A stretch of 64,000 nucleotides of DNA, taken from assembly GCF_013752535.1 (NCBI RefSeq), contig NZ_CP058348.1, forward strand, positions 2,108,001 to 2,172,000, read 5' to 3'. Shown one piece after another: positions 1 through 64,000 of the stretch; position 1 is the first letter of the stretch, and each line of letters opens with the position of its first letter. Below the pieces are notes generated by a model, which saw only the letters and a list, made by a program, of their open reading frames with translations, did not search any database and was not told the origin of the DNA. The translations under genes and the position numbers were made by a program. Source of the stretch: Bdellovibrio sp. KM01. Lineage in GTDB: Bacteria; Bdellovibrionota; Bdellovibrionia; Bdellovibrionales; Bdellovibrionaceae.

Positions 1-1
1 T

Positions 2-181
2 TATACTATGGCTCGAATGCTCGGTCCTGACGAGGTCATTCTGGAGTACGGTTACATCAAAGATTGCAACCTGTTCCGCCAAGAGCTCTTAAACAAGGTT
101 AAATATTTCTCGCAGTTGAAAGATTTTTTGCAAACCGTTGAACGTGAGCTCATCAGCCGTGATGAGTTCTTAAGCTACTAA
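2..181 (+). CDS. C-terminal 59 residues of an unidentified protein (5' end outside window)
   Basis: An open frame runs in from the left edge and stops with TAA at 179-181. It encodes about 59 residues rich in charged and aromatic amino acids and ends in EFLSY. No motif is recognisable. The stop lies 10 bp before the ATG of the DUF1501-like gene on the same strand, so the two are probably co-transcribed. DUF1501 genes often follow a DUF1800-type partner, but this fragment is too short to test that. Confidence 0.6.
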   Translation, partial: YTMARMLGPDEVILEYGYIKDCNLFRQELLNKVKYFSQLKDFLQTVERELISRDEFLSY

Positions 182-191
182 AGAGGAATTT

Positions 192-1415
192 ATGAATCGT
201 CGCCATTTTTTAAAAAACAGCGCCAGTCTTTTCGCTCTTAGTGGTCTATCGCAATTGATGCCTGCGATGAGCTGGGCTTTGCAATCACAAGATCAATATT
301 TGCTAACCTTCCATTTAAGTGGTGGTGCTGATGTGAGCTTGGGCCTTGAGCCTTGGACGGCAGAGCAACGCCCGTTGGATACGGACTATTATATTGAATA
401 CGGTGTAAATGATCTGGTTCGCGTAAATAACGTTATCTATGGCCCCGCGATGAGCAGTATTAGCAACGTATTGAGCGATTTCTCTGTGATCCGTGGTGTA
501 TTCTTGTCTGAATCTGACAACGGTCACCCGGCGGCAGAAGCGATGATGAGAACGGGAAATGGCTCCGCTAAATTTCCAGACTTGGCTATTGAGTTTGCAG
601 CCATGCATGACGAAGACGACAACTTTGGTGTGATTTCTTCTAATCCCCTGGTCCAACTAGATCGCAATGTCATTCAATATAGCATTTATGATCTGGCAAG
701 CATGACTGGTTCTGGCAACCTTAGTTCCGGCTCGTCTCGAGGAGGTGCTTTGGATCGCGCTCGCGAAGAGCTCATCCGAAAATCCGGTCAAATCGATAAG
801 TTTGTAGAACTTCGCAATAAAATTATAGCTGACACGAAAGCTCCATCAGAAATGGCAGCTGTGGCGGCGGCATTTGCAACGGGAGTATCACGATCCGCGA
901 GTTTAAGACCAAACAGTGATCTTGATACGCACTCCGAGCATCCAAGAAATCACCTAACGAAGCAGGCTGCCGTCTGGGAGCAGTTCGCAGCGATGGTGAA
1001 AGTTCTAAAAGCTGTACCGACGGCGGATGGACAAAGTCTTTTTGATAAAACGACAATCGTGGCGTTTTCAGAATTCTCTCGTACGCCAGCATTGAATGAA
1101 GCGAAGGGAAAAGACCATAACCCATTGACGAACTCAGTGTTGGTGTCTGGACCGGGCTTTAAAAAGAACACTGCGATTGGTGGCAGTCGTATTGTGAATC
1201 GCCGTGTCTCTGCTTCGGGTACGCCATATCATGTGGCGGTCCCTGTTGACTTCACTACGGGCCGTGTAGCGACTCGCAGAGATGAATTCTCGATGGGTGA
1301 GATGATCACGCCAGAAAACGTGATGGCAACTGTGGCGGACAGCTTGGGCTTAAGCCGCGCGATGTTCGGTTGTGCTCGTCAGAACACGAAATCGATTCGT
1401 GGGATTTTAAAATAG
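192..1415 (+). CDS. DUF1501-like Tat-exported protein
   Basis: 407 residues. The N-terminus carries a twin-arginine-like signal (NRRHFLKNSA, residues 2-11), then a hydrophobic stretch ending near MSWA, so export through Tat is likely. The body has features of the DUF1501/sulfatase-like fold: GGADVSLG near residue 44, a TTIVAFSEFSRTP segment around 285, and KGKDHNPLTNSVLVSGPGF after it. These resemble the metal-site segments of alkaline-phosphatase-like enzymes, but no activity is established for the family. A good ribosome site (AGAGGAA) sits 5 bp before the ATG. It follows the partial gene by 10 bp and ends at a strong terminator. Confidence 0.75.
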   Translation: MNRRHFLKNSASLFALSGLSQLMPAMSWALQSQDQYLLTFHLSGGADVSLGLEPWTAEQRPLDTDYYIEYGVNDLVRVNNVIYGPAMSSISNVLSDFSVIRGVFLSESDNGHPAAEAMMRTGNGSAKFPDLAIEFAAMHDEDDNFGVISSNPLVQLDRNVIQYSIYDLASMTGSGNLSSGSSRGGALDRAREELIRKSGQIDKFVELRNKIIADTKAPSEMAAVAAAFATGVSRSASLRPNSDLDTHSEHPRNHLTKQAAVWEQFAAMVKVLKAVPTADGQSLFDKTTIVAFSEFSRTPALNEAKGKDHNPLTNSVLVSGPGFKKNTAIGGSRIVNRRVSASGTPYHVAVPVDFTTGRVATRRDEFSMGEMITPENVMATVADSLGLSRAMFGCARQNTKSIRGILK

Positions 1416-1431
1416 AAATGATTTGAAAAAG

Positions 1432-1464
1432 AAAACGCCGCTGATGAAGCGGCGTTTTTATTTT
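1432..1464 (+). terminator. Rho-independent terminator after the DUF1501-like gene
   Basis: A 10-bp perfect stem AAAACGCCGC / GCGGCGTTTT (1432-1441 and 1449-1458) with a 7-nt loop, followed by a T-rich run. It lies 17 bp past the stop codon. Confidence 0.9.
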
Positions 1465-1498
1465 ATAACTAGATTGTTAGATTCAACAGAGAAATGAA

Positions 1499-1654
1499 CT
1501 AGCGTTTTTCCCAGGCGATGTTATGGAACGAATGAGCTTTCGTTTCTTGTTCCCCAGAGATCGCATGTGCCGCTGTCAGAAGAACATTGACGCCTGCTAA
1601 AATGATAGTCACGTAAACCACTGTTTTTTTGAGTTTGGAGATATTGTTTTTCAT
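1499..1654 (-). CDS. Small membrane or secreted peptide, 51 residues
   Basis: A 51-codon minus-strand frame from ATG at 1654 to TAG at 1499. The start is basic (MKNNISKLKK), followed by about 20 hydrophobic residues (TVVYVTIILAGVNVLLTAAHA) and a polar tail. It reads as a signal peptide with a short mature part, or as a single-span membrane peptide. The ribosome site is weak. It stands alone, convergent with the upstream terminator. No family is recognised. The orderly N-, H- and C-region pattern is the main support. Confidence 0.45.
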   Translation of the reverse strand: MKNNISKLKKTVVYVTIILAGVNVLLTAAHAISGEQETKAHSFHNIAWEKR

Positions 1655-1891
1655 ACAGGTTTACTAATGCAAACCCAGGGCCGTCATTCAAAGTGGAACG
1701 ATCCTTCCTCAACTCCGCCCTGTTCGATCTCGGACGTTATATCTCATCTTGAGACAGATAAGTGTTCCATTAATTGCGCTGGACCTGACAAGGATTGCAG
1801 GGCGTTTTACCTATTTTACCGAAGGTACTTTTAGAGTTGTACGCCGAATAAAAAAGAGAGTCTTGCGACTCCCTTTCTGATTGGAGAAAGT
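1655..1891. other. Intergenic stretch with no recognised gene
   Basis: The region between the small peptide and the repeat cluster has no frame with a ribosome site or family match. It presumably holds the promoter of the minus-strand 51-residue peptide. Confidence 0.4.
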
Positions 1892-1957
1892 AAGGCCGTA
1901 CCTTTACAAGGCCGTACCTTTACACGCCGCACCCCCAAAAGGTACGGCGTACCTTTT
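1892..1957. repeat. GCCGTACCTT repeat cluster with near-perfect palindrome
   Basis: Two tandem 16-bp copies of AAGGCCGTACCTTTAC (1892-1907 and 1908-1923) are followed by a palindrome at 1937-1957, with arms AAAAGGTACG and CGTACCTTTT around one base. The palindrome contains the same 10-mer on both strands. It overlaps the TAA stop of icmF (1956-1958). On the minus strand it forms a 9-bp stem with a short T-run, so it could also end the icmF transcript. Confidence 0.7.
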
Positions 1958-4900
1958 AGAGGTTGCGGCGGTATTGGCCGCCTACTTCGTAGAGGGCTGT
2001 CGTCATTTGATAAAGGCTGCAGTATTTTGCGGCGTTCATCAATGCGGCGAAGATGTTTCCGCCGTTTAGGACTGTGTCTTTAAGTTTCTTCAAAGCCAAT
2101 TCACCTTCGGACTCGTGGTCTTTTTGGTATTTATGAACATTGTCGAGCTGTTGGTTTTTTTCTTCATACGAAGCACGGGCCAATTCAATTTTTGGTGGAA
2201 CGTAGTCCGCCGCCATTGTTTTTGGATCGATGAATGTATTTACGCCGATGATTGGCAATGTGCCATCATGTTTTAGGCGCTCATAGTATAAAGATTCTTC
2301 CTGGATCTTAGAACGTTGGTATTGGGTTTCCATGGCACCCAAAACACCACCGCGTTCGTTGATCTTTTTAAACTCGTTTAGAACCGCTTCCTCAACCAGA
2401 TCCGTTAACTCGTCCATGAAGTAGGAACCCTGCATTGGGTTTTCATTCATCGTCATGCCGAATTCACGGTTGATGATCATTTGGATCGCCATCGCACGAC
2501 GAACAGATTCCTCTGTCGGTGTTGTGATCGCTTCATCGTAGGCATTCGTGTGCAAGCTGTTGCAATTATCATAGATAGCTAACAAAGCCTGCAATGTTGT
2601 ACGGATGTCATTGAAATCGATTTCCTGCGCATGCAGAGAACGACCTGATGTCTGGATGTGGTATTTCAATTTTTGAGAACGATCGTTCGCCTTATAAAGG
2701 TCACGCATCGCCACCGCCCAAATACGACGAGCGACACGGCCCAAAACTGAATACTCCGGATCTAGACCATTTGAAAAGAAGAATGAAAGATTGGGAGCAA
2801 AGTCGTCGACTTTCAAACCACGGGACAGATAGTACTCAACGAACGTGAAACCATTTGAAAGTGTGAATGCCAATTGAGAGATCGGATTCGCACCGGCCTC
2901 CGCAATGTGGTAACCCGAAATAGACACAGAATAGAAGTTACGGATTTTTTGCTTAACAAAGTATTCCGCAATGTCGCCCATCATTTTCAAAGCGAAATTG
3001 ATCGAGAAAATACAAGTGTTTTGACCTTGGTCTTCCTTAAGGATGTCCGCTTGAACCGTTCCACGCACTTGTTGCAATGTCCAGATCGCGATGTCGTTGT
3101 ATTCTTCAGGAGTGACCTTACGACCCAGTTCTTTTTCTTTCTTTTCAACCTGTTGATCAATCGCCGTGTTGAAATAGAAAGCCAGGATCATCGGTGCGGG
3201 ACCGTTGATCGTCATGGAAACCGATGTATTGGGATTGATCAAATCAAAGCCTGCGAAAAGCTTTTTCATGTCATCCAAAGTACAAATGCTGACGCCGGAC
3301 TCCCCGACTTTACCGAAGATATCGGGGCGTTGATCAGGATCTTGTCCGTATAAAGTCACAGAGTCAAAAGCCGTGGACAGACGATGAGCCGTTTCACCCT
3401 TAGTCAGGTAATGGAAACGACGGTTCGTTCTTTCTGGAGTACCTTCCCCTGCGAACATACGCTTAGGATCTTCATCGGCACGTTTTAATGGGAATACACC
3501 GCCTGTGTATGGGAATTCACCAGGAACGTTTTCAAGTTTCAAATAACGGAATCTATCGCCCCAGTCCTTCATTTTAGGAACTACGACTTTGCGGATTTTT
3601 GTACCGCTCAATGATTCACGCACCAATTTTTGGCGAATTTCTTTATCACGAACTTGGAATACCAATTCGTCGCCAGAATAACGCTCCACCAATTGATCGT
3701 AATTTTTAAGAGCGTCCAATTCTTCAGCCGTAAAATCAGATTCCAACTGCGACTGAACTTTTTGAACCGTCTCAGCAGGAGTTCCAAGCAAAGGAGCCAG
3801 CTTTTGCAAACCACCCAGTTTTGAAGCAACTTCAGCCAGTTCTTCTGTACGTTTCTTGTACTTATGAACTGTGCCCACGATCTCTGCCAGATAGTTTTGA
3901 CGATCCGGAGAAATGATCCCGTGTTCTTCAGCGGAAAGGATGTTGTTTTTATAAGCGGCATCCACCACCCAGCGTCCCTTTTGTTTTTCCTCCAAAAGAT
4001 CTGCAATTTTAAAGAATAATTTATTAACGCCGCCATCATTGAACTGAGAGGCCTGAGTCAAGAACACAGGTACTTGAACTTTTTCATCAAAGATCTTGCG
4101 AGAGCGTTTGTATTGTTTGGAGACGTCACGAAGAGCGTCCAAAGCGCCGCGACGATCGGCTTTATTCACAGCAATCAAATCTGCGAAGTCGATCATGTCG
4201 ATTTTTTCAAGCTGTGATTGAGCACCGAAATCTGACGTCATCACGTACATGGACATATCACTGACTTCAGTGATGGCCATATTGCCCTGACCGATACCTG
4301 ATGTTTCGGCGATGATGAAATCGAAATCAAGCTGGCGGACGAATTTCAAAATCTCTGGCAAGCTGGATGCGATCTCACGACCTGATCCACGGGAAGCCAC
4401 AGAACGCATGAAGACCTTTGTACGAGACAAAGAGTTCATACGGATACGGTCACCCAGCAAAGAACCACCGGTTTTACGTTTCGATGGGTCCACGCAGACC
4501 ACGGCGATTTTTTTATCTGGATAAGCATTCAGGTAACGCTGAACCAATTCATCGATAAGTGAAGATTTACCCGCACCACCTGTACCGGTGATACCAAGTA
4601 CCAAAGGTGGCTGCTTGGCTTTGAAGTTTTCCAAGCCATAGGAAGACAAAGAAACATCTTTGTTGCCATTTTCGATAGCCGTCAAAGCGACACCCAATTC
4701 CACAGAAGGAACCGTGTCGCCAGCAAAGATGTTTTTCTTGGTTTTAAATTCTTTTTGTTTTTCCAAAAGATCGAAGTCGCAACCTTTAACGATCATCTCG
4801 ATCATGCCTTCAAGGCCTAATCTGCGCCCATCATCCGGATGGAAGATTTGCGAAATGCCGTAGGCTTCCAGTTCTTTCTTTTCATCGTAAACGATAACTC

Positions 4901-5195
4901 CGCCGCCACCGCCATAGATTTGCACATAGCCCGCACCTGCTTCGTTCAAAAGATCACGCATGTATTTGAAGTATTCCATGTGACCGCCCTGGTAAGAGCT
5001 AATACACACGCCTTGCGCGCCTTCCTGCAAAACGGCTTTCACCACATCACTGACGGATCTATTGTGACCCAGGTGGATCACTTCCGCGCCCATATCTTGT
5101 AAAATACGGCGCATGATATTGATGCTGGCGTCGTGACCGTCGAACAATGCGGCAGCCGTGACAATTCTAACTGGATGCTTTGGAGTATATGCCAT
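1956..5195 (-). CDS. icmF: Fused isobutyryl-CoA mutase (IcmF)
   Basis: 1079 residues, the usual IcmF length. Order: B12-binding domain (about 1-140) with the cobalamin motif D19-G-H21 in FDGHDAS; a MeaI-type G-protein chaperone with Walker A GTGGAGKSS at about 204-212; then the large acyl-CoA mutase barrel. IcmF enzymes interconvert isobutyryl- and n-butyryl-CoA with adenosylcobalamin, some also pivalyl- or isovaleryl-CoA, and the built-in GTPase loads and protects the cofactor. It is the last gene of an operon after hbd and an enoyl-CoA hydratase. This context suits entry of branched acyl-CoA from valine or lipid into beta-oxidation. A TAAGG ribosome site lies about 9 bp before the start. 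Its stop lies inside a palindromic repeat. Confidence 0.95.
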   Translation of the reverse strand: MAYTPKHPVRIVTAAALFDGHDASINIMRRILQDMGAEVIHLGHNRSVSDVVKAVLQEGAQGVCISSYQGGHMEYFKYMRDLLNEAGAGYVQIYGGGGGVIVYDEKKELEAYGISQIFHPDDGRRLGLEGMIEMIVKGCDFDLLEKQKEFKTKKNIFAGDTVPSVELGVALTAIENGNKDVSLSSYGLENFKAKQPPLVLGITGTGGAGKSSLIDELVQRYLNAYPDKKIAVVCVDPSKRKTGGSLLGDRIRMNSLSRTKVFMRSVASRGSGREIASSLPEILKFVRQLDFDFIIAETSGIGQGNMAITEVSDMSMYVMTSDFGAQSQLEKIDMIDFADLIAVNKADRRGALDALRDVSKQYKRSRKIFDEKVQVPVFLTQASQFNDGGVNKLFFKIADLLEEKQKGRWVVDAAYKNNILSAEEHGIISPDRQNYLAEIVGTVHKYKKRTEELAEVASKLGGLQKLAPLLGTPAETVQKVQSQLESDFTAEELDALKNYDQLVERYSGDELVFQVRDKEIRQKLVRESLSGTKIRKVVVPKMKDWGDRFRYLKLENVPGEFPYTGGVFPLKRADEDPKRMFAGEGTPERTNRRFHYLTKGETAHRLSTAFDSVTLYGQDPDQRPDIFGKVGESGVSICTLDDMKKLFAGFDLINPNTSVSMTINGPAPMILAFYFNTAIDQQVEKKEKELGRKVTPEEYNDIAIWTLQQVRGTVQADILKEDQGQNTCIFSINFALKMMGDIAEYFVKQKIRNFYSVSISGYHIAEAGANPISQLAFTLSNGFTFVEYYLSRGLKVDDFAPNLSFFFSNGLDPEYSVLGRVARRIWAVAMRDLYKANDRSQKLKYHIQTSGRSLHAQEIDFNDIRTTLQALLAIYDNCNSLHTNAYDEAITTPTEESVRRAMAIQMIINREFGMTMNENPMQGSYFMDELTDLVEEAVLNEFKKINERGGVLGAMETQYQRSKIQEESLYYERLKHDGTLPIIGVNTFIDPKTMAADYVPPKIELARASYEEKNQQLDNVHKYQKDHESEGELALKKLKDTVLNGGNIFAALMNAAKYCSLYQMTTALYEVGGQYRRNL

Positions 5196-5215
5196 GAAAA
5201 AACCTTATGTAACAT

Positions 5216-5270
5216 CAGCGAGGATTCTCACCTCGCTGACAATGTGAAAACTACTCCGGCAACGCCGGAG
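5216..5270. other. Two consecutive hairpins between enoyl-CoA hydratase and icmF
   Basis: CAGCGAGG / CCTCGCTG (5216-5223, 5231-5238; 7-nt loop) and CTCCGGC / GCCGGAG (5254-5260, 5264-5270; 3-nt loop). Both lie in the 90-bp gap inside the operon. Neither has a full T-run on the minus strand. They may tune icmF expression by partial termination or RNA stability; this is inference. Confidence 0.6.
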
Positions 5271-5284
5271 TGCAGACCCATGGA

Positions 5285-6085
5285 CTACTGTCCTTTGAAT
5301 GCTGCTTTACGTTTTTCGATAAAGGCACCAGTGCCTTCTTTAACGTCGTCGGTGTTGAAAAGTTCCGCGAAGATTCTTGCTTCGTTTTTCTGAGCTTCTT
5401 CAACGTCCAAGTCCCACGCTTGATTGATAGAACGTTTTGCCATGCCCACTGCAATGGGAGCTTTCGACAAAATCGCCTCAACAGTTTTCATCACTGTCGT
5501 CATCAATTCAGCTTGTGAAACGACTTTGTTCACCAGTCCATACCCCAGAGCTTCCGCTGCTGTGATCATATTTCCAGTGTAAGTCAGCTCCCGTGCTTTA
5601 CGTTGACCGATAGCGCGAGCCATACGAACTGTCCCACCGAAACCTGGGATCAAACCAAGGCTTACTTCTGGCAAACCGAATTTTGCATTTTCAGAAGCAT
5701 AGATAAAGTCGCAACCCAGGGCCAACTCACAACCACCACCCAATGCGAAGCCATTCACGGCTGCGATCACCGGGATTTTCAAAAGAGTCAGCTCGTGAAA
5801 AATAGACTGACCACGTTGTGCGAAGATCATGCCTTTTTCTTCATCCAAGGCGTTGATCTCTTTAATGTCAGCGCCTGCAACGAAAGCTTTTTCGCCAGCC
5901 CCTGTGATGATCAAGGCACGTGCATCGACATACGGCATTTCGCCGATTTGACGAAGAGCTTCGGCCATTTCTTCCAGGACTGTTGAATTCAAAGCATTCA
6001 AAGCTTCAGGACGGTTGATAGTCAAAACCCAAACGCCATTCGGTTTTTGCTCAAGAAGAAGTGTTTTATAATTAAAACTTGCCAT
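5285..6085 (-). CDS. Enoyl-CoA hydratase (crotonase family)
   Basis: 266 residues, normal for the family. The oxyanion-hole segments are AGADI (about 70-74) and VNGFALGGGCELAL (about 110-123). The two catalytic glutamates correspond to E120 in GGGCE and E140 in GLPEVSLGLIPGFGG. It adds water across trans-2-enoyl-CoA, giving 3-hydroxyacyl-CoA. It starts 12 bp after the hbd stop, and the hbd product carries out the next step, so the pair is a compact short-chain module. The ribosome site is weak (AGG at about 12 bp), which suggests translation coupled to hbd. Confidence 0.93.
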   Translation of the reverse strand: MASFNYKTLLLEQKPNGVWVLTINRPEALNALNSTVLEEMAEALRQIGEMPYVDARALIITGAGEKAFVAGADIKEINALDEEKGMIFAQRGQSIFHELTLLKIPVIAAVNGFALGGGCELALGCDFIYASENAKFGLPEVSLGLIPGFGGTVRMARAIGQRKARELTYTGNMITAAEALGYGLVNKVVSQAELMTTVMKTVEAILSKAPIAVGMAKRSINQAWDLDVEEAQKNEARIFAELFNTDDVKEGTGAFIEKRKAAFKGQ

Positions 6086-6097
6086 AAATTCTTAAAC

Positions 6098-6958
6098 CTA
6101 TTTCTGAGAGTAGTCGTAGAAACCACGACCTGATTTACGACCCATCCAACCTGCTTCCACGTATTTCACAAGAAGTGGACATGGACGGTATTTAGAATCA
6201 CCTAGACCATCATGAAGGACGTTCATGATCGCAAGGCAAGTATCCAAACCGATGAAGTCTGCCAAAGTTAAAGGACCCATGGGTTGATTTGTTCCCAATT
6301 TCATTGCCGCGTCGATGCTTTCCACCGAAGCAATGCCTTCATGCAAAGTGTAGACAGCTTCGTTGATCATCGGCATCAAGATGCGATTTACAATGAAGCC
6401 TGGCATATCTTTTACAGATTCAACGAACACTTTGTCCATTTTCTCTGCCAAAGCTTTAACAGTTTTGAAAGTTTCATCAGATGTTTGCAAACCACGGATA
6501 CCTTCCACCAATTTCATCAATGGAACCGGGTTCATAAAGTGCATCCCTGCAACTTTTTCTGGACGTTTTGTCACAGCTGCAATTTTAGTGATAGAGATCG
6601 AAGACGTGTTAGAAACCAACAAAGCTCCTGGTTTAACAGTAGCATCCAAGTCTTTGAAAATTTTAAGCTTAAGGTCGATGTTTTCTGTCGCCGCTTCAAT
6701 CACGATGTCGCAATCTTTAAGACCTGCAGTTTCTTGAGTTGTTTTAATACGACCCAAAAGAGCTGCTTTGTCAGCTTCAGTCATCGCCGCTTTTTTGATC
6801 AAGCGATCACAACTGCCAGAAATTGTTGCCATACCTTTTTCAAGAGAAGCACCGCTGACGTCCATCATGACGACATTGAAACCAAAGTTTGCTGCAACCT
6901 GAGCAATCCCGTTCCCCATTTGTCCCGCGCCCACAATACCGATCAATTTGATATCCAT
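6098..6958 (-). CDS. hbd: 3-hydroxybutyryl-CoA dehydrogenase
   Basis: 286 residues from the ATG at 6958. This start was chosen over an upstream in-frame one because it gives the family N-terminus [15 protein letters not shown] and has a GGAG ribosome site 8 bp before it. A Rossmann motif G10-A-G-Q-M-G15 binds NAD(P). [18 protein letters not shown] holds the conserved catalytic histidine. The C-terminal helical domain ends in [11 protein letters not shown], typical of Hbd/PaaH. It oxidises 3-hydroxybutyryl-CoA to acetoacetyl-CoA. First gene of the hbd-ech-icmF operon. Confidence 0.95.
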
Positions 6959-6990
6959 ATACCACTCCGTGTTATAACTTCGTAAAACAG

Positions 6991-7111
6991 AACTGTTCAA
7001 AATGGTCCAACTGCAAGGCGGAGGGACTTTTCCGTAGGGAGGCGTACTTGACGTACGCCGCAACGAGGGAAAGTTCCGACAACGATGTCAGTTGGGGCAT
7101 TTTCAACAGTT
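6991..7111. repeat. 121-bp imperfect palindrome with GGCGTAC core (intergenic repeat family, copy 1)
   Basis: The outer 23-nt arms (6991-7013 and 7089-7111) match at 20 of 23 positions when one is reverse-complemented. The core is GGCGTAC-TTGAC-GTACGCC (7041-7059), with a partly paired purine-rich stretch between. It lies between two divergently oriented genes. The core matches a second copy near 63239. Confidence 0.75.
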
Positions 7112-7162
7112 CCGACGTAAATTAGGTACTTTACTTTAGACCTGGGGTCAAAAGTTCTGGTC

Positions 7163-8566
7163 TTGAGAGCGGTGGGTCGCGGGCCTCACAATAGACTGAT
7201 GCACGCTATATTTTCCGCGGTTTTTCCCATTTTGCTCGTTGCTCCCTCTGCTTATGCGGCTTTAGCCACGGATGCCAGTGCGGCCATCTCTTTTTACCGT
7301 ACAAAAGAAAGCTCTTTTGCCTCTGGCCAGGCGAGTCGAACAGTCCTGGAATCAAAGCTGATTTCGACGCAGATCGAAAGCACTTACCGTGTTCGCTGGG
7401 ATCGTCGCGAGTATGAACTCGAAGCAAAACAAATCCTAAAAGACATCCAGGTCGCGCGCTTAGTCGACACCAACTCGGCCTGCCAACTTCAATCTTTGAA
7501 TCGCAACGACTCGGGCACTATCAAAGTTTTAAGTCCGGGTGCTACGGTTGAAATTTTAGAAACGGATGACTACTGGGCCCGCGTAAAAACTTATCGTGAT
7601 CAGGTAACGGGCTGGGTACCGCTTTCGATGCTTAAAAATCGTCATGATGATACCGGGGTTTTCGTGAATATCATGGATACCTACTTGCGCAAAGAACCCA
7701 CAAGCCTGTCTGGTGTGATCACGACAGTTCCCCGCCTTAGCCGCGTGCAACCCGCCGGTTTTGAAAAAGGCTTTATGAAAATCACATTCAACGGGATGTC
7801 CGGCTTTGTGGACGTGAATCACTTTGCTTCCCGCGCTGATTTTTCAAACTTGGCTTTCGTAGATAATAAATGGATCCCGATCACACACAGGAATGGCGAG
7901 TATCTGGTCACCGCTCAACGTGCACAGATTCCTATTCAACGAGCCCTGGGTTACATCACCAGTGGTACTCGCGGCGTCGTGACTCGCGCAACACCGGGCG
8001 GCCCCCAATTGCTTTCTCGCGTGGAAATCACGAAACCTGAAGCTAACGTATGGGCGCTGAGTAAAGTCGACGGCCATGGGGAGGTTTGGTGGAAACGAAA
8101 TTTCGCACCTCATGAAACCACTCAAGTCGCAGAAAAAAACACGATCACTACGGAACAACTGATGAAGCGAGAAATTTATTCGATCGCTTTTGAAAGCAAG
8201 GCCTCTGTGCGTGGAATTGTTTCGGCTGAAGGTGTTTACACGACGGAAGATGGTTTAACGTGGAAACAGATTCCTCAATTTGGAAATCAGAACTACCCGG
8301 TTTATATTCATCCCAAAGGTCAGTGGTTTGTGGGTTCTTACAAAAGCACAAATCAAGGTCACAGCTTTGAACCGTTCATTCGCTGGGAAGTCGTCGCGGA
8401 TGCGATCGAAGCCTCTATTCACAAAAATCCAAAAACTCTGCGTTTGACTCAGATTGAAGCCGTGTCCAACACACAAATCATCATCAATGTCGACACTGGT
8501 TCTTCAAAAATTAAATTAGCCGGATCCCTGGCTGATTCCACGCGCTGGGCTGTCGTTCGCAAATAG
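7163..8566 (+). CDS. Secreted protein with SH3-like repeats
   Basis: 467 residues from a TTG at 7163; the real start may be GTG 7172 or ATG 7199, and none has a convincing ribosome site. A hydrophobic segment ending PSAYA marks a signal peptide. Residues about 105-155 (IKVLSPGATVEILETDDYWARVKT...GWVPLSML) form a bacterial SH3-like unit. A second follows at about 165-220 (TYLRKEPTSLSG...GMSGFVDVNHF). The C-terminal half has short beta-rich segments (GVYTTEDGLTWKQIP) like exo-sialidase/BNR-type repeats. Such SH3 units often bind cell wall, so a periplasmic wall-binding role is possible. No enzyme motif is seen. Confidence 0.72.
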   Translation: MRAVGRGPHNRLMHAIFSAVFPILLVAPSAYAALATDASAAISFYRTKESSFASGQASRTVLESKLISTQIESTYRVRWDRREYELEAKQILKDIQVARLVDTNSACQLQSLNRNDSGTIKVLSPGATVEILETDDYWARVKTYRDQVTGWVPLSMLKNRHDDTGVFVNIMDTYLRKEPTSLSGVITTVPRLSRVQPAGFEKGFMKITFNGMSGFVDVNHFASRADFSNLAFVDNKWIPITHRNGEYLVTAQRAQIPIQRALGYITSGTRGVVTRATPGGPQLLSRVEITKPEANVWALSKVDGHGEVWWKRNFAPHETTQVAEKNTITTEQLMKREIYSIAFESKASVRGIVSAEGVYTTEDGLTWKQIPQFGNQNYPVYIHPKGQWFVGSYKSTNQGHSFEPFIRWEVVADAIEASIHKNPKTLRLTQIEAVSNTQIIINVDTGSSKIKLAGSLADSTRWAVVRK

Positions 8567-8789
8567 AATCAATCAAATTTTTATAAATTCTGTTGCATCA
8601 ACACACTGGCCCCTTATTTTACCCTTTCTCTTTCCTCATGACCGGTGCTTACGCCGTTAAGCCAGGACCAAATAAAAGAATTTTTACGATAGGAAACAGA
8701 GAAATCTTTGATGTTGAATAGATTTAAAAAATTTAACCTTTTGCTGGAAAACTATATGACATACAGCTGCCATTGGATATGCTGTGGTA

Positions 8790-9545
8790 ATGAAACAATT
8801 GTTTGTCCTCATACTTTCTGCTCTCCTTGCGAGTTCCGCCTTAGCCAAAGGTAAGAGTCCGATCGTATTTGGAGTCAACATGGACTATGCGATGCCGCTG
8901 GTTAAGTTGAAAGATGACAATGGAACTTCCGTACTCATCGGCGGAATTCTGAAAGACCTGGGAGAAGCCCTGGCAAAAGAAATGGACCTAGATCTGAAGT
9001 GGTATCTGGTTCCCAAAAGAAGAGTGGCGCCAAGCCTCTCCTCGGGAAAAATCGATATCCTGTGCCACCTTTCAGAAGTTTGGCAACCCGCGATAAAAAA
9101 CGATGTTTGGTGGTCGAACAAACTTTACCGCAGCTCGAATGTGCTGGTTTACATAAGGGAACAACCGATCACTTCCATCAAAGAAATCTATGGTGAACAC
9201 GTCGGCGTGGTATTGAACTTCATTTACAAGGGGCTCGAAGACTCTTTCGAATCCGGGGCCCTGAAACGCGAAGATGGCCCTAATAACATCTCCAACATTA
9301 AAAAGCTCCTTAAAGGCCGCATCAACTACATCGTGATGTCGAACCTGGAATATGCATATTACAATAATCTCTATCCTCCGCTGCGCTCCGTGGACCTCGC
9401 GATGGACGAAGTGATCACAAAATGTGCTGTGTCTAAAAAATCAAAACTCAAAATAGAAGACGTGAACAAAGCCATCGCAAAAATCACCCGCAATGGCACC
9501 TTGAGCAAAATCCTGAGCTCCTACTACTTCAAAAACCTAGAGTAG
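8790..9545 (+). CDS. Periplasmic solute-binding-like protein (SBP family 3 fold)
   Basis: 251 residues from the ATG at 8790, where an upstream in-frame GTG would add only two. Signal peptide MKQLFVLILSALLASSALA, then a two-lobe pattern typical of family 3 solute-binding proteins: GGILKDLGEALAKEMDLDLKWYLVPKRRVAPSLSSGKIDILC. No permease or ATPase genes are adjacent. In Bdellovibrio such orphan proteins are numerous and may be sensors or scavengers rather than transporter parts. The substrate cannot be read from sequence. Confidence 0.75.
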   Translation: MKQLFVLILSALLASSALAKGKSPIVFGVNMDYAMPLVKLKDDNGTSVLIGGILKDLGEALAKEMDLDLKWYLVPKRRVAPSLSSGKIDILCHLSEVWQPAIKNDVWWSNKLYRSSNVLVYIREQPITSIKEIYGEHVGVVLNFIYKGLEDSFESGALKREDGPNNISNIKKLLKGRINYIVMSNLEYAYYNNLYPPLRSVDLAMDEVITKCAVSKKSKLKIEDVNKAIAKITRNGTLSKILSSYYFKNLE

Positions 9546-9675
9546 TAGTAATTGTAGTAGCAACAACAGCGGCCGCTTCTCTAATATTCCTAAAATGCAT
9601 ATTAACTTATAGTTAATTCACTACTCTGCGAGCATTCTTCAGGATAATTCCTTATGCATAAAAAAAGGAATAACC

Positions 9676-10149
9676 ATGAAAACATTGATCCTCTCCCTAG
9701 CATTGCTTATTTCCACAAACGCTTTCGCAGCCGCAGACTTCTCAAAAAAACTAGAACTCTGTGCCCTCCAAACTTCCGACGACCCAGAAGCCTACGAAAA
9801 AGCCTTCTCTGAAACCTTCATCTATGTAAACAAAGCTACGAGCCTAACGGATGAACAAGTAAGAATGATCAACGCCCACTTGATCCAAGTAGAATACACA
9901 ACAGAACCCCTAACATTCGCAGAAATTAAGGCCCTATTCACAACAGGCGAACAACAATACAACGACCTCTATTTAGTAACAATGAAATCTAAAACAACAG
10001 GCGCCATCTTCTACGAAGCCAAATCCTACCCAGGCGACAACCCCTACGGAGTCGTGTTCACAGCAACAGGCGACCTAGCAGCCTACAACCAAGACGACAA
10101 CATCACCCTAGTAGAAGGCCAAGCAACATACGCCTGCCCTTGGAAATAA
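9676..10149 (+). CDS. Small secreted protein of unknown function
   Basis: 157 residues with a clear signal peptide (MKTLILSLALLISTNAFA, cleavage near AFA-AA). Two cysteines remain in the mature part (LCAL and TYACPWK), so a disulfide is possible. The ribosome site is AAGGAA, 5 bp before the ATG. Codon choice leans to C- and A-ending codons, unlike neighbours. No family is recognised. It ends at a strong terminator. Confidence 0.7.
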   Translation: MKTLILSLALLISTNAFAAADFSKKLELCALQTSDDPEAYEKAFSETFIYVNKATSLTDEQVRMINAHLIQVEYTTEPLTFAEIKALFTTGEQQYNDLYLVTMKSKTTGAIFYEAKSYPGDNPYGVVFTATGDLAAYNQDDNITLVEGQATYACPWK

Positions 10150-10177
10150 TCAGAAAAATCTGAAACAAAAGTGAAGT

Positions 10178-10211
10178 AAAAAGCCCCGGCACCCCGGGGC
10201 TTTTTATTTTT
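10178..10211 (+). terminator. Rho-independent terminator after the small secreted protein gene
   Basis: GCCCCGG / CCGGGGC (10183-10189, 10194-10200) with a 4-nt loop, flanked by A- and T-runs that extend the stem to 12 bp, then TTTTTATTTTT. Confidence 0.92.
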
Positions 10212-10242
10212 GATCTCCACCACGACCCAATCGAACGAAGAA

Positions 10243-10426
10243 GTTTGAACCCGCCACCGCAGCTGACCTGGGCACAGCGGGCCGTGCCTGCCACGAAGCG
10301 ACCTCCGTGGGCGCCTGGATGGCGCGCACCCGCCGAAGGCGGGCCACGGTTGAGCCACGACGGCGTGTCGCGAAGAGGCAGGCACGGCACGATGGGACCA
10401 GGGCAGATGCGGGGGCGGATTCAAAC
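10243..10426 (+). ncRNA. Candidate structured RNA or repeat: 184-bp GC-rich inverted repeat with internal hairpins
   Basis: The arms 10243-10302 and 10367-10426 are gap-free 60-nt inverted repeats with 48 of 60 positions paired. Seven of the eight outer mismatches are A-G or G-A when read on the plus strand. Between the arms, CCGTGG and CCACGG (10304-10309, 10344-10349) pair around two hairpins, GCGCC-TGGAT-GGCGC (10311-10325) and CCCGCC-GAA-GGCGGG (10329-10343). A third hairpin, CACG-ACGG-CGTG, follows (about 357-368 past 10000). GC content is far above its surroundings. It lies after a terminator and about 130 bp before the subtilase start. It could be a small RNA, a cis-regulatory leader or a mobile repeat; the strand is inferred from the mismatches. 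Confidence 0.55.
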
Positions 10427-10557
10427 CCTCTTAGCTCCCCGAACCAGGGCCAAAAAAGCAGCAAATCCCCCGGCACGATTATTGGAATACCCCAGAACGG
10501 AAATACTATTTTTTTGATATCAGTGTCTTTATGGCACTTGGACGTCGAGGAGTTGGA

Positions 10558-13500
10558 ATGAAGCTGATGAACTTAAAGACAGAGCAGAAATATTTTTCAA
10601 CTCTCCTTATTTCACTTCTGGTTTTAGGGGGTTGCGGCCCCACTCAACCCGATGCTCCAATCTTTAAATCGGCTCTTTTAGATGGTCTTTACAGCACTCG
10701 TCCCTCGGTTGAAGAACCTGAAATCTTCATCATTAAACTTTCCACGCCAGCTCTTTTGGAAACTGCGAAAGTTAAGGACGGTAAACCGCAAATCAACGCG
10801 CAACAGGTTGAGGCTATATCAGCTGAGCAAGAACAAACAATTGCAGATCTAGCGAAGATCTCCAAAGACATTCGAGTTTTGATTCGCTACCGCCTGGTTT
10901 TAAACGGCTTGGTCGTTTGGGCCCCAGCAGACGCTATTAAAAGCATCAAGAACATTCCCAATGTGACTTTGTCGGAAAAGCCTGGACAGTTTGCCCGTTT
11001 GAATGACGAGGAAGACGAATACAATAAAACTGGCATGGTGGGCGATAAAACCTCTGTAAAGTTCATTGGTGCTGAGGCTGCCTATGCGCAAAACATACGT
11101 GGCCAAGGTATGCGCATTGGTGTGATTGATACCGGCATCGACTACACTCATAAGATGTTAGGCGGTATAGGCTCCCCTGACGCTTACAAAGCGATCAACC
11201 CTTCTTCAACAACGTCCGCTTTCCCGAATAACAAAGTTGTCGGCGGAATTGACTTGGTTGGGACTGAATACTCCCCGAGCTCTCCGAATTTGAAAGCACG
11301 CATTCCCGTTCCAGATCCAAATCCTTTGGATGAGGCGACTCATGGGACTCACGTAGCCGGCACAGTCGCGGGTCTTGGTGACGGAGTGAACACTTATGAT
11401 GGTGTTGCTCCCGATGCAGATCTTTACGCGATCAAAGTATTTGGTGCCAAAGGTGGAACCAGTGATGAAGTGGTTATTGCTGCGTTGGAATACGCTGCCG
11501 ACCCGACGGGTGATTTAAGCTTTGAAAAACAATTGGACGTAGTGAATCTTTCTTTGGGTTCTAACTACGGAAATCCACATATCATGTACAACCATGCGAT
11601 CAAGAATCTGGTTCGTGGCGGCACTGTGGTTGTCGCATCAGGTGGTAACTCTGGTGACGCAGCCTTTATCGTGGGTGCTCCCGGTATCTCTGACGATGCG
11701 ATCTCGGTTGCATCCAGCATCGACAACATGACTCACAATGTGTCTGCTCCAGGCGCGGAGTTCGCGGCGGGCGAGCAAAAGATTTTGGCAGAGTTCACAG
11801 AAGCTCAATCCTCGAAACGTCTGGAAGAAATCTCGGAAGCAAAAGGCGAATTGATTTTTGTAGGTCTTGCTGACAAAGACTTCGATTCAGAACAAGCGGC
11901 ACAGATCAAAGGAAAAATCGCTTTGATCGACCGTGGTGTGGTTTCGTTCTCGGATAAAATCAAACGCGCCCAAGATGCAGGGGCGATCGGTGTCGTGGTC
12001 GCCAACAACGCTCCTGGTGACACGAACGTAATGGCGGGTGAAATCAAATTCGAAATTCCAGCGGTTATGATCAAACAAGATGCTGGTCAAAAGATTAAGG
12101 CTCTTTTGTCTCAAGGTGTGGTGACGGCGAATTTGAAATCTCCAACTAAAGTTGAAAAACCTTGGATGGCAGATACTATTTCTCCATTCTCGTCCCGTGG
12201 TCCCCGCTCTGAAGATGGCATGATCAAGCCCGAGATCGCGGCTCCCGGCACAAATATCATTTCTGCCGCACGTGGAACTGGGGATAAAGGTGCCAGCATG
12301 TCCGGTACCTCTATGGCTGGTCCTCATATCGCGGGCGTGATGGGGCTTTTGAAACAAAAATTTCCGAACCTTACTGTACCAGAATTGAAATCTGTTCTTT
12401 TGGCGCATGGCAAAGTGATCGCAGATAAAGATCAAAAAACATATCCAGTGAGCCGCCAGGGTGCGGGCCGAGTCCAAGTAGCAGAAAGCTTGAAAGCACA
12501 AGTGACAAGCTTGCCCGCGACTTTGTCCTTTGGTTTGACGGATATTGAAAATTCAAAAACCTTGTCGCTGAATGTGACTTTGAAAAACATTTCTTCTGAC
12601 ACGGTGACTTTGACTCCGAAATGGAAGGGTTCTGCAGCTCTGCAAGTTTCTGCTCCGTCGGTGACTTTGGAACCTGGTCAATCGAAAACAGTTGCGGTCA
12701 CAGCGAAAGTTGTGGGCTCGTTAATGAAATCCGCCAACGATGAGTTGGATGGCTTCTTGGAACTTTCTCAAGGCGAGAAATCTGTCCTGCAACTTCCGGC
12801 CTTGGTGGTAGCTCGTCAGATTTCAAGAATTGAAGCGACTTCTCTGACGGTTCTTGCTTCTTCCAAAGAAGATGCGGCAGGCAGTGCCGCCGATTTGAAA
12901 CTGGTAAATAAAAGCGCCAACAAGGGTAATGCTTATGTCTTTACTTTACTTGGCAAGGACGGCCGCAAACTAGATCCCAAACCAGATCTAACTCACAACA
13001 AAAACTGCGACCTGCAATCTGCGGGTTACCGGGTGATTTCAGCAGAAGGCAAAAGATACCTGCAAGTCGCTTTAAAACTTTATGAAGGCATGACGACATG
13101 GCACCGCTGCGAAGTGAATGTGCAAATCGATTCCGATGGTGATGGCATCGCGGACCAGGAGTTGTCTGGCGTCATCGGCTCTGACCTTCCAGGCTATCCG
13201 GTTGAAAAATTCGTCAGCATGTTGCTGGATGCAAATCAAGCTCGCGCAATTCGTAAAACTTACGAGGAGTCTATCGCTTCTGGAAAACCAGTTGCGGAAA
13301 ACTACGGACCGGCATTGATTGATGCGTTACCCATGGATACTTTCGACAACTCGACTTTGGCAATTATCACTGCTGATGCATCACTGCTGGCGGTCGCTCC
13401 CACGGGTGAATTGAATATCAAGGTTTCCACTTCCCATAACGACTATAGCTCTGTCGAATACGACGACTATCTGGGTAACGAAAAGACCTGGTCTAAAATC

Positions 13501-13704
13501 TCATTAGGCGAGCTAGGACAAGCGGTCACAGAGATGCCTGAGTCCATTGAGCTTGCAGGCCATTCTGAAACGACAGTGCGTCTTAAAAAGGGTTACAGCA
13601 GTTCAGATGTGGTGATCTATACTCCGCAAAATAAATCCGTGCGTGATGCGCTGATTGAAGATGCGCAGTCACAGATGATCAAACCAAAATACGATGGTAA
13701 ATAA
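10558..13704 (+). CDS. Subtilisin-family (S8) serine protease lipoprotein with PA domain
   Basis: 1048 residues from the ATG at 10558, which has GAGGAG about 6 bp upstream; an earlier in-frame ATG would add nine residues. The N-terminus ends in the lipobox LVLGGC, so it is lipid-anchored. A propeptide-like region precedes the catalytic triad: Asp in RIGVIDTGIDYTH, His in THGTHVAGTVAG, Ser in GTSMAGPHIAG. A protease-associated domain (about 430-530, KGKIALIDRGVVSFSDKI) is inserted before the Ser, as in Vpr/C5a-peptidase-like proteases. The rest is beta-sandwich, including a calcium-like DSDGDGIAD loop. Its likely role is digestion of prey or envelope protein. The structured element at 10243-10426 lies directly upstream. 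Confidence 0.93.
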   Translation: MKLMNLKTEQKYFSTLLISLLVLGGCGPTQPDAPIFKSALLDGLYSTRPSVEEPEIFIIKLSTPALLETAKVKDGKPQINAQQVEAISAEQEQTIADLAKISKDIRVLIRYRLVLNGLVVWAPADAIKSIKNIPNVTLSEKPGQFARLNDEEDEYNKTGMVGDKTSVKFIGAEAAYAQNIRGQGMRIGVIDTGIDYTHKMLGGIGSPDAYKAINPSSTTSAFPNNKVVGGIDLVGTEYSPSSPNLKARIPVPDPNPLDEATHGTHVAGTVAGLGDGVNTYDGVAPDADLYAIKVFGAKGGTSDEVVIAALEYAADPTGDLSFEKQLDVVNLSLGSNYGNPHIMYNHAIKNLVRGGTVVVASGGNSGDAAFIVGAPGISDDAISVASSIDNMTHNVSAPGAEFAAGEQKILAEFTEAQSSKRLEEISEAKGELIFVGLADKDFDSEQAAQIKGKIALIDRGVVSFSDKIKRAQDAGAIGVVVANNAPGDTNVMAGEIKFEIPAVMIKQDAGQKIKALLSQGVVTANLKSPTKVEKPWMADTISPFSSRGPRSEDGMIKPEIAAPGTNIISAARGTGDKGASMSGTSMAGPHIAGVMGLLKQKFPNLTVPELKSVLLAHGKVIADKDQKTYPVSRQGAGRVQVAESLKAQVTSLPATLSFGLTDIENSKTLSLNVTLKNISSDTVTLTPKWKGSAALQVSAPSVTLEPGQSKTVAVTAKVVGSLMKSANDELDGFLELSQGEKSVLQLPALVVARQISRIEATSLTVLASSKEDAAGSAADLKLVNKSANKGNAYVFTLLGKDGRKLDPKPDLTHNKNCDLQSAGYRVISAEGKRYLQVALKLYEGMTTWHRCEVNVQIDSDGDGIADQELSGVIGSDLPGYPVEKFVSMLLDANQARAIRKTYEESIASGKPVAENYGPALIDALPMDTFDNSTLAIITADASLLAVAPTGELNIKVSTSHNDYSSVEYDDYLGNEKTWSKISLGELGQAVTEMPESIELAGHSETTVRLKKGYSSSDVVIYTPQNKSVRDALIEDAQSQMIKPKYDGK

Positions 13705-13708
13705 AAAT

Positions 13709-13740
13709 AAAAAAGCGGGTCTTCAAACCCGCTTTTTTTT
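13709..13740. terminator. Bidirectional terminator between subtilase and convergent lipoprotein gene
   Basis: GCGGGT / ACCCGC (13715-13720, 13727-13732) with a 6-nt loop, preceded by an A-run and followed by eight T. The A-run gives a T-run on the minus strand as well, so it can serve both convergent genes. Confidence 0.85.
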
Positions 13741-13785
13741 GCCTGAATTGAAATAGAATTCAGGCGTCTTAAATTGAGACAAGGA

Positions 13786-14007
13786 CTAACGAGTCTTTGT
13801 CTCTTTGTTTTTTACTGGTGATTGCGATGTCACGTCTTGAGCTTTTTCGCCGCTCATGTTCTTTTTCACCGCGCGCAAAAATGGTGTCTCTGACACTTCC
13901 CATACCACCGCAGTATCTTGAGCTGCATGGTTTTCAGGAGTTGTCGCACACGCTGCTAGGAAGTTCATCGCGATCAATGTTGTGAGGATTTTAAGTGTGT
14001 TTTTCAT
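13786..14007 (-). CDS. Small lipoprotein of unknown function
   Basis: 73 residues from the ATG at 14007, chosen because TAGGAGT lies about 7 bp upstream and the signal begins there. The signal MKNTLKILTTLIAMNFLAAC ends in the lipobox FLAAC. The mature part is short and polar with a lysine-rich end and no known domain. It is convergent with the subtilase gene and next to the hybrid kinase, with no evident functional link. Confidence 0.72.
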   Translation of the reverse strand: MKNTLKILTTLIAMNFLAACATTPENHAAQDTAVVWEVSETPFLRAVKKNMSGEKAQDVTSQSPVKNKETKTR

Positions 14008-14202
14008 CTTTGTACTCCTAACGATCTGAGATAATGATACCACCTTATCGGAATGCAAAGAACCGACCATAAGCAATCGGTGTTAAATTGGACCCAAAGG
14101 TGACGGATTGTTGAAATGGGGCACAACTGAACAATAAATGTCAGACACTGGAGCAGAAATACTAGGGTATTTATCGATTACTTCGGGCTAATTAGGGGGG
14201 CT

Positions 14203-16221
14203 TTATTTCCCTCTCACCGGGGATTTTTCGTCGCCCTTACGAGTCAGCTCCAAAAGCGTTGCATACAATTGCTCAGAGACGATGGGCTTCGTCAGATAGT
14301 CATTACAGCCCACCCCCATACAGCGCTCACGATCTTCTTTCATCGCATGAGCTGTGAGGGCCACAATGGGCCCCTGATAACCGCGTTCACGCAGCTTACG
14401 TGTTGCCGTATAGCCATCCATGCGGGGCATTTGCATATCCATCAATATCACATCATAAAGAGTCTTTTCGGCGAGTTCAAAAGCTTCCACCCCGTCGATC
14501 GCGGTTTCACAATGAACGTGATATTTTTTAAGGTAGTGCTGAATCAATACTTGATTGTCTTCGGAGTCGTCGACGATCAAAACTTTTGAGCCTTTCAGCG
14601 CCGCTTTAGCTTCTTCTGAAACTTTGAGTGGCTCAGAAATAACTCCGCGACTGATTTCATGCTGAGGGATCGTCAGACGGAATACAGAACCCTCTCCTAA
14701 AGTACTTCTCTTAAGAACCACATCCCCACCCAAGGAGCGAGCAAGCTTACGAGAGAGTACCAAACCAAGTCCTGTGCCTTCGTACTTGCGAGTACTCGAA
14801 GTATCCACCTGAAAGAAATTTTGAAACAGACTGCTTTGCATCGCCTCTGGAATTCCAATTCCGGAATCCGCGACTTCAAAATAAATATCATCACCACTGC
14901 GACCCAAATCGACACGCACTTCACCGTCATTGGTAAATTTCAAAGCATTATTAATCAGATTTACCAGGATCTGCTTTAAACGGCTGCGATCGGTGGCAAT
15001 TTCCATTCCCCGCATTGCTGAATCCATATGAAAGGATAAAGCAAGTCCCGACTTGGAGGCCTTCAGATGCATCATGCTTTCAATCTCTTCCATCAGGGAA
15101 TCCAGCTTCACACCTTCAAATTCCACTTCGATGTGACCTGATTCCACTTTGGTGATATCCAAAATATCATTGATCAAACGCGCAAGATTGTGCCCCGTAC
15201 TTTCGATAACGTCCAAATACTTGCGCTTTTCCACTTCACTGACCTGCGGATCTTTAAGAATTTCCGTCATGCCAAGGATAATTCCCAAAGGTGTGCGAAT
15301 TTCGTGGCTCATGTTTGCCAGAAACAGCGTTTTTACCTGATTGGCATTTTCCGCCAGCAAGCGCTGGGAGATATTCACATCCAGATCGTGACTCATTTTA
15401 TTAATCGAACGCGCAAGCTCCCCTAATTCGTCGGCAGAGTGCACGGGCACCGTGATCCCCAGATTCCCCTGCCCGATTTCACGCGTGGCTGCATTCAGCT
15501 CGAGCAAACTGCGATTCAGATTCTTGGCAAATGAGAATGTCAGGAAGAGTCCTGTGCCCTCGATTGTGACCACCGCTAAAACCAGAAGCATCATTAAAAG
15601 ATGCTCCAGCCAACGCGAGCCCTCTCCAAGAACGTTTGAGAATTCTGTTTCCAAGGCCGTGAGCTTGCTGTTGATCACATTAATCTCGGCCAGAATGCGT
15701 TTCACCTCATTGGTGTTCGCGTTGGGACGGGCAAAGAGTTCTCGCAGCTCTTCAGATTTTTCAATCAAGACATTTAACAATCCATCAGCTTCAGTCCAAG
15801 CTGCGACGGCACGTTTGATGTAGGAAACTTCACCGAAACGACGAAGCATGACAATCACACCGGGGATATCATCAGGGTGAACTCCCCCCTGGGTAAACCC
15901 TGCATAGACCGAAGCCATATCGGGATCCGGCTTCATCAATTCTAAGCGTGCGCGGCGATCCCCCATGGGGATTTTCATGTGCTCATGAAAGTTATCGTAG
16001 TAATGCTGCTCTTTTGTAAAAATATAGGAAGACAAGGAGTGGATCGCATTTTTTTGCGCCTTGGACCAGAGTCCTTCACCACCCACAAATGCACGAACAG
16101 AGGAAAGCGTTGAAAGAGCGAAGACCAAGGTCCCAAGCTCAATGGCAATTAACAAAGCCATTCCACCGACGACGATGTAAAGCTTTTTAACGACAGATAG
16201 ATTCTTCCAGAAATTAAACAC
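14203..16221 (-). CDS. Membrane hybrid histidine kinase with receiver domain
   Basis: 672 residues. TM1 at about 12-34 and TM2 at about 205-230 bracket a roughly 170-residue, mostly helical periplasmic sensor. Then come HAMP (about 232-285), the dimerisation domain with the phospho-acceptor His in NMSHEIRTPLG, and an ATPase domain with QILVNLINNALKFT (N box), VADSGIGIPEA and GTGLGLVLSRKLA. A C-terminal receiver has VDDSED and the acceptor Asp in VILMDMQMP. No HPt domain or separate regulator is adjacent, so the partner is elsewhere. The ligand is unknown. Confidence 0.93.
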   Translation of the reverse strand: MFNFWKNLSVVKKLYIVVGGMALLIAIELGTLVFALSTLSSVRAFVGGEGLWSKAQKNAIHSLSSYIFTKEQHYYDNFHEHMKIPMGDRRARLELMKPDPDMASVYAGFTQGGVHPDDIPGVIVMLRRFGEVSYIKRAVAAWTEADGLLNVLIEKSEELRELFARPNANTNEVKRILAEINVINSKLTALETEFSNVLGEGSRWLEHLLMMLLVLAVVTIEGTGLFLTFSFAKNLNRSLLELNAATREIGQGNLGITVPVHSADELGELARSINKMSHDLDVNISQRLLAENANQVKTLFLANMSHEIRTPLGIILGMTEILKDPQVSEVEKRKYLDVIESTGHNLARLINDILDITKVESGHIEVEFEGVKLDSLMEEIESMMHLKASKSGLALSFHMDSAMRGMEIATDRSRLKQILVNLINNALKFTNDGEVRVDLGRSGDDIYFEVADSGIGIPEAMQSSLFQNFFQVDTSSTRKYEGTGLGLVLSRKLARSLGGDVVLKRSTLGEGSVFRLTIPQHEISRGVISEPLKVSEEAKAALKGSKVLIVDDSEDNQVLIQHYLKKYHVHCETAIDGVEAFELAEKTLYDVILMDMQMPRMDGYTATRKLRERGYQGPIVALTAHAMKEDRERCMGVGCNDYLTKPIVSEQLYATLLELTRKGDEKSPVRGK

Positions 16222-16475
16222 GTTCCTATTTTTCCTCAGAAGTAAGTTTGTACGAATACGTTGGACTCACTTCAAGCGATATTCGACTCTTGTTAGATAC
16301 GTTACACACTCGCAATACAAGAATCAGTTTAACTGCAGTTTAACTGCATTTTAGCCGCTTCCGTTCTCGTATGCGTTGCGCTAATCGTTTTGATTATTGG
16401 CGATTTTTTCAAATCAGGACTGGTGGAAATCAGTCTTCGGGAGAAACATGAGGGCAGAGTCTTAAGGAGGAAGTC

Positions 16476-16745
16476 ATGAAAAAGCTTATTCTCTTCGCAC
16501 TTACAATGATGTCGTTCAGTTTTGCCCAGGCCGAAAGATCTTTGCTTGAAACAATCATGCAAGACAGAAATTCCAGCCCGTCAAAATTAGATACAACGAA
16601 CGAAGCCCGCCGCGCCCGCCAAGCCAGTGCGGCTGAATACATGCGCGATCGTAATCGTCCCACAGAAAGAATCTATATCGAAGAACGCATCATGGAGCCG
16701 CAATATCGTGAACCCGGCTACCGTGCCCCAGCAGATTCAAAATAA
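16476..16745 (+). CDS. Small secreted Arg/Glu-rich protein
   Basis: 89 residues with signal peptide MKKLILFALTMMSFSFAQA. The mature part is rich in Arg and Glu with repeated YRE/YRAP segments near the end. The ribosome site TAAGGAGG is perfect (about 6 bp from the ATG), suggesting strong translation. No family is recognised and there are no cysteines. It stands alone between the hybrid kinase and the TfoX-like gene. Confidence 0.7.
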   Translation: MKKLILFALTMMSFSFAQAERSLLETIMQDRNSSPSKLDTTNEARRARQASAAEYMRDRNRPTERIYIEERIMEPQYREPGYRAPADSK

Positions 16746-16841
16746 TATCTTCACGAGTGTCTGAAACAGAAAGAGGCTTGCGGCAACAGTTCTGATTCTG
16801 TGCTTCTTGCTTTCTAACGCATTCGTAAGAAATAATAGGCC

Positions 16842-17591
16842 ATGGCCAAGGAACCGCTCGAATTAAAATGGATTGAAAACCTTCTCCCCGAGGAGGGCTA
16901 TCGACGAAAATCCATGTTCGGCGGTTTCGCATATTATCTGGATGAGAAAATCATTCTGATCACATTTGAAGCCGGTCACAAATCCAATTGGAACGGCTGC
17001 ATGTTTCCGGTTGAGCGCGAATTTCAAGGCAAAGTGCTTGAGAAATTCCCCATTTTAAATCCCCACCCTATTTTACCGAAGTGGCTGTATCTGCCAATCG
17101 AGACCGAAGGTTTCGACGAGTGGGTTTCTGATATTTTGCGCGTGGCTTTACGCCCGAACAGTATTTGGGGAAGTATTCCCAAAGAAAAAAACAAATCAGC
17201 CCCAGGCAAAACCAAAGGTCGCAAAGCGAATGTTGCCAATGAAGTCATCACCGAGAAAATCGACACGCGCCGCCCGCGCATGTTCTCTGATGATGACCCC
17301 GTAGCTGTGCTGCAAAAGGCCAAAAAACTGACCGACCTTAAGAACATCGGCCCCGTCCTTGAAGAATTGCTGCATGACGCCGGAATTAAGACGCCGCAGC
17401 AAATGCAGAAACTCGGCTGGCAAAAGACCATGGTGAAGCTAGTCAAAGCTCATCCTAAAACCAATCACTCCATGTACGCGTACACTATTATCACAGCGCT
17501 CGAGAATAAAGATTTTGGTGGAATGTCAGAGCAGCAAAAATCAGAAGTCCGTGCCTACATGAAAACCCTGCGCGATCGCTTAAAATCGTAA
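16842..17591 (+). CDS. TfoX/Sxy-family protein (N- and C-terminal domains)
   Basis: 249 residues. The N-terminal TfoX domain (about 1-105) contains the signature GYRRKSMFGGFAYYLDEKIIL. A linker rich in Lys and Arg follows (about 110-145). The C-terminal TfoX domain (about 155-210) has LTDLKNIGPVLEELLHDAGIKTPQQMQKLGW, a helix-hairpin-helix-like fold. In gamma-proteobacteria Sxy/TfoX acts with CRP to switch on competence genes. Here there are no competence genes nearby and many TfoX-domain proteins have other roles, so only the family is asserted. It could bind nucleic acid. Confidence 0.82.
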   Translation: MAKEPLELKWIENLLPEEGYRRKSMFGGFAYYLDEKIILITFEAGHKSNWNGCMFPVEREFQGKVLEKFPILNPHPILPKWLYLPIETEGFDEWVSDILRVALRPNSIWGSIPKEKNKSAPGKTKGRKANVANEVITEKIDTRRPRMFSDDDPVAVLQKAKKLTDLKNIGPVLEELLHDAGIKTPQQMQKLGWQKTMVKLVKAHPKTNHSMYAYTIITALENKDFGGMSEQQKSEVRAYMKTLRDRLKS

Positions 17592-17603
17592 CCTGTTTTG
17601 ATC

Positions 17604-17633
17604 TTGACTCGTTTTCGGAATCGGGAGCATAGT
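17604..17633 (+). promoter_or_regulatory. Likely sigma-70-type promoter
   Basis: TTGACT (17604-17609), 18-bp spacer, CATAGT (17628-17633), about 41 bp before the ATG of a gene with highly adapted codons. Confidence 0.5.
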
Positions 17634-17674
17634 CGTTGCGTCATCACGACACTGTTAAAGTGAAAGGTTAGATT

Positions 17675-18052
17675 ATGAAATCCGTTGTTATCGCTTCTTT
17701 GATCGCATTGTCTGCAACTGCTGCTCAAGCTTCTCAAATGGACGTTCACTGCACTGCTGGTGACGCTGTTATCTCTGCTCAACTTAATGTTGAAGGCAGA
17801 ACTGTAACTGGAACTGTTGATGCTTCTGGCGCGGGTGTAGATTTTAAAGCTCCAGCTTCTGGCTCTTACATTTTCTACCCAGCTGGTTCTTACTACAAAT
17901 TCGACGAACTTGAAGTGATCGAGTTCTGGGCGACTTCTGGCAAAGACTCTGTTGCGTTCAAATCTGTTCGCGGCGAAAAAGGTTCTTACCAACAAACTCT
18001 TTTGGTTAACAAGCAAACTGTTGAAGGTACTTGCGTAGTTTCTAAAGAGTAG
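17675..18052 (+). CDS. Small secreted protein, probably highly expressed
   Basis: 125 residues with signal peptide MKSVVIASLIALSATAAQA. The mature part is beta-rich, with two cysteines (HCTAG near the start, GTCVVS near the end) likely joined by a disulfide. Codon choice is strikingly uniform (gct, gtt, tct, aaa, ggc), which usually marks abundant proteins. It has its own promoter-like sequence and a strong terminator. The function is unknown; an abundant periplasmic or outer-surface protein is the best guess. Confidence 0.75.
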   Translation: MKSVVIASLIALSATAAQASQMDVHCTAGDAVISAQLNVEGRTVTGTVDASGAGVDFKAPASGSYIFYPAGSYYKFDELEVIEFWATSGKDSVAFKSVRGEKGSYQQTLLVNKQTVEGTCVVSKE

Positions 18053-18081
18053 TTTCTTCGTTTTTCCTAACGAATGAATTA

Positions 18082-18116
18082 AAAGGCGCGGGTCTTCGGA
18101 TCGCGCCTTTTTTTAT
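18082..18116. terminator. Terminator with UUCG tetraloop, possibly bidirectional
   Basis: AAAGGCGCG / CGCGCCTTT (18082-18090, 18102-18110), with an apical cUUCGg loop, followed by seven T. The gene on the other strand (plsC-like) ends just beyond, so it may end both. Confidence 0.87.
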
Positions 18117-18137
18117 TTCTGATAAAAGGACGGAAAA

Positions 18138-18872
18138 CTACTTTGCGTCGGGAAAATGCGGGAGCATCAATTTGCGAACGTGTTCTTGCAACACGGGACG
18201 CTGTTCGATGGTGTAGACACTCGTATCCACCGGAGGCAATACTTCCAGCGTGATAGTACGAGTCCATACTCCCCAGTTCGGCACCCAATTTCCTTTGGGC
18301 ATAATCGCTGCTGCACCTTTGACCACGACGGGAACAATGGGTGCCTTGGCATTAATGGCAAAAATAAACGGGCCGGATTTAAAAGACCCCAGCGTTTCTT
18401 GGTGTTGGCGAGTGCCTTCGGGGGCGAGTGCAAATCTTTCGCCATTGGCGATTCTTTTTTCGGCTTCTTTATAAACTTTAAAAACTTCTTCGCGACGATT
18501 GCGGGCGATCGGCAGAATCCCTGCGCGTCTCATACCCCAACCAAAAACAGGAATATTGAAAAGTTCAATCTTTGCACCAAAGCGGAAACTTCCCAAATAT
18601 CCCGACATCGCAAAGATATCAAAGAAGCTCGTGTGATTGAAAACGTAAAGATAGCCACCTTTAGGAACATTTTCCCAACCTTTAACGATGACTTTCACTC
18701 CGAACATCCAGCACGTCGTTCGCGTCCACGCATAGACAATCTGATCTTCCAACCAGCGATTGGGATAAATAAACGTCACCAAGATCATCGCTGCGGAAGC
18801 AATTACTGTGATAATTGGCAACATGACAGTGGCCAAAAGAGAGCGCGGATAGGAAAGCAGTTTTAGAAACAT
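18138..18872 (-). CDS. plsC: 1-acyl-sn-glycerol-3-phosphate acyltransferase
   Basis: 244 residues. An N-terminal membrane anchor (about 8-35) is followed by the acyltransferase blocks: NHTSFFDIF (HX4D catalytic pair, about 78-86), FGAKIELFNIPVFGWGMRRAG, APEGTRQHQETLGSFKSG (substrate block, EGTR) and APIVPVVVKGA. PlsC makes phosphatidic acid from lysophosphatidic acid. It starts three bases after the stop of the upstream gene, so the two are translationally coupled. A second acyltransferase elsewhere in the genome cannot be excluded, so it may be a specialised paralogue. Confidence 0.9.
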   Translation of the reverse strand: MFLKLLSYPRSLLATVMLPIITVIASAAMILVTFIYPNRWLEDQIVYAWTRTTCWMFGVKVIVKGWENVPKGGYLYVFNHTSFFDIFAMSGYLGSFRFGAKIELFNIPVFGWGMRRAGILPIARNRREEVFKVYKEAEKRIANGERFALAPEGTRQHQETLGSFKSGPFIFAINAKAPIVPVVVKGAAAIMPKGNWVPNWGVWTRTITLEVLPPVDTSVYTIEQRPVLQEHVRKLMLPHFPDAK

Positions 18873-18875
18873 GAC

Positions 18876-19970
18876 TTAACTTTCAGGAAATAGACGTTTA
18901 CGAGCGGCCACACGCTGGCGCTCTTTGTAGGCTTCATGTTCTGAGGGACCTGACAGAATTTTTTCGTGTGCGGATTGATCCATGATTTGCACTTCAAAGG
19001 GATAAAAGAAACTGAAGGCCTCTTTACTTCCCTGAGGCTTAACATGGATCAACTTACGGGCGATGAATTTAATAAATTTATAATCGGAACCCGAGAAGAA
19101 ATTTTCCTTTCGCAGGAATTTTACATTCTCCCCCATCTCAGAGAGTTTTTGATCAAAGGCTGCCTGAATGGTTTTTTCATCCATCGTATCCAGTCGCTGC
19201 GCAAGTTCAGAGCAAACCTGCATAAAGACTTCGACGGGATAAAGATTGTTAGAGCTTTGATCCGGCATGATGTGCGGGAAGCTGATCACGTTTTCACGCA
19301 CCAAGAAGCGCACCACTTGAAACGTATCAAACAAATTACGAGTCACAAAGCGCACGCCAAGCTTATCAAAGATCTTCATTGCCAAGGCATCGGGCTTAGC
19401 CAAAAGCTTAATCACCGTGCTAGAGGACGTTTTAAAAGGCTTAACTTCAAAACCCAAAAGTTCAATTGATTCATGATTTTCACCATTGCACTTTAAGAAC
19501 GTTCTGTGCGTATTGCCGTCATGAAAAATAGCATCCTGAAATGGAGTCAGGATTTGTGACTGGATTTCCTCGGAAAACGAGCTAAAGAGGTCATTTTCGG
19601 CATGGACGAAAACATGGATTCCCCGCAGGATCGCGCAGGCCCAACGTTGCAAACTCACCTGATCCGGATCACTGGAGCTTGCGTACAACAATAGCTGGCG
19701 GATATCGCCAAGCTTTTTTGGGTCTAAGAATAATTCAGGAATGTCAGCGTCATTAAAGCCCAACTTCTCCACCATCAACACTAAAGCGCGGCGATGGTAG
19801 TACCAAAGTTTTTCGACATCGTTTTTTTGATTTATATCAAAACCGTAGCTCAGCAAGAATGCGGAAGCTTCGTCCAAAGATTGGATATTGAGTTTAGGGA
19901 TATCGATCGCGGAACCACCGCCAACAACTGAACCCAGTATGGAAGAATCGAATAAAAAACGTTGAGGCAT
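18876..19970 (-). CDS. TIGR04552-like protein with a RelA/SpoT-like C-terminal region
   Basis: 364 residues with no signal or membrane segment. The closest family I recall is TIGR04552, an uncharacterised delta-proteobacterial and Bdellovibrio family; this is from memory. About residues 205-240 (AMKIFDKLGVRFVTRNLFDTFQVVRFLV) resemble the RelA/SpoT synthetase segment around its DxxGxR motif. FYPFEVQIMD (about 325) followed by EHEAYKERQ resembles the EIQIRT...AEHxxYK end of that fold. The usual catalytic Asp position is not clearly retained. It is coupled to plsC three bases downstream. A nucleotide-binding or lipid-linked regulatory role is possible; function unknown. Confidence 0.6.
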   Translation of the reverse strand: MPQRFLFDSSILGSVVGGGSAIDIPKLNIQSLDEASAFLLSYGFDINQKNDVEKLWYYHRRALVLMVEKLGFNDADIPELFLDPKKLGDIRQLLLYASSSDPDQVSLQRWACAILRGIHVFVHAENDLFSSFSEEIQSQILTPFQDAIFHDGNTHRTFLKCNGENHESIELLGFEVKPFKTSSSTVIKLLAKPDALAMKIFDKLGVRFVTRNLFDTFQVVRFLVRENVISFPHIMPDQSSNNLYPVEVFMQVCSELAQRLDTMDEKTIQAAFDQKLSEMGENVKFLRKENFFSGSDYKFIKFIARKLIHVKPQGSKEAFSFFYPFEVQIMDQSAHEKILSGPSEHEAYKERQRVAARKRLFPES

Positions 19971-20016
19971 TGCCTCTATCTTATTGGGGATAGAGGCTCA
20001 GGCAAGACGCAGCGTT

Positions 20017-20667
20017 CTAGTTAAAGAGGCCACAAGATGGAACCCAGAATGACCCCATTGTTTGCTGAGTCAATGGGCTGTTATCCACCGAAGAGTAGTT
20101 TTGGAAGTAAACCGTACCAAATGCGTTTGTTGCATCGTAAGAACCCGTGAAAGCGATCCAACCCAGGCTGTCCTGGAACGTTACAGTGAATGTCTTGTTA
20201 GCTTTATTAACAGAACCCGCATAAGCCGTTGTGAACTGTACTTCATACGGCGGAATTTCTTTACCTGTCTCGGCGTCTTTAGTTCCTACCAAAGAATCTC
20301 TGATTTGAACCAATACTTTGGATGACGTTTTATCGATCTGTCCTGAAGCATCGAATCTTAAGTTCATTGTTACAAATACACCGTTAGCTTGGCTGCCCGT
20401 AGCATCGATATTGCCAAAACTAGTGCCTGGAAGAGTTGTAGATACGAAGATCTTAACTTTGCTTTCAAAAGAATTCGCCGTACTGGATTTATCGTAAATA
20501 CGACCGATGGCTGATGCACCCGTTGTACAAGTGGAGTTGGTTGTAACTTCACCACCGCGACCGGCAACACGAACGGAGGATTCGCCTTTCTTTGCGCAGG
20601 CAGCGAGTCCCATGGACAAAGCCATCACAGCACCCAGAGCAAGTTTGGTAAAGATTGACGATTTCAT
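20017..20667 (-). CDS. Lipoprotein of unknown function, 216 residues
   Basis: Starts at the ATG at 20667, where AGGAGG lies 5-6 bp upstream; a longer in-frame start would put extra residues before the signal. The lipobox is GLAAC after MKSSIFTKLALGAVMALSM. The mature part is beta-rich and Ser/Thr-rich, with alternating strands (VFVTMNLRFDASG, VTFQDSLGWIAFTG) suggesting a beta-sandwich or barrel-like fold. One cysteine near the start (STCTTG) and one near the end (PSCGLF) could form a disulfide. No family is recognised. Confidence 0.72.
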   Translation of the reverse strand: MKSSIFTKLALGAVMALSMGLAACAKKGESSVRVAGRGGEVTTNSTCTTGASAIGRIYDKSSTANSFESKVKIFVSTTLPGTSFGNIDATGSQANGVFVTMNLRFDASGQIDKTSSKVLVQIRDSLVGTKDAETGKEIPPYEVQFTTAYAGSVNKANKTFTVTFQDSLGWIAFTGSYDATNAFGTVYFQNYSSVDNSPLTQQTMGSFWVPSCGLFN

Positions 20668-20855
20668 AAAAGCCTCCTGCACAGACAAGAGGCAAGCATT
20701 GGACCAACCGGTCCCTACTTATATTCGAGATGGAGAGGATTTCACGTCTCAGAATGAGACGATGTATTGGTGACTGACAATTTCGGGAAGCAGATGATTA
20801 CTTTTAGGTCAGGGCACCCTCGCGGGAACCCCTGACTCTTATTTATATAGGAAAG

Positions 20856-23606
20856 CTATTTTACAGCTTCAATGGCTTGGAGGACTTTAACTTGAGCTGC
20901 GATCCAATTCGCACCTGTCGAATTCACCAAACCACCTTTAAGCAGTTTACCTGCGAGGTCAGCTTGCTCAGATGTCGTCAATGTCTCGATATTCAAAGTC
21001 GCATCTACTTGATGCAAGAACTCATTGATAGTCGCAGCCAAAGCCGCCTGAACTTGAGCCCGCTTTGTATCCATAGCAAAAGTCACACCCTGAGAAGACA
21101 GGATTGAAAGCAACGAGATGCGCTCTTTTGCATTCAAGAATGGAATTGGCAACTGAGCCTTTTTAGTACCGCCCTCGCCCACTTGAACATCCAAAGCCTC
21201 TTTGCTGACCAAAACCAAATCCAAAGCGATATTGCCCAACATATCGGCGTCCGCTTGTTTCACCACGTCGATTGGCAGGATCTTATTCATCACCTTCACC
21301 GTGCCATCATCGCCTTTGACCTGACCTTGGATCATTGGCAACAAATCACGAACCGCAGAGAAGATGATTTTCTTATTTGCGTCTGTGATATCTTTATAGA
21401 AATTAAGAACTTTGCCTTGTTGTTCATCTGTTAAAGAATACTCCCGACCGGCCAAAGTTTTACCTTTCGCCAGGATCCCGCTCTCCTTCAAAGCTGTGAC
21501 TTCTTTTTCAAACCAGTCGACATCGATCTGACCTTGAGAGTTGCGCAGTAAACCATTCAACATAGCCGCGTAACCACCAACTTTATCAGAGATGCCGTCA
21601 AGACCTTGAAGGTATTTAGCGGTCTCTGCCAAGTGAGCTAAACGCAACTCTGCAAATGATGAATCTTGGCCCGTGCGCGCCGTTAGGATATTTCCGCTTT
21701 TCACGGCATCCAATGACACCAATGCCGGAACTTTCGCAGAGCCCGTACCTATTACTTGGGAAATATCAAACAAGGCGTCGCCCACGAATCCATAGTCGAT
21801 CGCAGCTGTGCCCCATTTGTAGGTGTCTTTAAGAACGTTATCCAGGTTATTCACCACATCTGGCTGATCACCCGGATACATACGACCTATGATCGATACG
21901 AACAAGACTTTTACCAAACCTGTTTTTTCGTCACGGCCATCCAAGTACTTTCTAAGCAATGGATTGTTCCCGTTATCAAAACGCTCACAACCATAGATCG
22001 ACATCTTTTGGCTGTTCGCCAACGAAATATCTTCGTCCGTACAGAACTGAGAGACCTTAGGATCCAGAGCTTTGTCATCCTCAGAATAAGCCCAGTCCAT
22101 CGCCATCTTGTCATAAGAAAGAGGCGCGTGTTTGATGTAAGCTGCACTTAACACATTATCAATGCCACTGACGTAGTCCATGATACTTGTTGTTGTTTCA
22201 AGCCCCGGATGATTCAGGTTTTTCAAATACGTTTTTGCGGAATCATAGATTTCTTTCGTTGTCGCTTTCGCCGAGAACGATCCCGCGAAATTATGACGAA
22301 GACCCAAAGCGTGTCCCAACTCATGGGCTACAGTCGCACGAACACTGTCTTGACCTAAGCGCAATCTTTGAGAATCCGAAGCCTCACGAGTCAGCTTCTG
22401 CAATTCCTTAAGAGTGTCACTAAAATCACAGGCCATAGCACCCGTTGCCACCGGTGAACCACCGTTGAGCAATACCAGGTCAGCAGAGCCGACTTTCGTA
22501 AACACGGAAGGCATGAACACCTGAGCGCGCAACAACTCCCCCGTCAAGGGATCAGACTGACTGATGGCATAGGCGGCACCCGCATCAAGCCATGTCACCC
22601 AGCGCACCATGATCGTGTGATCTTTAGGTGGAGCTTGCGGATCAACGCCGGTTTCAACAGCGACCACATCTTTACCGAACACTTTATTCCAGTAAAGGGC
22701 GCCTTCTTTAACGGCTTGAACGTAATCTTCTGGAACTGCGGCAGAGATGCGCACTGTGATTGGTTCGCGATCGTCAGAGATATCCCATTTAGCGATATAT
22801 TTAGTAACATCTTTGCTCATCGCTGCTTTCGCCACGCGAGTCACAAAGAACCCAACCGAGCGAGACGCATCGGCAACCTTAGGTTTGAACTTAGATTGCA
22901 AACGGTAAGCGCGGATTTGGATATTCATATCCAAAGTTTCTTCAACGCTTTCAATGGCGATTTTGTTAGCCCCGGCACCCTTACCTTGAAGGCTTTGGAT
23001 TTTAGAAACCTGCTCAAGCTCGATGCTGTTGTTCGTGATTTTGATGTTACGCGTATACGAATCCAAAACCGGAATAGATGGCAAAGAAGTCTCTGTCAGA
23101 GCTTCATTCAAACCCGGGCCGGAATCGATATCATAGGAATTCTGCGCGATCAGAGTTTTGAGTCCACGACCCCAATCAAAAGTGATTGTCTCTGTGTCCT
23201 CACCCACGATGCGGAATGTTTGCACCAGGCTTTCGGTTTTAAGCTCGTCGTAAATGCTGTTGTAGTTTTGCCCTAAAAGCGCCAAGCGGCTGCCGGATTT
23301 TTCGAAGCTTACCACTTGTGGCTTAAGATCATACCACTGCGGAGTTGATCCTCCGGTTTTGCCTGAAGCGATCAACAAAAAGATTTTACCCAAAGAGGAT
23401 TTATTGATCGTTAGGCACGTCGCTTTTTCGCACTGGGCCGCGATCTCCGCAGATTGAGTTCCTGGAATCGAGAAGGAATCTACGATTTGCTTGGGAGCTT
23501 GCTTTTTCTCTATGAGGGAACTCACCTCAAACCCGTTTGTACAACCGGTTACAAAGATGATTGAAAGCAGTGCGCCGAAGACAGAAATGTTTTTAGAAAA
23601 GGACAT
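20856..23606 (-). CDS. Zinc metalloprotease lipoprotein (EcxA/DUF5117-like metzincin)
   Basis: 916 residues. The signal ends in the lipobox FVTGC. The catalytic zinc motif is the full metzincin form HELGHALGLRHN (about 430), with the Met-turn in SIMDYVSG further on. The preceding strand with MVRWVTWLDAGAAYAISQSDPLTGELLRAQVFM matches zinc-dependent metalloproteases of the DUF4953/DUF5117 (EcxA zinc-binding) group. About 250 residues precede the catalytic part and over 400 mainly helical residues follow. Its lipid anchor and size suit an envelope protease used on prey or self proteins. It is monocistronic and followed by a divergent transporter gene. Confidence 0.9.
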   Translation of the reverse strand: MSFSKNISVFGALLSIIFVTGCTNGFEVSSLIEKKQAPKQIVDSFSIPGTQSAEIAAQCEKATCLTINKSSLGKIFLLIASGKTGGSTPQWYDLKPQVVSFEKSGSRLALLGQNYNSIYDELKTESLVQTFRIVGEDTETITFDWGRGLKTLIAQNSYDIDSGPGLNEALTETSLPSIPVLDSYTRNIKITNNSIELEQVSKIQSLQGKGAGANKIAIESVEETLDMNIQIRAYRLQSKFKPKVADASRSVGFFVTRVAKAAMSKDVTKYIAKWDISDDREPITVRISAAVPEDYVQAVKEGALYWNKVFGKDVVAVETGVDPQAPPKDHTIMVRWVTWLDAGAAYAISQSDPLTGELLRAQVFMPSVFTKVGSADLVLLNGGSPVATGAMACDFSDTLKELQKLTREASDSQRLRLGQDSVRATVAHELGHALGLRHNFAGSFSAKATTKEIYDSAKTYLKNLNHPGLETTTSIMDYVSGIDNVLSAAYIKHAPLSYDKMAMDWAYSEDDKALDPKVSQFCTDEDISLANSQKMSIYGCERFDNGNNPLLRKYLDGRDEKTGLVKVLFVSIIGRMYPGDQPDVVNNLDNVLKDTYKWGTAAIDYGFVGDALFDISQVIGTGSAKVPALVSLDAVKSGNILTARTGQDSSFAELRLAHLAETAKYLQGLDGISDKVGGYAAMLNGLLRNSQGQIDVDWFEKEVTALKESGILAKGKTLAGREYSLTDEQQGKVLNFYKDITDANKKIIFSAVRDLLPMIQGQVKGDDGTVKVMNKILPIDVVKQADADMLGNIALDLVLVSKEALDVQVGEGGTKKAQLPIPFLNAKERISLLSILSSQGVTFAMDTKRAQVQAALAATINEFLHQVDATLNIETLTTSEQADLAGKLLKGGLVNSTGANWIAAQVKVLQAIEAVK

Positions 23607-23713
23607 TATGAAGCCCCTCCATTTTTCAGGTGTCTTTATCTCAAAAAAAGGCCAAGATCAAAAGGCACCTTAGAAAAAAGTAGCAATCGTCAACCTTTTG
23701 TACAGAGAGGCTT

Positions 23714-25144
23714 ATGGCTCAAACAGCAGAGAAAACATTTTTTGGACATCCCCGTGCCTTGTTCACACTTTTCTTCACGGAAATGTGGGAACGATTCTCG
23801 TTTTACGGGATGAGAGCGCTTCTAGTGCTCTATATGGCTCAATACCTTTTTATTGAGGCAGACAAAGGAAAAGATGTTTGGGGATACGGATTTTTGAAAT
23901 CTGGAATTGAAAGCACTTTTGGCCCGGTTTCAGCGCAGGCTTTGTCTTCCCATATTTATGGGCTGTATATGGGCCTTGTGTATTTTACACCATTTTTTGG
24001 TGGAATCATCGCTGACCGCTACTGGGGCAAGCGCCGCTCGGTGTACGTCGGTGGGATCTTGATGGCCATCGGTCACTTTTTGATGGCGATCGAAAGCATG
24101 TTCTTCTTGGCCTTGCTGTTTATTATCGCGGGCAACGGGTTCTTTAAACCTAATATTTCTACTCAAGTCGGAGAGCTTTACCCTGCGGGCGACAAGCGCC
24201 GTGATGGTGCTTTCACATTGTTCTACATGGGTATCAACTTGGGTGCGTTCTTCTCTCCATTGGTTTGCGGAACCTTGGGACAAAAAGTTGGCTGGCACTG
24301 GGGCTTTGGTGCTGCTGGCATCGGGATGCTTGCTGGTTTGGTGATCTATCACTTCGGCGGCAAACACTTGCCATCATCTGAGCACAAAGTTTCTGTGAAA
24401 GAAGTTGAAGCCGCGGCGAAAAAACCACTGACTAAAAATGAGTGGAAGCGTACGTGGGCATTGACGTTTATGTGTGCGATCACGATTTTCTTCTGGGGTG
24501 TTTACGAACAACAAGGCAATACTTTGCAGTTGTTTGCAGATCAATCCACTGATTGGAATTTCTTTGGTTGGGAAATGCCTTCCACTTGGTACCAATCATT
24601 CAACCCCTTCATCATCTTTATCTTTGCACCGATCTTAGATCGTGCTTGGGCATGGCAATCTCGCAAAGGCAAAGAAAACACAACGGCTATGAAGATGGCG
24701 ATTGGTTGCTTCCTAGGAACTGCAGCGTTGATCGTGATGTTCATGGCGGCACAATCTGTGGGTGACGGCAAAGGCACGGCCCTTTGGTTGCTAGGCTCAA
24801 CGTTCATGCTGACTATCGGTGAGCTTTACCTTTCTCCGATTGGTCTATCATTAGTAACGAAAGTTTCTCCAACGAAGATCGTTTCTATGATGATGGGTGT
24901 TTGGTTCTTGGCTTCATTCTTCGGAAACACTGTTTCTGGTTGGATTGGCGCTCTTTACGACAAAATGCCTAAGGATAACTTCTTCCTTTTACTTGCGGCC
25001 CTTGGCTTTGTTCCCGGCGTGATGTTCTTTATCTGCAACAAGGTTCTGACGAACTCTTTAAATGCTGATGATGAAGGTCCAGAACCGAAACACACTGGTA
25101 GATCAAGCTCAGGCATCGGACCTCATGCCGAAGTGACTGTATAA
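23714..25144 (+). CDS. Proton-coupled oligopeptide transporter (POT/PTR2 family)
   Basis: 476 residues with about 14 hydrophobic segments. The family signature FFTEMWERFSFYGMRALLVLYM (about 20-40) carries the ExxERFxYY-type proton and substrate motif. FTPFFGGIIADRYWGKRRSV and TLFYMGINLGAFFSPLVCGTLG are the PTR2 loops. It imports di- and tripeptides with protons across the inner membrane. A ribosome site GAGAGG lies 4-5 bp before the ATG. It is divergent from the metzincin lipoprotein gene, and a predator that digests prey protein would need such uptake; the link is inference. Confidence 0.93.
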   Translation: MAQTAEKTFFGHPRALFTLFFTEMWERFSFYGMRALLVLYMAQYLFIEADKGKDVWGYGFLKSGIESTFGPVSAQALSSHIYGLYMGLVYFTPFFGGIIADRYWGKRRSVYVGGILMAIGHFLMAIESMFFLALLFIIAGNGFFKPNISTQVGELYPAGDKRRDGAFTLFYMGINLGAFFSPLVCGTLGQKVGWHWGFGAAGIGMLAGLVIYHFGGKHLPSSEHKVSVKEVEAAAKKPLTKNEWKRTWALTFMCAITIFFWGVYEQQGNTLQLFADQSTDWNFFGWEMPSTWYQSFNPFIIFIFAPILDRAWAWQSRKGKENTTAMKMAIGCFLGTAALIVMFMAAQSVGDGKGTALWLLGSTFMLTIGELYLSPIGLSLVTKVSPTKIVSMMMGVWFLASFFGNTVSGWIGALYDKMPKDNFFLLLAALGFVPGVMFFICNKVLTNSLNADDEGPEPKHTGRSSSGIGPHAEVTV

Positions 25145-25294
25145 CTGTCCCACATGCCAAGAGTGCGCGGCGCGCATTGCGTCCTCTTGGCTGTCTCCCT
25201 ATTGTAATTAAATAAATTTAAATAATCAAAAAGGGTGTGAAGCCAGTCTTCATAGTGTTAGGAATTTGCAGGGTCGCTTTTTCAGGGGGAATCT

Positions 25295-26059
25295 ATGCCT
25301 TTGAAAGTAGGACTTTTCGGATTTGGAAGAACAGGATCTGTTGTTGCAAAAGAGATCACTAACGATCCTTCTTTGTCTTTAAGGTGGGTGTGCCGTAGGA
25401 ATACAGATCCCTCCATCCCCTTTGCCAGCAGAGTTCTGGGATACACCGAAGATTTCGCTCCATTTATTTCTTTTGACGAAATGGATGACTCCTTTTTAAG
25501 GGCGAATCCGGTTGATTTGGTTATTGATTTTTCTTCGGGCAACACAACTTCGATATACGAAAAAATAGCGGCGTTTAATATTAAAGTCGTCAGCGCAATT
25601 TCAAATTATTCCAGTGAAGAAATTGAAAAGGTTAAATCCGCCAGTCAAGGAACTGCCATTTTATATTCTCCCAATATTACTTTGGGAATTAACTGGCTCA
25701 TCATGGCTTCCAAAATTCTGAAACAGATGATTCCTCACGCAGATATCGAAGTGATCGAAGAACACTTCAGACAAAAGAAAGATATCTCTGGAACAGCCCT
25801 CAAGTTGGCTCGTCATCTTGATTTAGATCCTCAAGAGCATGTAAATTCCATTCGTGTGGGTGGCATCGTAGGCAAACACGAAGTTATTTTTGGCTTACCT
25901 TACCAAACTATTCGATTGGTCCACGAAAGCATCAATCGCGCTGCCTTTGGAACCGGTGCAATTTTCGCAGCGAAATGGCTCCAATCTCAGCCCCAAGGAT
26001 TTTATTCGATGGAGCAAGCGCTTCAACAATCTTTTAAAAGCCGATTACAGGAAATCTAA
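25295..26059 (+). CDS. Dihydrodipicolinate reductase-like protein (DapB superfamily)
   Basis: 254 residues. The N-terminal Rossmann motif is LFGFGRTGSVVAKEI. SPNITLGINWL and VIEEHFRQKKDISGTAL match the DapB signature regions, keeping the catalytic His (EEH) and Lys (QK) but lacking the usual Pro before SGTA. The C-terminal part ends in the expected AFGTGAIFAAKWL. DapB reduces the cyclic dihydrodipicolinate in lysine and diaminopimelate synthesis. At this length it is close to true DapB. No other lysine gene is adjacent. Its stop overlaps the convergent otsAB stop by 4 bp. It could be dapB itself or a paralogue. Confidence 0.75.
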   Translation: MPLKVGLFGFGRTGSVVAKEITNDPSLSLRWVCRRNTDPSIPFASRVLGYTEDFAPFISFDEMDDSFLRANPVDLVIDFSSGNTTSIYEKIAAFNIKVVSAISNYSSEEIEKVKSASQGTAILYSPNITLGINWLIMASKILKQMIPHADIEVIEEHFRQKKDISGTALKLARHLDLDPQEHVNSIRVGGIVGKHEVIFGLPYQTIRLVHESINRAAFGTGAIFAAKWLQSQPQGFYSMEQALQQSFKSRLQEI

Positions 26060-28242
26060 GAGAGGGCAGAAGCAAGGCTCCACAGCCACTGCGTGACGTC
26101 TTTTTGCGACGACAGGCGGTATTGCGCCAGCGTTTGACCTTCACCCACTTTCACAGAAACACCAGCTCCATCAAGCGCCTCAAACATATCTTCATCCGTG
26201 CGATCATCTCCCACACAAAGGAAGGGCACAGAGTTCGCTTGCTGTCGCAACCAACGCAGAAAACTTCCTTTATTGCATTCGATCGCTTTTGCTTCGACGA
26301 TCGCTTTACCGATATTCACAGTGACGGGCTGATTCGCCATACCTAACTGCAACTCATCATCCAACTTTTTACTTTGGAAGGAAGCAAAGTCCTGAGGAGA
26401 TAGACGGAAATGCCATACCAAGCTGGCCTTTTTCTTTTCAACGAATGAAAGAGGAACTTTTTCGGCATAATCATTCATGACTTTTTCAATGTGCGGATAC
26501 CAAGAATTAATATCAGAGGAAATACGCGTCTTCCAATCTTCCCCAATTAACTTTACGAAAGCTCCATGTTCAGCGGCCAAATTTACTTTCATACCTTGAA
26601 ACTGACTATCCAGAAACTCTCGATTTCTCCCACTTAAAATAAACAGATCTGTTTTTTCAGCCAATGCCGAAAGTGCCTTACGAGTCTCTTCAATTAACAC
26701 CACTTGATCGGGCCGCTTCATAATTGACACCAACGTGCCATCATAATCCAATAGCACAGCAATTCGAGGACTGGCGATGAACTTTACAAAATCATTATTC
26801 CAATCTTCCTTACGAATAGGCATTGGTTTCGGAATACGACGAGGTGTAAGAATTGTATTCTCCAAATCGTGAATAAATCCTTGAGCCCATTTTGTCGAAG
26901 AGTACTTAGACAAAATATCCTGCAGATGCGAAATTCTATCTAGACGCTCCTCAAATTCCATATCGTGAGCCTTTTTAATAGCATCCGCAATGGAATCCAC
27001 GTCCCATGGATTTACCAACAAAGCATCACTTAGTAACGACGCTGCTCCGGCAAACTCACTCAAGATTAAAGATCCCGGCGTCTTAAGATCTTGTGCCATC
27101 ACATATTCCATGGCCACCAAGTTCATCCCATCCCGCTTACTGGTCACAAGAATCGCACTGGCCGATCGATACAATGCCAATAATTCCGTCTCTTGAACAG
27201 AGTTGTAAACGTAATGAACCGGATTGTGAGACGGTGTTCCGAACTCTCCGTTTATCGAGCCAACAAGATGCTCGACTTCTTTGCGGATGCTCATATAAGC
27301 AGGAACGTCTTCACGCGTGGGAATTGCAATTTGCAACAACGACACGCGCTCACGAAGCTCTGGATATTTCCTAAGAGCGTGTTGCAATCCGCGAAGCTTC
27401 AACTCCAAACCTTTGCTGTAATCCAAGCGATCAATCCCCACGATAACGAAAGGACTGGAATGCTGACGACGGTATTCCTCAACTTTGGCTTCAACTTCTG
27501 GGGTTTGAGATTTTTCGCGAAATTCATCACTCTCGATACTGATAGGATAAACTCCCAACTGCGTGCGATGACCTTCGTATTGGGCTTGAATAAAGTTTGC
27601 TTCTACACCCAAAACCATTTTCAAAGCCACGATGAATTGTCGCAAATAAGAATATTCGTGGAAGCCAATCAAATCACAAGCCAACACTCCACTGAGCAAT
27701 TCTTCGCGCACAGGAATTTGCCTAAAGAGCTCGGCACTTGGAAATGGAATATGAAGGAAAAATCCAATTTTCACCTCGGGGCACAGATCACGAAGCATCT
27801 TAGGCAATAGAAAGAAATGAAAGTCATGAATCCACACTGTGTCACCAGCTTGCGCGACTTCGGCGATTTGCTGAGCCATCAATTTATTGGCCTCTTGGTA
27901 GAACTCCCAATTGCTGCGATTAAAATTGGCGAGGTGGGACTCGTAGTGAAATAACGGCCACAAAATATCATTAGCGAAACCGTTATAATATTTCTCATAA
28001 ACATCTTTATCCAAATACACCGGATAGCAGTTTACATTTGCTTCCGTATTCTTAACTAAGTTGTGCATTTTTAAGGCATGATCTTCATTCGTTTCAAAGC
28101 CAAACCACGAGAAGTTTTCACTGCGACTCACCCCCATCAACGCTGAGACAAGTCCTCCACTTCCCCGCTTGAGGTCACCATTTTCATTGATGCTGTATGG
28201 CAAGCGATTGCTCACAAAGATGCGTTGGGGCTTTCTAATCAT
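26056..28242 (-). CDS. Bifunctional trehalose-6-phosphate synthase / phosphatase
   Basis: 728 residues. The N-terminal GT20 OtsA domain (1 to about 460) starts with IFVSNRLPYSINENGDLKRGSGGL and has VWIHDFHFFLLPKML and GIDRLDYSKGLELK. The C-terminal OtsB HAD domain (about 490-728) has LLDYDGTLVSI, then SGRNREFL and CVGDDRTDEDMFEAL. It makes trehalose from UDP- or GDP-glucose and glucose-6-phosphate. A ribosome site (GGAGG, 5-6 bp) precedes the start. It is divergent from the GH15 gene 46 bp away, so the two likely share a regulatory region. The fused architecture resembles yeast and some bacterial bifunctional enzymes. Confidence 0.94.
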   Translation of the reverse strand: MIRKPQRIFVSNRLPYSINENGDLKRGSGGLVSALMGVSRSENFSWFGFETNEDHALKMHNLVKNTEANVNCYPVYLDKDVYEKYYNGFANDILWPLFHYESHLANFNRSNWEFYQEANKLMAQQIAEVAQAGDTVWIHDFHFFLLPKMLRDLCPEVKIGFFLHIPFPSAELFRQIPVREELLSGVLACDLIGFHEYSYLRQFIVALKMVLGVEANFIQAQYEGHRTQLGVYPISIESDEFREKSQTPEVEAKVEEYRRQHSSPFVIVGIDRLDYSKGLELKLRGLQHALRKYPELRERVSLLQIAIPTREDVPAYMSIRKEVEHLVGSINGEFGTPSHNPVHYVYNSVQETELLALYRSASAILVTSKRDGMNLVAMEYVMAQDLKTPGSLILSEFAGAASLLSDALLVNPWDVDSIADAIKKAHDMEFEERLDRISHLQDILSKYSSTKWAQGFIHDLENTILTPRRIPKPMPIRKEDWNNDFVKFIASPRIAVLLDYDGTLVSIMKRPDQVVLIEETRKALSALAEKTDLFILSGRNREFLDSQFQGMKVNLAAEHGAFVKLIGEDWKTRISSDINSWYPHIEKVMNDYAEKVPLSFVEKKKASLVWHFRLSPQDFASFQSKKLDDELQLGMANQPVTVNIGKAIVEAKAIECNKGSFLRWLRQQANSVPFLCVGDDRTDEDMFEALDGAGVSVKVGEGQTLAQYRLSSQKDVTQWLWSLASALS

Positions 28243-28288
28243 TCTTCCTCCGTTTAGAATCAGAGTTGCATCACAGAAAGGTTTCGCG

Positions 28289-30094
28289 ATGAACTCTACT
28301 GCAGAATTAAAAAATCATCGATATCAACAAGGCCTGATCGGAAATTGCGCATTCTTAGCGCTGGTAGAACAAAACACCAACGTAAGTTGGATGTGTTGGC
28401 CAAGGTTCGACTCTAGTTTTATTTTTGGTTCCTTGCTTGATAAAGACCGAGGTGGAGAGTTTTCTCTTAAACCTCACTCTGACAGTTTTAATTCCCATCA
28501 AAGCTATCTCAAGAATACCAATATTCTTCGTACTCGTATCGAGACGAAAGAAGGTGCATACGATGTGATTGATTTCGCACCCAGATTCACTCTATTTGAA
28601 AGATATCATAAACCCTTAATGCTTTTTCGAAAAGTAAAAAAAGTCTCTGGGCGTCCGCGCATTGTTGCAAAATGCAAACCTGTTGGAAAATACGGTGAGA
28701 TCGTACCTGGAAATTTAATGGGCAGTAATCACATTCGCTACGAAGGACTTGAAAATCCAGTGCGCCTGACAACGAACGCACCTCTCACATATGTCCAAGA
28801 AGAAAAACCCTTCTATCTTGACGACGATATTTATTTTGTACTTTCGTGGGGCATTCCACTTGAAGGTCCTTTGGAGACCACATTTGAAGATTTCTTCAAG
28901 CGCACAGAAAAGTATTGGCAAAAATGGATTGAGCACTGTCATCTCCCACAAGTTTTCCAAAACGAAGTGATTCGCTCGGCCCTTGCGTTAAAAATTCATC
29001 AGTATGAGGACACCGGCGCAATCATTGCTTCAGCAACAACAAGTCTTCCAGAAATTCCTCATGAAGGACGCAACTGGGACTATCGTTTCTGTTGGTTACG
29101 CGATACCTATTACACTTTATCCGCGATCAACTCTTTAGGACATTTCGAAGAGATGGAGAAATACGCGCACTTCATCGAAAATATCGAGATTCAAAATTCT
29201 AAAACATATCAGCCGTGCTATCGCATTGATGGATCAACCGATCTCACCGAACTTATTTTACCTCTTGACGGATACATGGGTAACAAACCCGTACGCATTG
29301 GAAATCAAGCTGCAGAGCAAATTCAGCACGATGCCTATGGGCAGATTTTGATGGCTCTATTTAAGCTTTACACGGATGAACGTGTGAATGCGAAAACAGG
29401 CCGTTCGTTGCGCTTGGTAGAAAAAGCCTTAAGCTATATCGAGCAGTACATGACCACCCCCGATAACGGCGTCTGGGAATTCCGCGGCAAGCAAGCCTTG
29501 CACTCTTATGCTTTGATGTTCCACTGGGCTGGAAGCGCAGCTGCAAGATCTGTCGCACGGAAGCTCGGTGATCAGAGTTTAGAACAACGCGCGGAAGCCG
29601 CACTGAAACGATCTGCAGATCTTATTGAAGAATGCTATTCAAAAGATAAGAAAGCCTACACCCAAGCCATTGGCACTGAGGAATTGGACGCAAGCATTCT
29701 GCAACTCATTACGATTGGCTACTTCCATGACAAGCCACCGGAGCTTGCAAAAGAACTGATTGCCGCCGTGGAAAAGGAATTGATGATTTCTCCGGGGTTC
29801 TTAGTTCGGTATGCCCACGTCGACGATTTTGGTTTGCAAAAATCAGCGTTTCTGGTTTGCAGCTTCTGGTATATCGAGGCCCTTGCAGCCACAGGACAAG
29901 AAGACAAAGCGGAAGAGCTTCTGCGCCACATCACTGCAACAGCTTCGAATCAGGTGGGCTTGCTAGCTGAAGACTTTGACGTTGAAAACAACAGCCAATG
30001 GGGGAACTTCCCACAGACTTACAGTCACGTGGGCGTGATCAACTGCGCTTATGCAATTGATAAAGCCAGAAAGAAACCACCGTTCTTATCTTAA
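28289..30094 (+). CDS. GH15-family glycoside hydrolase (glucoamylase/trehalase-like)
   Basis: 601 residues from the ATG at 28289; a longer frame exists upstream but lies over the divergent otsAB start and lacks the family N-terminus. GH15 signatures: GRNWDYRFCWLRDTYYT (about 270-287), a likely acid Glu in NGVWEFRGK, and LLAEDFDVENNSQWGNFPQTYSHVGVINCAY near the end. GH15 members cut alpha-glucosidic bonds and include trehalases. The pairing with otsAB on the other strand makes trehalose or an alpha-glucan the likely substrate. No signal peptide is present, so it is probably cytoplasmic. Confidence 0.92.
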   Translation: MNSTAELKNHRYQQGLIGNCAFLALVEQNTNVSWMCWPRFDSSFIFGSLLDKDRGGEFSLKPHSDSFNSHQSYLKNTNILRTRIETKEGAYDVIDFAPRFTLFERYHKPLMLFRKVKKVSGRPRIVAKCKPVGKYGEIVPGNLMGSNHIRYEGLENPVRLTTNAPLTYVQEEKPFYLDDDIYFVLSWGIPLEGPLETTFEDFFKRTEKYWQKWIEHCHLPQVFQNEVIRSALALKIHQYEDTGAIIASATTSLPEIPHEGRNWDYRFCWLRDTYYTLSAINSLGHFEEMEKYAHFIENIEIQNSKTYQPCYRIDGSTDLTELILPLDGYMGNKPVRIGNQAAEQIQHDAYGQILMALFKLYTDERVNAKTGRSLRLVEKALSYIEQYMTTPDNGVWEFRGKQALHSYALMFHWAGSAAARSVARKLGDQSLEQRAEAALKRSADLIEECYSKDKKAYTQAIGTEELDASILQLITIGYFHDKPPELAKELIAAVEKELMISPGFLVRYAHVDDFGLQKSAFLVCSFWYIEALAATGQEDKAEELLRHITATASNQVGLLAEDFDVENNSQWGNFPQTYSHVGVINCAYAIDKARKKPPFLS

Positions 30095-30103
30095 AGATTT
30101 TTC

Positions 30104-30499
30104 TCAACGACAGTCCTGCTGAACAGTGACTGTCTGGAGCCCTTTGGGGGAGGAAAAAACAAGATGCTGCTTTTGATATTCGATCTCCATCGTTTCGGTC
30201 AAATTGCCATCAAAAGCAGTTTGCGTGAACTCTGCCCGTCCATTTGAATCGGTTGTCGACGAGCCTTTCTCCGCGCCGATTTTCCATTTAAAAGAAGCAT
30301 TCTTTGCTGGTCTGCGAATGATATTCTCTCCGGCTGGCTGACAGCTGATACGAACCAAATAACGATAAGACATCGAACGCGATCGCGCGCTAAAAACCCG
30401 ATCAACCATGATTGTATGAGTGGATGTTTGTGCAAAGACCTCCAGACTTGAAGTCAAAGTGAGCGCGATGATAATGGCCTCGAATAATCGTCTATGCAT
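30104..30499 (-). CDS. Small secreted protein of unknown function
   Basis: 131 residues with a signal peptide ending in LEVFAQ. The mature part is beta-rich with two cysteines (ISCQPAG and the final QQDCR), probably joined. The pattern SSTTDSNGRAEFTQTAFDGN resembles an Ig-like or carboxypeptidase-regulatory turn. It ends 9 bp from the convergent GH15 stop. The ribosome site is only TAGGGA, so the start is moderately sure. Confidence 0.6.
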   Translation of the reverse strand: MHRRLFEAIIIALTLTSSLEVFAQTSTHTIMVDRVFSARSRSMSYRYLVRISCQPAGENIIRRPAKNASFKWKIGAEKGSSTTDSNGRAEFTQTAFDGNLTETMEIEYQKQHLVFSSPKGLQTVTVQQDCR

Positions 30500-30570
30500 T
30501 CCCTATAGTAATTCCATTGAGAGGCGTTCTAAATATGTATTCTTTCAAAAAAATCGAGAAGGATGCAGGA

Positions 30571-31257
30571 CTATGATAAGCGGCGGGGCAATTTGATTTT
30601 AATCATGGTGCCCACACCCTCCTCGCTGATGATACCCATTTCGCCACCGAAGTGGTTAATAACAGTTTTTGCGTGATACAAACCAAGCCCTGTACCACCT
30701 TTACGAAAAGTAGCTCCCTTACGACCCAACAAAGGCAGACGGTGCGAAGGAATGCCAGAACCATTATCTTGGACCTGGATCGAAAGGGAGCCGTCGATAT
30801 TCTCCGTTACCATGATCTGGATCCGACCAGCTCTCTCACCCATGGCTTGGATAGAATTATCGACAAGATTAGAAACGATTCTTTCAAAATATGATCTTGG
30901 CAAAGAAAACCCTGCAGACACGTGACGAAGATTCGCATGAAGCAATACTTCACACTGAGTTTGCACACGCTTTTCGTTCACAATACCTTGAAGTGATGCT
31001 TGAAGTTCAACTCCCGTCATCCCTTTGTCGTTTGTGATTTCTACAGAAGATTCTTGAGAAGACTCTTCGATCGCCAGTAGATCCGCAGCAATCTCGTTTA
31101 TTCTTTTAATAGAAGCTTCAAGTAATGCTTTAGCATCCTCTGACAATGAATCACCGCATGTCTTAACAAGAATATTCAAAGCAGATAGCGGCGAGCGGAT
31201 GTCATGAGCCGCCTGGCGTACCTTTGAATGTTCTTTAAGCTTAATTGCTGTGTTCAT
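30571..31257 (-). CDS. Soluble histidine kinase without sensor domain
   Basis: 228 residues: only the dimerisation and ATPase parts. The phospho-acceptor His is in QAAHDIRSPLSALNIL (about 19). The N box is FERIVSNLVDNSIQAMG, with QDNGSGIP and GGTGLGLYHAKTVINHFGG following. No membrane segment, PAS domain or receiver is present, so the input must come from a partner protein. It is divergent from the TIGR02147 gene across 242 bp, which may be shared control. Confidence 0.9.
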   Translation of the reverse strand: MNTAIKLKEHSKVRQAAHDIRSPLSALNILVKTCGDSLSEDAKALLEASIKRINEIAADLLAIEESSQESSVEITNDKGMTGVELQASLQGIVNEKRVQTQCEVLLHANLRHVSAGFSLPRSYFERIVSNLVDNSIQAMGERAGRIQIMVTENIDGSLSIQVQDNGSGIPSHRLPLLGRKGATFRKGGTGLGLYHAKTVINHFGGEMGIISEEGVGTMIKIKLPRRLS

Positions 31258-31499
31258 AACTGCCTCTTGTTTGCCGGAGCCTCGTTCAGCAAAGCTGAAA
31301 TCTAAGCTTGCCCGGTGAAGCTAAGATAACCTTGTGGAGGGCTTTAAGCGACTTACCTGAAGTTAAAAACCGGGCCTTTCGGTTTACTGTTGGTAAAGTC
31401 CGGGATATCCGGGTTTTAGCCCTTAACCCATTGATTTTATGGGGTTTTAAACTAAGATTTATATATCGGAGGTCGGACAAACCCCTCCAAGGACGGCCC

Positions 31500-32300
31500 A
31501 TGAACATCTTTGAGTACGAAGACTATCGCAACTATTTGAAAGATTTTTTAGCCTTAGAAGAAAACCAGGCTTCGGGCCGCCGCAAACAACTCCTGGCCTC
31601 TGCTAATATGAGCAGCTCCTATCTGACTCAGATCCTTGCGGGCACCAAACATCTGTCCTCTGAACAAGCTTACGAGATGGCTTTGGATATGGGACTGACA
31701 GAGAAAGAAACCGATTATCTATTGGTACTTGTCGATATCGGCCGCGTGGGCACGGTGAAGTTGCGCGAGCGTTTGATGATGAGACTGCGCACCCTGCAAG
31801 CGGAATCAAAACATGTTTCTGCGAAAGTTTCGACAGACCGCCATCTGACAGATCAGCAAAAGGCTGTTTATTACTCGAACTGGCTTTACACGGCTGTTCG
31901 CAATTTGGTTCCCACCGAGCAAGGCCGCAGTATCAAAGACATCGCGATGAAATTAAACGTGCCTGAGCCTCGCGTGGAATCAGCCGTGCAGTTCTTGATA
32001 GATGTCGGTTTGGTTGGAAAATTTGATGATGGATTGAAATATCGCCGCGGCTACACTCATCTGGATGCTTCCGATCCATTGATCTTCCGTCACCACCAAA
32101 ACTGGCGCCAGCGCGCGATTCAGCGTATGGACCACTATAACGAAAATCATCTGCACTACACGTGTCCCATGGCAATTTCAAAAGATCTTGCGATGAAACT
32201 GCGCGCGCAACTGCTTGAGGAAATCAAACGCTTGAATCAATCGATGAAAGACGCGCCTGAAGTTTCTTACTGTTTGAATATTGACTTGTTCGAGTACTAA
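31500..32300 (+). CDS. TIGR02147 family protein
   Basis: 266 residues from the ATG at 31500, with AAGGA about 8 bp upstream; a longer frame starting at 31308 runs through the promoter region and was not used. The family starts with IFEYEDYRNYLKDFL and has the NMSSSYLTQILAGTKHLSSEQAYEMALDMGLTEKE helix-turn-helix-like segment, then a second winged-helix-like region (IKDIAMKLNVPEPRVESAVQFLIDVGLV). TIGR02147 proteins are known mainly from Fibrobacter and Bdellovibrio, usually in several copies, with unknown roles. The layout suggests a DNA-binding regulator. Confidence 0.85.
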   Translation: MNIFEYEDYRNYLKDFLALEENQASGRRKQLLASANMSSSYLTQILAGTKHLSSEQAYEMALDMGLTEKETDYLLVLVDIGRVGTVKLRERLMMRLRTLQAESKHVSAKVSTDRHLTDQQKAVYYSNWLYTAVRNLVPTEQGRSIKDIAMKLNVPEPRVESAVQFLIDVGLVGKFDDGLKYRRGYTHLDASDPLIFRHHQNWRQRAIQRMDHYNENHLHYTCPMAISKDLAMKLRAQLLEEIKRLNQSMKDAPEVSYCLNIDLFEY

Positions 32301-32380
32301 ATTTCGCATCTTGTTTGTTAACAAGCAAAGTTCACGTACTTTTGGTGTTAAACCCAATCAGAAACTGCATCACTAACCTA

Positions 32381-32413
32381 ACAAAAACAAAAGCCGGAGT
32401 TTTACTCCGGCTT
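32381..32413 (-). terminator. Terminator of the fadI-fadJ operon
   Basis: AAGCCGGAGT / ACTCCGGCTT (32391-32400, 32404-32413) with a 3-nt loop. On the minus strand it is followed by a broken T-run (TTTTGTTTTTGTT), placing the end about 80 bp past the fadJ stop. On the plus strand the T-run is weak. Confidence 0.8.
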
Positions 32414-32495
32414 CGGTTTAGTAAGGATATTTTCCAAGTTTTCGCAGTCCCAACAAAGCTCCCCGATTTCTCAATAGAGCCCTCACTGATGGCGA

Positions 32496-34646
32496 TTACT
32501 TGTAGAATTTAGCGTTTGATTTAGCCATATTCGCCAGAGGCGTTGCTGGTTTCAAACGTTTGGCATTGCGACTGGAAGCATACGTCGCCAATTGATCAGC
32601 GATATATTGCGAGCCAATGCTGTCTGCGTACTTAAGCAAACCACCACGGAATGGTGGGAAACCCGTACCCATGATCATACCCAAGTCCACTTCGTGTGGA
32701 AGTTCAACGATATGATCTTCGATCAAAGCCAGCGAACACTCATTCACCATCGCGAATACACCACGCTCGATGCATTCCTTTGGTTGCAGAGGATTGCTTG
32801 GAGAACCCAAGCCCAATGCGCCATACACTGTTTGATCGACATCACCGCGTTTGCCGTCTGCTTGGTAAGTGTAGAAACCTTTACCATTCTTACGCCCCAA
32901 GCGGCCTGACTTCTCCAAGGCTTCCATACAAGGCGCCATTTCGATGCGCTCGCCGAAAGCTTTTTTGAAAATTTTTAGAACTTTGATACAAACATCAAGA
33001 CCCACTTCATCCATCAATTCGAATGGCCCCATTGGCATACCGAAGTCTTTTACATAGGCTTTATCCACGACTTCAATGCTCATACCTTCTTGCATCAACC
33101 AAGCAGCTTCTGCCATGTATGGCAAAAGCAGACGGTTCACAAGAAAGCCCGGGCCGTCTTTAACAACGACTGGCATTTTACCCATTTTCTTAGTTAATTC
33201 GAAAATAGTAGCGATCGTTTCGTCCGACGTTTTTTCCCCGCGGATAACTTCAACCAGTGGCATTTTATTTACCGGATTGAAAAAGTGCATACCTGCGAAG
33301 TACTCAGGACGTGGATGACCTTTCGCCATTTCAGTCACTGACAAAGAAGACGTGTTCGTTGCGATAATCGCGTCAGGGCGCATTTGAGCGGCACACTCAC
33401 CGATTACTTTTTGCTTGATACCCATATCTTCAACGATCGCTTCCACAACCACATCGAGGTTTTTAAAACCAGAATAGTCAGTTGTTACAGATACGGCGTC
33501 GATTTTTTGCTGGAATTGATATTTGTCGATGGAATTACGTTTTACCAACTTCATCCATAGGTCACTTGCGTGCTTCAAACCTTTTGCTAGTGCATCTGGG
33601 TTCAAGTCCTTCATACGAACTTGAATACCCTTGTCTGCTGCGACGTAAGCGATACCGCCACCCATTGTGCCAGCACCCAAGATACCCAGGCCTTTAACGT
33701 CCTTAGGTTTAACATTCACACCAGATACGCCCGTTTGCTTCTTAACCATTTCAGTTAGGTAGTAAACGTGGATCAAGTTTTTAGATTCAGCTGTTACGCC
33801 CAACTCGCAGAAGCCTTCACGCTCAATGCGCATTCCCGCATCGCGATCGCTCATGCCGTAAGTTTTCTGAATCACATCCAACGCTTTAAGCGGAGCTGGA
33901 TAGTGACCTTTCGTTGCTTTCATCACGCCTTCACGGGCTTTCTTAAACACAATGCCTTTTGCTGGGCCTTCAAGGACTTTATTAACCAAACCTTGCGGTT
34001 GGAATTTCTTGCGACGTTTTTGACCGCCAGCCGCGATGACTTCTTTCGCCCATTTGATCGCTTGCTCGTCCAAAAGATTTGGATGAACGACTTTGTCTAC
34101 TAAGCCTGATTTCAACGCTTTTTTAGAATTCACTGCTTTACCAGCAAGGATGATATCTAAAGAGGCCTGCAAGCCCATGATACGAGGCATACGTTGAGTA
34201 CCGCCGAAACCTGGCAAGATACCCAATTGGATTTCTGGAAGACCGATCTTCGTTGACGAATCATCGGAAGCGATTCGGTAATCGCATGACATGATGAACT
34301 CACACCCACCACCCATGCATGCGCCGTTCACAGACGCGAATGTTGGCATCGGAAGGTCTTCAACCATATTCATGATCTCTTGCCCCGCCTTAACCGCGTC
34401 GTTGAATTGCTCTTTCGTCGTCATGCCTTTGATCTCTTCGATGTCCGCGCCAGCGATAAAGATTTTAGGCTTCATGGATTTAAAGATCACCGCCTTAAAT
34501 GAAGACTTACGTAGTTCTTCAACGACGTCTTTCAGTCTCATCATCACCGGTGTTGAAAATTTATTAACTTTTTCACCAACAAGATCGAACTCAACAACTG
34601 CGATTTCACCTTGTGGATTAATTCTGATACTTTCTAGCATAGACAT
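32496..34646 (-). CDS. fadJ: Fatty acid oxidation multifunctional enzyme, alpha subunit
   Basis: 716 residues from the ATG at 34646 (TAGGAGTT about 8 bp upstream). The N-terminal crotonase half (about 1-190) has FIAGADIEEIKGM and NGACMGGGCEFIMSCDYR...GLPEIQLGILPGFGGTQR. The central Rossmann domain begins GLGILGAGTMGGGIAYVAADKG. The dehydrogenase part has FAGMHFFNPVNKMPLVEVIRG, and a C-terminal half ends in FPPFRGGLLKYADSIG. It hydrates enoyl-CoA and oxidises 3-hydroxyacyl-CoA. Second gene of a two-gene operon with the thiolase. Confidence 0.95.
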   Translation of the reverse strand: MSMLESIRINPQGEIAVVEFDLVGEKVNKFSTPVMMRLKDVVEELRKSSFKAVIFKSMKPKIFIAGADIEEIKGMTTKEQFNDAVKAGQEIMNMVEDLPMPTFASVNGACMGGGCEFIMSCDYRIASDDSSTKIGLPEIQLGILPGFGGTQRMPRIMGLQASLDIILAGKAVNSKKALKSGLVDKVVHPNLLDEQAIKWAKEVIAAGGQKRRKKFQPQGLVNKVLEGPAKGIVFKKAREGVMKATKGHYPAPLKALDVIQKTYGMSDRDAGMRIEREGFCELGVTAESKNLIHVYYLTEMVKKQTGVSGVNVKPKDVKGLGILGAGTMGGGIAYVAADKGIQVRMKDLNPDALAKGLKHASDLWMKLVKRNSIDKYQFQQKIDAVSVTTDYSGFKNLDVVVEAIVEDMGIKQKVIGECAAQMRPDAIIATNTSSLSVTEMAKGHPRPEYFAGMHFFNPVNKMPLVEVIRGEKTSDETIATIFELTKKMGKMPVVVKDGPGFLVNRLLLPYMAEAAWLMQEGMSIEVVDKAYVKDFGMPMGPFELMDEVGLDVCIKVLKIFKKAFGERIEMAPCMEALEKSGRLGRKNGKGFYTYQADGKRGDVDQTVYGALGLGSPSNPLQPKECIERGVFAMVNECSLALIEDHIVELPHEVDLGMIMGTGFPPFRGGLLKYADSIGSQYIADQLATYASSRNAKRLKPATPLANMAKSNAKFYK

Positions 34647-34675
34647 TTGTGTAACTCCTAGATGCAATCGCCAGT

Positions 34676-36019
34676 TTAGTTTTCGTTTTCAAGAATCATA
34701 GAACCACCTTGACCGCCACCGATACAAAGTGTTGCAAGCCCATGCTGTACGCCTCTGCGTTTCATTTCTTTCGCAAGAGTCAATACGATACGAGTCCCTG
34801 TCGCGCCCACTGGATGGCCCAATGCAATCGCACCACCGTTAACGTTCAGGATCTCGTCACGAATCTCTCCGACTTTTGCCGACAAGCCAAGTTTCTCTTG
34901 GGCAAATTTGTCAGAATCCATGGCTCTTTGGCAGGACATTACTTGAGCCGCGAAGGCTTCGTTAAGCTCTACCAAGCCGATGTCTTTCAAAGAAAGACCC
35001 GCGCGCTTAAGTGCAAGTGGAGTTGAATACGCGGGGCCAAGCCCCATGCGCTCTGGCTCAAGACCTGCGAAACCGTAAGAACGGATTGTCGCAAGAGGTT
35101 TGTAACCTGCTTGTTCTGCTTTCTCACGAGACATCAAAAGCACCATTGCGGCCCCGTCTGTGATGGGGCAAGAGTTACCCGCTGTGATTGTACCCGTTGC
35201 TTTATCGAAGAACGGTTTCAATTTCGCTAATGCCTCCATTGTTTGAGTGTCACGAGGACCGATGTCTTCGGAAATCACTTCTTTGTATTCAGGAGCCAAG
35301 TACACCGGAGTGGATTCTTCCTTCATGCGACCTTCTTTCATCGCTTTGGAAGCCAACTGGTGTGAACGAAGAGCAAAAGCATCTTGCATCTGACGATTCA
35401 AGCCCCACTCTTTTGCCAGGATCTCAGCTGTTTGCCCCATGTTGATACCTACAAAAGGATCCGTCAGACCCAACATCACCCCGATTTGTGGGAAGTATGG
35501 ATCTTTCATGTTGCCTTGAAGAAGAGCCTTGATCTGGCTTACGTCTGCTTTAAAAAGTTTCCACAACAGTGGCAAAGCTTGCTTTGGACCTTTTGCTGCG
35601 AAAAGTTTTTCGTAGATATCTTGGAATTTTTGCGGCGCTAGAGTTGGGATTTGCGACATGGATTCAGTACCACCCGCGATCACAACATCCATCGTGCCGG
35701 ATTTGATTTTCTCAAAACCGTTAGAGATCGATTCAAGTGCTGAAGCACAGTTTCTGTGAACAGTGTACGCCGATGTTTTCATCGGGATACCTGCATTCAG
35801 AGCAACAACGCGCGAGATATTCACAGCATCTGGTGGATTACCAGTGTTTCCGATGATCACTTCATCAACGGAATTTACATCCAAGTTCGTTTGCGCGATT
35901 AATTGCTTAAGCGCAACTTGCCCCAACTGTGCTGGGTGAACTTTTTTAAGTTTTGTACCTGATTTTGCGAATGGTGTACGCACACCTTCAACGAGAACCA
36001 CATCACGTGGTGACTTCAT
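34676..36019 (-). CDS. fadI: 3-ketoacyl-CoA thiolase, beta subunit
   Basis: 447 residues, a FadI-like length. The acyl-accepting Cys is in VHRNCASALESIS (about 90). The His and second Cys motifs are NVNGGAIALGHPVGATGTR and LATLCIGGGQGGSMILE at the C-terminus. It splits 3-ketoacyl-CoA with CoA, giving acetyl-CoA. Together with the next gene it forms the trifunctional beta-oxidation complex. An AGGAG ribosome site lies about 6 bp before the ATG. The gap to fadJ is 29 bp. Confidence 0.95.
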   Translation of the reverse strand: MKSPRDVVLVEGVRTPFAKSGTKLKKVHPAQLGQVALKQLIAQTNLDVNSVDEVIIGNTGNPPDAVNISRVVALNAGIPMKTSAYTVHRNCASALESISNGFEKIKSGTMDVVIAGGTESMSQIPTLAPQKFQDIYEKLFAAKGPKQALPLLWKLFKADVSQIKALLQGNMKDPYFPQIGVMLGLTDPFVGINMGQTAEILAKEWGLNRQMQDAFALRSHQLASKAMKEGRMKEESTPVYLAPEYKEVISEDIGPRDTQTMEALAKLKPFFDKATGTITAGNSCPITDGAAMVLLMSREKAEQAGYKPLATIRSYGFAGLEPERMGLGPAYSTPLALKRAGLSLKDIGLVELNEAFAAQVMSCQRAMDSDKFAQEKLGLSAKVGEIRDEILNVNGGAIALGHPVGATGTRIVLTLAKEMKRRGVQHGLATLCIGGGQGGSMILENEN

Positions 36020-36331
36020 AGAAAACTCCTGTTGGGTAATTCAGACTAACCACTGAAAATCGTACAGGTTTTCCATGTGAGGACCAAACACAAACGCAGA
36101 ATTACGAAGCGAGGTCTAGTTTCGACAACCTTTCTCGATATCCTAAGGAGGTCGAGGGGCTTTTTCGAAACACTTTCTCAGTTTTTCCGAGGGGAAATAG
36201 AACCACAGCTCTAGCTTAAAGCAAGCACGGGTCCAGGTTGGCCGCACCCGAAAGAGTTATGTTTCACACTTGCTTCAATAATCCTGCTCTTCAGTTTTAT
36301 TCCTTGTTCGTATTTTTAGCTCTCGTCGCGT
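36020..36331. other. Intergenic region upstream of fadI
   Basis: About 310 bp between fadI and the HNH gene. It holds the fadI promoter region and has no frame with a credible start or family match. Confidence 0.4.
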
Positions 36332-37300
36332 TCACTTCGAAACTCGCCGGAGCTTGATCCCCGCCTCCTCACGATATTTGAGATTATTGTGAGCCCCACA
36401 GAGTGCTTGCAGATTCGCAGGCGCATGGGTTCCTCCACTCCATCGCGGAATTATGTGATCGACTTGCAAACCATAGGTATTACGGCATTGGCGCCCAGTG
36501 AGCTTATCTTTGTACTGGCAACACTTATCGCGATTAAGAATGTATCTGCGTGTTTTTAAGGTGAGGGATTTATTATCACGAAGCGTATTATCGCCATCTT
36601 CAGACGATGCGACAAAAGACTCTGCAAAAATATCCTTTGAAGAACCTGAGCGCTTCGCTTTTTTAGCCTTAAACATTTTCTCATCCAAAAATTGCCCAGC
36701 TACAACTTCTATAACTTTCGCCCAAGAATAATCCCCGTCAGCCAATTGTAGTTTGTGTGCGGCTTTTTCCTTGCAACTCATCAGCATATCAAATTGCTCT
36801 CGAGTGAATGTGATGGAAAGATGTACCGAATCATCTTTCTGCACTCTGACTTTTTCGGGATCTTTAAGCTCAATGTCCAAGCTCATAGCGACGGTCTTTT
36901 GGGTTTGCTCGACGTTCAATCCGGAGATTTGCTCAACGATTTCAGTTTTAGTTGCTGCTGAAATCTGCTCACCTGCCTTTTCCTTTTCCTTAATCGCTCG
37001 AGCGAGTTCACCAATCTGACTTAAATTAATACTTCCATCTTGAATTTTGTCAGAAAGAGTCGGAACAACTTTCATTAAACGAGCCGCCTCAAGCCTACGC
37101 ATCGCTGCTCCGTTCGAATAGCCGAGCTCCTTCGTAAGATAGTCATACATCGTCGAGTAAGAACGCTCTGAATATAGTTTGCGAGCATCAACTTCGAGAA
37201 TGTGCTCTAGAATCAAATGCAAAAGCATCCGCTCTTTACGAATAAGACTTTTCAAATTCTGTTCTAACTCATGATTGCTCAGGAAAGTCAGTCTGCTCAT
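36332..37300 (-). CDS. HNH endonuclease-domain protein
   Basis: 322 residues. An N-terminal helical region (about 1-220) resembles the DUF222/13E12-type pattern found with HNH domains. The C-terminal HNH fold reads QVDHIIPRWSGGTHAPANLQALCGAHNNLKYREEA, with a CxxH-like end and a CCQYKDKLTGRQC zinc-binding pair before it. Such genes are present in many copies in Bdellovibrio; their target is not known. No partner methylase or mobile element is adjacent, so a restriction role is not supported. Confidence 0.82.
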   Translation of the reverse strand: MSRLTFLSNHELEQNLKSLIRKERMLLHLILEHILEVDARKLYSERSYSTMYDYLTKELGYSNGAAMRRLEAARLMKVVPTLSDKIQDGSINLSQIGELARAIKEKEKAGEQISAATKTEIVEQISGLNVEQTQKTVAMSLDIELKDPEKVRVQKDDSVHLSITFTREQFDMLMSCKEKAAHKLQLADGDYSWAKVIEVVAGQFLDEKMFKAKKAKRSGSSKDIFAESFVASSEDGDNTLRDNKSLTLKTRRYILNRDKCCQYKDKLTGRQCRNTYGLQVDHIIPRWSGGTHAPANLQALCGAHNNLKYREEAGIKLRRVSK

Positions 37301-37821
37301 GCAGTACCCCGATTTAATTTTTCTTTCTCTAAAGAGTTAGCAAGCTCCATACCCAATTAAGATCTATTCCAAACCAGCACACCCATCACCAGATTCAGAT
37401 TTCGGACAATTTTCATTGCACACCAACAAGTTTCACCTCCGCTTCGGTAACTGATTGCATCATTTTACCCCGACTAGGTTCCGCCGATGACATATTCACG
37501 GCTTCGATTTTCCGCCGGTGCTTCAACCAGCAACCGAGAACTATAAGTCAACCGACGTGTCTGACATTTCTCTTCTCAAAAACGCCACATTCGCAGGCAG
37601 AATCCCTTCTCGCGAGCGAAAAGCGGCATGCGTCATCGCATTGCTACCCGCGCCAATCACCCCACTTATTGACCCCCTAAGCAAAGGTTTTATAGAGTAA
37701 CTGCACTTATTTCGCGAGAGAGCTAAACGCTGAAAAGCTTTAGAAAATTTCTAAAAACTCCCCCACGAAAAAGGAGCATGCTCCGGCCCAATCGGAGCGC
37801 AGACTGCGAAAGGAAATTTCC
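37301..37821. other. 520-bp intergenic region before malic enzyme
   Basis: No frame with a ribosome site. The last 50 bp contain two overlapping inverted repeats, GGAG-CATG-CTCC (37773-37784) and GCTCCG-GCCCAAT-CGGAGC (37780-37798), which cannot form together. They lie about 24 bp before the TTG start. Confidence 0.5.
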
Positions 37822-40194
37822 TTGGAAAAAGAATTGAACAAGAACAGCAAGAATTCAGACAAGCCAGCAACCGACGCGAAACACGCGACCAACAACTTCG
37901 ACCAAGAAGCATTGGAATATCACAGCCGCGGCAAACCCGGTAAAATCGAAGTCATCTCTTCAAAACCTTGCGTGTCTGAGAAAGACCTTTCACTTGCGTA
38001 CTCCCCAGGGGTCGCGGCTCCTTGCAAAGTTATCGCTAAGGATTCTTCCAAAGTGTACGACTATACTGCCAAAGGAAACTTGGTGGGAGTTATCTCTAAC
38101 GGAACAGCAGTTCTGGGATTGGGCAACATCGGCCCGCACGCTTCCAAACCCGTGATGGAAGGTAAAGGAATTCTTTTCAAACAATTCGCTGGTATCGATG
38201 TATTCGACATCGAAGTGGATGCGAACGACGTGGACACGTTCTGTAACGCGATCAAAACATTGGAGCCAACATTCGGTGGTATCAATCTGGAAGACATCAA
38301 AGCTCCAGAATGTTTTGAAATCGAAGAGCGTCTGAAAAAAGAAATGAAGATCCCCGTATTCCACGATGATCAGCATGGAACTGCGATCGTATCGGGAGCA
38401 GCGTTGCTGAACGCCGTTTCTATCACCAACAGAAAAATGGAAAACGTACGTATCGTCGTAAACGGTGCGGGCGCCTCTGCGAATTCTTGCGCTAAAATCT
38501 TTATCTCGCTGGGTGCACGCCGTGAAAATATCATCATGTGTGACTCTCAAGGTGTGATCTACAAAGGTCGTACGGCAGGGATGAATAAATACAAAGAGTA
38601 CTTCGCAGCCGAAACTGAAGTGCGCACTCTCAGCCAAGCTTTGCAGGGTGCTGACGTATTCGTAGGTCTTTCTGTCGCCGGAGCCCTGACTCCTGAGATG
38701 CTTAAAGACATGGCGAAAGATCCAATCATCTTTGCGATGGCAAATCCAGAACCAGAAATCACGCCGGACAAGGCACGCGCTGCTCGTCCCGATGCCATCA
38801 TTGCGACGGGACGCTCGGATTACCCAAATCAAGTGAATAACGTTTTGGGCTTCCCGTCTATTTTCCGTGGAGCATTGGATACGCGTTCAACTCAGATCAA
38901 TGAAGAAATGAAACTCGCAGCCGTTCACGCTTTGGCAAAACTTGCACGCGAAGAAGTACCAGACCGCGTGTCTGCAACTTACGGTGGTAAAACATTTAAG
39001 TTCGGTCGCGAATACCTAATCCCGAAACCATTCGACACCCGTGTTCTTCTTTGGGTGGCGCCGGAGGTGGCGAAAGCTGCTATCAAATCAGGTGTCGCAA
39101 CAAGAAAGATCGAAGACTGGGATCACTACCGCGAAACTTTGGAAGCCCTGCAAGGTCCGTCGAAAGTTTTCATCCGCTCCGCAATCAATCGCGTTCACCA
39201 AAACGCGACAGCGATGGGTGGCGAACTTCCGCGCATCGTATTCCCTGAAGGCACAAGCACAAAGGTTCTTAAAGCTCTTTCCACTTTGGTTGAAGAAAAA
39301 ATCTGCCAACCAATTTTGTTAGGTTACCCAGACCGCGTGAAAGAAAAAATCCAGGCCTTGGATATCCCGGCATTGAATGACGTTCCAGTTATTCATCCGG
39401 CGACTTATCCAAAATTCTTTACGTACGTTGAAAAGCTGTACTCGCTAAGGCAGCGTAAAGGCATCAACATGCGTGAAGCTGAGCGCTTGATGGCTGATCC
39501 GAATTACTTTGCAGCGATGATGGTTACCATGGGCGATGCTGATGGAGTGGTGAATGGTGCTTCTGTGAATTACGCAGACGCTGTAAAACCAATCTTGCAG
39601 ACTGTGGGGGTTTACCAAAACGGCATCCCAGCGGGTTTGAACTTTATCTTGCTTGAAGACAAATTCCTGGTACTTGCAGATACGACTGTGAACTTCAACC
39701 CAACGGCCGAGCAATGCGCGCAAATCGCAATGCAGGCTGCGAAAGTTGTTGAGTACTTTGGTATTGAACCGAAGGTCGCGATGCTTTCATACTCAAACTT
39801 CAGCGGCGCCGAAGGCACTCCATGCAAAATGAAAACAGCGGCTCAGATTGTTAAGAAAAATCGCCCCGGCCTGATGGTTGATGGTGATATGCAAGCGGAC
39901 ACAGCTGTAAATCCAGAGATCATGGAACGTTTGTTCCCGTTCTCTGATCTTAAAGGTGGCGCAAACATTTTGATCTTCCCTAATTTGGAGTCATCCAACA
40001 TCGCTTATAAACTGATCCAGCAAGTGGGCAAAGTGGAAGTGATCGGACCATTCTTGACGGGGGTTCGCAGATCTTGCAACGTTTTGCAAAGAACGACGAC
40101 AGTGGACGGTATCGTGAATTCAGTTGTATTCACGGCACTGGAAGCGCAATTCATCAAAGATGTTTTGAAGTCCCGCGAAGTAAAAAAACAGTAA
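37822..40194 (+). CDS. maeB: NADP-dependent malic enzyme with phosphotransacetylase-like domain
   Basis: 790 residues from TTG at 37822 (AAAGGA about 7 bp upstream); no ATG fits the family start. The malic enzyme domain (about 30-450) has LAYSPGVAAPC, the VFHDDQHGTAIVSGAALLNA metal and substrate segment, and a nucleotide motif near VVNGAGASANSCAKI. The C-terminal phosphotransacetylase-like domain (about 460-790) is usual in MaeB and lacks known catalytic activity, acting in acetyl-CoA regulation. It converts malate to pyruvate and CO2, giving NADPH. An N-terminal extension of about 20 residues rich in Asn and Lys is unlike E. coli. It ends at a terminator. Confidence 0.94.
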   Translation: MEKELNKNSKNSDKPATDAKHATNNFDQEALEYHSRGKPGKIEVISSKPCVSEKDLSLAYSPGVAAPCKVIAKDSSKVYDYTAKGNLVGVISNGTAVLGLGNIGPHASKPVMEGKGILFKQFAGIDVFDIEVDANDVDTFCNAIKTLEPTFGGINLEDIKAPECFEIEERLKKEMKIPVFHDDQHGTAIVSGAALLNAVSITNRKMENVRIVVNGAGASANSCAKIFISLGARRENIIMCDSQGVIYKGRTAGMNKYKEYFAAETEVRTLSQALQGADVFVGLSVAGALTPEMLKDMAKDPIIFAMANPEPEITPDKARAARPDAIIATGRSDYPNQVNNVLGFPSIFRGALDTRSTQINEEMKLAAVHALAKLAREEVPDRVSATYGGKTFKFGREYLIPKPFDTRVLLWVAPEVAKAAIKSGVATRKIEDWDHYRETLEALQGPSKVFIRSAINRVHQNATAMGGELPRIVFPEGTSTKVLKALSTLVEEKICQPILLGYPDRVKEKIQALDIPALNDVPVIHPATYPKFFTYVEKLYSLRQRKGINMREAERLMADPNYFAAMMVTMGDADGVVNGASVNYADAVKPILQTVGVYQNGIPAGLNFILLEDKFLVLADTTVNFNPTAEQCAQIAMQAAKVVEYFGIEPKVAMLSYSNFSGAEGTPCKMKTAAQIVKKNRPGLMVDGDMQADTAVNPEIMERLFPFSDLKGGANILIFPNLESSNIAYKLIQQVGKVEVIGPFLTGVRRSCNVLQRTTTVDGIVNSVVFTALEAQFIKDVLKSREVKKQ

Positions 40195-40223
40195 AGACTC
40201 CTTTACATTCGTTCATAAAATCT

Positions 40224-40255
40224 AAAGCCCGTGTTAACTACACGGGCTTTTCTTT
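40224..40255 (+). terminator. Rho-independent terminator after maeB
   Basis: AAAGCCCGTGT / ACACGGGCTTT (40224-40234, 40240-40250) with a 5-nt loop and a T-rich tail, about 30 bp past the stop. Confidence 0.9.
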
Positions 40256-40346
40256 TACCAAAGTATGCATCTTTACAAGCTTGGCCAATCCTGCCTGCAA
40301 CAGCCGCACCCACACGATAAACTCGTACTAAACGAGAGGGGTTTAG

Positions 40347-40532
40347 ATGAGCGGTCCGGAAAACATTCAGGTTAAAAAAATTATCGACGCAGTTCCCGCA
40401 ATGGCCACAGGCAATCCCTTAGAGTATGGGTATAAAGAAATCAACTCGCGCAGCTTTGAAAGCAGCCTGACTACTCTGGTGAATCATTTTAAAAATAAAA
40501 CTCCCAAGACAAAGCCCATCAAGAAAACTTAA
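40347..40532 (+). CDS. Small basic protein of unknown function
   Basis: 61 residues. A strong ribosome site (GAGAGGGG, about 6 bp) precedes the ATG. The C-terminal third is lysine-rich (FKNKTPKTKPIKKT), and there is no signal or membrane segment. It stands between the maeB terminator and the end of the convergent glucan synthase. No family is recognised. Confidence 0.5.
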   Translation: MSGPENIQVKKIIDAVPAMATGNPLEYGYKEINSRSFESSLTTLVNHFKNKTPKTKPIKKT

Positions 40533-40581
40533 AATCAATTTTTTTCGAAACAATAAAGCCACAACTCCCTAAAGACTCCCA

Positions 40582-43500
40582 CTAAGGATGAGAGTCTTTA
40601 AGAGCCTGTTCCTTTTCTGGGGCTTCATCTTTAAACTCGACAACGATCTCCTGCGTGCCGCCCACGTCCTTCAATGGAATTCGCTTTTCAGTCAAACGTC
40701 CCTTTTTCGAAATCTGAACCTTAATGACATAGATGGTACTTTTAAATCTGTACATAATCTCAAAGCCAAACCAGTCCTCAGGCACACAAGGACAAATTAC
40801 CATCTCACCATTTTCGATCGTAAAACCCAGGACGGATTCCAATCCCGCACGGTAAAACCAGCTGGCTGAGCCTGTGTACCAACTCCAACCACCTCGCCCC
40901 ACATGCGGTTCAACGGCATAAACATCGGCCGCAATCACATAGGGTTCGATTTTATATTTCTGCATCCCCGCCCGCGTGCGACCGTGATGAATCGGATTGA
41001 TAATATTATAAAGCTCCAGAACCTTTTCACGTTCCTGAAGTTTTGCAAAGGCCATAACGACCCAGATTGCCGCATGTGTGTACTGACCACCATTCTCGCG
41101 CACCCCAGGCACATAGCCTTTGATGTAACCCGGATCCAAGTTGGTCTTATCAAAAGGCGGCATCAAAAGTTTAATCAGCCCTTTTTCCTTCACGATCAAG
41201 TTTTCCTCAACCTTACTCATCGAAAGCCTTTGTCGTTCGGGATTTCCCACTCCCGATAAAACCGACCAGGACTGGGACAAGGAATCAATTCGACATTCCT
41301 GCCCCCAGGCAGATCCCAGCGGAGTGCCATCGTCAAAGTAAGCTCGCCGATACCATTCCCCATCCCAGGCATTGTTTTCTAAGGCCTCTTTAAGTTTATC
41401 CATGTGCTCTTTATATCGAGTCGTGTGCTCGCTATCACAGAACGGCAGGAAGTCTTCCAACACCCGGTGCAGAAACCAACCCATCCACACACTTTCGCCC
41501 TTGCCCTTTTCCCCGATGCGATTCATCCCATCATTCCAGTCTCCGGAACCAATCAATGGCAAACCGTGCTCTCCGACTCGCAGGGAATGCTCGAGTGTAC
41601 GAATGCAATGATTATGTAACGTCGACTTTTGATCACTGAGCTTCGGTTGCGTGTAAGAGTCTTCTTGTTCGGGAGTCAGTAACGGCGCCTCGATAAACGG
41701 AACGTGTTCTTCCAGAATCGAATGATCCCCACTGATGCGAATATAGTGAGCCACCACATAAGGAAGCCACAACAAATCATCCGAGAAATGCGTCCGCACA
41801 CCACGTCCTGTTGGAGGATGCCACCAGTGTTGCACATCGCCCTCGGGGAACTGGCGAGCCGCCGCACGCAAAATATGAGCGCGCGCGATTTCCGGAGTGG
41901 AATAGACAAAGGCCATACAATCCTGCAGCTGATCGCGGAAACCATAAGCACCGCCCGATTGATAAAAGGCCGAACGCGCCCACATACGACACACCAAAGA
42001 CTGATACAAAGACCAATGATTCACCATCAAATCCAATGACGGCTCGGGAGTGGAAACCTGGATCGCGCCCAAATGATGCATCCACATGTTTTGCACATCT
42101 TTAAAGGCCTTGTCGACATTTTCAAAATCAATATATTTTTCAGAAAGTGCAAATGCATCCGCTTTGTTCGCGGCCTGCCCCAGCACGATCACAATTTCAA
42201 TTTCCTCTTCGTCACGAATAAAATAACTCGCATGAAGTGCCGCGCATGGATCCTGACCGATACCCGCATAACCACTGAGCCCACGACGTTTCAAGGCTTC
42301 AGGCGAGGCATAGCTATGATTTCGTCCCAAAAATTCTTTGCGATCAGAAGAGTACGATTGAACTTCCGAACTGATTCTAAAGAAAGAAATCCTTTCGGCG
42401 AACTCATGGTTGTAAGCATTCTTGGCGTACAAGACTTTATCGTCGTCCACCTCACACAAAATATATGGCGCCGATTTTTCGCGTAAGTTTCCCAAAACCC
42501 ATTCAACATAGGCCCAGAAAGACAATCGGCGATTGCGCCCCGAAACGTTTTTCACTTTCAAGCGCGAAATCTTAACCGAATCATCTGGAGGCACAAACAT
42601 CATCAGACTGTGCTCCATCCCGTAAGCATTATGCTCAAAGACGGTGTAACCCTGACCATGACGGATGATGTATTGATCGCGCCCACGAATCGGCAAAGGT
42701 GTTGGCGTCCATAACTCCCCCGTATCATCATCACGGATATAGATAATTTCTCCCGGAGGATCTGAAACCGGATCATTCGACCAAGGTGTCAGGCGATTTT
42801 CCCGACTGTTCACAGACCAGGTAAAACCAGAACCCGATTCACTGACCTGGAATCCAAAATCATTGCCGTTCGCAATCACATTAATCCACGGAGCGGGAGG
42901 CCACTGATCTCCGGTGAGCGAAATAACATATTCGCGCCCGTCCGAAGAGAAACCACCCAGTCCGTTGAAGTACTGCAGATTTTTAGGCGTCACGCTCTTA
43001 GTTTCGTAAGATGAACGCGTATTTTTGGGAGTAAAGCTTTCCGCATACTTAATCGGCAAAACTTTACGCGACACTTGTTCTTTAAAAGTTCCCGCATCAC
43101 TGGAGATCACGACACGAGCCATGGCCTGAATCAGAGCGCGATCGGCCTCCTGCATATTATCCAAACGCAGACTGAAGATCCCACCGGGCTTATTCAACCA
43201 ATCCTGAAGTCCAGCATAACGAATCTGCCACAAAACTTCATCCTGCAGTTCTTGAAGGTACGTTGACTTGGAATCATTCATGATCACCAAATCATACGGC
43301 AAACCTTTTAATCGCAAGTATTCATGCCCGCGTAAAAGTTTGCGCACCAGTCCCATATCCTTTTTATCACCGATCATAACGGCTACAATAGGCACATCCC
43401 CGCTGATACCATAGGGCCACAGACTTGCTTGTTCACGGGTGTGCACCGCTAACAAGTGCGCAGGTTGTCGCATCGACGGATCCGAAAACAGCAAGCGCTC

Positions 43501-46500
43501 TGCCAAACGTTGGAAGGAGTATGCCGACTCCGCATCCATTCCCAAGTGACGAAGATCAATGCGCGATTTCGTCCAGGCAAGTTTCATCTCGCGCTCAAAT
43601 GTATGTGGGTCGTGATAACGATCCACCATTTGCAACATTTCATCGCGAGTCGCCGCATAACCTGTTTTAAAAATCACCTTACGAATGCCCGCAGGCGGAA
43701 TTCGAATCTTTACACGCAGACTTAAAATCGGATCTAAAACAGAACCAGAACTGTTCGTAAGAGTACTCCCCGTTTTTAAAGCCGCCGGGTTCGTCACGTC
43801 GCGACCCCGACCGATAAATCGAGAGCGATCTGATTCATACTCCACATCCCCATCAAATTCCGCATCAGACACGACTCCATGCAGGCCGTATATCTCCCTC
43901 TGCTCAGCGGAGCGTGGACGACGCTTCACGACCAGACACTGTTTTTGATCCAGGTACTCGGTTTGTAAAAACAAATTACTAAAACTTGGATGAGCCTGAT
44001 CTGCAGCCATGGTCGCCAGTACTGGCTCCATATAACTGGTCAGTTCAATAATTTTTTCTTCGGTCGACGTATTCGTCAAAGTCACCTGACGAAGTTCCAA
44101 ATTATCTTCGGGCGCTACAATAATTTGCGTGGAAGTTTTCACATCCATGTCCTGACGCAAGAACTCGACCTTATCTTCTGTAAAGACTGCTTTGTAAGAA
44201 TCAGGCTTACGAATATACGGTTGCAACGTCGCCGACCACGCTTGGTTCATACCAACATCGCGAACGTAAATATACTGACCCCAGTCATCCTGAGTCGAGT
44301 CTTCGCGCCATCGCGTGATCGCAATCTTACCACACTTGGAATATCCAGATCCCGCCGACGACAGAACCAAAGAGTAGTCTCCATTGGACAGAATCTGCAC
44401 CCGGGGACTGTGATGAGGGGCTTCATCATAAACCCTCACAAAGGATTTCATCAAAGAATCCCCGGCACTCTCCCACTCGATCTCAGCTGCTTTTGGAGCT
44501 GTCAGTGTCACATGTTCTGGCACGCGCTCTTGCAACAGAACTTGAGCCGCGCGAACTCTGGCGTCACTGTGGAAACGGTTTTGCATGACTTCCGCGTTTA
44601 AAATATTATCAATCGCGATCAAACTCATGCCCTGATGATGGGCCATATAAGATTTTACCAAAGAGTATTTCTGCTCGGGAGCCAAGCGTTCTGGCGTGTA
44701 GTCGATCGCTTCGATAAAACCAAATTCGGTTAAAATATCCGGAGTCTGCATATCTTGTAGATTCTGAGTTGCAACCACAGGATCCACCAAAGCCGCCAGG
44801 AAACTTGAATAAGGAGAAACCACGAGATCATGCCCTAAGCCCCTCTTTAAACCCAATCCTGGAATCCCAAAGGGACCATACTGATAGTTAAAATTCAAAT
44901 CACGGGCATTATAACCGGCTTCAGAAATTCCCCAAGGCACATTCAACTTTTTACCGTAACTAATCTGACGATCTACCACCGCAAGCAATGTTTCACCAAT
45001 CAGGGTTTTTTCAAAGTTCTTCATGACTAAATGAGGCATCAAGTATTCAAACATCGAAGCGGACCAGGACACCAGGGCGCGCTTACCTTCAACCGGTACA
45101 AGTTGTCGCCCCAAACGGAACCAGTGCTTTGCTGGTACATCTCGTTTTGCAATAGCAACAAAGCTTGCCAAGCGACACTCTGACGCCAAGAGGTCATAAT
45201 ACGAATTATCATGACGATTTTCACTGACATTGAAACCAATCGAAAACACCTCACGGTCCCGCTCAATCAGAAAGCCAAACTCCATTTCGGTGAAATAGTG
45301 TTCACAAGTGTCCCCAATATTTTGCAAATCCTGAACGAGTTCCCGCAAGTTCTGGGAAATCTTGGCACAGGAATCACGGAACTTGATAATCTCGGCCGAT
45401 AGTTCTTTGTCTGGAATTGCAGTAAGTTCCGTAGTGAACTGGAAGTAAGACTGAATCATATCCTGCACAGGCTGATTCAGATCCAATTCGTTATAAGACG
45501 CAATTTCTGCCAAGCGCGTTTTCGCAGTGGAACTTAAAGTCTGCGGAGCAATGAACAAATCAGTATCTTTCTTAAGATCTGCAATCAGGGTATTCAAAGC
45601 ATTGGTCCAACCACGAAGCTTTGAATAGTAGCGAACACCATGCTCAATTTCCAGGGCTTCCAGACTGTCACGGAAGTCTTCGACAGAAACCTGCACGGCA
45701 CGAATAAGCCCCAGCCACTCAGACATTTTTTCTGGAGGTTTTTCAGCCAGGATTTCCCGCGTGCTGCGAATCTGTTCAATCAAATGCGTGGCACTAAGCG
45801 CCCCGGTCTCCTGGCGTTGAAGTTGAAGCTTTTTTACTTCTTCTTCCATAAATTTAAGATTGGAGTTCAGTGCATGCAGGGAGTTCAATGAAAACAGCGG
45901 TGAACGCGTGAACTCTTCCACACCTTGCTTGATAACCAGCAAGTATCCCGCAAGATTCCCACTATCCACCGTCGAAACGTATTGAGGATACAGGGGATTT
46001 AAATTCGTCGTATCATACCAATTCAAGAAATGACCGCGATAGCGTTCCATGCGATTTAATGTTTGAAATAAAAGGCGCAGTCTTTCTGTGGCTCCGCGCA
46101 AAGAAATAAATCCAAAATCCTGTGCTGAAAAAATAGCCAGTCCATACAAACCAATGTTCGTCGGCGACGTACGATGCGCAACAATTTGTTCGGGATCTTC
46201 CTGAACATTATCCGGAGGCAGCCAGTTGTCTGTAGGACCCACAAAAGTTTCAAAGAAATACCAAATCCGGCGCGCAACTTCGAACAGAAATTCGCGATCC
46301 GCCGTCGTCAGCTCTTCACGCTTTTTTTCAAGGCGCTGCTGTGTAAACTCAGAGACCCACGGATAAATCGCCCAAAGAAGTAAAAACGGAATCGCCACGA
46401 CCATCACCGATGGATTCCAGCGAATGATCACGGCCGCAAAAATGACTCCCAGAATTGTCTCGACGCCAGCAGTACTTTTCCAATAGGCCGTCTTCATGTC

Positions 46501-49269
46501 ATATTGAATGGTCTCGGCCTTAGCCGCTGTCATCCATTCTAAACACTTCTTTTTTGAGATACGCGTGCGATACAAAGCCCGGATAATCGCATCCACATCA
46601 TTTACCGCTCGATGAGGCAGGAAAATCATTGAAAGCACGAACTGCGCAAAATGCATTCTAATTTTACCAAGCTCGCTCCAAAAACTGCTGGTCCAACTTG
46701 CCCCGCGAGTGTTCACAAGCAAGCTGTTTGCGACGTGCAGAAATATAGGAATTCCAATAATAAACGTCGTAACAACGGTCCAGAACCAGGCATCCCCCGG
46801 TAAAATCAACCACGAGGCGACATACATCAATACCAAACATGGTGCGACCAGACTGCGACGAAGATTATCGCGAATCTTCCATTTAGAAAGCACCGAAAGA
46901 TCATTGCGAACTAATTTTCCCTCACGATTGGGGACAAATGGAAGAATCCAAGGACTGATTTGCCAATCGCCCCGCACCCAACGGTGAGCACGCGTAGAAA
47001 AACTTTTGTACGAGCTTGGGTAATCATCCATAACTTCGATGTCCGTCGCAAGCGCGGTGCGCACATACAGACCTTCAAACAAATCATGACTAAGAATGGT
47101 GTTTTCGGGAATACGCCCTTCTAACGAACGATCAAAGGCCTCGATATCGTAAAGACCTTTTCCGGTAAAACTTCCCTCAGAAAAAAGATCCTGATAAACA
47201 TCTGAAACCGCAGTCGTATAAGGATCAATTCCCGTGTGACCGGAAAAAATAGCCGCAAACAACGAGCGCGAAGAACTTTCCAGCGAAATACTTACGCGCG
47301 GCTGAACGATCCCGTACCCTTCAATCACCCGACGACGAAGCTCACTGAAATGAGGACGATTTAAGGGATGCGCCGCGGTCCCAATCAACATACGGGCTCC
47401 GCCCAACCCCAACTGGGTATCCGCATCCAAAGTGATCACATACTTAAATGTTCTGACCATCTCTGCAGGAATTGTCATCACGGTGTAACTGGTTTCGCCC
47501 TTACCTAAAAGAATGCGATTGAGCTCTTCAAGCTTTCCGCGTTTTCGCTCCCACCCCATCCACTTGTCTTCGTTTGGATTCCACAGACGTTTGCGATGGA
47601 GTAAAAAGAATCGATTCTCTCCATAGATTTGATTCAAGCGCGCAATTCCGTTTAAGGCCTGAGCCACAAGATCCTGGTCATGCTCAACATGCTCTGTATC
47701 TGCATCAGTAAAATCCGTTACCAAGGCAAAGAACACCTGGGAATCCACATTCCCCAAATAATGAACTTCAATTCTTTCAAGCAAAGTTTGAATGGTTCCC
47801 GGATCCGTCAACATACAGGGAACAATCACCAGAGTTCTAAACTCTTCGGGCACTCCTTTACTGTAATCCATTTTGGCTAAACGACGAGGACGCACGATAT
47901 GGGTTAAAAGATAATTAAATAACGTGATTGCCAAATCACTGAGAGGAAAAAACATCACCAGCACAGCGACCACCATCCCATACCAGGATTTGGAATGATC
48001 CATGGCATAGGAGATGGGACCAATCATCGTCAGAATAATCAGCGACGCAATACTTGAGAAATAGCAGACCGTCGGATATTTTAAAGTCACGCGCAGCCAG
48101 GTCTCACGCAGGCGGGGGCGGTATTTACATTCCTTTTCTAATTTTTCCAATCCCCGTCCATAAAGGAAATACCCCACATGGCGGTTTTCTGAATTTGCCA
48201 TTTCCAACGCGCGTTTCGCAATATCCAGTTCTGCCAATTTGGTGCATTTGCCGATTTTTTCAATATTGTGACGATAGTCATCGCGCGTAGTAAATTCCAT
48301 GCGCACGTAATCCCCTGTCGGGTCCGTTTCCAAAAGACGATCAATCAAACTGACGCTTTCAAAGAAAACCGTCCAATCGATATTGGATAACAAACGCATG
48401 CTGGAAATCACATTGGCGATCGTCACTTGATTCGCAGCTTGACGTTGATGTTCGGCTGAAACGACTTGTTCAACACTGGTGTTCTTTTTTTTAAGCTCCT
48501 CATTCATAGCTTCAATGACAGGCCAGATATCTGCCTCGGCATCACGCAAGCGTTTTGCGACTTGAGAAATAAACGTCAACTCCCCTTCCACCGGGTTTTC
48601 ACAATGACGCACTATAAGCTTTAAATATTTTTGAAATTTACGTGGACGACGGGCATTTTCGATCAAATGATCCACCAGCTCGTCAGCCTCGGCCGATTGA
48701 TTAAAATCCCACGCAATTCGCGCAGCGACACGGCGTAGATTTTCCACCAGGGCAATACGCAATGTGATCGCGACAGCCCAAAGCTCTCCCATTTTCAAAT
48801 AGGACCGTGTCTGAAATGCAGTGATAAAACGACGGATGTTATCAACAGTCAGATGACTGTCGGTGTGAGCAATTAGGGCCAGCGCCAATGCATAGATTCG
48901 CGGAAACCCTTCCAGGTCTCCCATCGAGAGCTTAGGCAGCTCTTTGTAATAGGAAGGCGGCAAGTCCTCTTTGATCTCCCGCAATTGTTCTTCGACAATG
49001 TGAAAGTTATCGATCAGCCACTCGGCCGCGGGGGAAACGGATTCTTTTTTACGACCGACTTCCGCCAGCAGGCGATAAGAAATAAGGAGCTTATCCCCGT
49101 TTTCATAGATTCGCTTAAGGAGGCCACGATGAACCCGGACCGATTTCCCGGTTTGCAGATTATCACCCAAATAAAGAGCGTATTCTTCAAGTCTTTCACT
49201 ACTGAAAATCTCTGCTTTAATAGGTAATTCTAAAATATCTTCCAGAGCTAATCGCAGCTTCTTTGCCAT
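40582..49269 (-). CDS. Cyclic beta-1,2-glucan synthase-like giant membrane enzyme
   Basis: 2895 residues, the range of NdvB/ChvB enzymes. The N-terminal domain (about 1-400) has AAEWLIDNFHIVEEQLREIKEDLP. Transmembrane segments lie near 405-460 and 815-990. The glycosyltransferase domain between them has YVITLDADTQL and AHRWVRGDWQISPW. Two glucan-handling regions follow, then a GH94-type phosphorylase domain (about 2050-2895) with FRDQLQDCMAF (likely catalytic Asp, about 2430) and GSGDWNDGMN. Known relatives start a glucan chain on the protein itself, lengthen it and cyclise it; the periplasmic product acts in osmoadaptation. GGAGAG lies about 8 bp before the ATG. No export gene (NdvA-type) is adjacent. 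Confidence 0.92.
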   Translation of the reverse strand: MAKKLRLALEDILELPIKAEIFSSERLEEYALYLGDNLQTGKSVRVHRGLLKRIYENGDKLLISYRLLAEVGRKKESVSPAAEWLIDNFHIVEEQLREIKEDLPPSYYKELPKLSMGDLEGFPRIYALALALIAHTDSHLTVDNIRRFITAFQTRSYLKMGELWAVAITLRIALVENLRRVAARIAWDFNQSAEADELVDHLIENARRPRKFQKYLKLIVRHCENPVEGELTFISQVAKRLRDAEADIWPVIEAMNEELKKKNTSVEQVVSAEHQRQAANQVTIANVISSMRLLSNIDWTVFFESVSLIDRLLETDPTGDYVRMEFTTRDDYRHNIEKIGKCTKLAELDIAKRALEMANSENRHVGYFLYGRGLEKLEKECKYRPRLRETWLRVTLKYPTVCYFSSIASLIILTMIGPISYAMDHSKSWYGMVVAVLVMFFPLSDLAITLFNYLLTHIVRPRRLAKMDYSKGVPEEFRTLVIVPCMLTDPGTIQTLLERIEVHYLGNVDSQVFFALVTDFTDADTEHVEHDQDLVAQALNGIARLNQIYGENRFFLLHRKRLWNPNEDKWMGWERKRGKLEELNRILLGKGETSYTVMTIPAEMVRTFKYVITLDADTQLGLGGARMLIGTAAHPLNRPHFSELRRRVIEGYGIVQPRVSISLESSSRSLFAAIFSGHTGIDPYTTAVSDVYQDLFSEGSFTGKGLYDIEAFDRSLEGRIPENTILSHDLFEGLYVRTALATDIEVMDDYPSSYKSFSTRAHRWVRGDWQISPWILPFVPNREGKLVRNDLSVLSKWKIRDNLRRSLVAPCLVLMYVASWLILPGDAWFWTVVTTFIIGIPIFLHVANSLLVNTRGASWTSSFWSELGKIRMHFAQFVLSMIFLPHRAVNDVDAIIRALYRTRISKKKCLEWMTAAKAETIQYDMKTAYWKSTAGVETILGVIFAAVIIRWNPSVMVVAIPFLLLWAIYPWVSEFTQQRLEKKREELTTADREFLFEVARRIWYFFETFVGPTDNWLPPDNVQEDPEQIVAHRTSPTNIGLYGLAIFSAQDFGFISLRGATERLRLLFQTLNRMERYRGHFLNWYDTTNLNPLYPQYVSTVDSGNLAGYLLVIKQGVEEFTRSPLFSLNSLHALNSNLKFMEEEVKKLQLQRQETGALSATHLIEQIRSTREILAEKPPEKMSEWLGLIRAVQVSVEDFRDSLEALEIEHGVRYYSKLRGWTNALNTLIADLKKDTDLFIAPQTLSSTAKTRLAEIASYNELDLNQPVQDMIQSYFQFTTELTAIPDKELSAEIIKFRDSCAKISQNLRELVQDLQNIGDTCEHYFTEMEFGFLIERDREVFSIGFNVSENRHDNSYYDLLASECRLASFVAIAKRDVPAKHWFRLGRQLVPVEGKRALVSWSASMFEYLMPHLVMKNFEKTLIGETLLAVVDRQISYGKKLNVPWGISEAGYNARDLNFNYQYGPFGIPGLGLKRGLGHDLVVSPYSSFLAALVDPVVATQNLQDMQTPDILTEFGFIEAIDYTPERLAPEQKYSLVKSYMAHHQGMSLIAIDNILNAEVMQNRFHSDARVRAAQVLLQERVPEHVTLTAPKAAEIEWESAGDSLMKSFVRVYDEAPHHSPRVQILSNGDYSLVLSSAGSGYSKCGKIAITRWREDSTQDDWGQYIYVRDVGMNQAWSATLQPYIRKPDSYKAVFTEDKVEFLRQDMDVKTSTQIIVAPEDNLELRQVTLTNTSTEEKIIELTSYMEPVLATMAADQAHPSFSNLFLQTEYLDQKQCLVVKRRPRSAEQREIYGLHGVVSDAEFDGDVEYESDRSRFIGRGRDVTNPAALKTGSTLTNSSGSVLDPILSLRVKIRIPPAGIRKVIFKTGYAATRDEMLQMVDRYHDPHTFEREMKLAWTKSRIDLRHLGMDAESAYSFQRLAERLLFSDPSMRQPAHLLAVHTREQASLWPYGISGDVPIVAVMIGDKKDMGLVRKLLRGHEYLRLKGLPYDLVIMNDSKSTYLQELQDEVLWQIRYAGLQDWLNKPGGIFSLRLDNMQEADRALIQAMARVVISSDAGTFKEQVSRKVLPIKYAESFTPKNTRSSYETKSVTPKNLQYFNGLGGFSSDGREYVISLTGDQWPPAPWINVIANGNDFGFQVSESGSGFTWSVNSRENRLTPWSNDPVSDPPGEIIYIRDDDTGELWTPTPLPIRGRDQYIIRHGQGYTVFEHNAYGMEHSLMMFVPPDDSVKISRLKVKNVSGRNRRLSFWAYVEWVLGNLREKSAPYILCEVDDDKVLYAKNAYNHEFAERISFFRISSEVQSYSSDRKEFLGRNHSYASPEALKRRGLSGYAGIGQDPCAALHASYFIRDEEEIEIVIVLGQAANKADAFALSEKYIDFENVDKAFKDVQNMWMHHLGAIQVSTPEPSLDLMVNHWSLYQSLVCRMWARSAFYQSGGAYGFRDQLQDCMAFVYSTPEIARAHILRAAARQFPEGDVQHWWHPPTGRGVRTHFSDDLLWLPYVVAHYIRISGDHSILEEHVPFIEAPLLTPEQEDSYTQPKLSDQKSTLHNHCIRTLEHSLRVGEHGLPLIGSGDWNDGMNRIGEKGKGESVWMGWFLHRVLEDFLPFCDSEHTTRYKEHMDKLKEALENNAWDGEWYRRAYFDDGTPLGSAWGQECRIDSLSQSWSVLSGVGNPERQRLSMSKVEENLIVKEKGLIKLLMPPFDKTNLDPGYIKGYVPGVRENGGQYTHAAIWVVMAFAKLQEREKVLELYNIINPIHHGRTRAGMQKYKIEPYVIAADVYAVEPHVGRGGWSWYTGSASWFYRAGLESVLGFTIENGEMVICPCVPEDWFGFEIMYRFKSTIYVIKVQISKKGRLTEKRIPLKDVGGTQEIVVEFKDEAPEKEQALKDSHP

Positions 49270-49469
49270 TCAGTTAAACTCTCCACATGCAAAGGACTAA
49301 AAGAAAAATTTAGTCTTGTTTAACCCGCAGGGCCAATCCGTGTGTCTAGAACTGCGAAAATGCATGGCCTGCAAAGCCTTTGCAGTTCAGCAAAAATGGC
49401 TGAAAATTGTCTTTGACGACCTGGAAAGCGGTGCTAGAATTAAGATAGACCAAGGGAGGGTTCTTAGAT

Positions 49470-50735
49470 TTGAGTCAACAAGCCCATGTCAAAGTTCACG
49501 ATAGAGCCATTGTCATCGGGGTCGGTTTAAAAACCGAACCACTCACCGAAATCAAAGAAAATTTGCTGGAACTGGAAGAGCTCGTCACCGCCGCTGGCGG
49601 AGAAGTTGTGGGCTCCATCATCCAAGTCCTGCCCGCCTGGAATCCCGCAACACTTATTGGATCTGGAAAAGTCGATGAAGTCGCTGAAATGGTTCGCGAC
49701 AGTCAGGCGACCATCGTAGTGATGGATCACCAGCTTTCCGGCGTTCAACAAAGAAACTTACAACAGATAGTTAAAGTTCGCGTGGTCGATCGCAATCAGC
49801 TGATCCTGGATATTTTCGCCCAACGTGCTCAGACCTTTGAGGGAAAACTTCAAGTGGAACTTGCACAACTATTGGATCAAATGCCCCGCATGGTCGGCGC
49901 CTGGTTGGAATCCCTTTCTCGTCAAGGTGGCGGTATCGGAACCAGAGGTCCCGGGGAAACCGCCCTGGAGAACGACCGCCGTCGTATCCGCGAACGCGTG
50001 GCCATAATTAAAGAAAAACTTGAAGGTGTTCGCCGTAATCGCGCGCAACACAGACAATCTCGTAAACGCCACGAGATTCCGTCCTTTGCATTGATTGGCT
50101 ATACCAACTCCGGAAAAAGCTCATTACTAAACCGCCTGACGGGCGCACAAGTGATGACGAAAAATCAGGTCTTCGCGACGTTGGATCCTACGACCCGCAA
50201 GATCTTCTTAAACGATGGACCACCCGCCGTTGTGACCGACACGGTGGGTTTCATCCGCAAACTTCCTACACAGTTAATTGAGGCCTTTAAAGCAACACTT
50301 GAAGAATCGGCCGAGGCTGATGTTTTACTTCACGTGGTGGATTTATCCTCACCAAACATGGAAAGACAAATCGAAGTCGTCGAAGAGCTGATCAAAGAAT
50401 TCAACTGGTCTGATAAGAAAATCATCCATGTATTTAATAAAGTGGATGCCGCACCCATTGAACGACAATTCCGCGTGAAACAATACCCGCGTGTTTTCGT
50501 CAGTGCACTGACGGGCCAAGGCATGGAGCAATTGAAAAAACTGATGGCCAGCATGGTGAGCGAAATGCAAACCGATGTGCAGTTGTACTTCCCGCGCTCT
50601 GAAGAGTACAAAATCTTCGATTTGGGCCGCGAAGCACAGATCTCAAGAAAAGAGACTGCGACCGAGGGAACAGTTTGCTATACGCAACTGACACCGTCTC
50701 TCATCAATCGCTGGAAAGACTACATCGTAAAATAG
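49470..50735 (+). CDS. hflX: Ribosome-associated GTPase HflX
   Basis: 421 residues from TTG at 49470 (GGGAGGG about 9 bp upstream). The N-terminal HflX domain (about 1-195) ends in GIGTRGPGETALENDRRRIRERVA. The G domain has Walker A ALIGYTNSGKSSL (about 207-219), DTVGFIRKLP (G3) and NKVD (G4). HflX splits stalled or hibernating ribosomes under stress. It is 90 bp before an unrelated secreted-protein gene, with a small hairpin (CCTTTGT / ACAAAGG, 50744-50761) between that lacks a T-run. Confidence 0.95.
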   Translation: MSQQAHVKVHDRAIVIGVGLKTEPLTEIKENLLELEELVTAAGGEVVGSIIQVLPAWNPATLIGSGKVDEVAEMVRDSQATIVVMDHQLSGVQQRNLQQIVKVRVVDRNQLILDIFAQRAQTFEGKLQVELAQLLDQMPRMVGAWLESLSRQGGGIGTRGPGETALENDRRRIRERVAIIKEKLEGVRRNRAQHRQSRKRHEIPSFALIGYTNSGKSSLLNRLTGAQVMTKNQVFATLDPTTRKIFLNDGPPAVVTDTVGFIRKLPTQLIEAFKATLEESAEADVLLHVVDLSSPNMERQIEVVEELIKEFNWSDKKIIHVFNKVDAAPIERQFRVKQYPRVFVSALTGQGMEQLKKLMASMVSEMQTDVQLYFPRSEEYKIFDLGREAQISRKETATEGTVCYTQLTPSLINRWKDYIVK

Positions 50736-50828
50736 ATCTCAGGCCTTTGTACCCACAAAGGTCCTGCCCCAATCAAGGAAACCTCATTTTTTACTTTAGG
50801 GTCACTTATTGATTCCGATAGGCTTTGT

Positions 50829-52085
50829 ATGCAAAAGCTTTCGGTTTATCTTTTCATTCTAGCATCCCTCCAAAGCCCCGGCGCCTTCAGTGCGGATAAA
50901 TCGGTGAAGGACACACCTGCCTGCATGAACAGCGCAAATGACAAAAATCTAAAGCTCTATAACTCTTTTAAAGACAACGCCGACCCTCTGAAAAAAGCTT
51001 TCCTTCAAGAAATGGCAAATGGCGCTTCGGGACCCGCATGCGAACCGCCACCCAACAGTCCTTCCCCGGGTAAGCAAACTAAAGATCTAAACAGTATCGC
51101 GCACGCAACCAACGCTCAGCCGGAAAATACGGGAATCTGGGATTTGGATGACCGCTTAAAAACTCCTGACCAACTGCCTGCATTGATTAAGCGTGAATGT
51201 ATCAACGCATCCCTGATGCGCGATCCGGGACAAAAGGGTTACGCCTGCACTGCGAACAAAAAAAGCACGGATCAAGATATTGAAATTTCCTATGGCCAAG
51301 TCGGAGGAAAAACCCAGCAATGTATCACAGGCGACATGGTGAGCTATATCCAGTTCGCGGTGAACAGTGCGATCAAATGTCTTTCTCCAGACAACCCGGT
51401 CGATGCTCGCGTGATTTATCAAAAATTCAATAACGAAACAGGTTTCAATTATTCCATCGCATGGAATGGCGGAGCCGGTATCGGTCAGATGACGAATATC
51501 GCGGTTGAAGAAATCGCCGAGGGAAATGGCAAAGGCATCTTAGAAGGTGTCGCTAACAGCAGCAAACACTCTTGTCAGGCCTTTAAAGACATCGCGAAAT
51601 CCGATTTGGCAAAACGTCCGCGCATCACTCCCAACAACTACTGCGACTTCGTCAGCGCGGGCGACGGCCTGGGAAGAAACTTGATGTACGGAATCGCTTA
51701 TTACCTGCACATGCGTGACAGCGTGATCGAACCACAACTCTTTCAAGAAAATAAATCCTTCGCAAAAAACCGCGATATCGTCAGCGCACTGACGGCTGTC
51801 AGCTATGGCGCCGAAGGAATCAAAAAAGCCCGCGCCCTTGCTGAAAAAGCGGGACTCTATACAGAGAAAAACAACCCGTGTAAGAGCCAAAAAATCACGG
51901 CGGCGAAATGTTATTTACAAATGGTTCAAAAAAACAGCGTCTACCTGAAAGCTATTCGTGGAAAAATGGGAGAAACCTACTGCCTGAAAGATGGCGTTGA
52001 ACCTTCTTCTAAAGAATGCACACAGAAAAAAGCAGCCATGACAGACAAACAACTGGGAGCCAACGAATGTGTAAAACCACTTTAG
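50829..52085 (+). CDS. Secreted lysozyme-fold-like protein (possible lytic transglycosylase)
   Basis: 418 residues with a signal peptide ending SPGAFSA. Residues about 200-235 read FNNETGFNYSIAWNGGAGIGQMTNIAVEEIA, close to the lytic transglycosylase pattern ExxFnp.A.s..GA.GlgQm, so the Glu in NNETG is the likely acid. The rest has many cysteines (over ten), suggesting several disulfides, and does not match a known transglycosylase family overall. It starts an operon whose next gene overlaps by 19 bp. Cutting of its own or prey peptidoglycan is a reasonable but unproven role. Confidence 0.65.
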   Translation: MQKLSVYLFILASLQSPGAFSADKSVKDTPACMNSANDKNLKLYNSFKDNADPLKKAFLQEMANGASGPACEPPPNSPSPGKQTKDLNSIAHATNAQPENTGIWDLDDRLKTPDQLPALIKRECINASLMRDPGQKGYACTANKKSTDQDIEISYGQVGGKTQQCITGDMVSYIQFAVNSAIKCLSPDNPVDARVIYQKFNNETGFNYSIAWNGGAGIGQMTNIAVEEIAEGNGKGILEGVANSSKHSCQAFKDIAKSDLAKRPRITPNNYCDFVSAGDGLGRNLMYGIAYYLHMRDSVIEPQLFQENKSFAKNRDIVSALTAVSYGAEGIKKARALAEKAGLYTEKNNPCKSQKITAAKCYLQMVQKNSVYLKAIRGKMGETYCLKDGVEPSSKECTQKKAAMTDKQLGANECVKPL

Positions 52086-52486
52086 CACTTTTTATCGTAT
52101 TTGCTTCCGTCGCTTGGGCCACTCCGCGCTCGAAGGCAGATCTATTAGCCGATCTAAAAGTGCGCCGCGAAAAGGCCGCAAAGCTTGATTTCGCAGGTGC
52201 CGCGGCAGAATTCAACAAAGCCAACGCCGTAGTGAAATCCTCTGCCGACAGTTATCGGAAAATGAAAAATCCCGTTCTTACCGAAGCCGAAGAACAGGTG
52301 CTGTTTGTCTCTTACAGCATGGAACCCGTGAAGTCTTTAGCAGGTACCAGCAAACCTTCCGCTCAAGCGTGCGCAAAGGCCAAGCAACAGATCACACTGG
52401 AAGACAAAGGCACAAAAACTGAAGACTCGAGTTTTTCTCACGAAGCCTCTGAAGCCCTGGCGTGGCTTGAAATCCTTTGCAAATAA
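52067..52486 (+). CDS. Small secreted protein coupled to the lysozyme-fold gene
   Basis: 139 residues from the ATG at 52067 (GGAG about 8 bp before), inside the last 19 bp of the upstream gene. Signal peptide MCKTTLALFIVFASVAWA. The mature part is helical and Ala/Lys-rich, with two cysteines (AQACAK and the C-terminal LCK). No family is recognised. Tight coupling suggests it works with the upstream protein, perhaps as an inhibitor or partner; this is inference. Confidence 0.7.
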   Translation: MCKTTLALFIVFASVAWATPRSKADLLADLKVRREKAAKLDFAGAAAEFNKANAVVKSSADSYRKMKNPVLTEAEEQVLFVSYSMEPVKSLAGTSKPSAQACAKAKQQITLEDKGTKTEDSSFSHEASEALAWLEILCK

Positions 52487-52596
52487 ACGTCTCAAAATAG
52501 GATTCTGTTTTAAAGCGTTACCGGATCAAAATGATCTCTGTGTCGAATGTCAGATATAATGGTCTTACACACGCACGTCAGTGGAGACTTGTTACT

Positions 52597-53133
52597 ATGT
52601 TCGAAAGCAGCGATTTCTCTCTTAATCAAAACCATTTGGGTAAATACGTCAGCCTCAGCGTGTGGGCCGTCAGCATTACTTTTTGTTTTTACTATCTGGC
52701 CATGGATGCTGACTTTAAAAAATTGGTCAGCTTAGGATTGATCTCTCTTGCGGGAATAGGCTCCTCAACACTCTTCACTATTAAACGAAACCGCGAAGCC
52801 GTCATCATCCAAAGCTTGCTGATGTATGCATCACTTATGATTCTACTTTCCATGCCCTACATCAACAAATACGCGATTCTGACAGTGCTCATCGTGGCGC
52901 TAAATCCGGTCATTTTTCTAAATAAAATGAAAGTAGAATTGGTGTTCGGAAATCTGATCGTATCGTTGATGGTACTGATCATTTATCAATTAACCAAACC
53001 CATCAGCTCCGCTCCTATCTTAGAGCAGCTTTTGGATTTCTTTATGAAATTCATTATGATTGTATTTGTGTTTGTGCAGGTCTATGGCATGAGGCTGATG
53101 TACGAACGCAGTCAGCCCCGCGATAAAGATTAA
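52597..53133 (+). CDS. Multi-span membrane protein of unknown function
   Basis: 178 residues from the ATG at 52597; a longer start at 52531 lacks a ribosome site. About five hydrophobic segments (roughly 20-38, 45-60, 70-105, 115-140, 150-170) and short loops. No motif is recognised. It might be a sensor N-terminus without its output part, or a small transport-like protein. Its stop overlaps the convergent thioesterase stop by 4 bp. Confidence 0.65.
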   Translation: MFESSDFSLNQNHLGKYVSLSVWAVSITFCFYYLAMDADFKKLVSLGLISLAGIGSSTLFTIKRNREAVIIQSLLMYASLMILLSMPYINKYAILTVLIVALNPVIFLNKMKVELVFGNLIVSLMVLIIYQLTKPISSAPILEQLLDFFMKFIMIVFVFVQVYGMRLMYERSQPRDKD

Positions 53134-53606
53134 TCTTTGCGCTTTTCTTTTAAACGCAATTCACGACGAGCCTTGCCTTCATTATAGCGGCGCTTGTCGT
53201 CTTCAGAGCTCAGCTCTAAGCCTGGAACTTCAATCGGCTTACCATTCGCACCCAAGGCCACAAACGTCGTGTAAGCCGTGGCTGTATGGAACGTCTCCCC
53301 CGTCTTAGGGTCTTCCGCATCCACACGAACGCCCACTTCCATCGATGTCCGAGAAGTGAAATTCACGCTGGCCTTCAAATTCACCACCCAGCCTTTATAA
53401 ACTGGCGCCACAAAGTTGATACGATCAATCGATGCCGTCACCACGTCTTTGTTCGAGTGACGTTGAGCTGCGATCGCCGCCGCAATATCAATCCACGACA
53501 TGATCGTACCCCCGAAAACAGAGCCTAAAGCATTGGTATGTGAGGGAAGCACTAATTGAGTCATAACGACTTGGGAAACAGAGACGGGCTTTGAAGATTT
53601 AGCCAT
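53130..53606 (-). CDS. Acyl-CoA thioesterase (hotdog fold, YciA-like)
   Basis: 158 residues. Hotdog-fold signatures LPSHTNALGSVFGGTIMSWIDIAAAIAAQRHSN (about 15-48) with the conserved N and G of the catalytic helix region, then SIDRINFVAPVYKGWVVNL and GETFHTATAYTTFVAL. It cuts acyl-CoA to free acid and CoA, likely for short or medium chains. It fits the beta-oxidation emphasis of the window. The C-terminus is highly charged (KARRELRLKEKRKD). Confidence 0.9.
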   Translation of the reverse strand: MAKSSKPVSVSQVVMTQLVLPSHTNALGSVFGGTIMSWIDIAAAIAAQRHSNKDVVTASIDRINFVAPVYKGWVVNLKASVNFTSRTSMEVGVRVDAEDPKTGETFHTATAYTTFVALGANGKPIEVPGLELSSEDDKRRYNEGKARRELRLKEKRKD

Positions 53607-53651
53607 AAAGCAGAGCCTTTCAGGAGAAGACCCTTTTGCTTGGGTTTAAAA

Positions 53652-53684
53652 AACAAAAGGCACAGCATTAAATGCCGTGCCTTC
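53652..53684 (-). terminator. Terminator of the LuxR-type regulator gene
   Basis: AAGGCAC / GTGCCTT (53657-53663, 53677-53683) with an inner GCATT / ATGC pairing. On the minus strand it is followed by TTTTGTTTTTT. It lies about 50 bp past the regulator's stop. Confidence 0.82.
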
Positions 53685-53730
53685 TATACTAAACTCTTAT
53701 CAAGTTCAGTCAACGCTTTGGGCGTCTATA

Positions 53731-54123
53731 TTAGATGCCACCCATACCGATGTCAGAATTACCATTACGGTTCATTCCGCCACCTGGAAGAGTCGTAGCA
53801 CCAGCTACAGTCGCAGATCCAGCTGGGATCGTTTGCGTTTGGTTATTGTTGTAAGTTTGAGCAGTTGTTGCACTTTGATTGTTGTTCTCAGCGCGGATTT
53901 CACTCTCAACAAAACCAAGATGAGGAAGGCACCACACGATCAATTGTGCACGAGACTTCACATTCATCTTTTTGTAGATGTTTGTAAGGTGAAATTTTAC
54001 TGTTTTTTCAGTTACAAAAAGCTGGTTCGCAACTTCCTTGTTGGACAAGCCTTTAGACACAAGTTCAGCAACTTCTGCCTCTCTATTTGAAAGACCTTTT
54101 TGAATCAGGACATCTCTGAGCAT
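53731..54123 (-). CDS. LuxR-type DNA-binding regulator with Asn/Gln-rich tail
   Basis: 130 residues. Residues about 1-65 are a LuxR helix-turn-helix (LSNREAEVAELVSKGLSNKEVANQLFVTEKTVKFHLTNIYKKMNVKSRAQ). No receiver or sensor domain precedes it, so activity may be set by level or a partner. The last 55 residues are low-complexity, rich in Asn, Gln, Gly and Thr (NNNQSATTAQTYNNNQTQT), unlike other LuxR proteins. GGGAGGGAG lies near the start. It is divergent from the cheY operon across 200 bp. Confidence 0.85.
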   Translation of the reverse strand: MLRDVLIQKGLSNREAEVAELVSKGLSNKEVANQLFVTEKTVKFHLTNIYKKMNVKSRAQLIVWCLPHLGFVESEIRAENNNQSATTAQTYNNNQTQTIPAGSATVAGATTLPGGGMNRNGNSDIGMGGI

Positions 54124-54258
54124 CCTTGCTCCCTCCCGCTAATTGTTTTTTATTTTTCTATCTAACCGTTTGCACTACCCAGGACTCATGTCCAAAAGCA
54201 GCACGACCACCTGTAATAAAGTCTGACATAAATTCTAAGTTTCGCAATAGCTTTGGAC

Positions 54259-54285
54259 TCTAGTTTTAAAAAACTAGACCGATAA
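54259..54285 (+). promoter_or_regulatory. Flagellar sigma-28 (FliA) promoter of cheY
   Basis: TCTAGTTT (54259-54266), 11-bp spacer, ACCGATAA (54278-54285), against consensus TAAAGTTT-N11-GCCGATAA: 6 of 8 and 7 of 8 matches with exact spacing. It lies 38 bp before the cheY ATG. An inverted repeat CTAGTTTT / AAAACTAG (54260-54267, 54270-54277) sits over the -35 and spacer. Confidence 0.75.
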
Positions 54286-54323
54286 TAAGGGAGATTTTAC
54301 ACAAAAAGCCCTTAGGAGATATT

Positions 54324-54740
54324 ATGTTTCCCAATACGACCAAATTTTTGATCGTTGACGACTTCTCAACTATGCGAAAAATCATCAAAAAAGTTCTAAA
54401 CGAGCTTGGCTACACTAACGTCGAGGAAGCTGACGACGGAAAAACAGCCCTTCCGATGATTTCTGCTGCCCATGATGCGGGTAAGCCATACGAATTCATT
54501 ATCTCTGACTGGAATATGCCTGGAATGCAGGGCATCGACCTTTTGAAGGCTTGTAAAGCCGACCCTCGCTTTAAAGCGACTCCATTTATGCTAGTAACTG
54601 CCGAATCTGAACAAAAGCACATCCTCGAAGCTGCAAAAGCCGGCGTTTCTGACTACGTGGTCAAACCGTTCAACTCCCAGACTCTAAAAGGGAAAATGGA
54701 ACGCGTTTGGGCTAAACACTCTGGCACTAAAGCAGCTTAA
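54324..54740 (+). CDS. cheY: Chemotaxis response regulator CheY
   Basis: 138 residues, single receiver domain. FLIVDDFSTMRKIIKKVL carries the acidic pair, ISDWNMPGMQG the phospho-acceptor Asp, LVTAES the Thr and VVKPFN the Lys. The 'STMRKI' start is typical of true CheY that binds the flagellar switch. Ribosome site TTAGGAGAT. It is preceded by a flagellar-type promoter and followed by cheX 24 bp on. Confidence 0.94.
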   Translation: MFPNTTKFLIVDDFSTMRKIIKKVLNELGYTNVEEADDGKTALPMISAAHDAGKPYEFIISDWNMPGMQGIDLLKACKADPRFKATPFMLVTAESEQKHILEAAKAGVSDYVVKPFNSQTLKGKMERVWAKHSGTKAA

Positions 54741-54764
54741 TCAAGGCATTGAGGAGAAATTAAT

Positions 54765-55265
54765 ATGTCTGCAGCACCGAAAGTGGATGCTATAAATCCG
54801 CTCTTTGACAAACGTCTAATCAATGCCTTTGTTGATGGAGTTATTAAGACTCTGAAAACGATTGCTCAAACTGACGCCTCCCCAGGTAAACCATTCATCG
54901 AGCCTTCCTTCGTATTGAAGGGTGAAATCGCTGGTATGGTGGGCATGGTGGCTCCCCCTCTTAAAGGGACTCTTTTGATTTCTTACGGCAAGGATTCCAT
55001 CTTCCATATTCTTGAGAATATGCTGGGTGAGAAGCACACAGAGATCAATCAAGAGGTACAAGACGCCGTTGGCGAAATGACCAACATGATTTACGGGTCT
55101 GCTAAAACGACTTTGAATCAAATGGGCTACAACTTCGAAATGGCGATCCCGACAGTCATCTCTGGTAAATTTAATATCACTCAGGCAGATAAGGGTGCGA
55201 CTTTGGTGATCCCTTTCAATCTACCTAACAACTCTACGTTTTACGTGGAGATCACGGTGCAATAA
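54765..55265 (+). CDS. cheX: CheX-family chemotaxis protein (CheY phosphatase-like)
   Basis: 166 residues. The CheX/CheC signature EVQDAVGEMTNMIYGSAK (about 96-113) keeps the Glu and Asn used to remove phosphate from CheY-P. The fold is otherwise typical (LLISYGKDSIFHILENMLGE, ATLVIPFNLP). A GAGGAG ribosome site is about 8 bp before the start. It sits between cheY and an HD-GYP-like gene whose ATG overlaps its stop (TAATG), so all three are one operon. Confidence 0.9.
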   Translation: MSAAPKVDAINPLFDKRLINAFVDGVIKTLKTIAQTDASPGKPFIEPSFVLKGEIAGMVGMVAPPLKGTLLISYGKDSIFHILENMLGEKHTEINQEVQDAVGEMTNMIYGSAKTTLNQMGYNFEMAIPTVISGKFNITQADKGATLVIPFNLPNNSTFYVEITVQ

Positions 55266-56644
55266 TGGCTGATAGCCCAGGAAAGACTGTTGATGTGATT
55301 GTAGGAAGCCCGACACCGGGCTTTCTGGAAACCATCAAAACTGTCTTGAAGGGCTATTACCCGTATATCTTGCAAGAATTCAAAAGCGTTGACGAAATCA
55401 TCGACGCTTCTTCCAAGCCCGAATTCAAACCTATTTTAGCCTTAATCGATGGCGCCGGCGGAACGAATACCACCAACGAGTGGGTTCAAACCACCAAGAT
55501 GAATTATCCTGATTGCCATTTGATTGTTCTCCACTCCTCGGCCCCGCTAGATTTCAATATCGTGAAAAAGAATGGCGCTGACGAAGTCATGCACATTAAT
55601 TTTGACCGTGAGTTTATCTCCGACATGGTTTTACAATTAGCCCCGATTGAACTGGAAGGTGAAAACATCCCGATCACCGCATTGATGCCCGTGGATTTGC
55701 GCGACATGGAAGCGAACATCAATTTAAATTTTGATGTCTATGCTCACTTGCCGGCAAATCATAGATCTGTGATCTTACGCCGCAGTGGTGATGTCATTGA
55801 AGACCGTCACGTGGAAAAGTTTAAAAACATGCGTCAGCAGATGTACGTTAAGAAAACTCAGATGAAGCAATTCTTTGAGTTTGCCAGAACCATCATGAGC
55901 ATGCGTAACCTGCCTTTCCCGATCTCGATGACGGAAAAGTTCCACCGCTCCAAAAAGAATATCTACGAATTCATGCAGCAATTCTTAAATGCCGCCTCTG
56001 GAGATTACTCCATGGGGAAAGCGATTTTGGATAAGTGTAAAACGATTATCACAGAGCTCGAGTTAAATAAGACTCTGCCCCTGCCCGAGCTCTACGATGA
56101 AGTTTGCCGCTATACGGGCAACACGCGTTCCTATTACCATGATTGCTTGTGTGTTTCAGCTTACGCAGCTTATTTCGCACAGCTTTTAGATTGGCCGGAA
56201 GATAAGCGTGAGTCTGCGGCGATTGCGGGACTTCTGCACAATATCGGTCTGTCACAAGCAAACTTTGCAGCGACTGAAATTGACATCACAAAGCTTTCTG
56301 CAGAGCTAGCACACGATTATAAATACTATCCCGAGCGCTCTGTGAACATGGTGAAATCGAAAAAAGTTCCCATCAACCAGGATATCCAAGACGGCATCAT
56401 GCAACACCGTGAAAATTTGCGCGGTACGGGATTTCCCAAAGGCCTTCCCGGCGATGATATATCTGCTTTCGGTAAACTTTTATTTATTGCCTATTCATTT
56501 CATGAAGCGACCGCTTTACGAGAAGGTATCCCAGCGGCAGCTCCACAAGTTGCAATGGCCGCTTTGAAAGAAGACGCGGTCAGTGGTAAGGCACAAATCG
56601 ATCTGGTGATGATCAGCACCATTGCTAAGAAATTTAAACCTTAA
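55265..56644 (+). CDS. Pseudo-receiver plus degenerate HD-GYP-like protein
   Basis: 459 residues. Residues about 5-130 look like a receiver fold without the acidic pair and Lys (VDVIVGSPTPG, ALIDGAGG), so unlikely to be phosphorylated. A middle helical region follows. The C-terminal HD-like domain (about 280-430) has YHDCLCVSAYAAYF, LLHNIGLS where HD is expected (Asp replaced by Asn), and HRENLRGTGFPKGLP where the GYP motif should be (GFP). Loss of the metal Asp suggests it does not cut cyclic-di-GMP, but it may bind it. It is coupled to cheX by a TAATG overlap. Confidence 0.8.
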   Translation: MADSPGKTVDVIVGSPTPGFLETIKTVLKGYYPYILQEFKSVDEIIDASSKPEFKPILALIDGAGGTNTTNEWVQTTKMNYPDCHLIVLHSSAPLDFNIVKKNGADEVMHINFDREFISDMVLQLAPIELEGENIPITALMPVDLRDMEANINLNFDVYAHLPANHRSVILRRSGDVIEDRHVEKFKNMRQQMYVKKTQMKQFFEFARTIMSMRNLPFPISMTEKFHRSKKNIYEFMQQFLNAASGDYSMGKAILDKCKTIITELELNKTLPLPELYDEVCRYTGNTRSYYHDCLCVSAYAAYFAQLLDWPEDKRESAAIAGLLHNIGLSQANFAATEIDITKLSAELAHDYKYYPERSVNMVKSKKVPINQDIQDGIMQHRENLRGTGFPKGLPGDDISAFGKLLFIAYSFHEATALREGIPAAAPQVAMAALKEDAVSGKAQIDLVMISTIAKKFKP

Positions 56645-56646
56645 AG

Positions 56647-57102
56647 TTACGGAAACAACTGCTTCGCCGTGACCTTGTAAAAGTCTTTCGGCTGCTCGTT
56701 AGGAATCCCTTGAGCCACGTCCAAATGGTCGTGTTCGACATTCATGATTTTCATATTCGACGGATACATGGCTCCCGCCATGGTGTAATAGATATTCACG
56801 AACTGAAACGTACCATCCGAGCCTTTACCGACGAAAACAAAAATGTTTTTAAAAGACGTTTTTTCCGCCAGATAAAAAATCGGAGAAACAATCTTTGTCG
56901 AAGACACATCCTCAAGCTTTTTCAAAAGATCTTCCCAGCCATTCACCATCGGTTTAACGGCCCACGGGAAAGCATTGTCACCGGATGCACTTAAAACTTC
57001 CACCCCAACAAAGTTTATTCTAGAAAAATCCGCCTGGGATGCTGGCTGAGCCCACACCGCCCCTACGAACAGCATTGATAATACAAACGCGGTGATTTTC
57101 AT
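56647..57102 (-). CDS. Small secreted protein of unknown function
   Basis: 151 residues from the ATG at 57102 (GGGGAG about 5 bp before). Signal peptide MKITAFVLSMLFVGAVWA. The mature part has no cysteines and shows alternating strands and helices (FKNIFVFVGKGSDGTFQFVNIYYTMAG). No family is recognised. It starts one base after the RDD gene's stop and so belongs to the cca-RDD operon. It ends 2 bp from the convergent HD-GYP-like gene. Confidence 0.7.
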   Translation of the reverse strand: MKITAFVLSMLFVGAVWAQPASQADFSRINFVGVEVLSASGDNAFPWAVKPMVNGWEDLLKKLEDVSSTKIVSPIFYLAEKTSFKNIFVFVGKGSDGTFQFVNIYYTMAGAMYPSNMKIMNVEHDHLDVAQGIPNEQPKDFYKVTAKQLFP

Positions 57103-57103
57103 C

Positions 57104-57751
57104 TTACTCCCCTTCATCATCCATATCGAAATCTAACTGCATGTCATCCATTCCACCCACGACCAAAAGATCACGCAGATCTGCTTTGCCCTCTTGCCAG
57201 TTGATTTCATTTAAAATCCCCGCTGCATAGTGCAGGCCTTCGTAACTATAGGATAAAACCAGAAAGAATCCCAACACCCAACGAATTCCGGCCCGAGTGC
57301 TGCGGGGTTGAAATTGCACGACGCGAGTCTCAGCAACCCAGTCAGACAAATGCGTTCGATCGTAACGAAAGAACGCCAGGGCAAAGATCGCCCAGGAGAA
57401 AAAGAAACTTAAACGACTGGTCAAGGGACGCAAAAGACATTGCGTGTAATCCAGTTCTTCGTGGGGACTATGGGCCGGAACGACTTTAAGTCCCATAATC
57501 CATTTTCCAGGAGTTGCCGAAATTAACATCAAGGATGCCGCTTCATACAAAGCGGGAGTCAAAAACAACATCAAAAGCTGGAACAGATTGAACTGTACGT
57601 CGGCATCTGTGAACCACACCGTATAAAAGGCTTTATAGAAAGGCGAATAGCAGATCGCAAGAAACACCTGATCGATCGTGACGGCCAAGAGCCTTTTCCA
57701 AGTGCTCGGCACATAAATGTCTGCGGTGTTTTCGGTCGCCTTAGTCATCAT
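57104..57751 (-). CDS. RDD-family membrane protein
   Basis: 215 residues. RDD signature residues: WKRLLAVTIDQVFLAICY (Arg and Asp), SATPGKWIMGLKVV and DRTHLSDWVAETRVVQ. About four membrane segments. RDD proteins are of uncertain role, with some linked to ion exchange. Its start is 9 bp after the cca stop, and its ribosome site overlaps that region, so expression is coupled. The acidic C-terminus (MQLDFDMDDEGE) is notable. Confidence 0.87.
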   Translation of the reverse strand: MMTKATENTADIYVPSTWKRLLAVTIDQVFLAICYSPFYKAFYTVWFTDADVQFNLFQLLMLFLTPALYEAASLMLISATPGKWIMGLKVVPAHSPHEELDYTQCLLRPLTSRLSFFFSWAIFALAFFRYDRTHLSDWVAETRVVQFQPRSTRAGIRWVLGFFLVLSYSYEGLHYAAGILNEINWQEGKADLRDLLVVGGMDDMQLDFDMDDEGE

Positions 57752-57760
57752 TTAAATTCC

Positions 57761-58957
57761 TTAGTTTACTTTCTTAAGAAAGCTATCCAGCCACGAAAGA
57801 GCTTGTTTGCGATCCTTCAAACTTTTTTCCAACTGCAGGCAATACGCTTCTTGCAGACACTGGCCAATCGCAGGACCCTGAAGTTTTCCTTTAAGGTCTT
57901 CGCCCGTCAAAAAGGGTTTTGGCAATTCATCCCCAAAACTGCGGGCCTCATTTAACAGACGCAAAATCGCCTCTTCAAAAAGCCCTTCCTTCATTAAAAC
58001 TTCCAAAGCCCAGGTTTTACCCGGTTTTTGCATTTGCTGAAGTTGCAAACCCAAACGCAGTGCCAAAAAATCCCCGGGCTTTTGCCAAAGCTCCCAGGCA
58101 TCTTCAATCCCGCGGCGTTCTTTAGTGGACAGGCGTAAAAGCTCAATACTCTTTTCTAAATCAGAATGGCCTGCAGAGCGCAGAAATAAACTTAAATTTT
58201 GCCAGATCTCACAACCCGGGTACGCAGTCCAATTCACATCGGGAGTTTTCCAGGGGAAAAGCTCCCTTTGCAAACCCGTGTCTTGCATCACTCTTAAACC
58301 CAGCGGCACATTTTTGGATTTTAAAAGTTTTCCCATTTCGTCTCGCAAACGTTCGCCACTGACAGTTTTCACAGCCGCAGCCATTTCTGTCATGGCCGCC
58401 AATGTACCTGACTCGACGGCGAAATCGAGCTGCGCTGCAAACCGAGCTCCGCGAAGCAAACGCAAATGGTCTTCTTGAAAGCGTTTTTTTGCTTCACCCA
58501 CAGTGCGCAGAACTTGTTTTTTCAAATCCTCCTGGCCATGAACGAAATCCAGAATTTGATGGTTTTGCATGTCATAGAAAAGAGCGTTGACGGTAAAATC
58601 CCGGCGTTTCGCGTCCTCTTCGGGAGTGGAAAATTCCACGTGATCAGGGCGACGGCCGTCCTTATAGTTGCCATCATTTCGGAAGGTCGCAACCTCGATA
58701 TCGGCGCCCCCCAATACCACCCGCATGACCCCGAAGCTTTTACCCACATTGATGGTCTTTTCGAATAACTCCTCGATTTTATCGGGAGTCGCATTCGTCG
58801 CTATATCCAAATCATTCGCTTTCAGCCCCAATAAAGCGTCGCGCACGCAACCGCCTGCCAAAAAGGCCTTGTAGCCTTCTTGCGCCAATTTGTGGTAGAT
58901 TGCTTCCACCGCAGGCCAATGGGGATGAGATTGCAAAATCGTGCGAACTTGATCCAT
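57761..58957 (-). CDS. cca: CCA tRNA nucleotidyltransferase / poly(A) polymerase family
   Basis: 398 residues from the ATG at 58957; a longer frame upstream would run into the divergent queG start region. The class II nucleotidyltransferase head has LAGGCVRDALLGLKANDLDIATNATP (catalytic Asp pair) and RRDFTVNALFYD. The neck has HLRLLRGARFAAQLDF. It adds CCA to tRNA 3' ends, though poly(A) polymerases share the same fold and cannot be excluded. First gene of an operon with the RDD protein. Only 47 bp separate its start from queG on the other strand. Confidence 0.9.
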   Translation of the reverse strand: MDQVRTILQSHPHWPAVEAIYHKLAQEGYKAFLAGGCVRDALLGLKANDLDIATNATPDKIEELFEKTINVGKSFGVMRVVLGGADIEVATFRNDGNYKDGRRPDHVEFSTPEEDAKRRDFTVNALFYDMQNHQILDFVHGQEDLKKQVLRTVGEAKKRFQEDHLRLLRGARFAAQLDFAVESGTLAAMTEMAAAVKTVSGERLRDEMGKLLKSKNVPLGLRVMQDTGLQRELFPWKTPDVNWTAYPGCEIWQNLSLFLRSAGHSDLEKSIELLRLSTKERRGIEDAWELWQKPGDFLALRLGLQLQQMQKPGKTWALEVLMKEGLFEEAILRLLNEARSFGDELPKPFLTGEDLKGKLQGPAIGQCLQEAYCLQLEKSLKDRKQALSWLDSFLKKVN

Positions 58958-59004
58958 GCCTTTAAGTGTACAAAAAAACCTGTTGAAAGAAAGAAATTGT
59001 TCGC

Positions 59005-60054
59005 GTGACGCCTCAGGAGATAAAACCTCTCTTAGATCCTTTTTTAGCTGAACTGGGAGTTTCCCATTTTGGCTGGGCGCCATTGCAAAATCCATTAAGC
59101 TTTGATTTCTATCGCAGTTGGATCGAAGAAGGCCTGCATGGTGAGATGAAATATCTGGCCGAGCATGCTCCGATCAAAGAAAACCCAAAAAGCAAATGGG
59201 GCCGTGCTGAAAGTGCATTGGTTTTCGCCATGCCTTACTATCCGCATCCCGAAAAACTCGAAAATTTCCCACTAAAATCTGCTCGCGTCAGTCTGTATGC
59301 CCAAGGGATGGATTATCATTTTTGGTTTAAACAACGCATGCAAAAGCTTTGTGAAGAGCTGACAAAACTTTTCCCAGAAGAGGAATTCCTCGCCTTCACC
59401 GACAGCTCCCCTCTCTTAGAACGTGATTTGGCAAAAAAAGCGGCACTGGGTTGGGTTGGAAAAAACACTTGTGTCATCAATCCTAAAAAAGGCAGCCTCT
59501 TTTTCATTGGCGAAATAGTGACTTCTTTGAAAGTGACGACAGAGATCGCTCCTTTGCCGGACTTCTGCGGCACCTGTACACGCTGCTTGGATATTTGCCC
59601 GACGGGAGCTTTGATTGAGCCTAAAAAAATGGATGCACGCAAATGCATTTCCTATCTGACCATCGAATCACGTCAGGTTCCTGACGAGTCTTTGCGCGAA
59701 AAAATTGGTGATTGGTTTTTTGGTTGCGACCTTTGCCAAACAGTCTGCCCGTGGAATCAAAAAGTCTTTAAGGGACAGCTTTCCATCGAAAAAAGCCTGA
59801 CATTAGACACAGAATCGGCAGAGACGTTACAAAAAGAATTAAGTTACATCCTGACCGCCTCAGGGAAAAAATTAACCAAGGATTTCTTTGGAACACCACT
59901 TGCCCGTGCGGGCTCTTTCGGTCTTAAGCGCAATGCCATGATCGTGGCGGCAAATCGAAAAATAAAAGGGCTTCAACCAGAAATTGAAGCCCTGAAAGAG
60001 CACGAAAAATTAGGAGAACTGGCCCAGTGGGCACTCATGAAGCTAACGACTTAG
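59005..60054 (+). CDS. queG: Epoxyqueuosine reductase
   Basis: 349 residues from GTG at 59005 (weak ribosome site). The two [4Fe-4S] cysteine groups are FCGTCTRCLDICPTGAL (about 190-206) and GCDLCQTVCPW (about 245). GWVGKNTCVINPKKGSLFFIGEI is the QueG-specific segment. It carries out the last step of queuosine formation at the tRNA wobble base, using cobalamin, which suits the B12-dependent IcmF elsewhere in the window. It is paired divergently with cca, another tRNA-maturation gene. Confidence 0.95.
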   Translation: MTPQEIKPLLDPFLAELGVSHFGWAPLQNPLSFDFYRSWIEEGLHGEMKYLAEHAPIKENPKSKWGRAESALVFAMPYYPHPEKLENFPLKSARVSLYAQGMDYHFWFKQRMQKLCEELTKLFPEEEFLAFTDSSPLLERDLAKKAALGWVGKNTCVINPKKGSLFFIGEIVTSLKVTTEIAPLPDFCGTCTRCLDICPTGALIEPKKMDARKCISYLTIESRQVPDESLREKIGDWFFGCDLCQTVCPWNQKVFKGQLSIEKSLTLDTESAETLQKELSYILTASGKKLTKDFFGTPLARAGSFGLKRNAMIVAANRKIKGLQPEIEALKEHEKLGELAQWALMKLTT

Positions 60055-60067
60055 GCGCTGCCAAGAT

Positions 60068-60601
60068 CTAGAGTCCTAGTTTCTTCAAAAGATCATCAAT
60101 CTCGTTCTGTTTCAGCTTTTGTTTACCCACTTCGTCTTCAGCAGATTTTCCCGTCCCGACACTCATCGAAACATCATCCGAAAATTTGCCCGAAACCCAG
60201 CGCAGGCGATCAATAAATGCCTGAGGAATGCTGGCTTTCAATTGAGACAGAGGTTCTTCAATGCGATCAAGCAAAGTGCTCAATGTTTCTGAACCATCCA
60301 ACAAAGTGGCGACGCACACATCGAACAATTGCTCATTGTCTTTGATCTGCGAAGCTTTATAGCCAACTGCCTTACACAAGGCCGTATAGTCAGAAATCAA
60401 ATGAACCGCGTGATCTGTGGAGGCTGACAGGGCTAAACTCTTCGCGCCCCCCATGATGCGGTCGACGCCGTTTCCATATTCTGCCAACTTTTGAACTTGT
60501 GAGAAATCGCCTTCAATACCTTCGAGAAGATCTATCATATCCTCAATCAAGGTCTTTGACTCGTTCACAAAATCTTTTACAATTTCTTTATCAATAGACA
60601 T
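60068..60601 (-). CDS. HPt-like protein with CheZ-like C-terminal tail
   Basis: 177 residues from the ATG at 60601; a longer frame would extend over the divergent start. Residues about 5-80 (DFVNESKTLIEDMIDLLEGIE...RIMGGAKSLAL) resemble a CheA P1-type phosphotransfer bundle, but Gly replaces the phospho-His. The C-terminus QNEIDDLLKKLGL closely resembles the CheY-binding end of CheZ (QxxVDDLLxxLGF). CheZ's own catalytic motif is not seen. A role as a CheY-P binding or docking protein is inferred. It is divergent from the unconventional HD-GYP gene 35 bp away. Confidence 0.65.
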   Translation of the reverse strand: MSIDKEIVKDFVNESKTLIEDMIDLLEGIEGDFSQVQKLAEYGNGVDRIMGGAKSLALSASTDHAVHLISDYTALCKAVGYKASQIKDNEQLFDVCVATLLDGSETLSTLLDRIEEPLSQLKASIPQAFIDRLRWVSGKFSDDVSMSVGTGKSAEDEVGKQKLKQNEIDDLLKKLGL

Positions 60602-60636
60602 CGTTTTAACGATAGCAATCGGAAGGTTTGGAAGCA

Positions 60637-61563
60637 ATGGATTATGTCTCAATTCGCGTGAGCACACTTCGGGGAGACCAAAAGATTGATTTCAATGCCT
60701 ACATCAAGATCAATGATAAGATGATCCTCTACTTACGTCGTGGCGACAGCTTCGAGGGGGACCGCTTAAAGCGTTTGAAAGAAAAGCAACTTCGCAAAAT
60801 GTACATTCTGACTGGCGAAGAACAGCTTTACCGCGGTTATTTGGATCGAAATCTGGAAATGGCTTATGACAACTCCTCGGGCAAAGACCTGCAAACCCGT
60901 GTTGAAGTTATCCAAGGCGCCCAACAATCGAACTGCGAAGAAGTTTTCGAAAATCCAGAAAACGTCGAAACATACAACTATGCGAAGGAAGCCGCAGGCA
61001 AATACGTCAGCTTCGTTATGTCCAATCAACAATCCGTCTCCTCCATCATGCATTTGGAAAACACGGATAAAAACCTGGCCCATCACGGTGTGACGGTCTC
61101 AACTCTGGCAATCGCGTTGGCGCAAAAATTAGGCCTCAATGATCTTAAGAAAACTCAGATGCTGACATTGGGGGCGTTGCTGCACGATTACGGTCACTTC
61201 TTAACTGGCATGAACGTCAATCAAAAGCTTTCAGCAATGAGCCCTGCAGACAAACTTCTGTGGTGGAAACATCCCTCTGAAGGCGCCACAAAAGTCCGCG
61301 ATAAAAAGCACTTTGATCAATCAGTGATCAATATCATCGCTCAGCACGAAGAACTGATCGATGGTTCGGGTCCCTTGGGAATGCGCGAAAAAGATATCGA
61401 TCCTCTGGCGGTGATTGTGTGTTCTGCCAATGCGATTGACCGTCTCATCACATTCGAAGGCGTTGCAAAATCTGAAGCTGCTAAGAAACTGATGCTTGAG
61501 CGCGTGGGACAACATCCTCTGCAACACATTCAGCTGTTAAGCGATATCATGAAAGGCATCTAA
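60637..61563 (+). CDS. Unconventional HD-GYP-domain protein
   Basis: 308 residues from the ATG at 60637 (GGAAGG about 10 bp before). The N-terminal domain (about 1-130) precedes the HD fold with LAHHGVTVSTLAIAL, LLHDYGHFLTG (HD pair kept), an HPSEGA His, and QHEELIDGSGPLGM where the GYP Tyr is missing. Length and motif match the structurally studied Bdellovibrio HD-GYP protein I recall as Bd1817, which also lacks the Tyr. It may bind or slowly cut cyclic-di-GMP. It is paired divergently with the HPt-like protein. Confidence 0.85.
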   Translation: MDYVSIRVSTLRGDQKIDFNAYIKINDKMILYLRRGDSFEGDRLKRLKEKQLRKMYILTGEEQLYRGYLDRNLEMAYDNSSGKDLQTRVEVIQGAQQSNCEEVFENPENVETYNYAKEAAGKYVSFVMSNQQSVSSIMHLENTDKNLAHHGVTVSTLAIALAQKLGLNDLKKTQMLTLGALLHDYGHFLTGMNVNQKLSAMSPADKLLWWKHPSEGATKVRDKKHFDQSVINIIAQHEELIDGSGPLGMREKDIDPLAVIVCSANAIDRLITFEGVAKSEAAKKLMLERVGQHPLQHIQLLSDIMKGI

Positions 61564-61598
61564 ACTGACGACCCCCCGCCACAAGAGCAAATAATCAT

Positions 61599-61619
61599 TC
61601 CCATCCCCACTGGATGGGA
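61599..61619. other. Intergenic hairpin upstream of clcA-like gene
   Basis: TCCCATCC / GGATGGGA (61599-61606, 61612-61619) with a 5-nt loop. It lies 35 bp after the HD-GYP stop and 13 bp before the next ATG. No T-run follows, so it may act as a weak terminator or shield the ribosome site. Confidence 0.55.
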
Positions 61620-61632
61620 GTATTTGTGATTC

Positions 61633-62967
61633 ATGCCTAAATCCCCCGTCGGCTTTCGACTTCACAAAATCATCGAAAAACTGCAGTACAAAGAATCTTT
61701 GCGAATCTTGCCATTTTTAGTGGCAAGTTTGGTCGCGGCTTTCGTTTCTATTCTTTATACGAAAATATTTTTTGCAGCCGAAGAGATCTCTTTGCGTCTT
61801 TTACATGAAACTCATTGGGCGATTTCTCTTTTCGTCACATTGCTGACGGTTTTTTTAAGCTGGTTTCTGCCCCATCGCTTTGCCCTTCAAGCCAGCGGCA
61901 GCGGTATTCCACAAATGCTCATTGCAAATGAACTGGACCCCGCCAGCGACAGCGCTTTGATTCGCTCGTTGATTGGCGTGCGCGTGATCTGTATGAAAAT
62001 TATTGCAAGCATTGTCTGTGTACTGGGTGGCGGAGCCGTGGGACAAGAAGGCCCCACTCTGCAAATCGTTTCCGGTATTTTCTACCGCATCGGCGAAAAA
62101 TCCACGCGTTGGATTCAACAGGCCTCCACCCGAACCTTCATTTTGGCGGGCGGCGCTTCGGGGTTGGCAGCCGCGTTCAATACTCCCCTGGGTGGTATTG
62201 CCTATGCCCTGGAAGAACTCAGCAAAGACTATTTCAATAACTTTAAAACCTATGTTTTGTGGTCCGTGATGGCGACAGGTCTTTTAGTGCAGACCGCGCT
62301 TGGAGGATATCTCTACTTTGGCTTTCCTTCCATTCAATCTGTCGGAGTGCAAAGCTACTTTTCAATTGTGGCCTTAGCCGCGATCACAGGGGTTCTGGGA
62401 TCGCTGTTAGGAAAAATTCTTTTTCGTATCAATCAGGAACGTAAAAAGATCCGAAACTTTAAAAAACTAATGGCTGTGAACTTGGTCGCGGGTCTGATTT
62501 TCTGGTGCGCGATTTATTTCTGGAATGAACACGGCGCTGGCGGTGGCAAAACCATCATCACCAATATTTTATTTAAAGAACAATGGGCCAGCGCTTCGGA
62601 CGTCATCATTCGCATTGTCGGCCCGGTTTTAATGGCGATCGCGGGAGTGGCCGGGGGGTTATTCGCCCCGACCCTGGCTATGGGCGCCACCATCGGCTCC
62701 TTCTTTTCAGAGTTGGTCTGGACTCACAACCATCACCTGCTGGTTTTATGCGGCATGATTGGATTTCTTACAGGCTTTATGAAGACGCCTTTCACCGCCT
62801 TCATTCTTATATTCGAGATGACCGACCGTCACTCCTCCCTCTTCCCGATGATGTTGAGTGCAGCAGTTGCCGCGGGCGTGTCCCATATGATAAGCCATCA
62901 TTCATTCTATGACTTGGTGAAAGAAGACTTCTTTCACAAAAAGGACATGGATAATCCTGCACCCTAG
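61633..62967 (+). CDS. clcA: CLC-family chloride transporter/channel
   Basis: 444 residues with about 10-12 membrane segments and no CBS domains. CLC motifs: GSGIPQML (about 87), GGGAVGQEGPTLQ (about 135, with Gln where Lys or Arg is usual before the gating Glu), AAAFNTPLGGIAYALEEL and GGLFAPTLAMGATIGSFF. The gating Glu in QEGP is kept. Bacterial CLCs exchange chloride for protons or pass fluoride; the GxFAP-like motif suits chloride. SlyX follows within 10 bp. Confidence 0.92.
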   Translation: MPKSPVGFRLHKIIEKLQYKESLRILPFLVASLVAAFVSILYTKIFFAAEEISLRLLHETHWAISLFVTLLTVFLSWFLPHRFALQASGSGIPQMLIANELDPASDSALIRSLIGVRVICMKIIASIVCVLGGGAVGQEGPTLQIVSGIFYRIGEKSTRWIQQASTRTFILAGGASGLAAAFNTPLGGIAYALEELSKDYFNNFKTYVLWSVMATGLLVQTALGGYLYFGFPSIQSVGVQSYFSIVALAAITGVLGSLLGKILFRINQERKKIRNFKKLMAVNLVAGLIFWCAIYFWNEHGAGGGKTIITNILFKEQWASASDVIIRIVGPVLMAIAGVAGGLFAPTLAMGATIGSFFSELVWTHNHHLLVLCGMIGFLTGFMKTPFTAFILIFEMTDRHSSLFPMMLSAAVAAGVSHMISHHSFYDLVKEDFFHKKDMDNPAP

Positions 62968-62976
62968 GGGCTTAAA

Positions 62977-63183
62977 GTGGATGAATCGCGTTTAGTAAAT
63001 TTAGAAATTAAAATTTCCCACCAAGATCAGGTGATCGAAGAGCTACACCAAGTAGTCTACGAACAACAAAAAGCGATCGAGAAACTGGAAGTCCTATTGA
63101 ACGGACTCACCAGCAGACTCAAAGAAGCCCTCGAGGCCGAAGGCTCCGAAATCCGCGGCAACGAAAAACCACCGCACTATTAA
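62977..63183 (+). CDS. slyX: SlyX-like protein
   Basis: 68 residues from GTG (AGGGG about 7 bp upstream). A coiled-coil heptad pattern fills about 1-50 (LVNLEIKISHQDQVIEELHQVVYEQQKAIEKLEVLLNGL). The end is PPHY, the same C-terminus as E. coli SlyX. Its function is not established. It is likely co-transcribed with the chloride transporter gene 9 bp upstream. Confidence 0.85.
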   Translation: MDESRLVNLEIKISHQDQVIEELHQVVYEQQKAIEKLEVLLNGLTSRLKEALEAEGSEIRGNEKPPHY

Positions 63184-63197
63184 AAAAAATTATTGTC

Positions 63198-63300
63198 TTA
63201 ATTTGTTCCCGAAAACGAACCGCATGGCGGAACCGGGAGGCGTACATCGTACGCCGACGAGGCAGCAACGCAGAGAAAATTTTCTCCGCGCTAAATTTAG
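63198..63300. repeat. Intergenic repeat with GGCGTAC core (copy 2)
   Basis: Core GGCGTAC-ATC-GTACGCC (63239-63255), preceded by GGGA and followed by ACGAGG, like the copy at 6991-7111. The outer arms are shorter and imperfect (CTTAATTT near 63198 against AAATTTAG near 63300). Its right end runs into the stop codon of the XRE gene. Confidence 0.65.
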
Positions 63301-63578
63301 CTGCTCTTAGCTTGCTTGAAGCGTGTCTTTAGATTGATCGCGGTCAAACGAAGTTCTTCTTCCAAAACCACATCAAACAATTTTTGTGCAGAGATTTTGT
63401 ACAAACCCGCCAATTTCCACAAAATAGAAATCGGTGGAGAAGAAACACCACGCTCCCAGTTGGAAACGAACTGAGCTGTTTCATAACCTAGAACAGTTGA
63501 AACTTCTTTTTGTGACAAGCCAGATTTCAAACGACACTCTTTTAGGAAAGACGCCAATTTCGATTCTTGTGTAGCCAT
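63297..63578 (-). CDS. XRE-family helix-turn-helix regulator
   Basis: 93 residues. The HTH (about 8-62) reads FLKECRLKSGLSQKEVSTVLGYETAQFVSNWERGVSSPPISILWKLAGLYKIS. A short charged C-terminal tail follows. GGAGGAATT lies about 6 bp before the ATG. Its stop falls inside an intergenic repeat. Targets are unknown. Confidence 0.88.
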   Translation of the reverse strand: MATQESKLASFLKECRLKSGLSQKEVSTVLGYETAQFVSNWERGVSSPPISILWKLAGLYKISAQKLFDVVLEEELRLTAINLKTRFKQAKSS

Positions 63579-63669
63579 TACTTAATTCCTCCAAATACGT
63601 ACCTGAGTCCAAACGGGACGCTACCAGCGACGCAAAACAAAGACAAGCATTCGATTAAAAAATTTCAGA

Positions 63670-64000
63670 TCACGCTTTCATGATCACTTTGGACGCGAGA
63701 AGCGCTTCAATTTTTTTTCGCCATTGATCTCTTGTAAGCGGCGATGACAACTCTTCAAGAAGTGCCATTTCTAAAAGTTGTTCCTCTGTATACTCTCGAT
63801 CGCCCGCTAGCAAATCTAAGAGTGCAGCCTCATAAATATCAATCTTCGTTTCAATAACTTTAACAGAATCTTGATTGCATACAAATGTATAAAGTCCCGA
63901 CGTCCGTTGAATCTGTTCATTATCATGAGATAAATTCAAAGTCTGCAAACTAGGATTAACAAAAATCTGTTTAGAGGAGCCTGAGGCCAACTCAAACGGC
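63670..64000 (-). CDS. Unidentified protein, N-terminus outside window
   Basis: The minus-strand frame stays open through the right edge, so at least 110 residues are visible and the start is missing. An internal TTG near 63990 is not supported as a start. The sequence is largely helical and Leu/Glu-rich (IYEAALLDLLAGDREYTEEQLLEMALLEELSSPL). No family is recognised. It precedes the XRE gene on the same strand, but the 90-bp gap does not prove an operon. Confidence 0.6.
   Translation of the reverse strand, partial: PFELASGSSKQIFVNPSLQTLNLSHDNEQIQRTSGLYTFVCNQDSVKVIETKIDIYEAALLDLLAGDREYTEEQLLEMALLEELSSPLTRDQWRKKIEALLASKVIMKA

Follow-up and report, generated by a model that had tools for sequence, protein, structure and literature searches.

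A genus-wide family of strand-specific hairpins in Bdellovibrio with a one-sided, A+C-rich and faster-changing tract: candidate directional local mutators

Integron attC sites and single-strand origins function as a folded single DNA strand, the arms of which may vary in sequence. REP/BIME elements with RAYT transposases are dispersed, intergenic, imperfect palindromes recognized on one strand. Diversity-generating retroelements (DGRs) join a structured element to one-directional, local diversification of the adjoining DNA; in somatic hypermutation and in mitochondrial replication gradients strand-biased mutation decays over ~1 kb or along the replicating strand. Template switching at quasi-palindromes alters the two arms of a hairpin in a single event, with their complementarity preserved (PMC8794818). 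The element studied here, located in a 64-kb window (the whole stretch of DNA analyzed), resembles these systems in the respects named and belongs to a family that fits no known family. The open-access papers searched describe neither this family nor bacterial one-sided mutation tracts that go with an element, which is not proof of absence.

A first-pass annotation of the window had reported two gapless 60-nt arms with 12 mismatches, and the inverted-repeat alignment bears this out exactly (10243-10302 and 10367-10426, 80% complementary). Read from the outside inward, the mismatches are CA, AG, GA, AG, GA, AG, GA, GA, AA, GA, AA and AG, thus A-G or G-A accounts for seven of the outer eight, with a tendency to alternate, as it had also stated. 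The plus strand folds at -116.8 kcal/mol (z -8.5; minus strand z -8.8), with none of 200 shuffles as good; the at least three interior hairpins of that annotation correspond to P4, P5 and P6 in the fold, placed within two nested junctions and enclosed by a long P1, an internal loop and P2. In P1, 43 of the 52 arm positions are Watson-Crick and 7 are G-A. The parts of the element are:

10243-10294, plus strand: 5′ arm (P1), inverted repeat whose partner is 10375-10426; sequence copy-specific.
10298-10371, plus strand: conserved core of five helices, from the 91-copy alignment; the covariance-model match covers 10291-10379.
10298-10302, plus strand: P2 5′ strand GCGAC, partner GTCGC at 10367-10371, from the fold; helix 1, covaries.
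10305-10310, plus strand: P3 5′ strand CCGTGG, partner 10344-10349, from the fold; helix 2, covaries.
10311-10325, plus strand: P4 hairpin GCGCC-TGGAT-GGCGC, loop pattern NNGAY, from the fold; helix 3.
10329-10343, plus strand: P5 hairpin CCCGCC-GAA-GGCGGG, from the fold; helix 4, covaries; loop GNA/GNRA in most copies.
10354-10364, plus strand: P6 hairpin GCC-ACGAC-GGC, loop pattern as in P4, from the fold; helix 5, covaries.
10375-10426, plus strand: 3′ arm (P1), inverted repeat with the 5′ arm.

The element does lie, as had been noted, between a terminator and a protease gene ~130 bp on: a hairpin resembling an intrinsic terminator is found at 10174-10209, and the subtilase frame opens at 10531, its likelier start being ATG 10558, where a lipoprotein signal begins, 132 bp past the element. 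That annotation could name no known RNA family, and neither could Rfam, none of whose families reached its gathering score in the 64-kb window, while low-threshold matches forced onto the element scored far under gathering.

A unique element tied to the subtilase gene is not supported: the hairpin is one of 31 copies in the same genome (G000). A DNA search of this genome gave ~17 further sites with convincing scores, and a covariance model built on 29 cores then detected those 31 copies and 32, 22, 16, 14 and 14 in five relatives. The covariance-model search of Bdellovibrionota genomes that had been proposed as a check did reveal a family with compensatory changes: in 291 genomes of the phylum the confident matches are nearly all in one genus, and a handful are in two further genera of the same family. 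This genus, probably Bdellovibrio, includes B. bacteriovorus HD100 (G006), with ~14 copies. Weak matches in G162, from another family, have no footprint of the kind described below and may be false; the core pattern had no match in the viral contigs scanned and four single matches, in unrelated genomes, in a set of GTDB contigs from which near relatives of the window were excluded.

The copies are always intergenic. Among ~91 counted, 32 lie between convergent and 9 between divergent genes, and those between tandem genes (30 sense, 20 antisense) follow no clear orientation rule; hit coordinates and strands, tallied with the origin assumed near coordinate 0, showed no bias of orientation with replichore. 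Almost all copies examined are at the same locus in G000 and G012 (~90% identical), and about half of 20 regions fetched from G022 match G000 copies. Most copies occupy loci shared between species, and the family is of old descent, passed on mainly by vertical inheritance; on the evidence of sequence, the window element is one copy of these dispersed, vertically transmitted, strand-specific hairpins. Moreover, closely spaced copies (≤~1 kb; 1.4 kb in G166) are always in the minus-then-plus order, i.e. divergent, in ~17 or more pairs with no other order, such as 713802(-)/714115(+) and 2556553(-)/2557001(+) in G000; similar pairs occur in G001, G002, G005, G006, G015, G017, G018, G019, G022, G023 and G166. 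This fixed order puts the 5′ sides face to face, which supports a functional polarity. When the spacers of such pairs were compared, sequence was held in common only between orthologous loci.

Two loci deserve separate mention. At one orthologous locus (L005, G000 2681423; L154, G022 616165) the core has opposite orientations relative to the flanking genes, by an inversion within the palindrome or by replacement. In the G012 orthologue of L003 (L053, ~5143-5207) the core contains an inserted GC-rich stretch of ~60 nt that itself forms hairpins.

The alignment of 91 copies of the core (~75 nt, five helices) has 98.2% of its cells paired, and 20 of the 24 pairs have changes on both sides; covariation as high was seen in 0 of 500 shuffles, and slid controls came nowhere near it either. 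Flips from G-C to C-G are common. In the arms (~59 distinct pairs, read on the plus strand) there are 182 G-A versus 9 C-T mismatches, 28 A-A versus 6 T-T and 67 G-U versus 24 A-C, a bias with p ~5e-43 and 7e-6, values valid only if all cells are independent. This purine-mismatch bias across the family indicates that the plus strand is the one kept foldable.

The main result, and an unexpected one, is that the DNA on the two sides of the copies is different. Across 112 copies the A+C content is 0.614 at -200 and falls smoothly to ~0.50 by 1.2-1.4 kb on the 5′ side, whereas it is flat (0.49-0.52) through the first 4 kb on the 3′ side; at -200 bp the 5′ plus strand is A 0.33, C 0.29, G 0.17 and T 0.21. 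In the window this footprint and the gene inside it are:

9301-10242, plus strand: A+C-rich footprint of the window copy, on the 5′ side only, in which 500-bp segments reach 0.662.
9676-10149, plus strand: gene of a 157-aa secreted protein inside the footprint, third-position A+C 0.848.

The segment 9701-10200 (0.662) is the highest of all 500-bp segments in the 64 kb, and over flanks of 600 bp the copy has 0.652 on its 5′ and 0.527 on its 3′ side. Footprints are equal whether the upstream gene runs in the same or the opposite direction (0.613, 0.617), no replichore effect is seen (0.605, 0.603, on the assumption, which the negative GC skew of the window fits, that the origin is at coordinate 0), and third codon positions hold the signal (0.69 and 0.67 upstream versus 0.50-0.52 in downstream genes). 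In G005 and G018, genomes hardly used in finding the footprint, the 5′ side has 0.589 versus 0.497 and is the higher one in 16 of 16 copies (p 3e-5), and across copies the footprint is stronger with better-paired arms (rho 0.41, p 5e-6), both p-values being too small because they assume independence and the copies and genomes are related. Some copies have no footprint (L006 and L121 of G000, ~0.51), and those of HD100 have a modest one (0.52-0.62 over 600 bp). Elsewhere in the window, a mirrored tract at 23801-24400 (A+C 0.406, plus strand G+T-rich) has no recognized element and could mark a lost or different minus-strand one; A+C-rich tracts (~0.59-0.60) in which no core was detected are located at 37401-38000, 40401-40900, 44801-45300 and 56801-57400.

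Orthologous genes with and without the element permit a direct comparison. The gene at 9676-10149 has third-position A+C of 0.848 in G000 and 0.79 in G012, which both carry the element; the 14 genomes that lack it average 0.513 +/- 0.031. Among these 14, G022 has the same gene pair and terminator around an empty site, at which no clear duplication is visible by eye; arms in the family are largely copy-specific. For ddl the values are 0.835 and 0.815 with the element versus 0.504 +/- 0.039 in 22 genomes without, and for gpx, a gene oriented against the element, they are 0.68-0.81 versus 0.42 +/- 0.04 in 20 genomes. For ybaK they are 0.83 and 0.80 with the element, the exception being G022, where the core is undetected, apparent arm remnants are present and the value is 0.77. 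Judged from these sequence comparisons, the one-sided tract goes with having the element at a locus, irrespective of gene direction or replichore. Between G000 and G012, divergence on the 5′ side declines from 0.116 beside the element to ~0.08 at 1-1.2 kb and is flat near 0.073 on the 3′ side. The footprint is well supported: ~1 kb 5′ of the copies evolves faster, toward A and C, with an effect that decays with distance, and the 3′ side does not.

The arms themselves also change. Over long stretches the orthologous arms of G000 and G012 are often dissimilar, yet each is still self-complementary (L005/L061; L014/L078), and the DNA nearby is far more alike than the arms. Independent point mutations do not readily produce such paired rewriting; template switching, the fold-back self-copying of a nascent strand, can, and it is a documented route to paired changes of this type (PMC8794818). 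In the outer flanks of L008, L010, L012 and L016 there are extra A/T-rich inverted repeats, of ~20 bp or more, outside the arms, which look as if the palindrome had grown outward by fold-back copying of the flank.

Our best reading, which we consider an even call, is that the structured strand starts, or sets a limit to, short DNA synthesis that is error-prone and runs in one direction. The folded plus strand would be the start (or end) point of recurrent short synthesis, primed in the simplest version either by the 3′ arm of the hairpin itself while it pairs with the 5′ arm or by a core-bound protein; synthesis would proceed leftward with the plus strand as template, at low fidelity and fading over several hundred bases, and its product would then be returned into the chromosome. 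Fold-back copying would rewrite both arms together, so that they could change fast and yet stay complementary; the 292 double versus 12 single changes in core cells also favour this reading. The element may be selfish, a by-product or a useful local mutator. With about equal weight for and against, we propose that the hairpins act genus-wide as directional local mutators of ~1 kb on their 5′ side, diversifying the neighbouring gene with no canonical reverse transcriptase and by undescribed machinery. The enzyme and the form of nucleic acid behind the footprint are matters on which we infer. Neither the presence of RVT_1 nor that of Y1 transposases tracks the copies.

The same polarity, gradient and strand preference would also suit cDNA synthesis from a structured 3′ end, in which a plus-strand transcript ends at the element, reverse transcription begins at the hairpin, and the resulting error-prone cDNA, which covers the kilobase upstream, recombines into the chromosome. 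We rate this version, also favoured by the excess of G-U over A-C mismatches, as unlikely; the family would then be a retroelement that lacks an enzyme of its own and works in the manner of a DGR. RVT_1 is absent from G000 and most element-bearing genomes, although a distant reverse transcriptase could be missed, and an association with a canonical reverse transcriptase was rejected on this count; in addition, the changes are not adenine-specific and the arms have no promoter or terminator signature around them. Sigma-70 promoter scores show no excess in the 5′ flanks of the copies, and a terminator-like T-run past the 3′ arm is absent as a rule, with TTTT in 4% of copies. Core cells hold 292 double changes versus 12 one-sided ones (G-U type), whereas an RNA evolving via G-U intermediates is expected to give many more than 12. 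The list of attack-phase sRNAs of HD100 (PMC3627812) includes no transcript from the plus strand of a copy; the c-di-GMP-I riboswitch of this genome was located at the merRNA position given in that paper. The functional plus-strand RNA of the first-pass annotation is thus upheld as to the strand (G-A 182 vs C-T 9), but RNA is not established, because of the few one-sided core changes and the lack of a T-run, of promoter enrichment and of a listed plus-strand sRNA. Folded single-stranded DNA suits the data at least as well as RNA, both being possible. One listed sRNA, APsRNA6 (HD100 1,338,787-1,339,441, plus; PMC3627812), spans a copy on the antisense strand, so transcription can traverse the element in that direction. 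APsRNA6 (L177 1288-1942) reads as an mRNA for a protein of ~90 aa (L177 1323-1592) plus a long 3′ part; this part runs antisense through one copy, and its end lies at another, which is truncated and in plus orientation.

The spectrum of substitutions bears on whether damage, rather than synthesis from the hairpin, is at work. For 378 changes polarized with G022, a diverged outgroup, mostly at coding sites and thus partly filtered by protein selection, rates per 1000 sites on the 5′ and 3′ sides were 68.7 and 32.0 for T>C, 28.6 and 7.2 for C>A, 22.6 and 9.1 for A>C, 15.5 and 8.4 for T>A, 50.2 and 34.5 for C>T, and 29.8 and 32.2 for G>A; C and A predominate among the bases gained on the plus strand. 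If a nick or break at the element exposed up to 1 kb of single-stranded minus strand on its 5′ side, chemical damage could give the bias, and both the strand asymmetry with its gradient, which recall the gradients that go with single-strand exposure in mitochondrial DNA (PMC8565317, PMC3269015), and the fact that T>C is the largest excess fit such an origin. It is nevertheless improbable in our estimation, as G>A, expected from deamination of minus-strand cytosines, is not raised and transversions are (C>A 4-fold, A>C 2.5-fold). Excess T>C, C>A and A>C without G>A argues against plain cytosine deamination of either strand, which as a sole cause is unsupported, and for miscopying, from which such a spectrum arises more easily.

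That selection keeps the 5′ side A+C-rich, i.e. unstructured and G-poor, for instance as a Rho-loading or RNA-binding tract, would agree with plus-strand C exceeding G over hundreds of bases; it is very improbable, since selection for composition would slow change and the tract diverges faster, not slower, than the control side, besides lying at synonymous positions in genes of both directions and decaying smoothly over 1 kb. A defunct mobile repeat of an ordinary type (MITE or REP-like) inserted beside DNA that was already A+C-rich, so that the footprint is older than the element, would account for a multi-copy intergenic element in a genome with Y1 transposases, but we give this hardly any credence, as element-free orthologues are not A+C-rich in 14-22 genomes, closest outgroups included, Y1 genes do not track the element (G013 has 13 elements and 0 Y1, G116 has 11 Y1 and 0 elements), and most copies are at the same loci across species, which indicates that insertion is rare. 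An association with Y1/RAYT was rejected, and no confident covariance-model match was found near the eight Y1 loci sampled. G000 has twelve Y1 (RAYT-like) transposase matches. Inverted repeats of 29 nt on both sides of one of them, L194, include GGTGCCTGCC, a string similar to CGTGCCTGCC from the arm of the window element.

If the hairpins do direct synthesis as we propose, they would matter beyond this genus, as bacterial mutation rate is mostly treated as genome-wide or as set by replication and transcription, and an element fixing place, side and strand would represent a new targeted mutagenesis. The family also offers a natural system for the simultaneous rewriting of both arms of long hairpins, and it carries a warning that codon bias near such elements may stem from mutation acting locally, not from selection or gene transfer. 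The proposed mutator is testable in HD100 with its ~14 copies.

Compared with the described systems, DGRs mutate adenines and depend both on a linked reverse transcriptase and on paired template and variable repeats, whereas RVT_1 is missing from the window's genome and most other carriers, and the excess is in T>C, C>A and A>C. Somatic hypermutation and the mitochondrial gradients need transcription or a replication origin, but the hairpin tract depends on neither gene direction nor replichore. Template switching at quasi-palindromes is known as a sporadic mutation, with no conserved dispersed core or one-sided 1-kb tract known for it. REP/BIME elements, with which the genome's Y1 genes are a further likeness, differ in that the element here is much longer, has a multi-helix core and copy-specific arms, and is not linked to those genes. 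Finally, attC sites conserve the base of the stem and vary further up, while this hairpin family conserves the tip, that is, its core.
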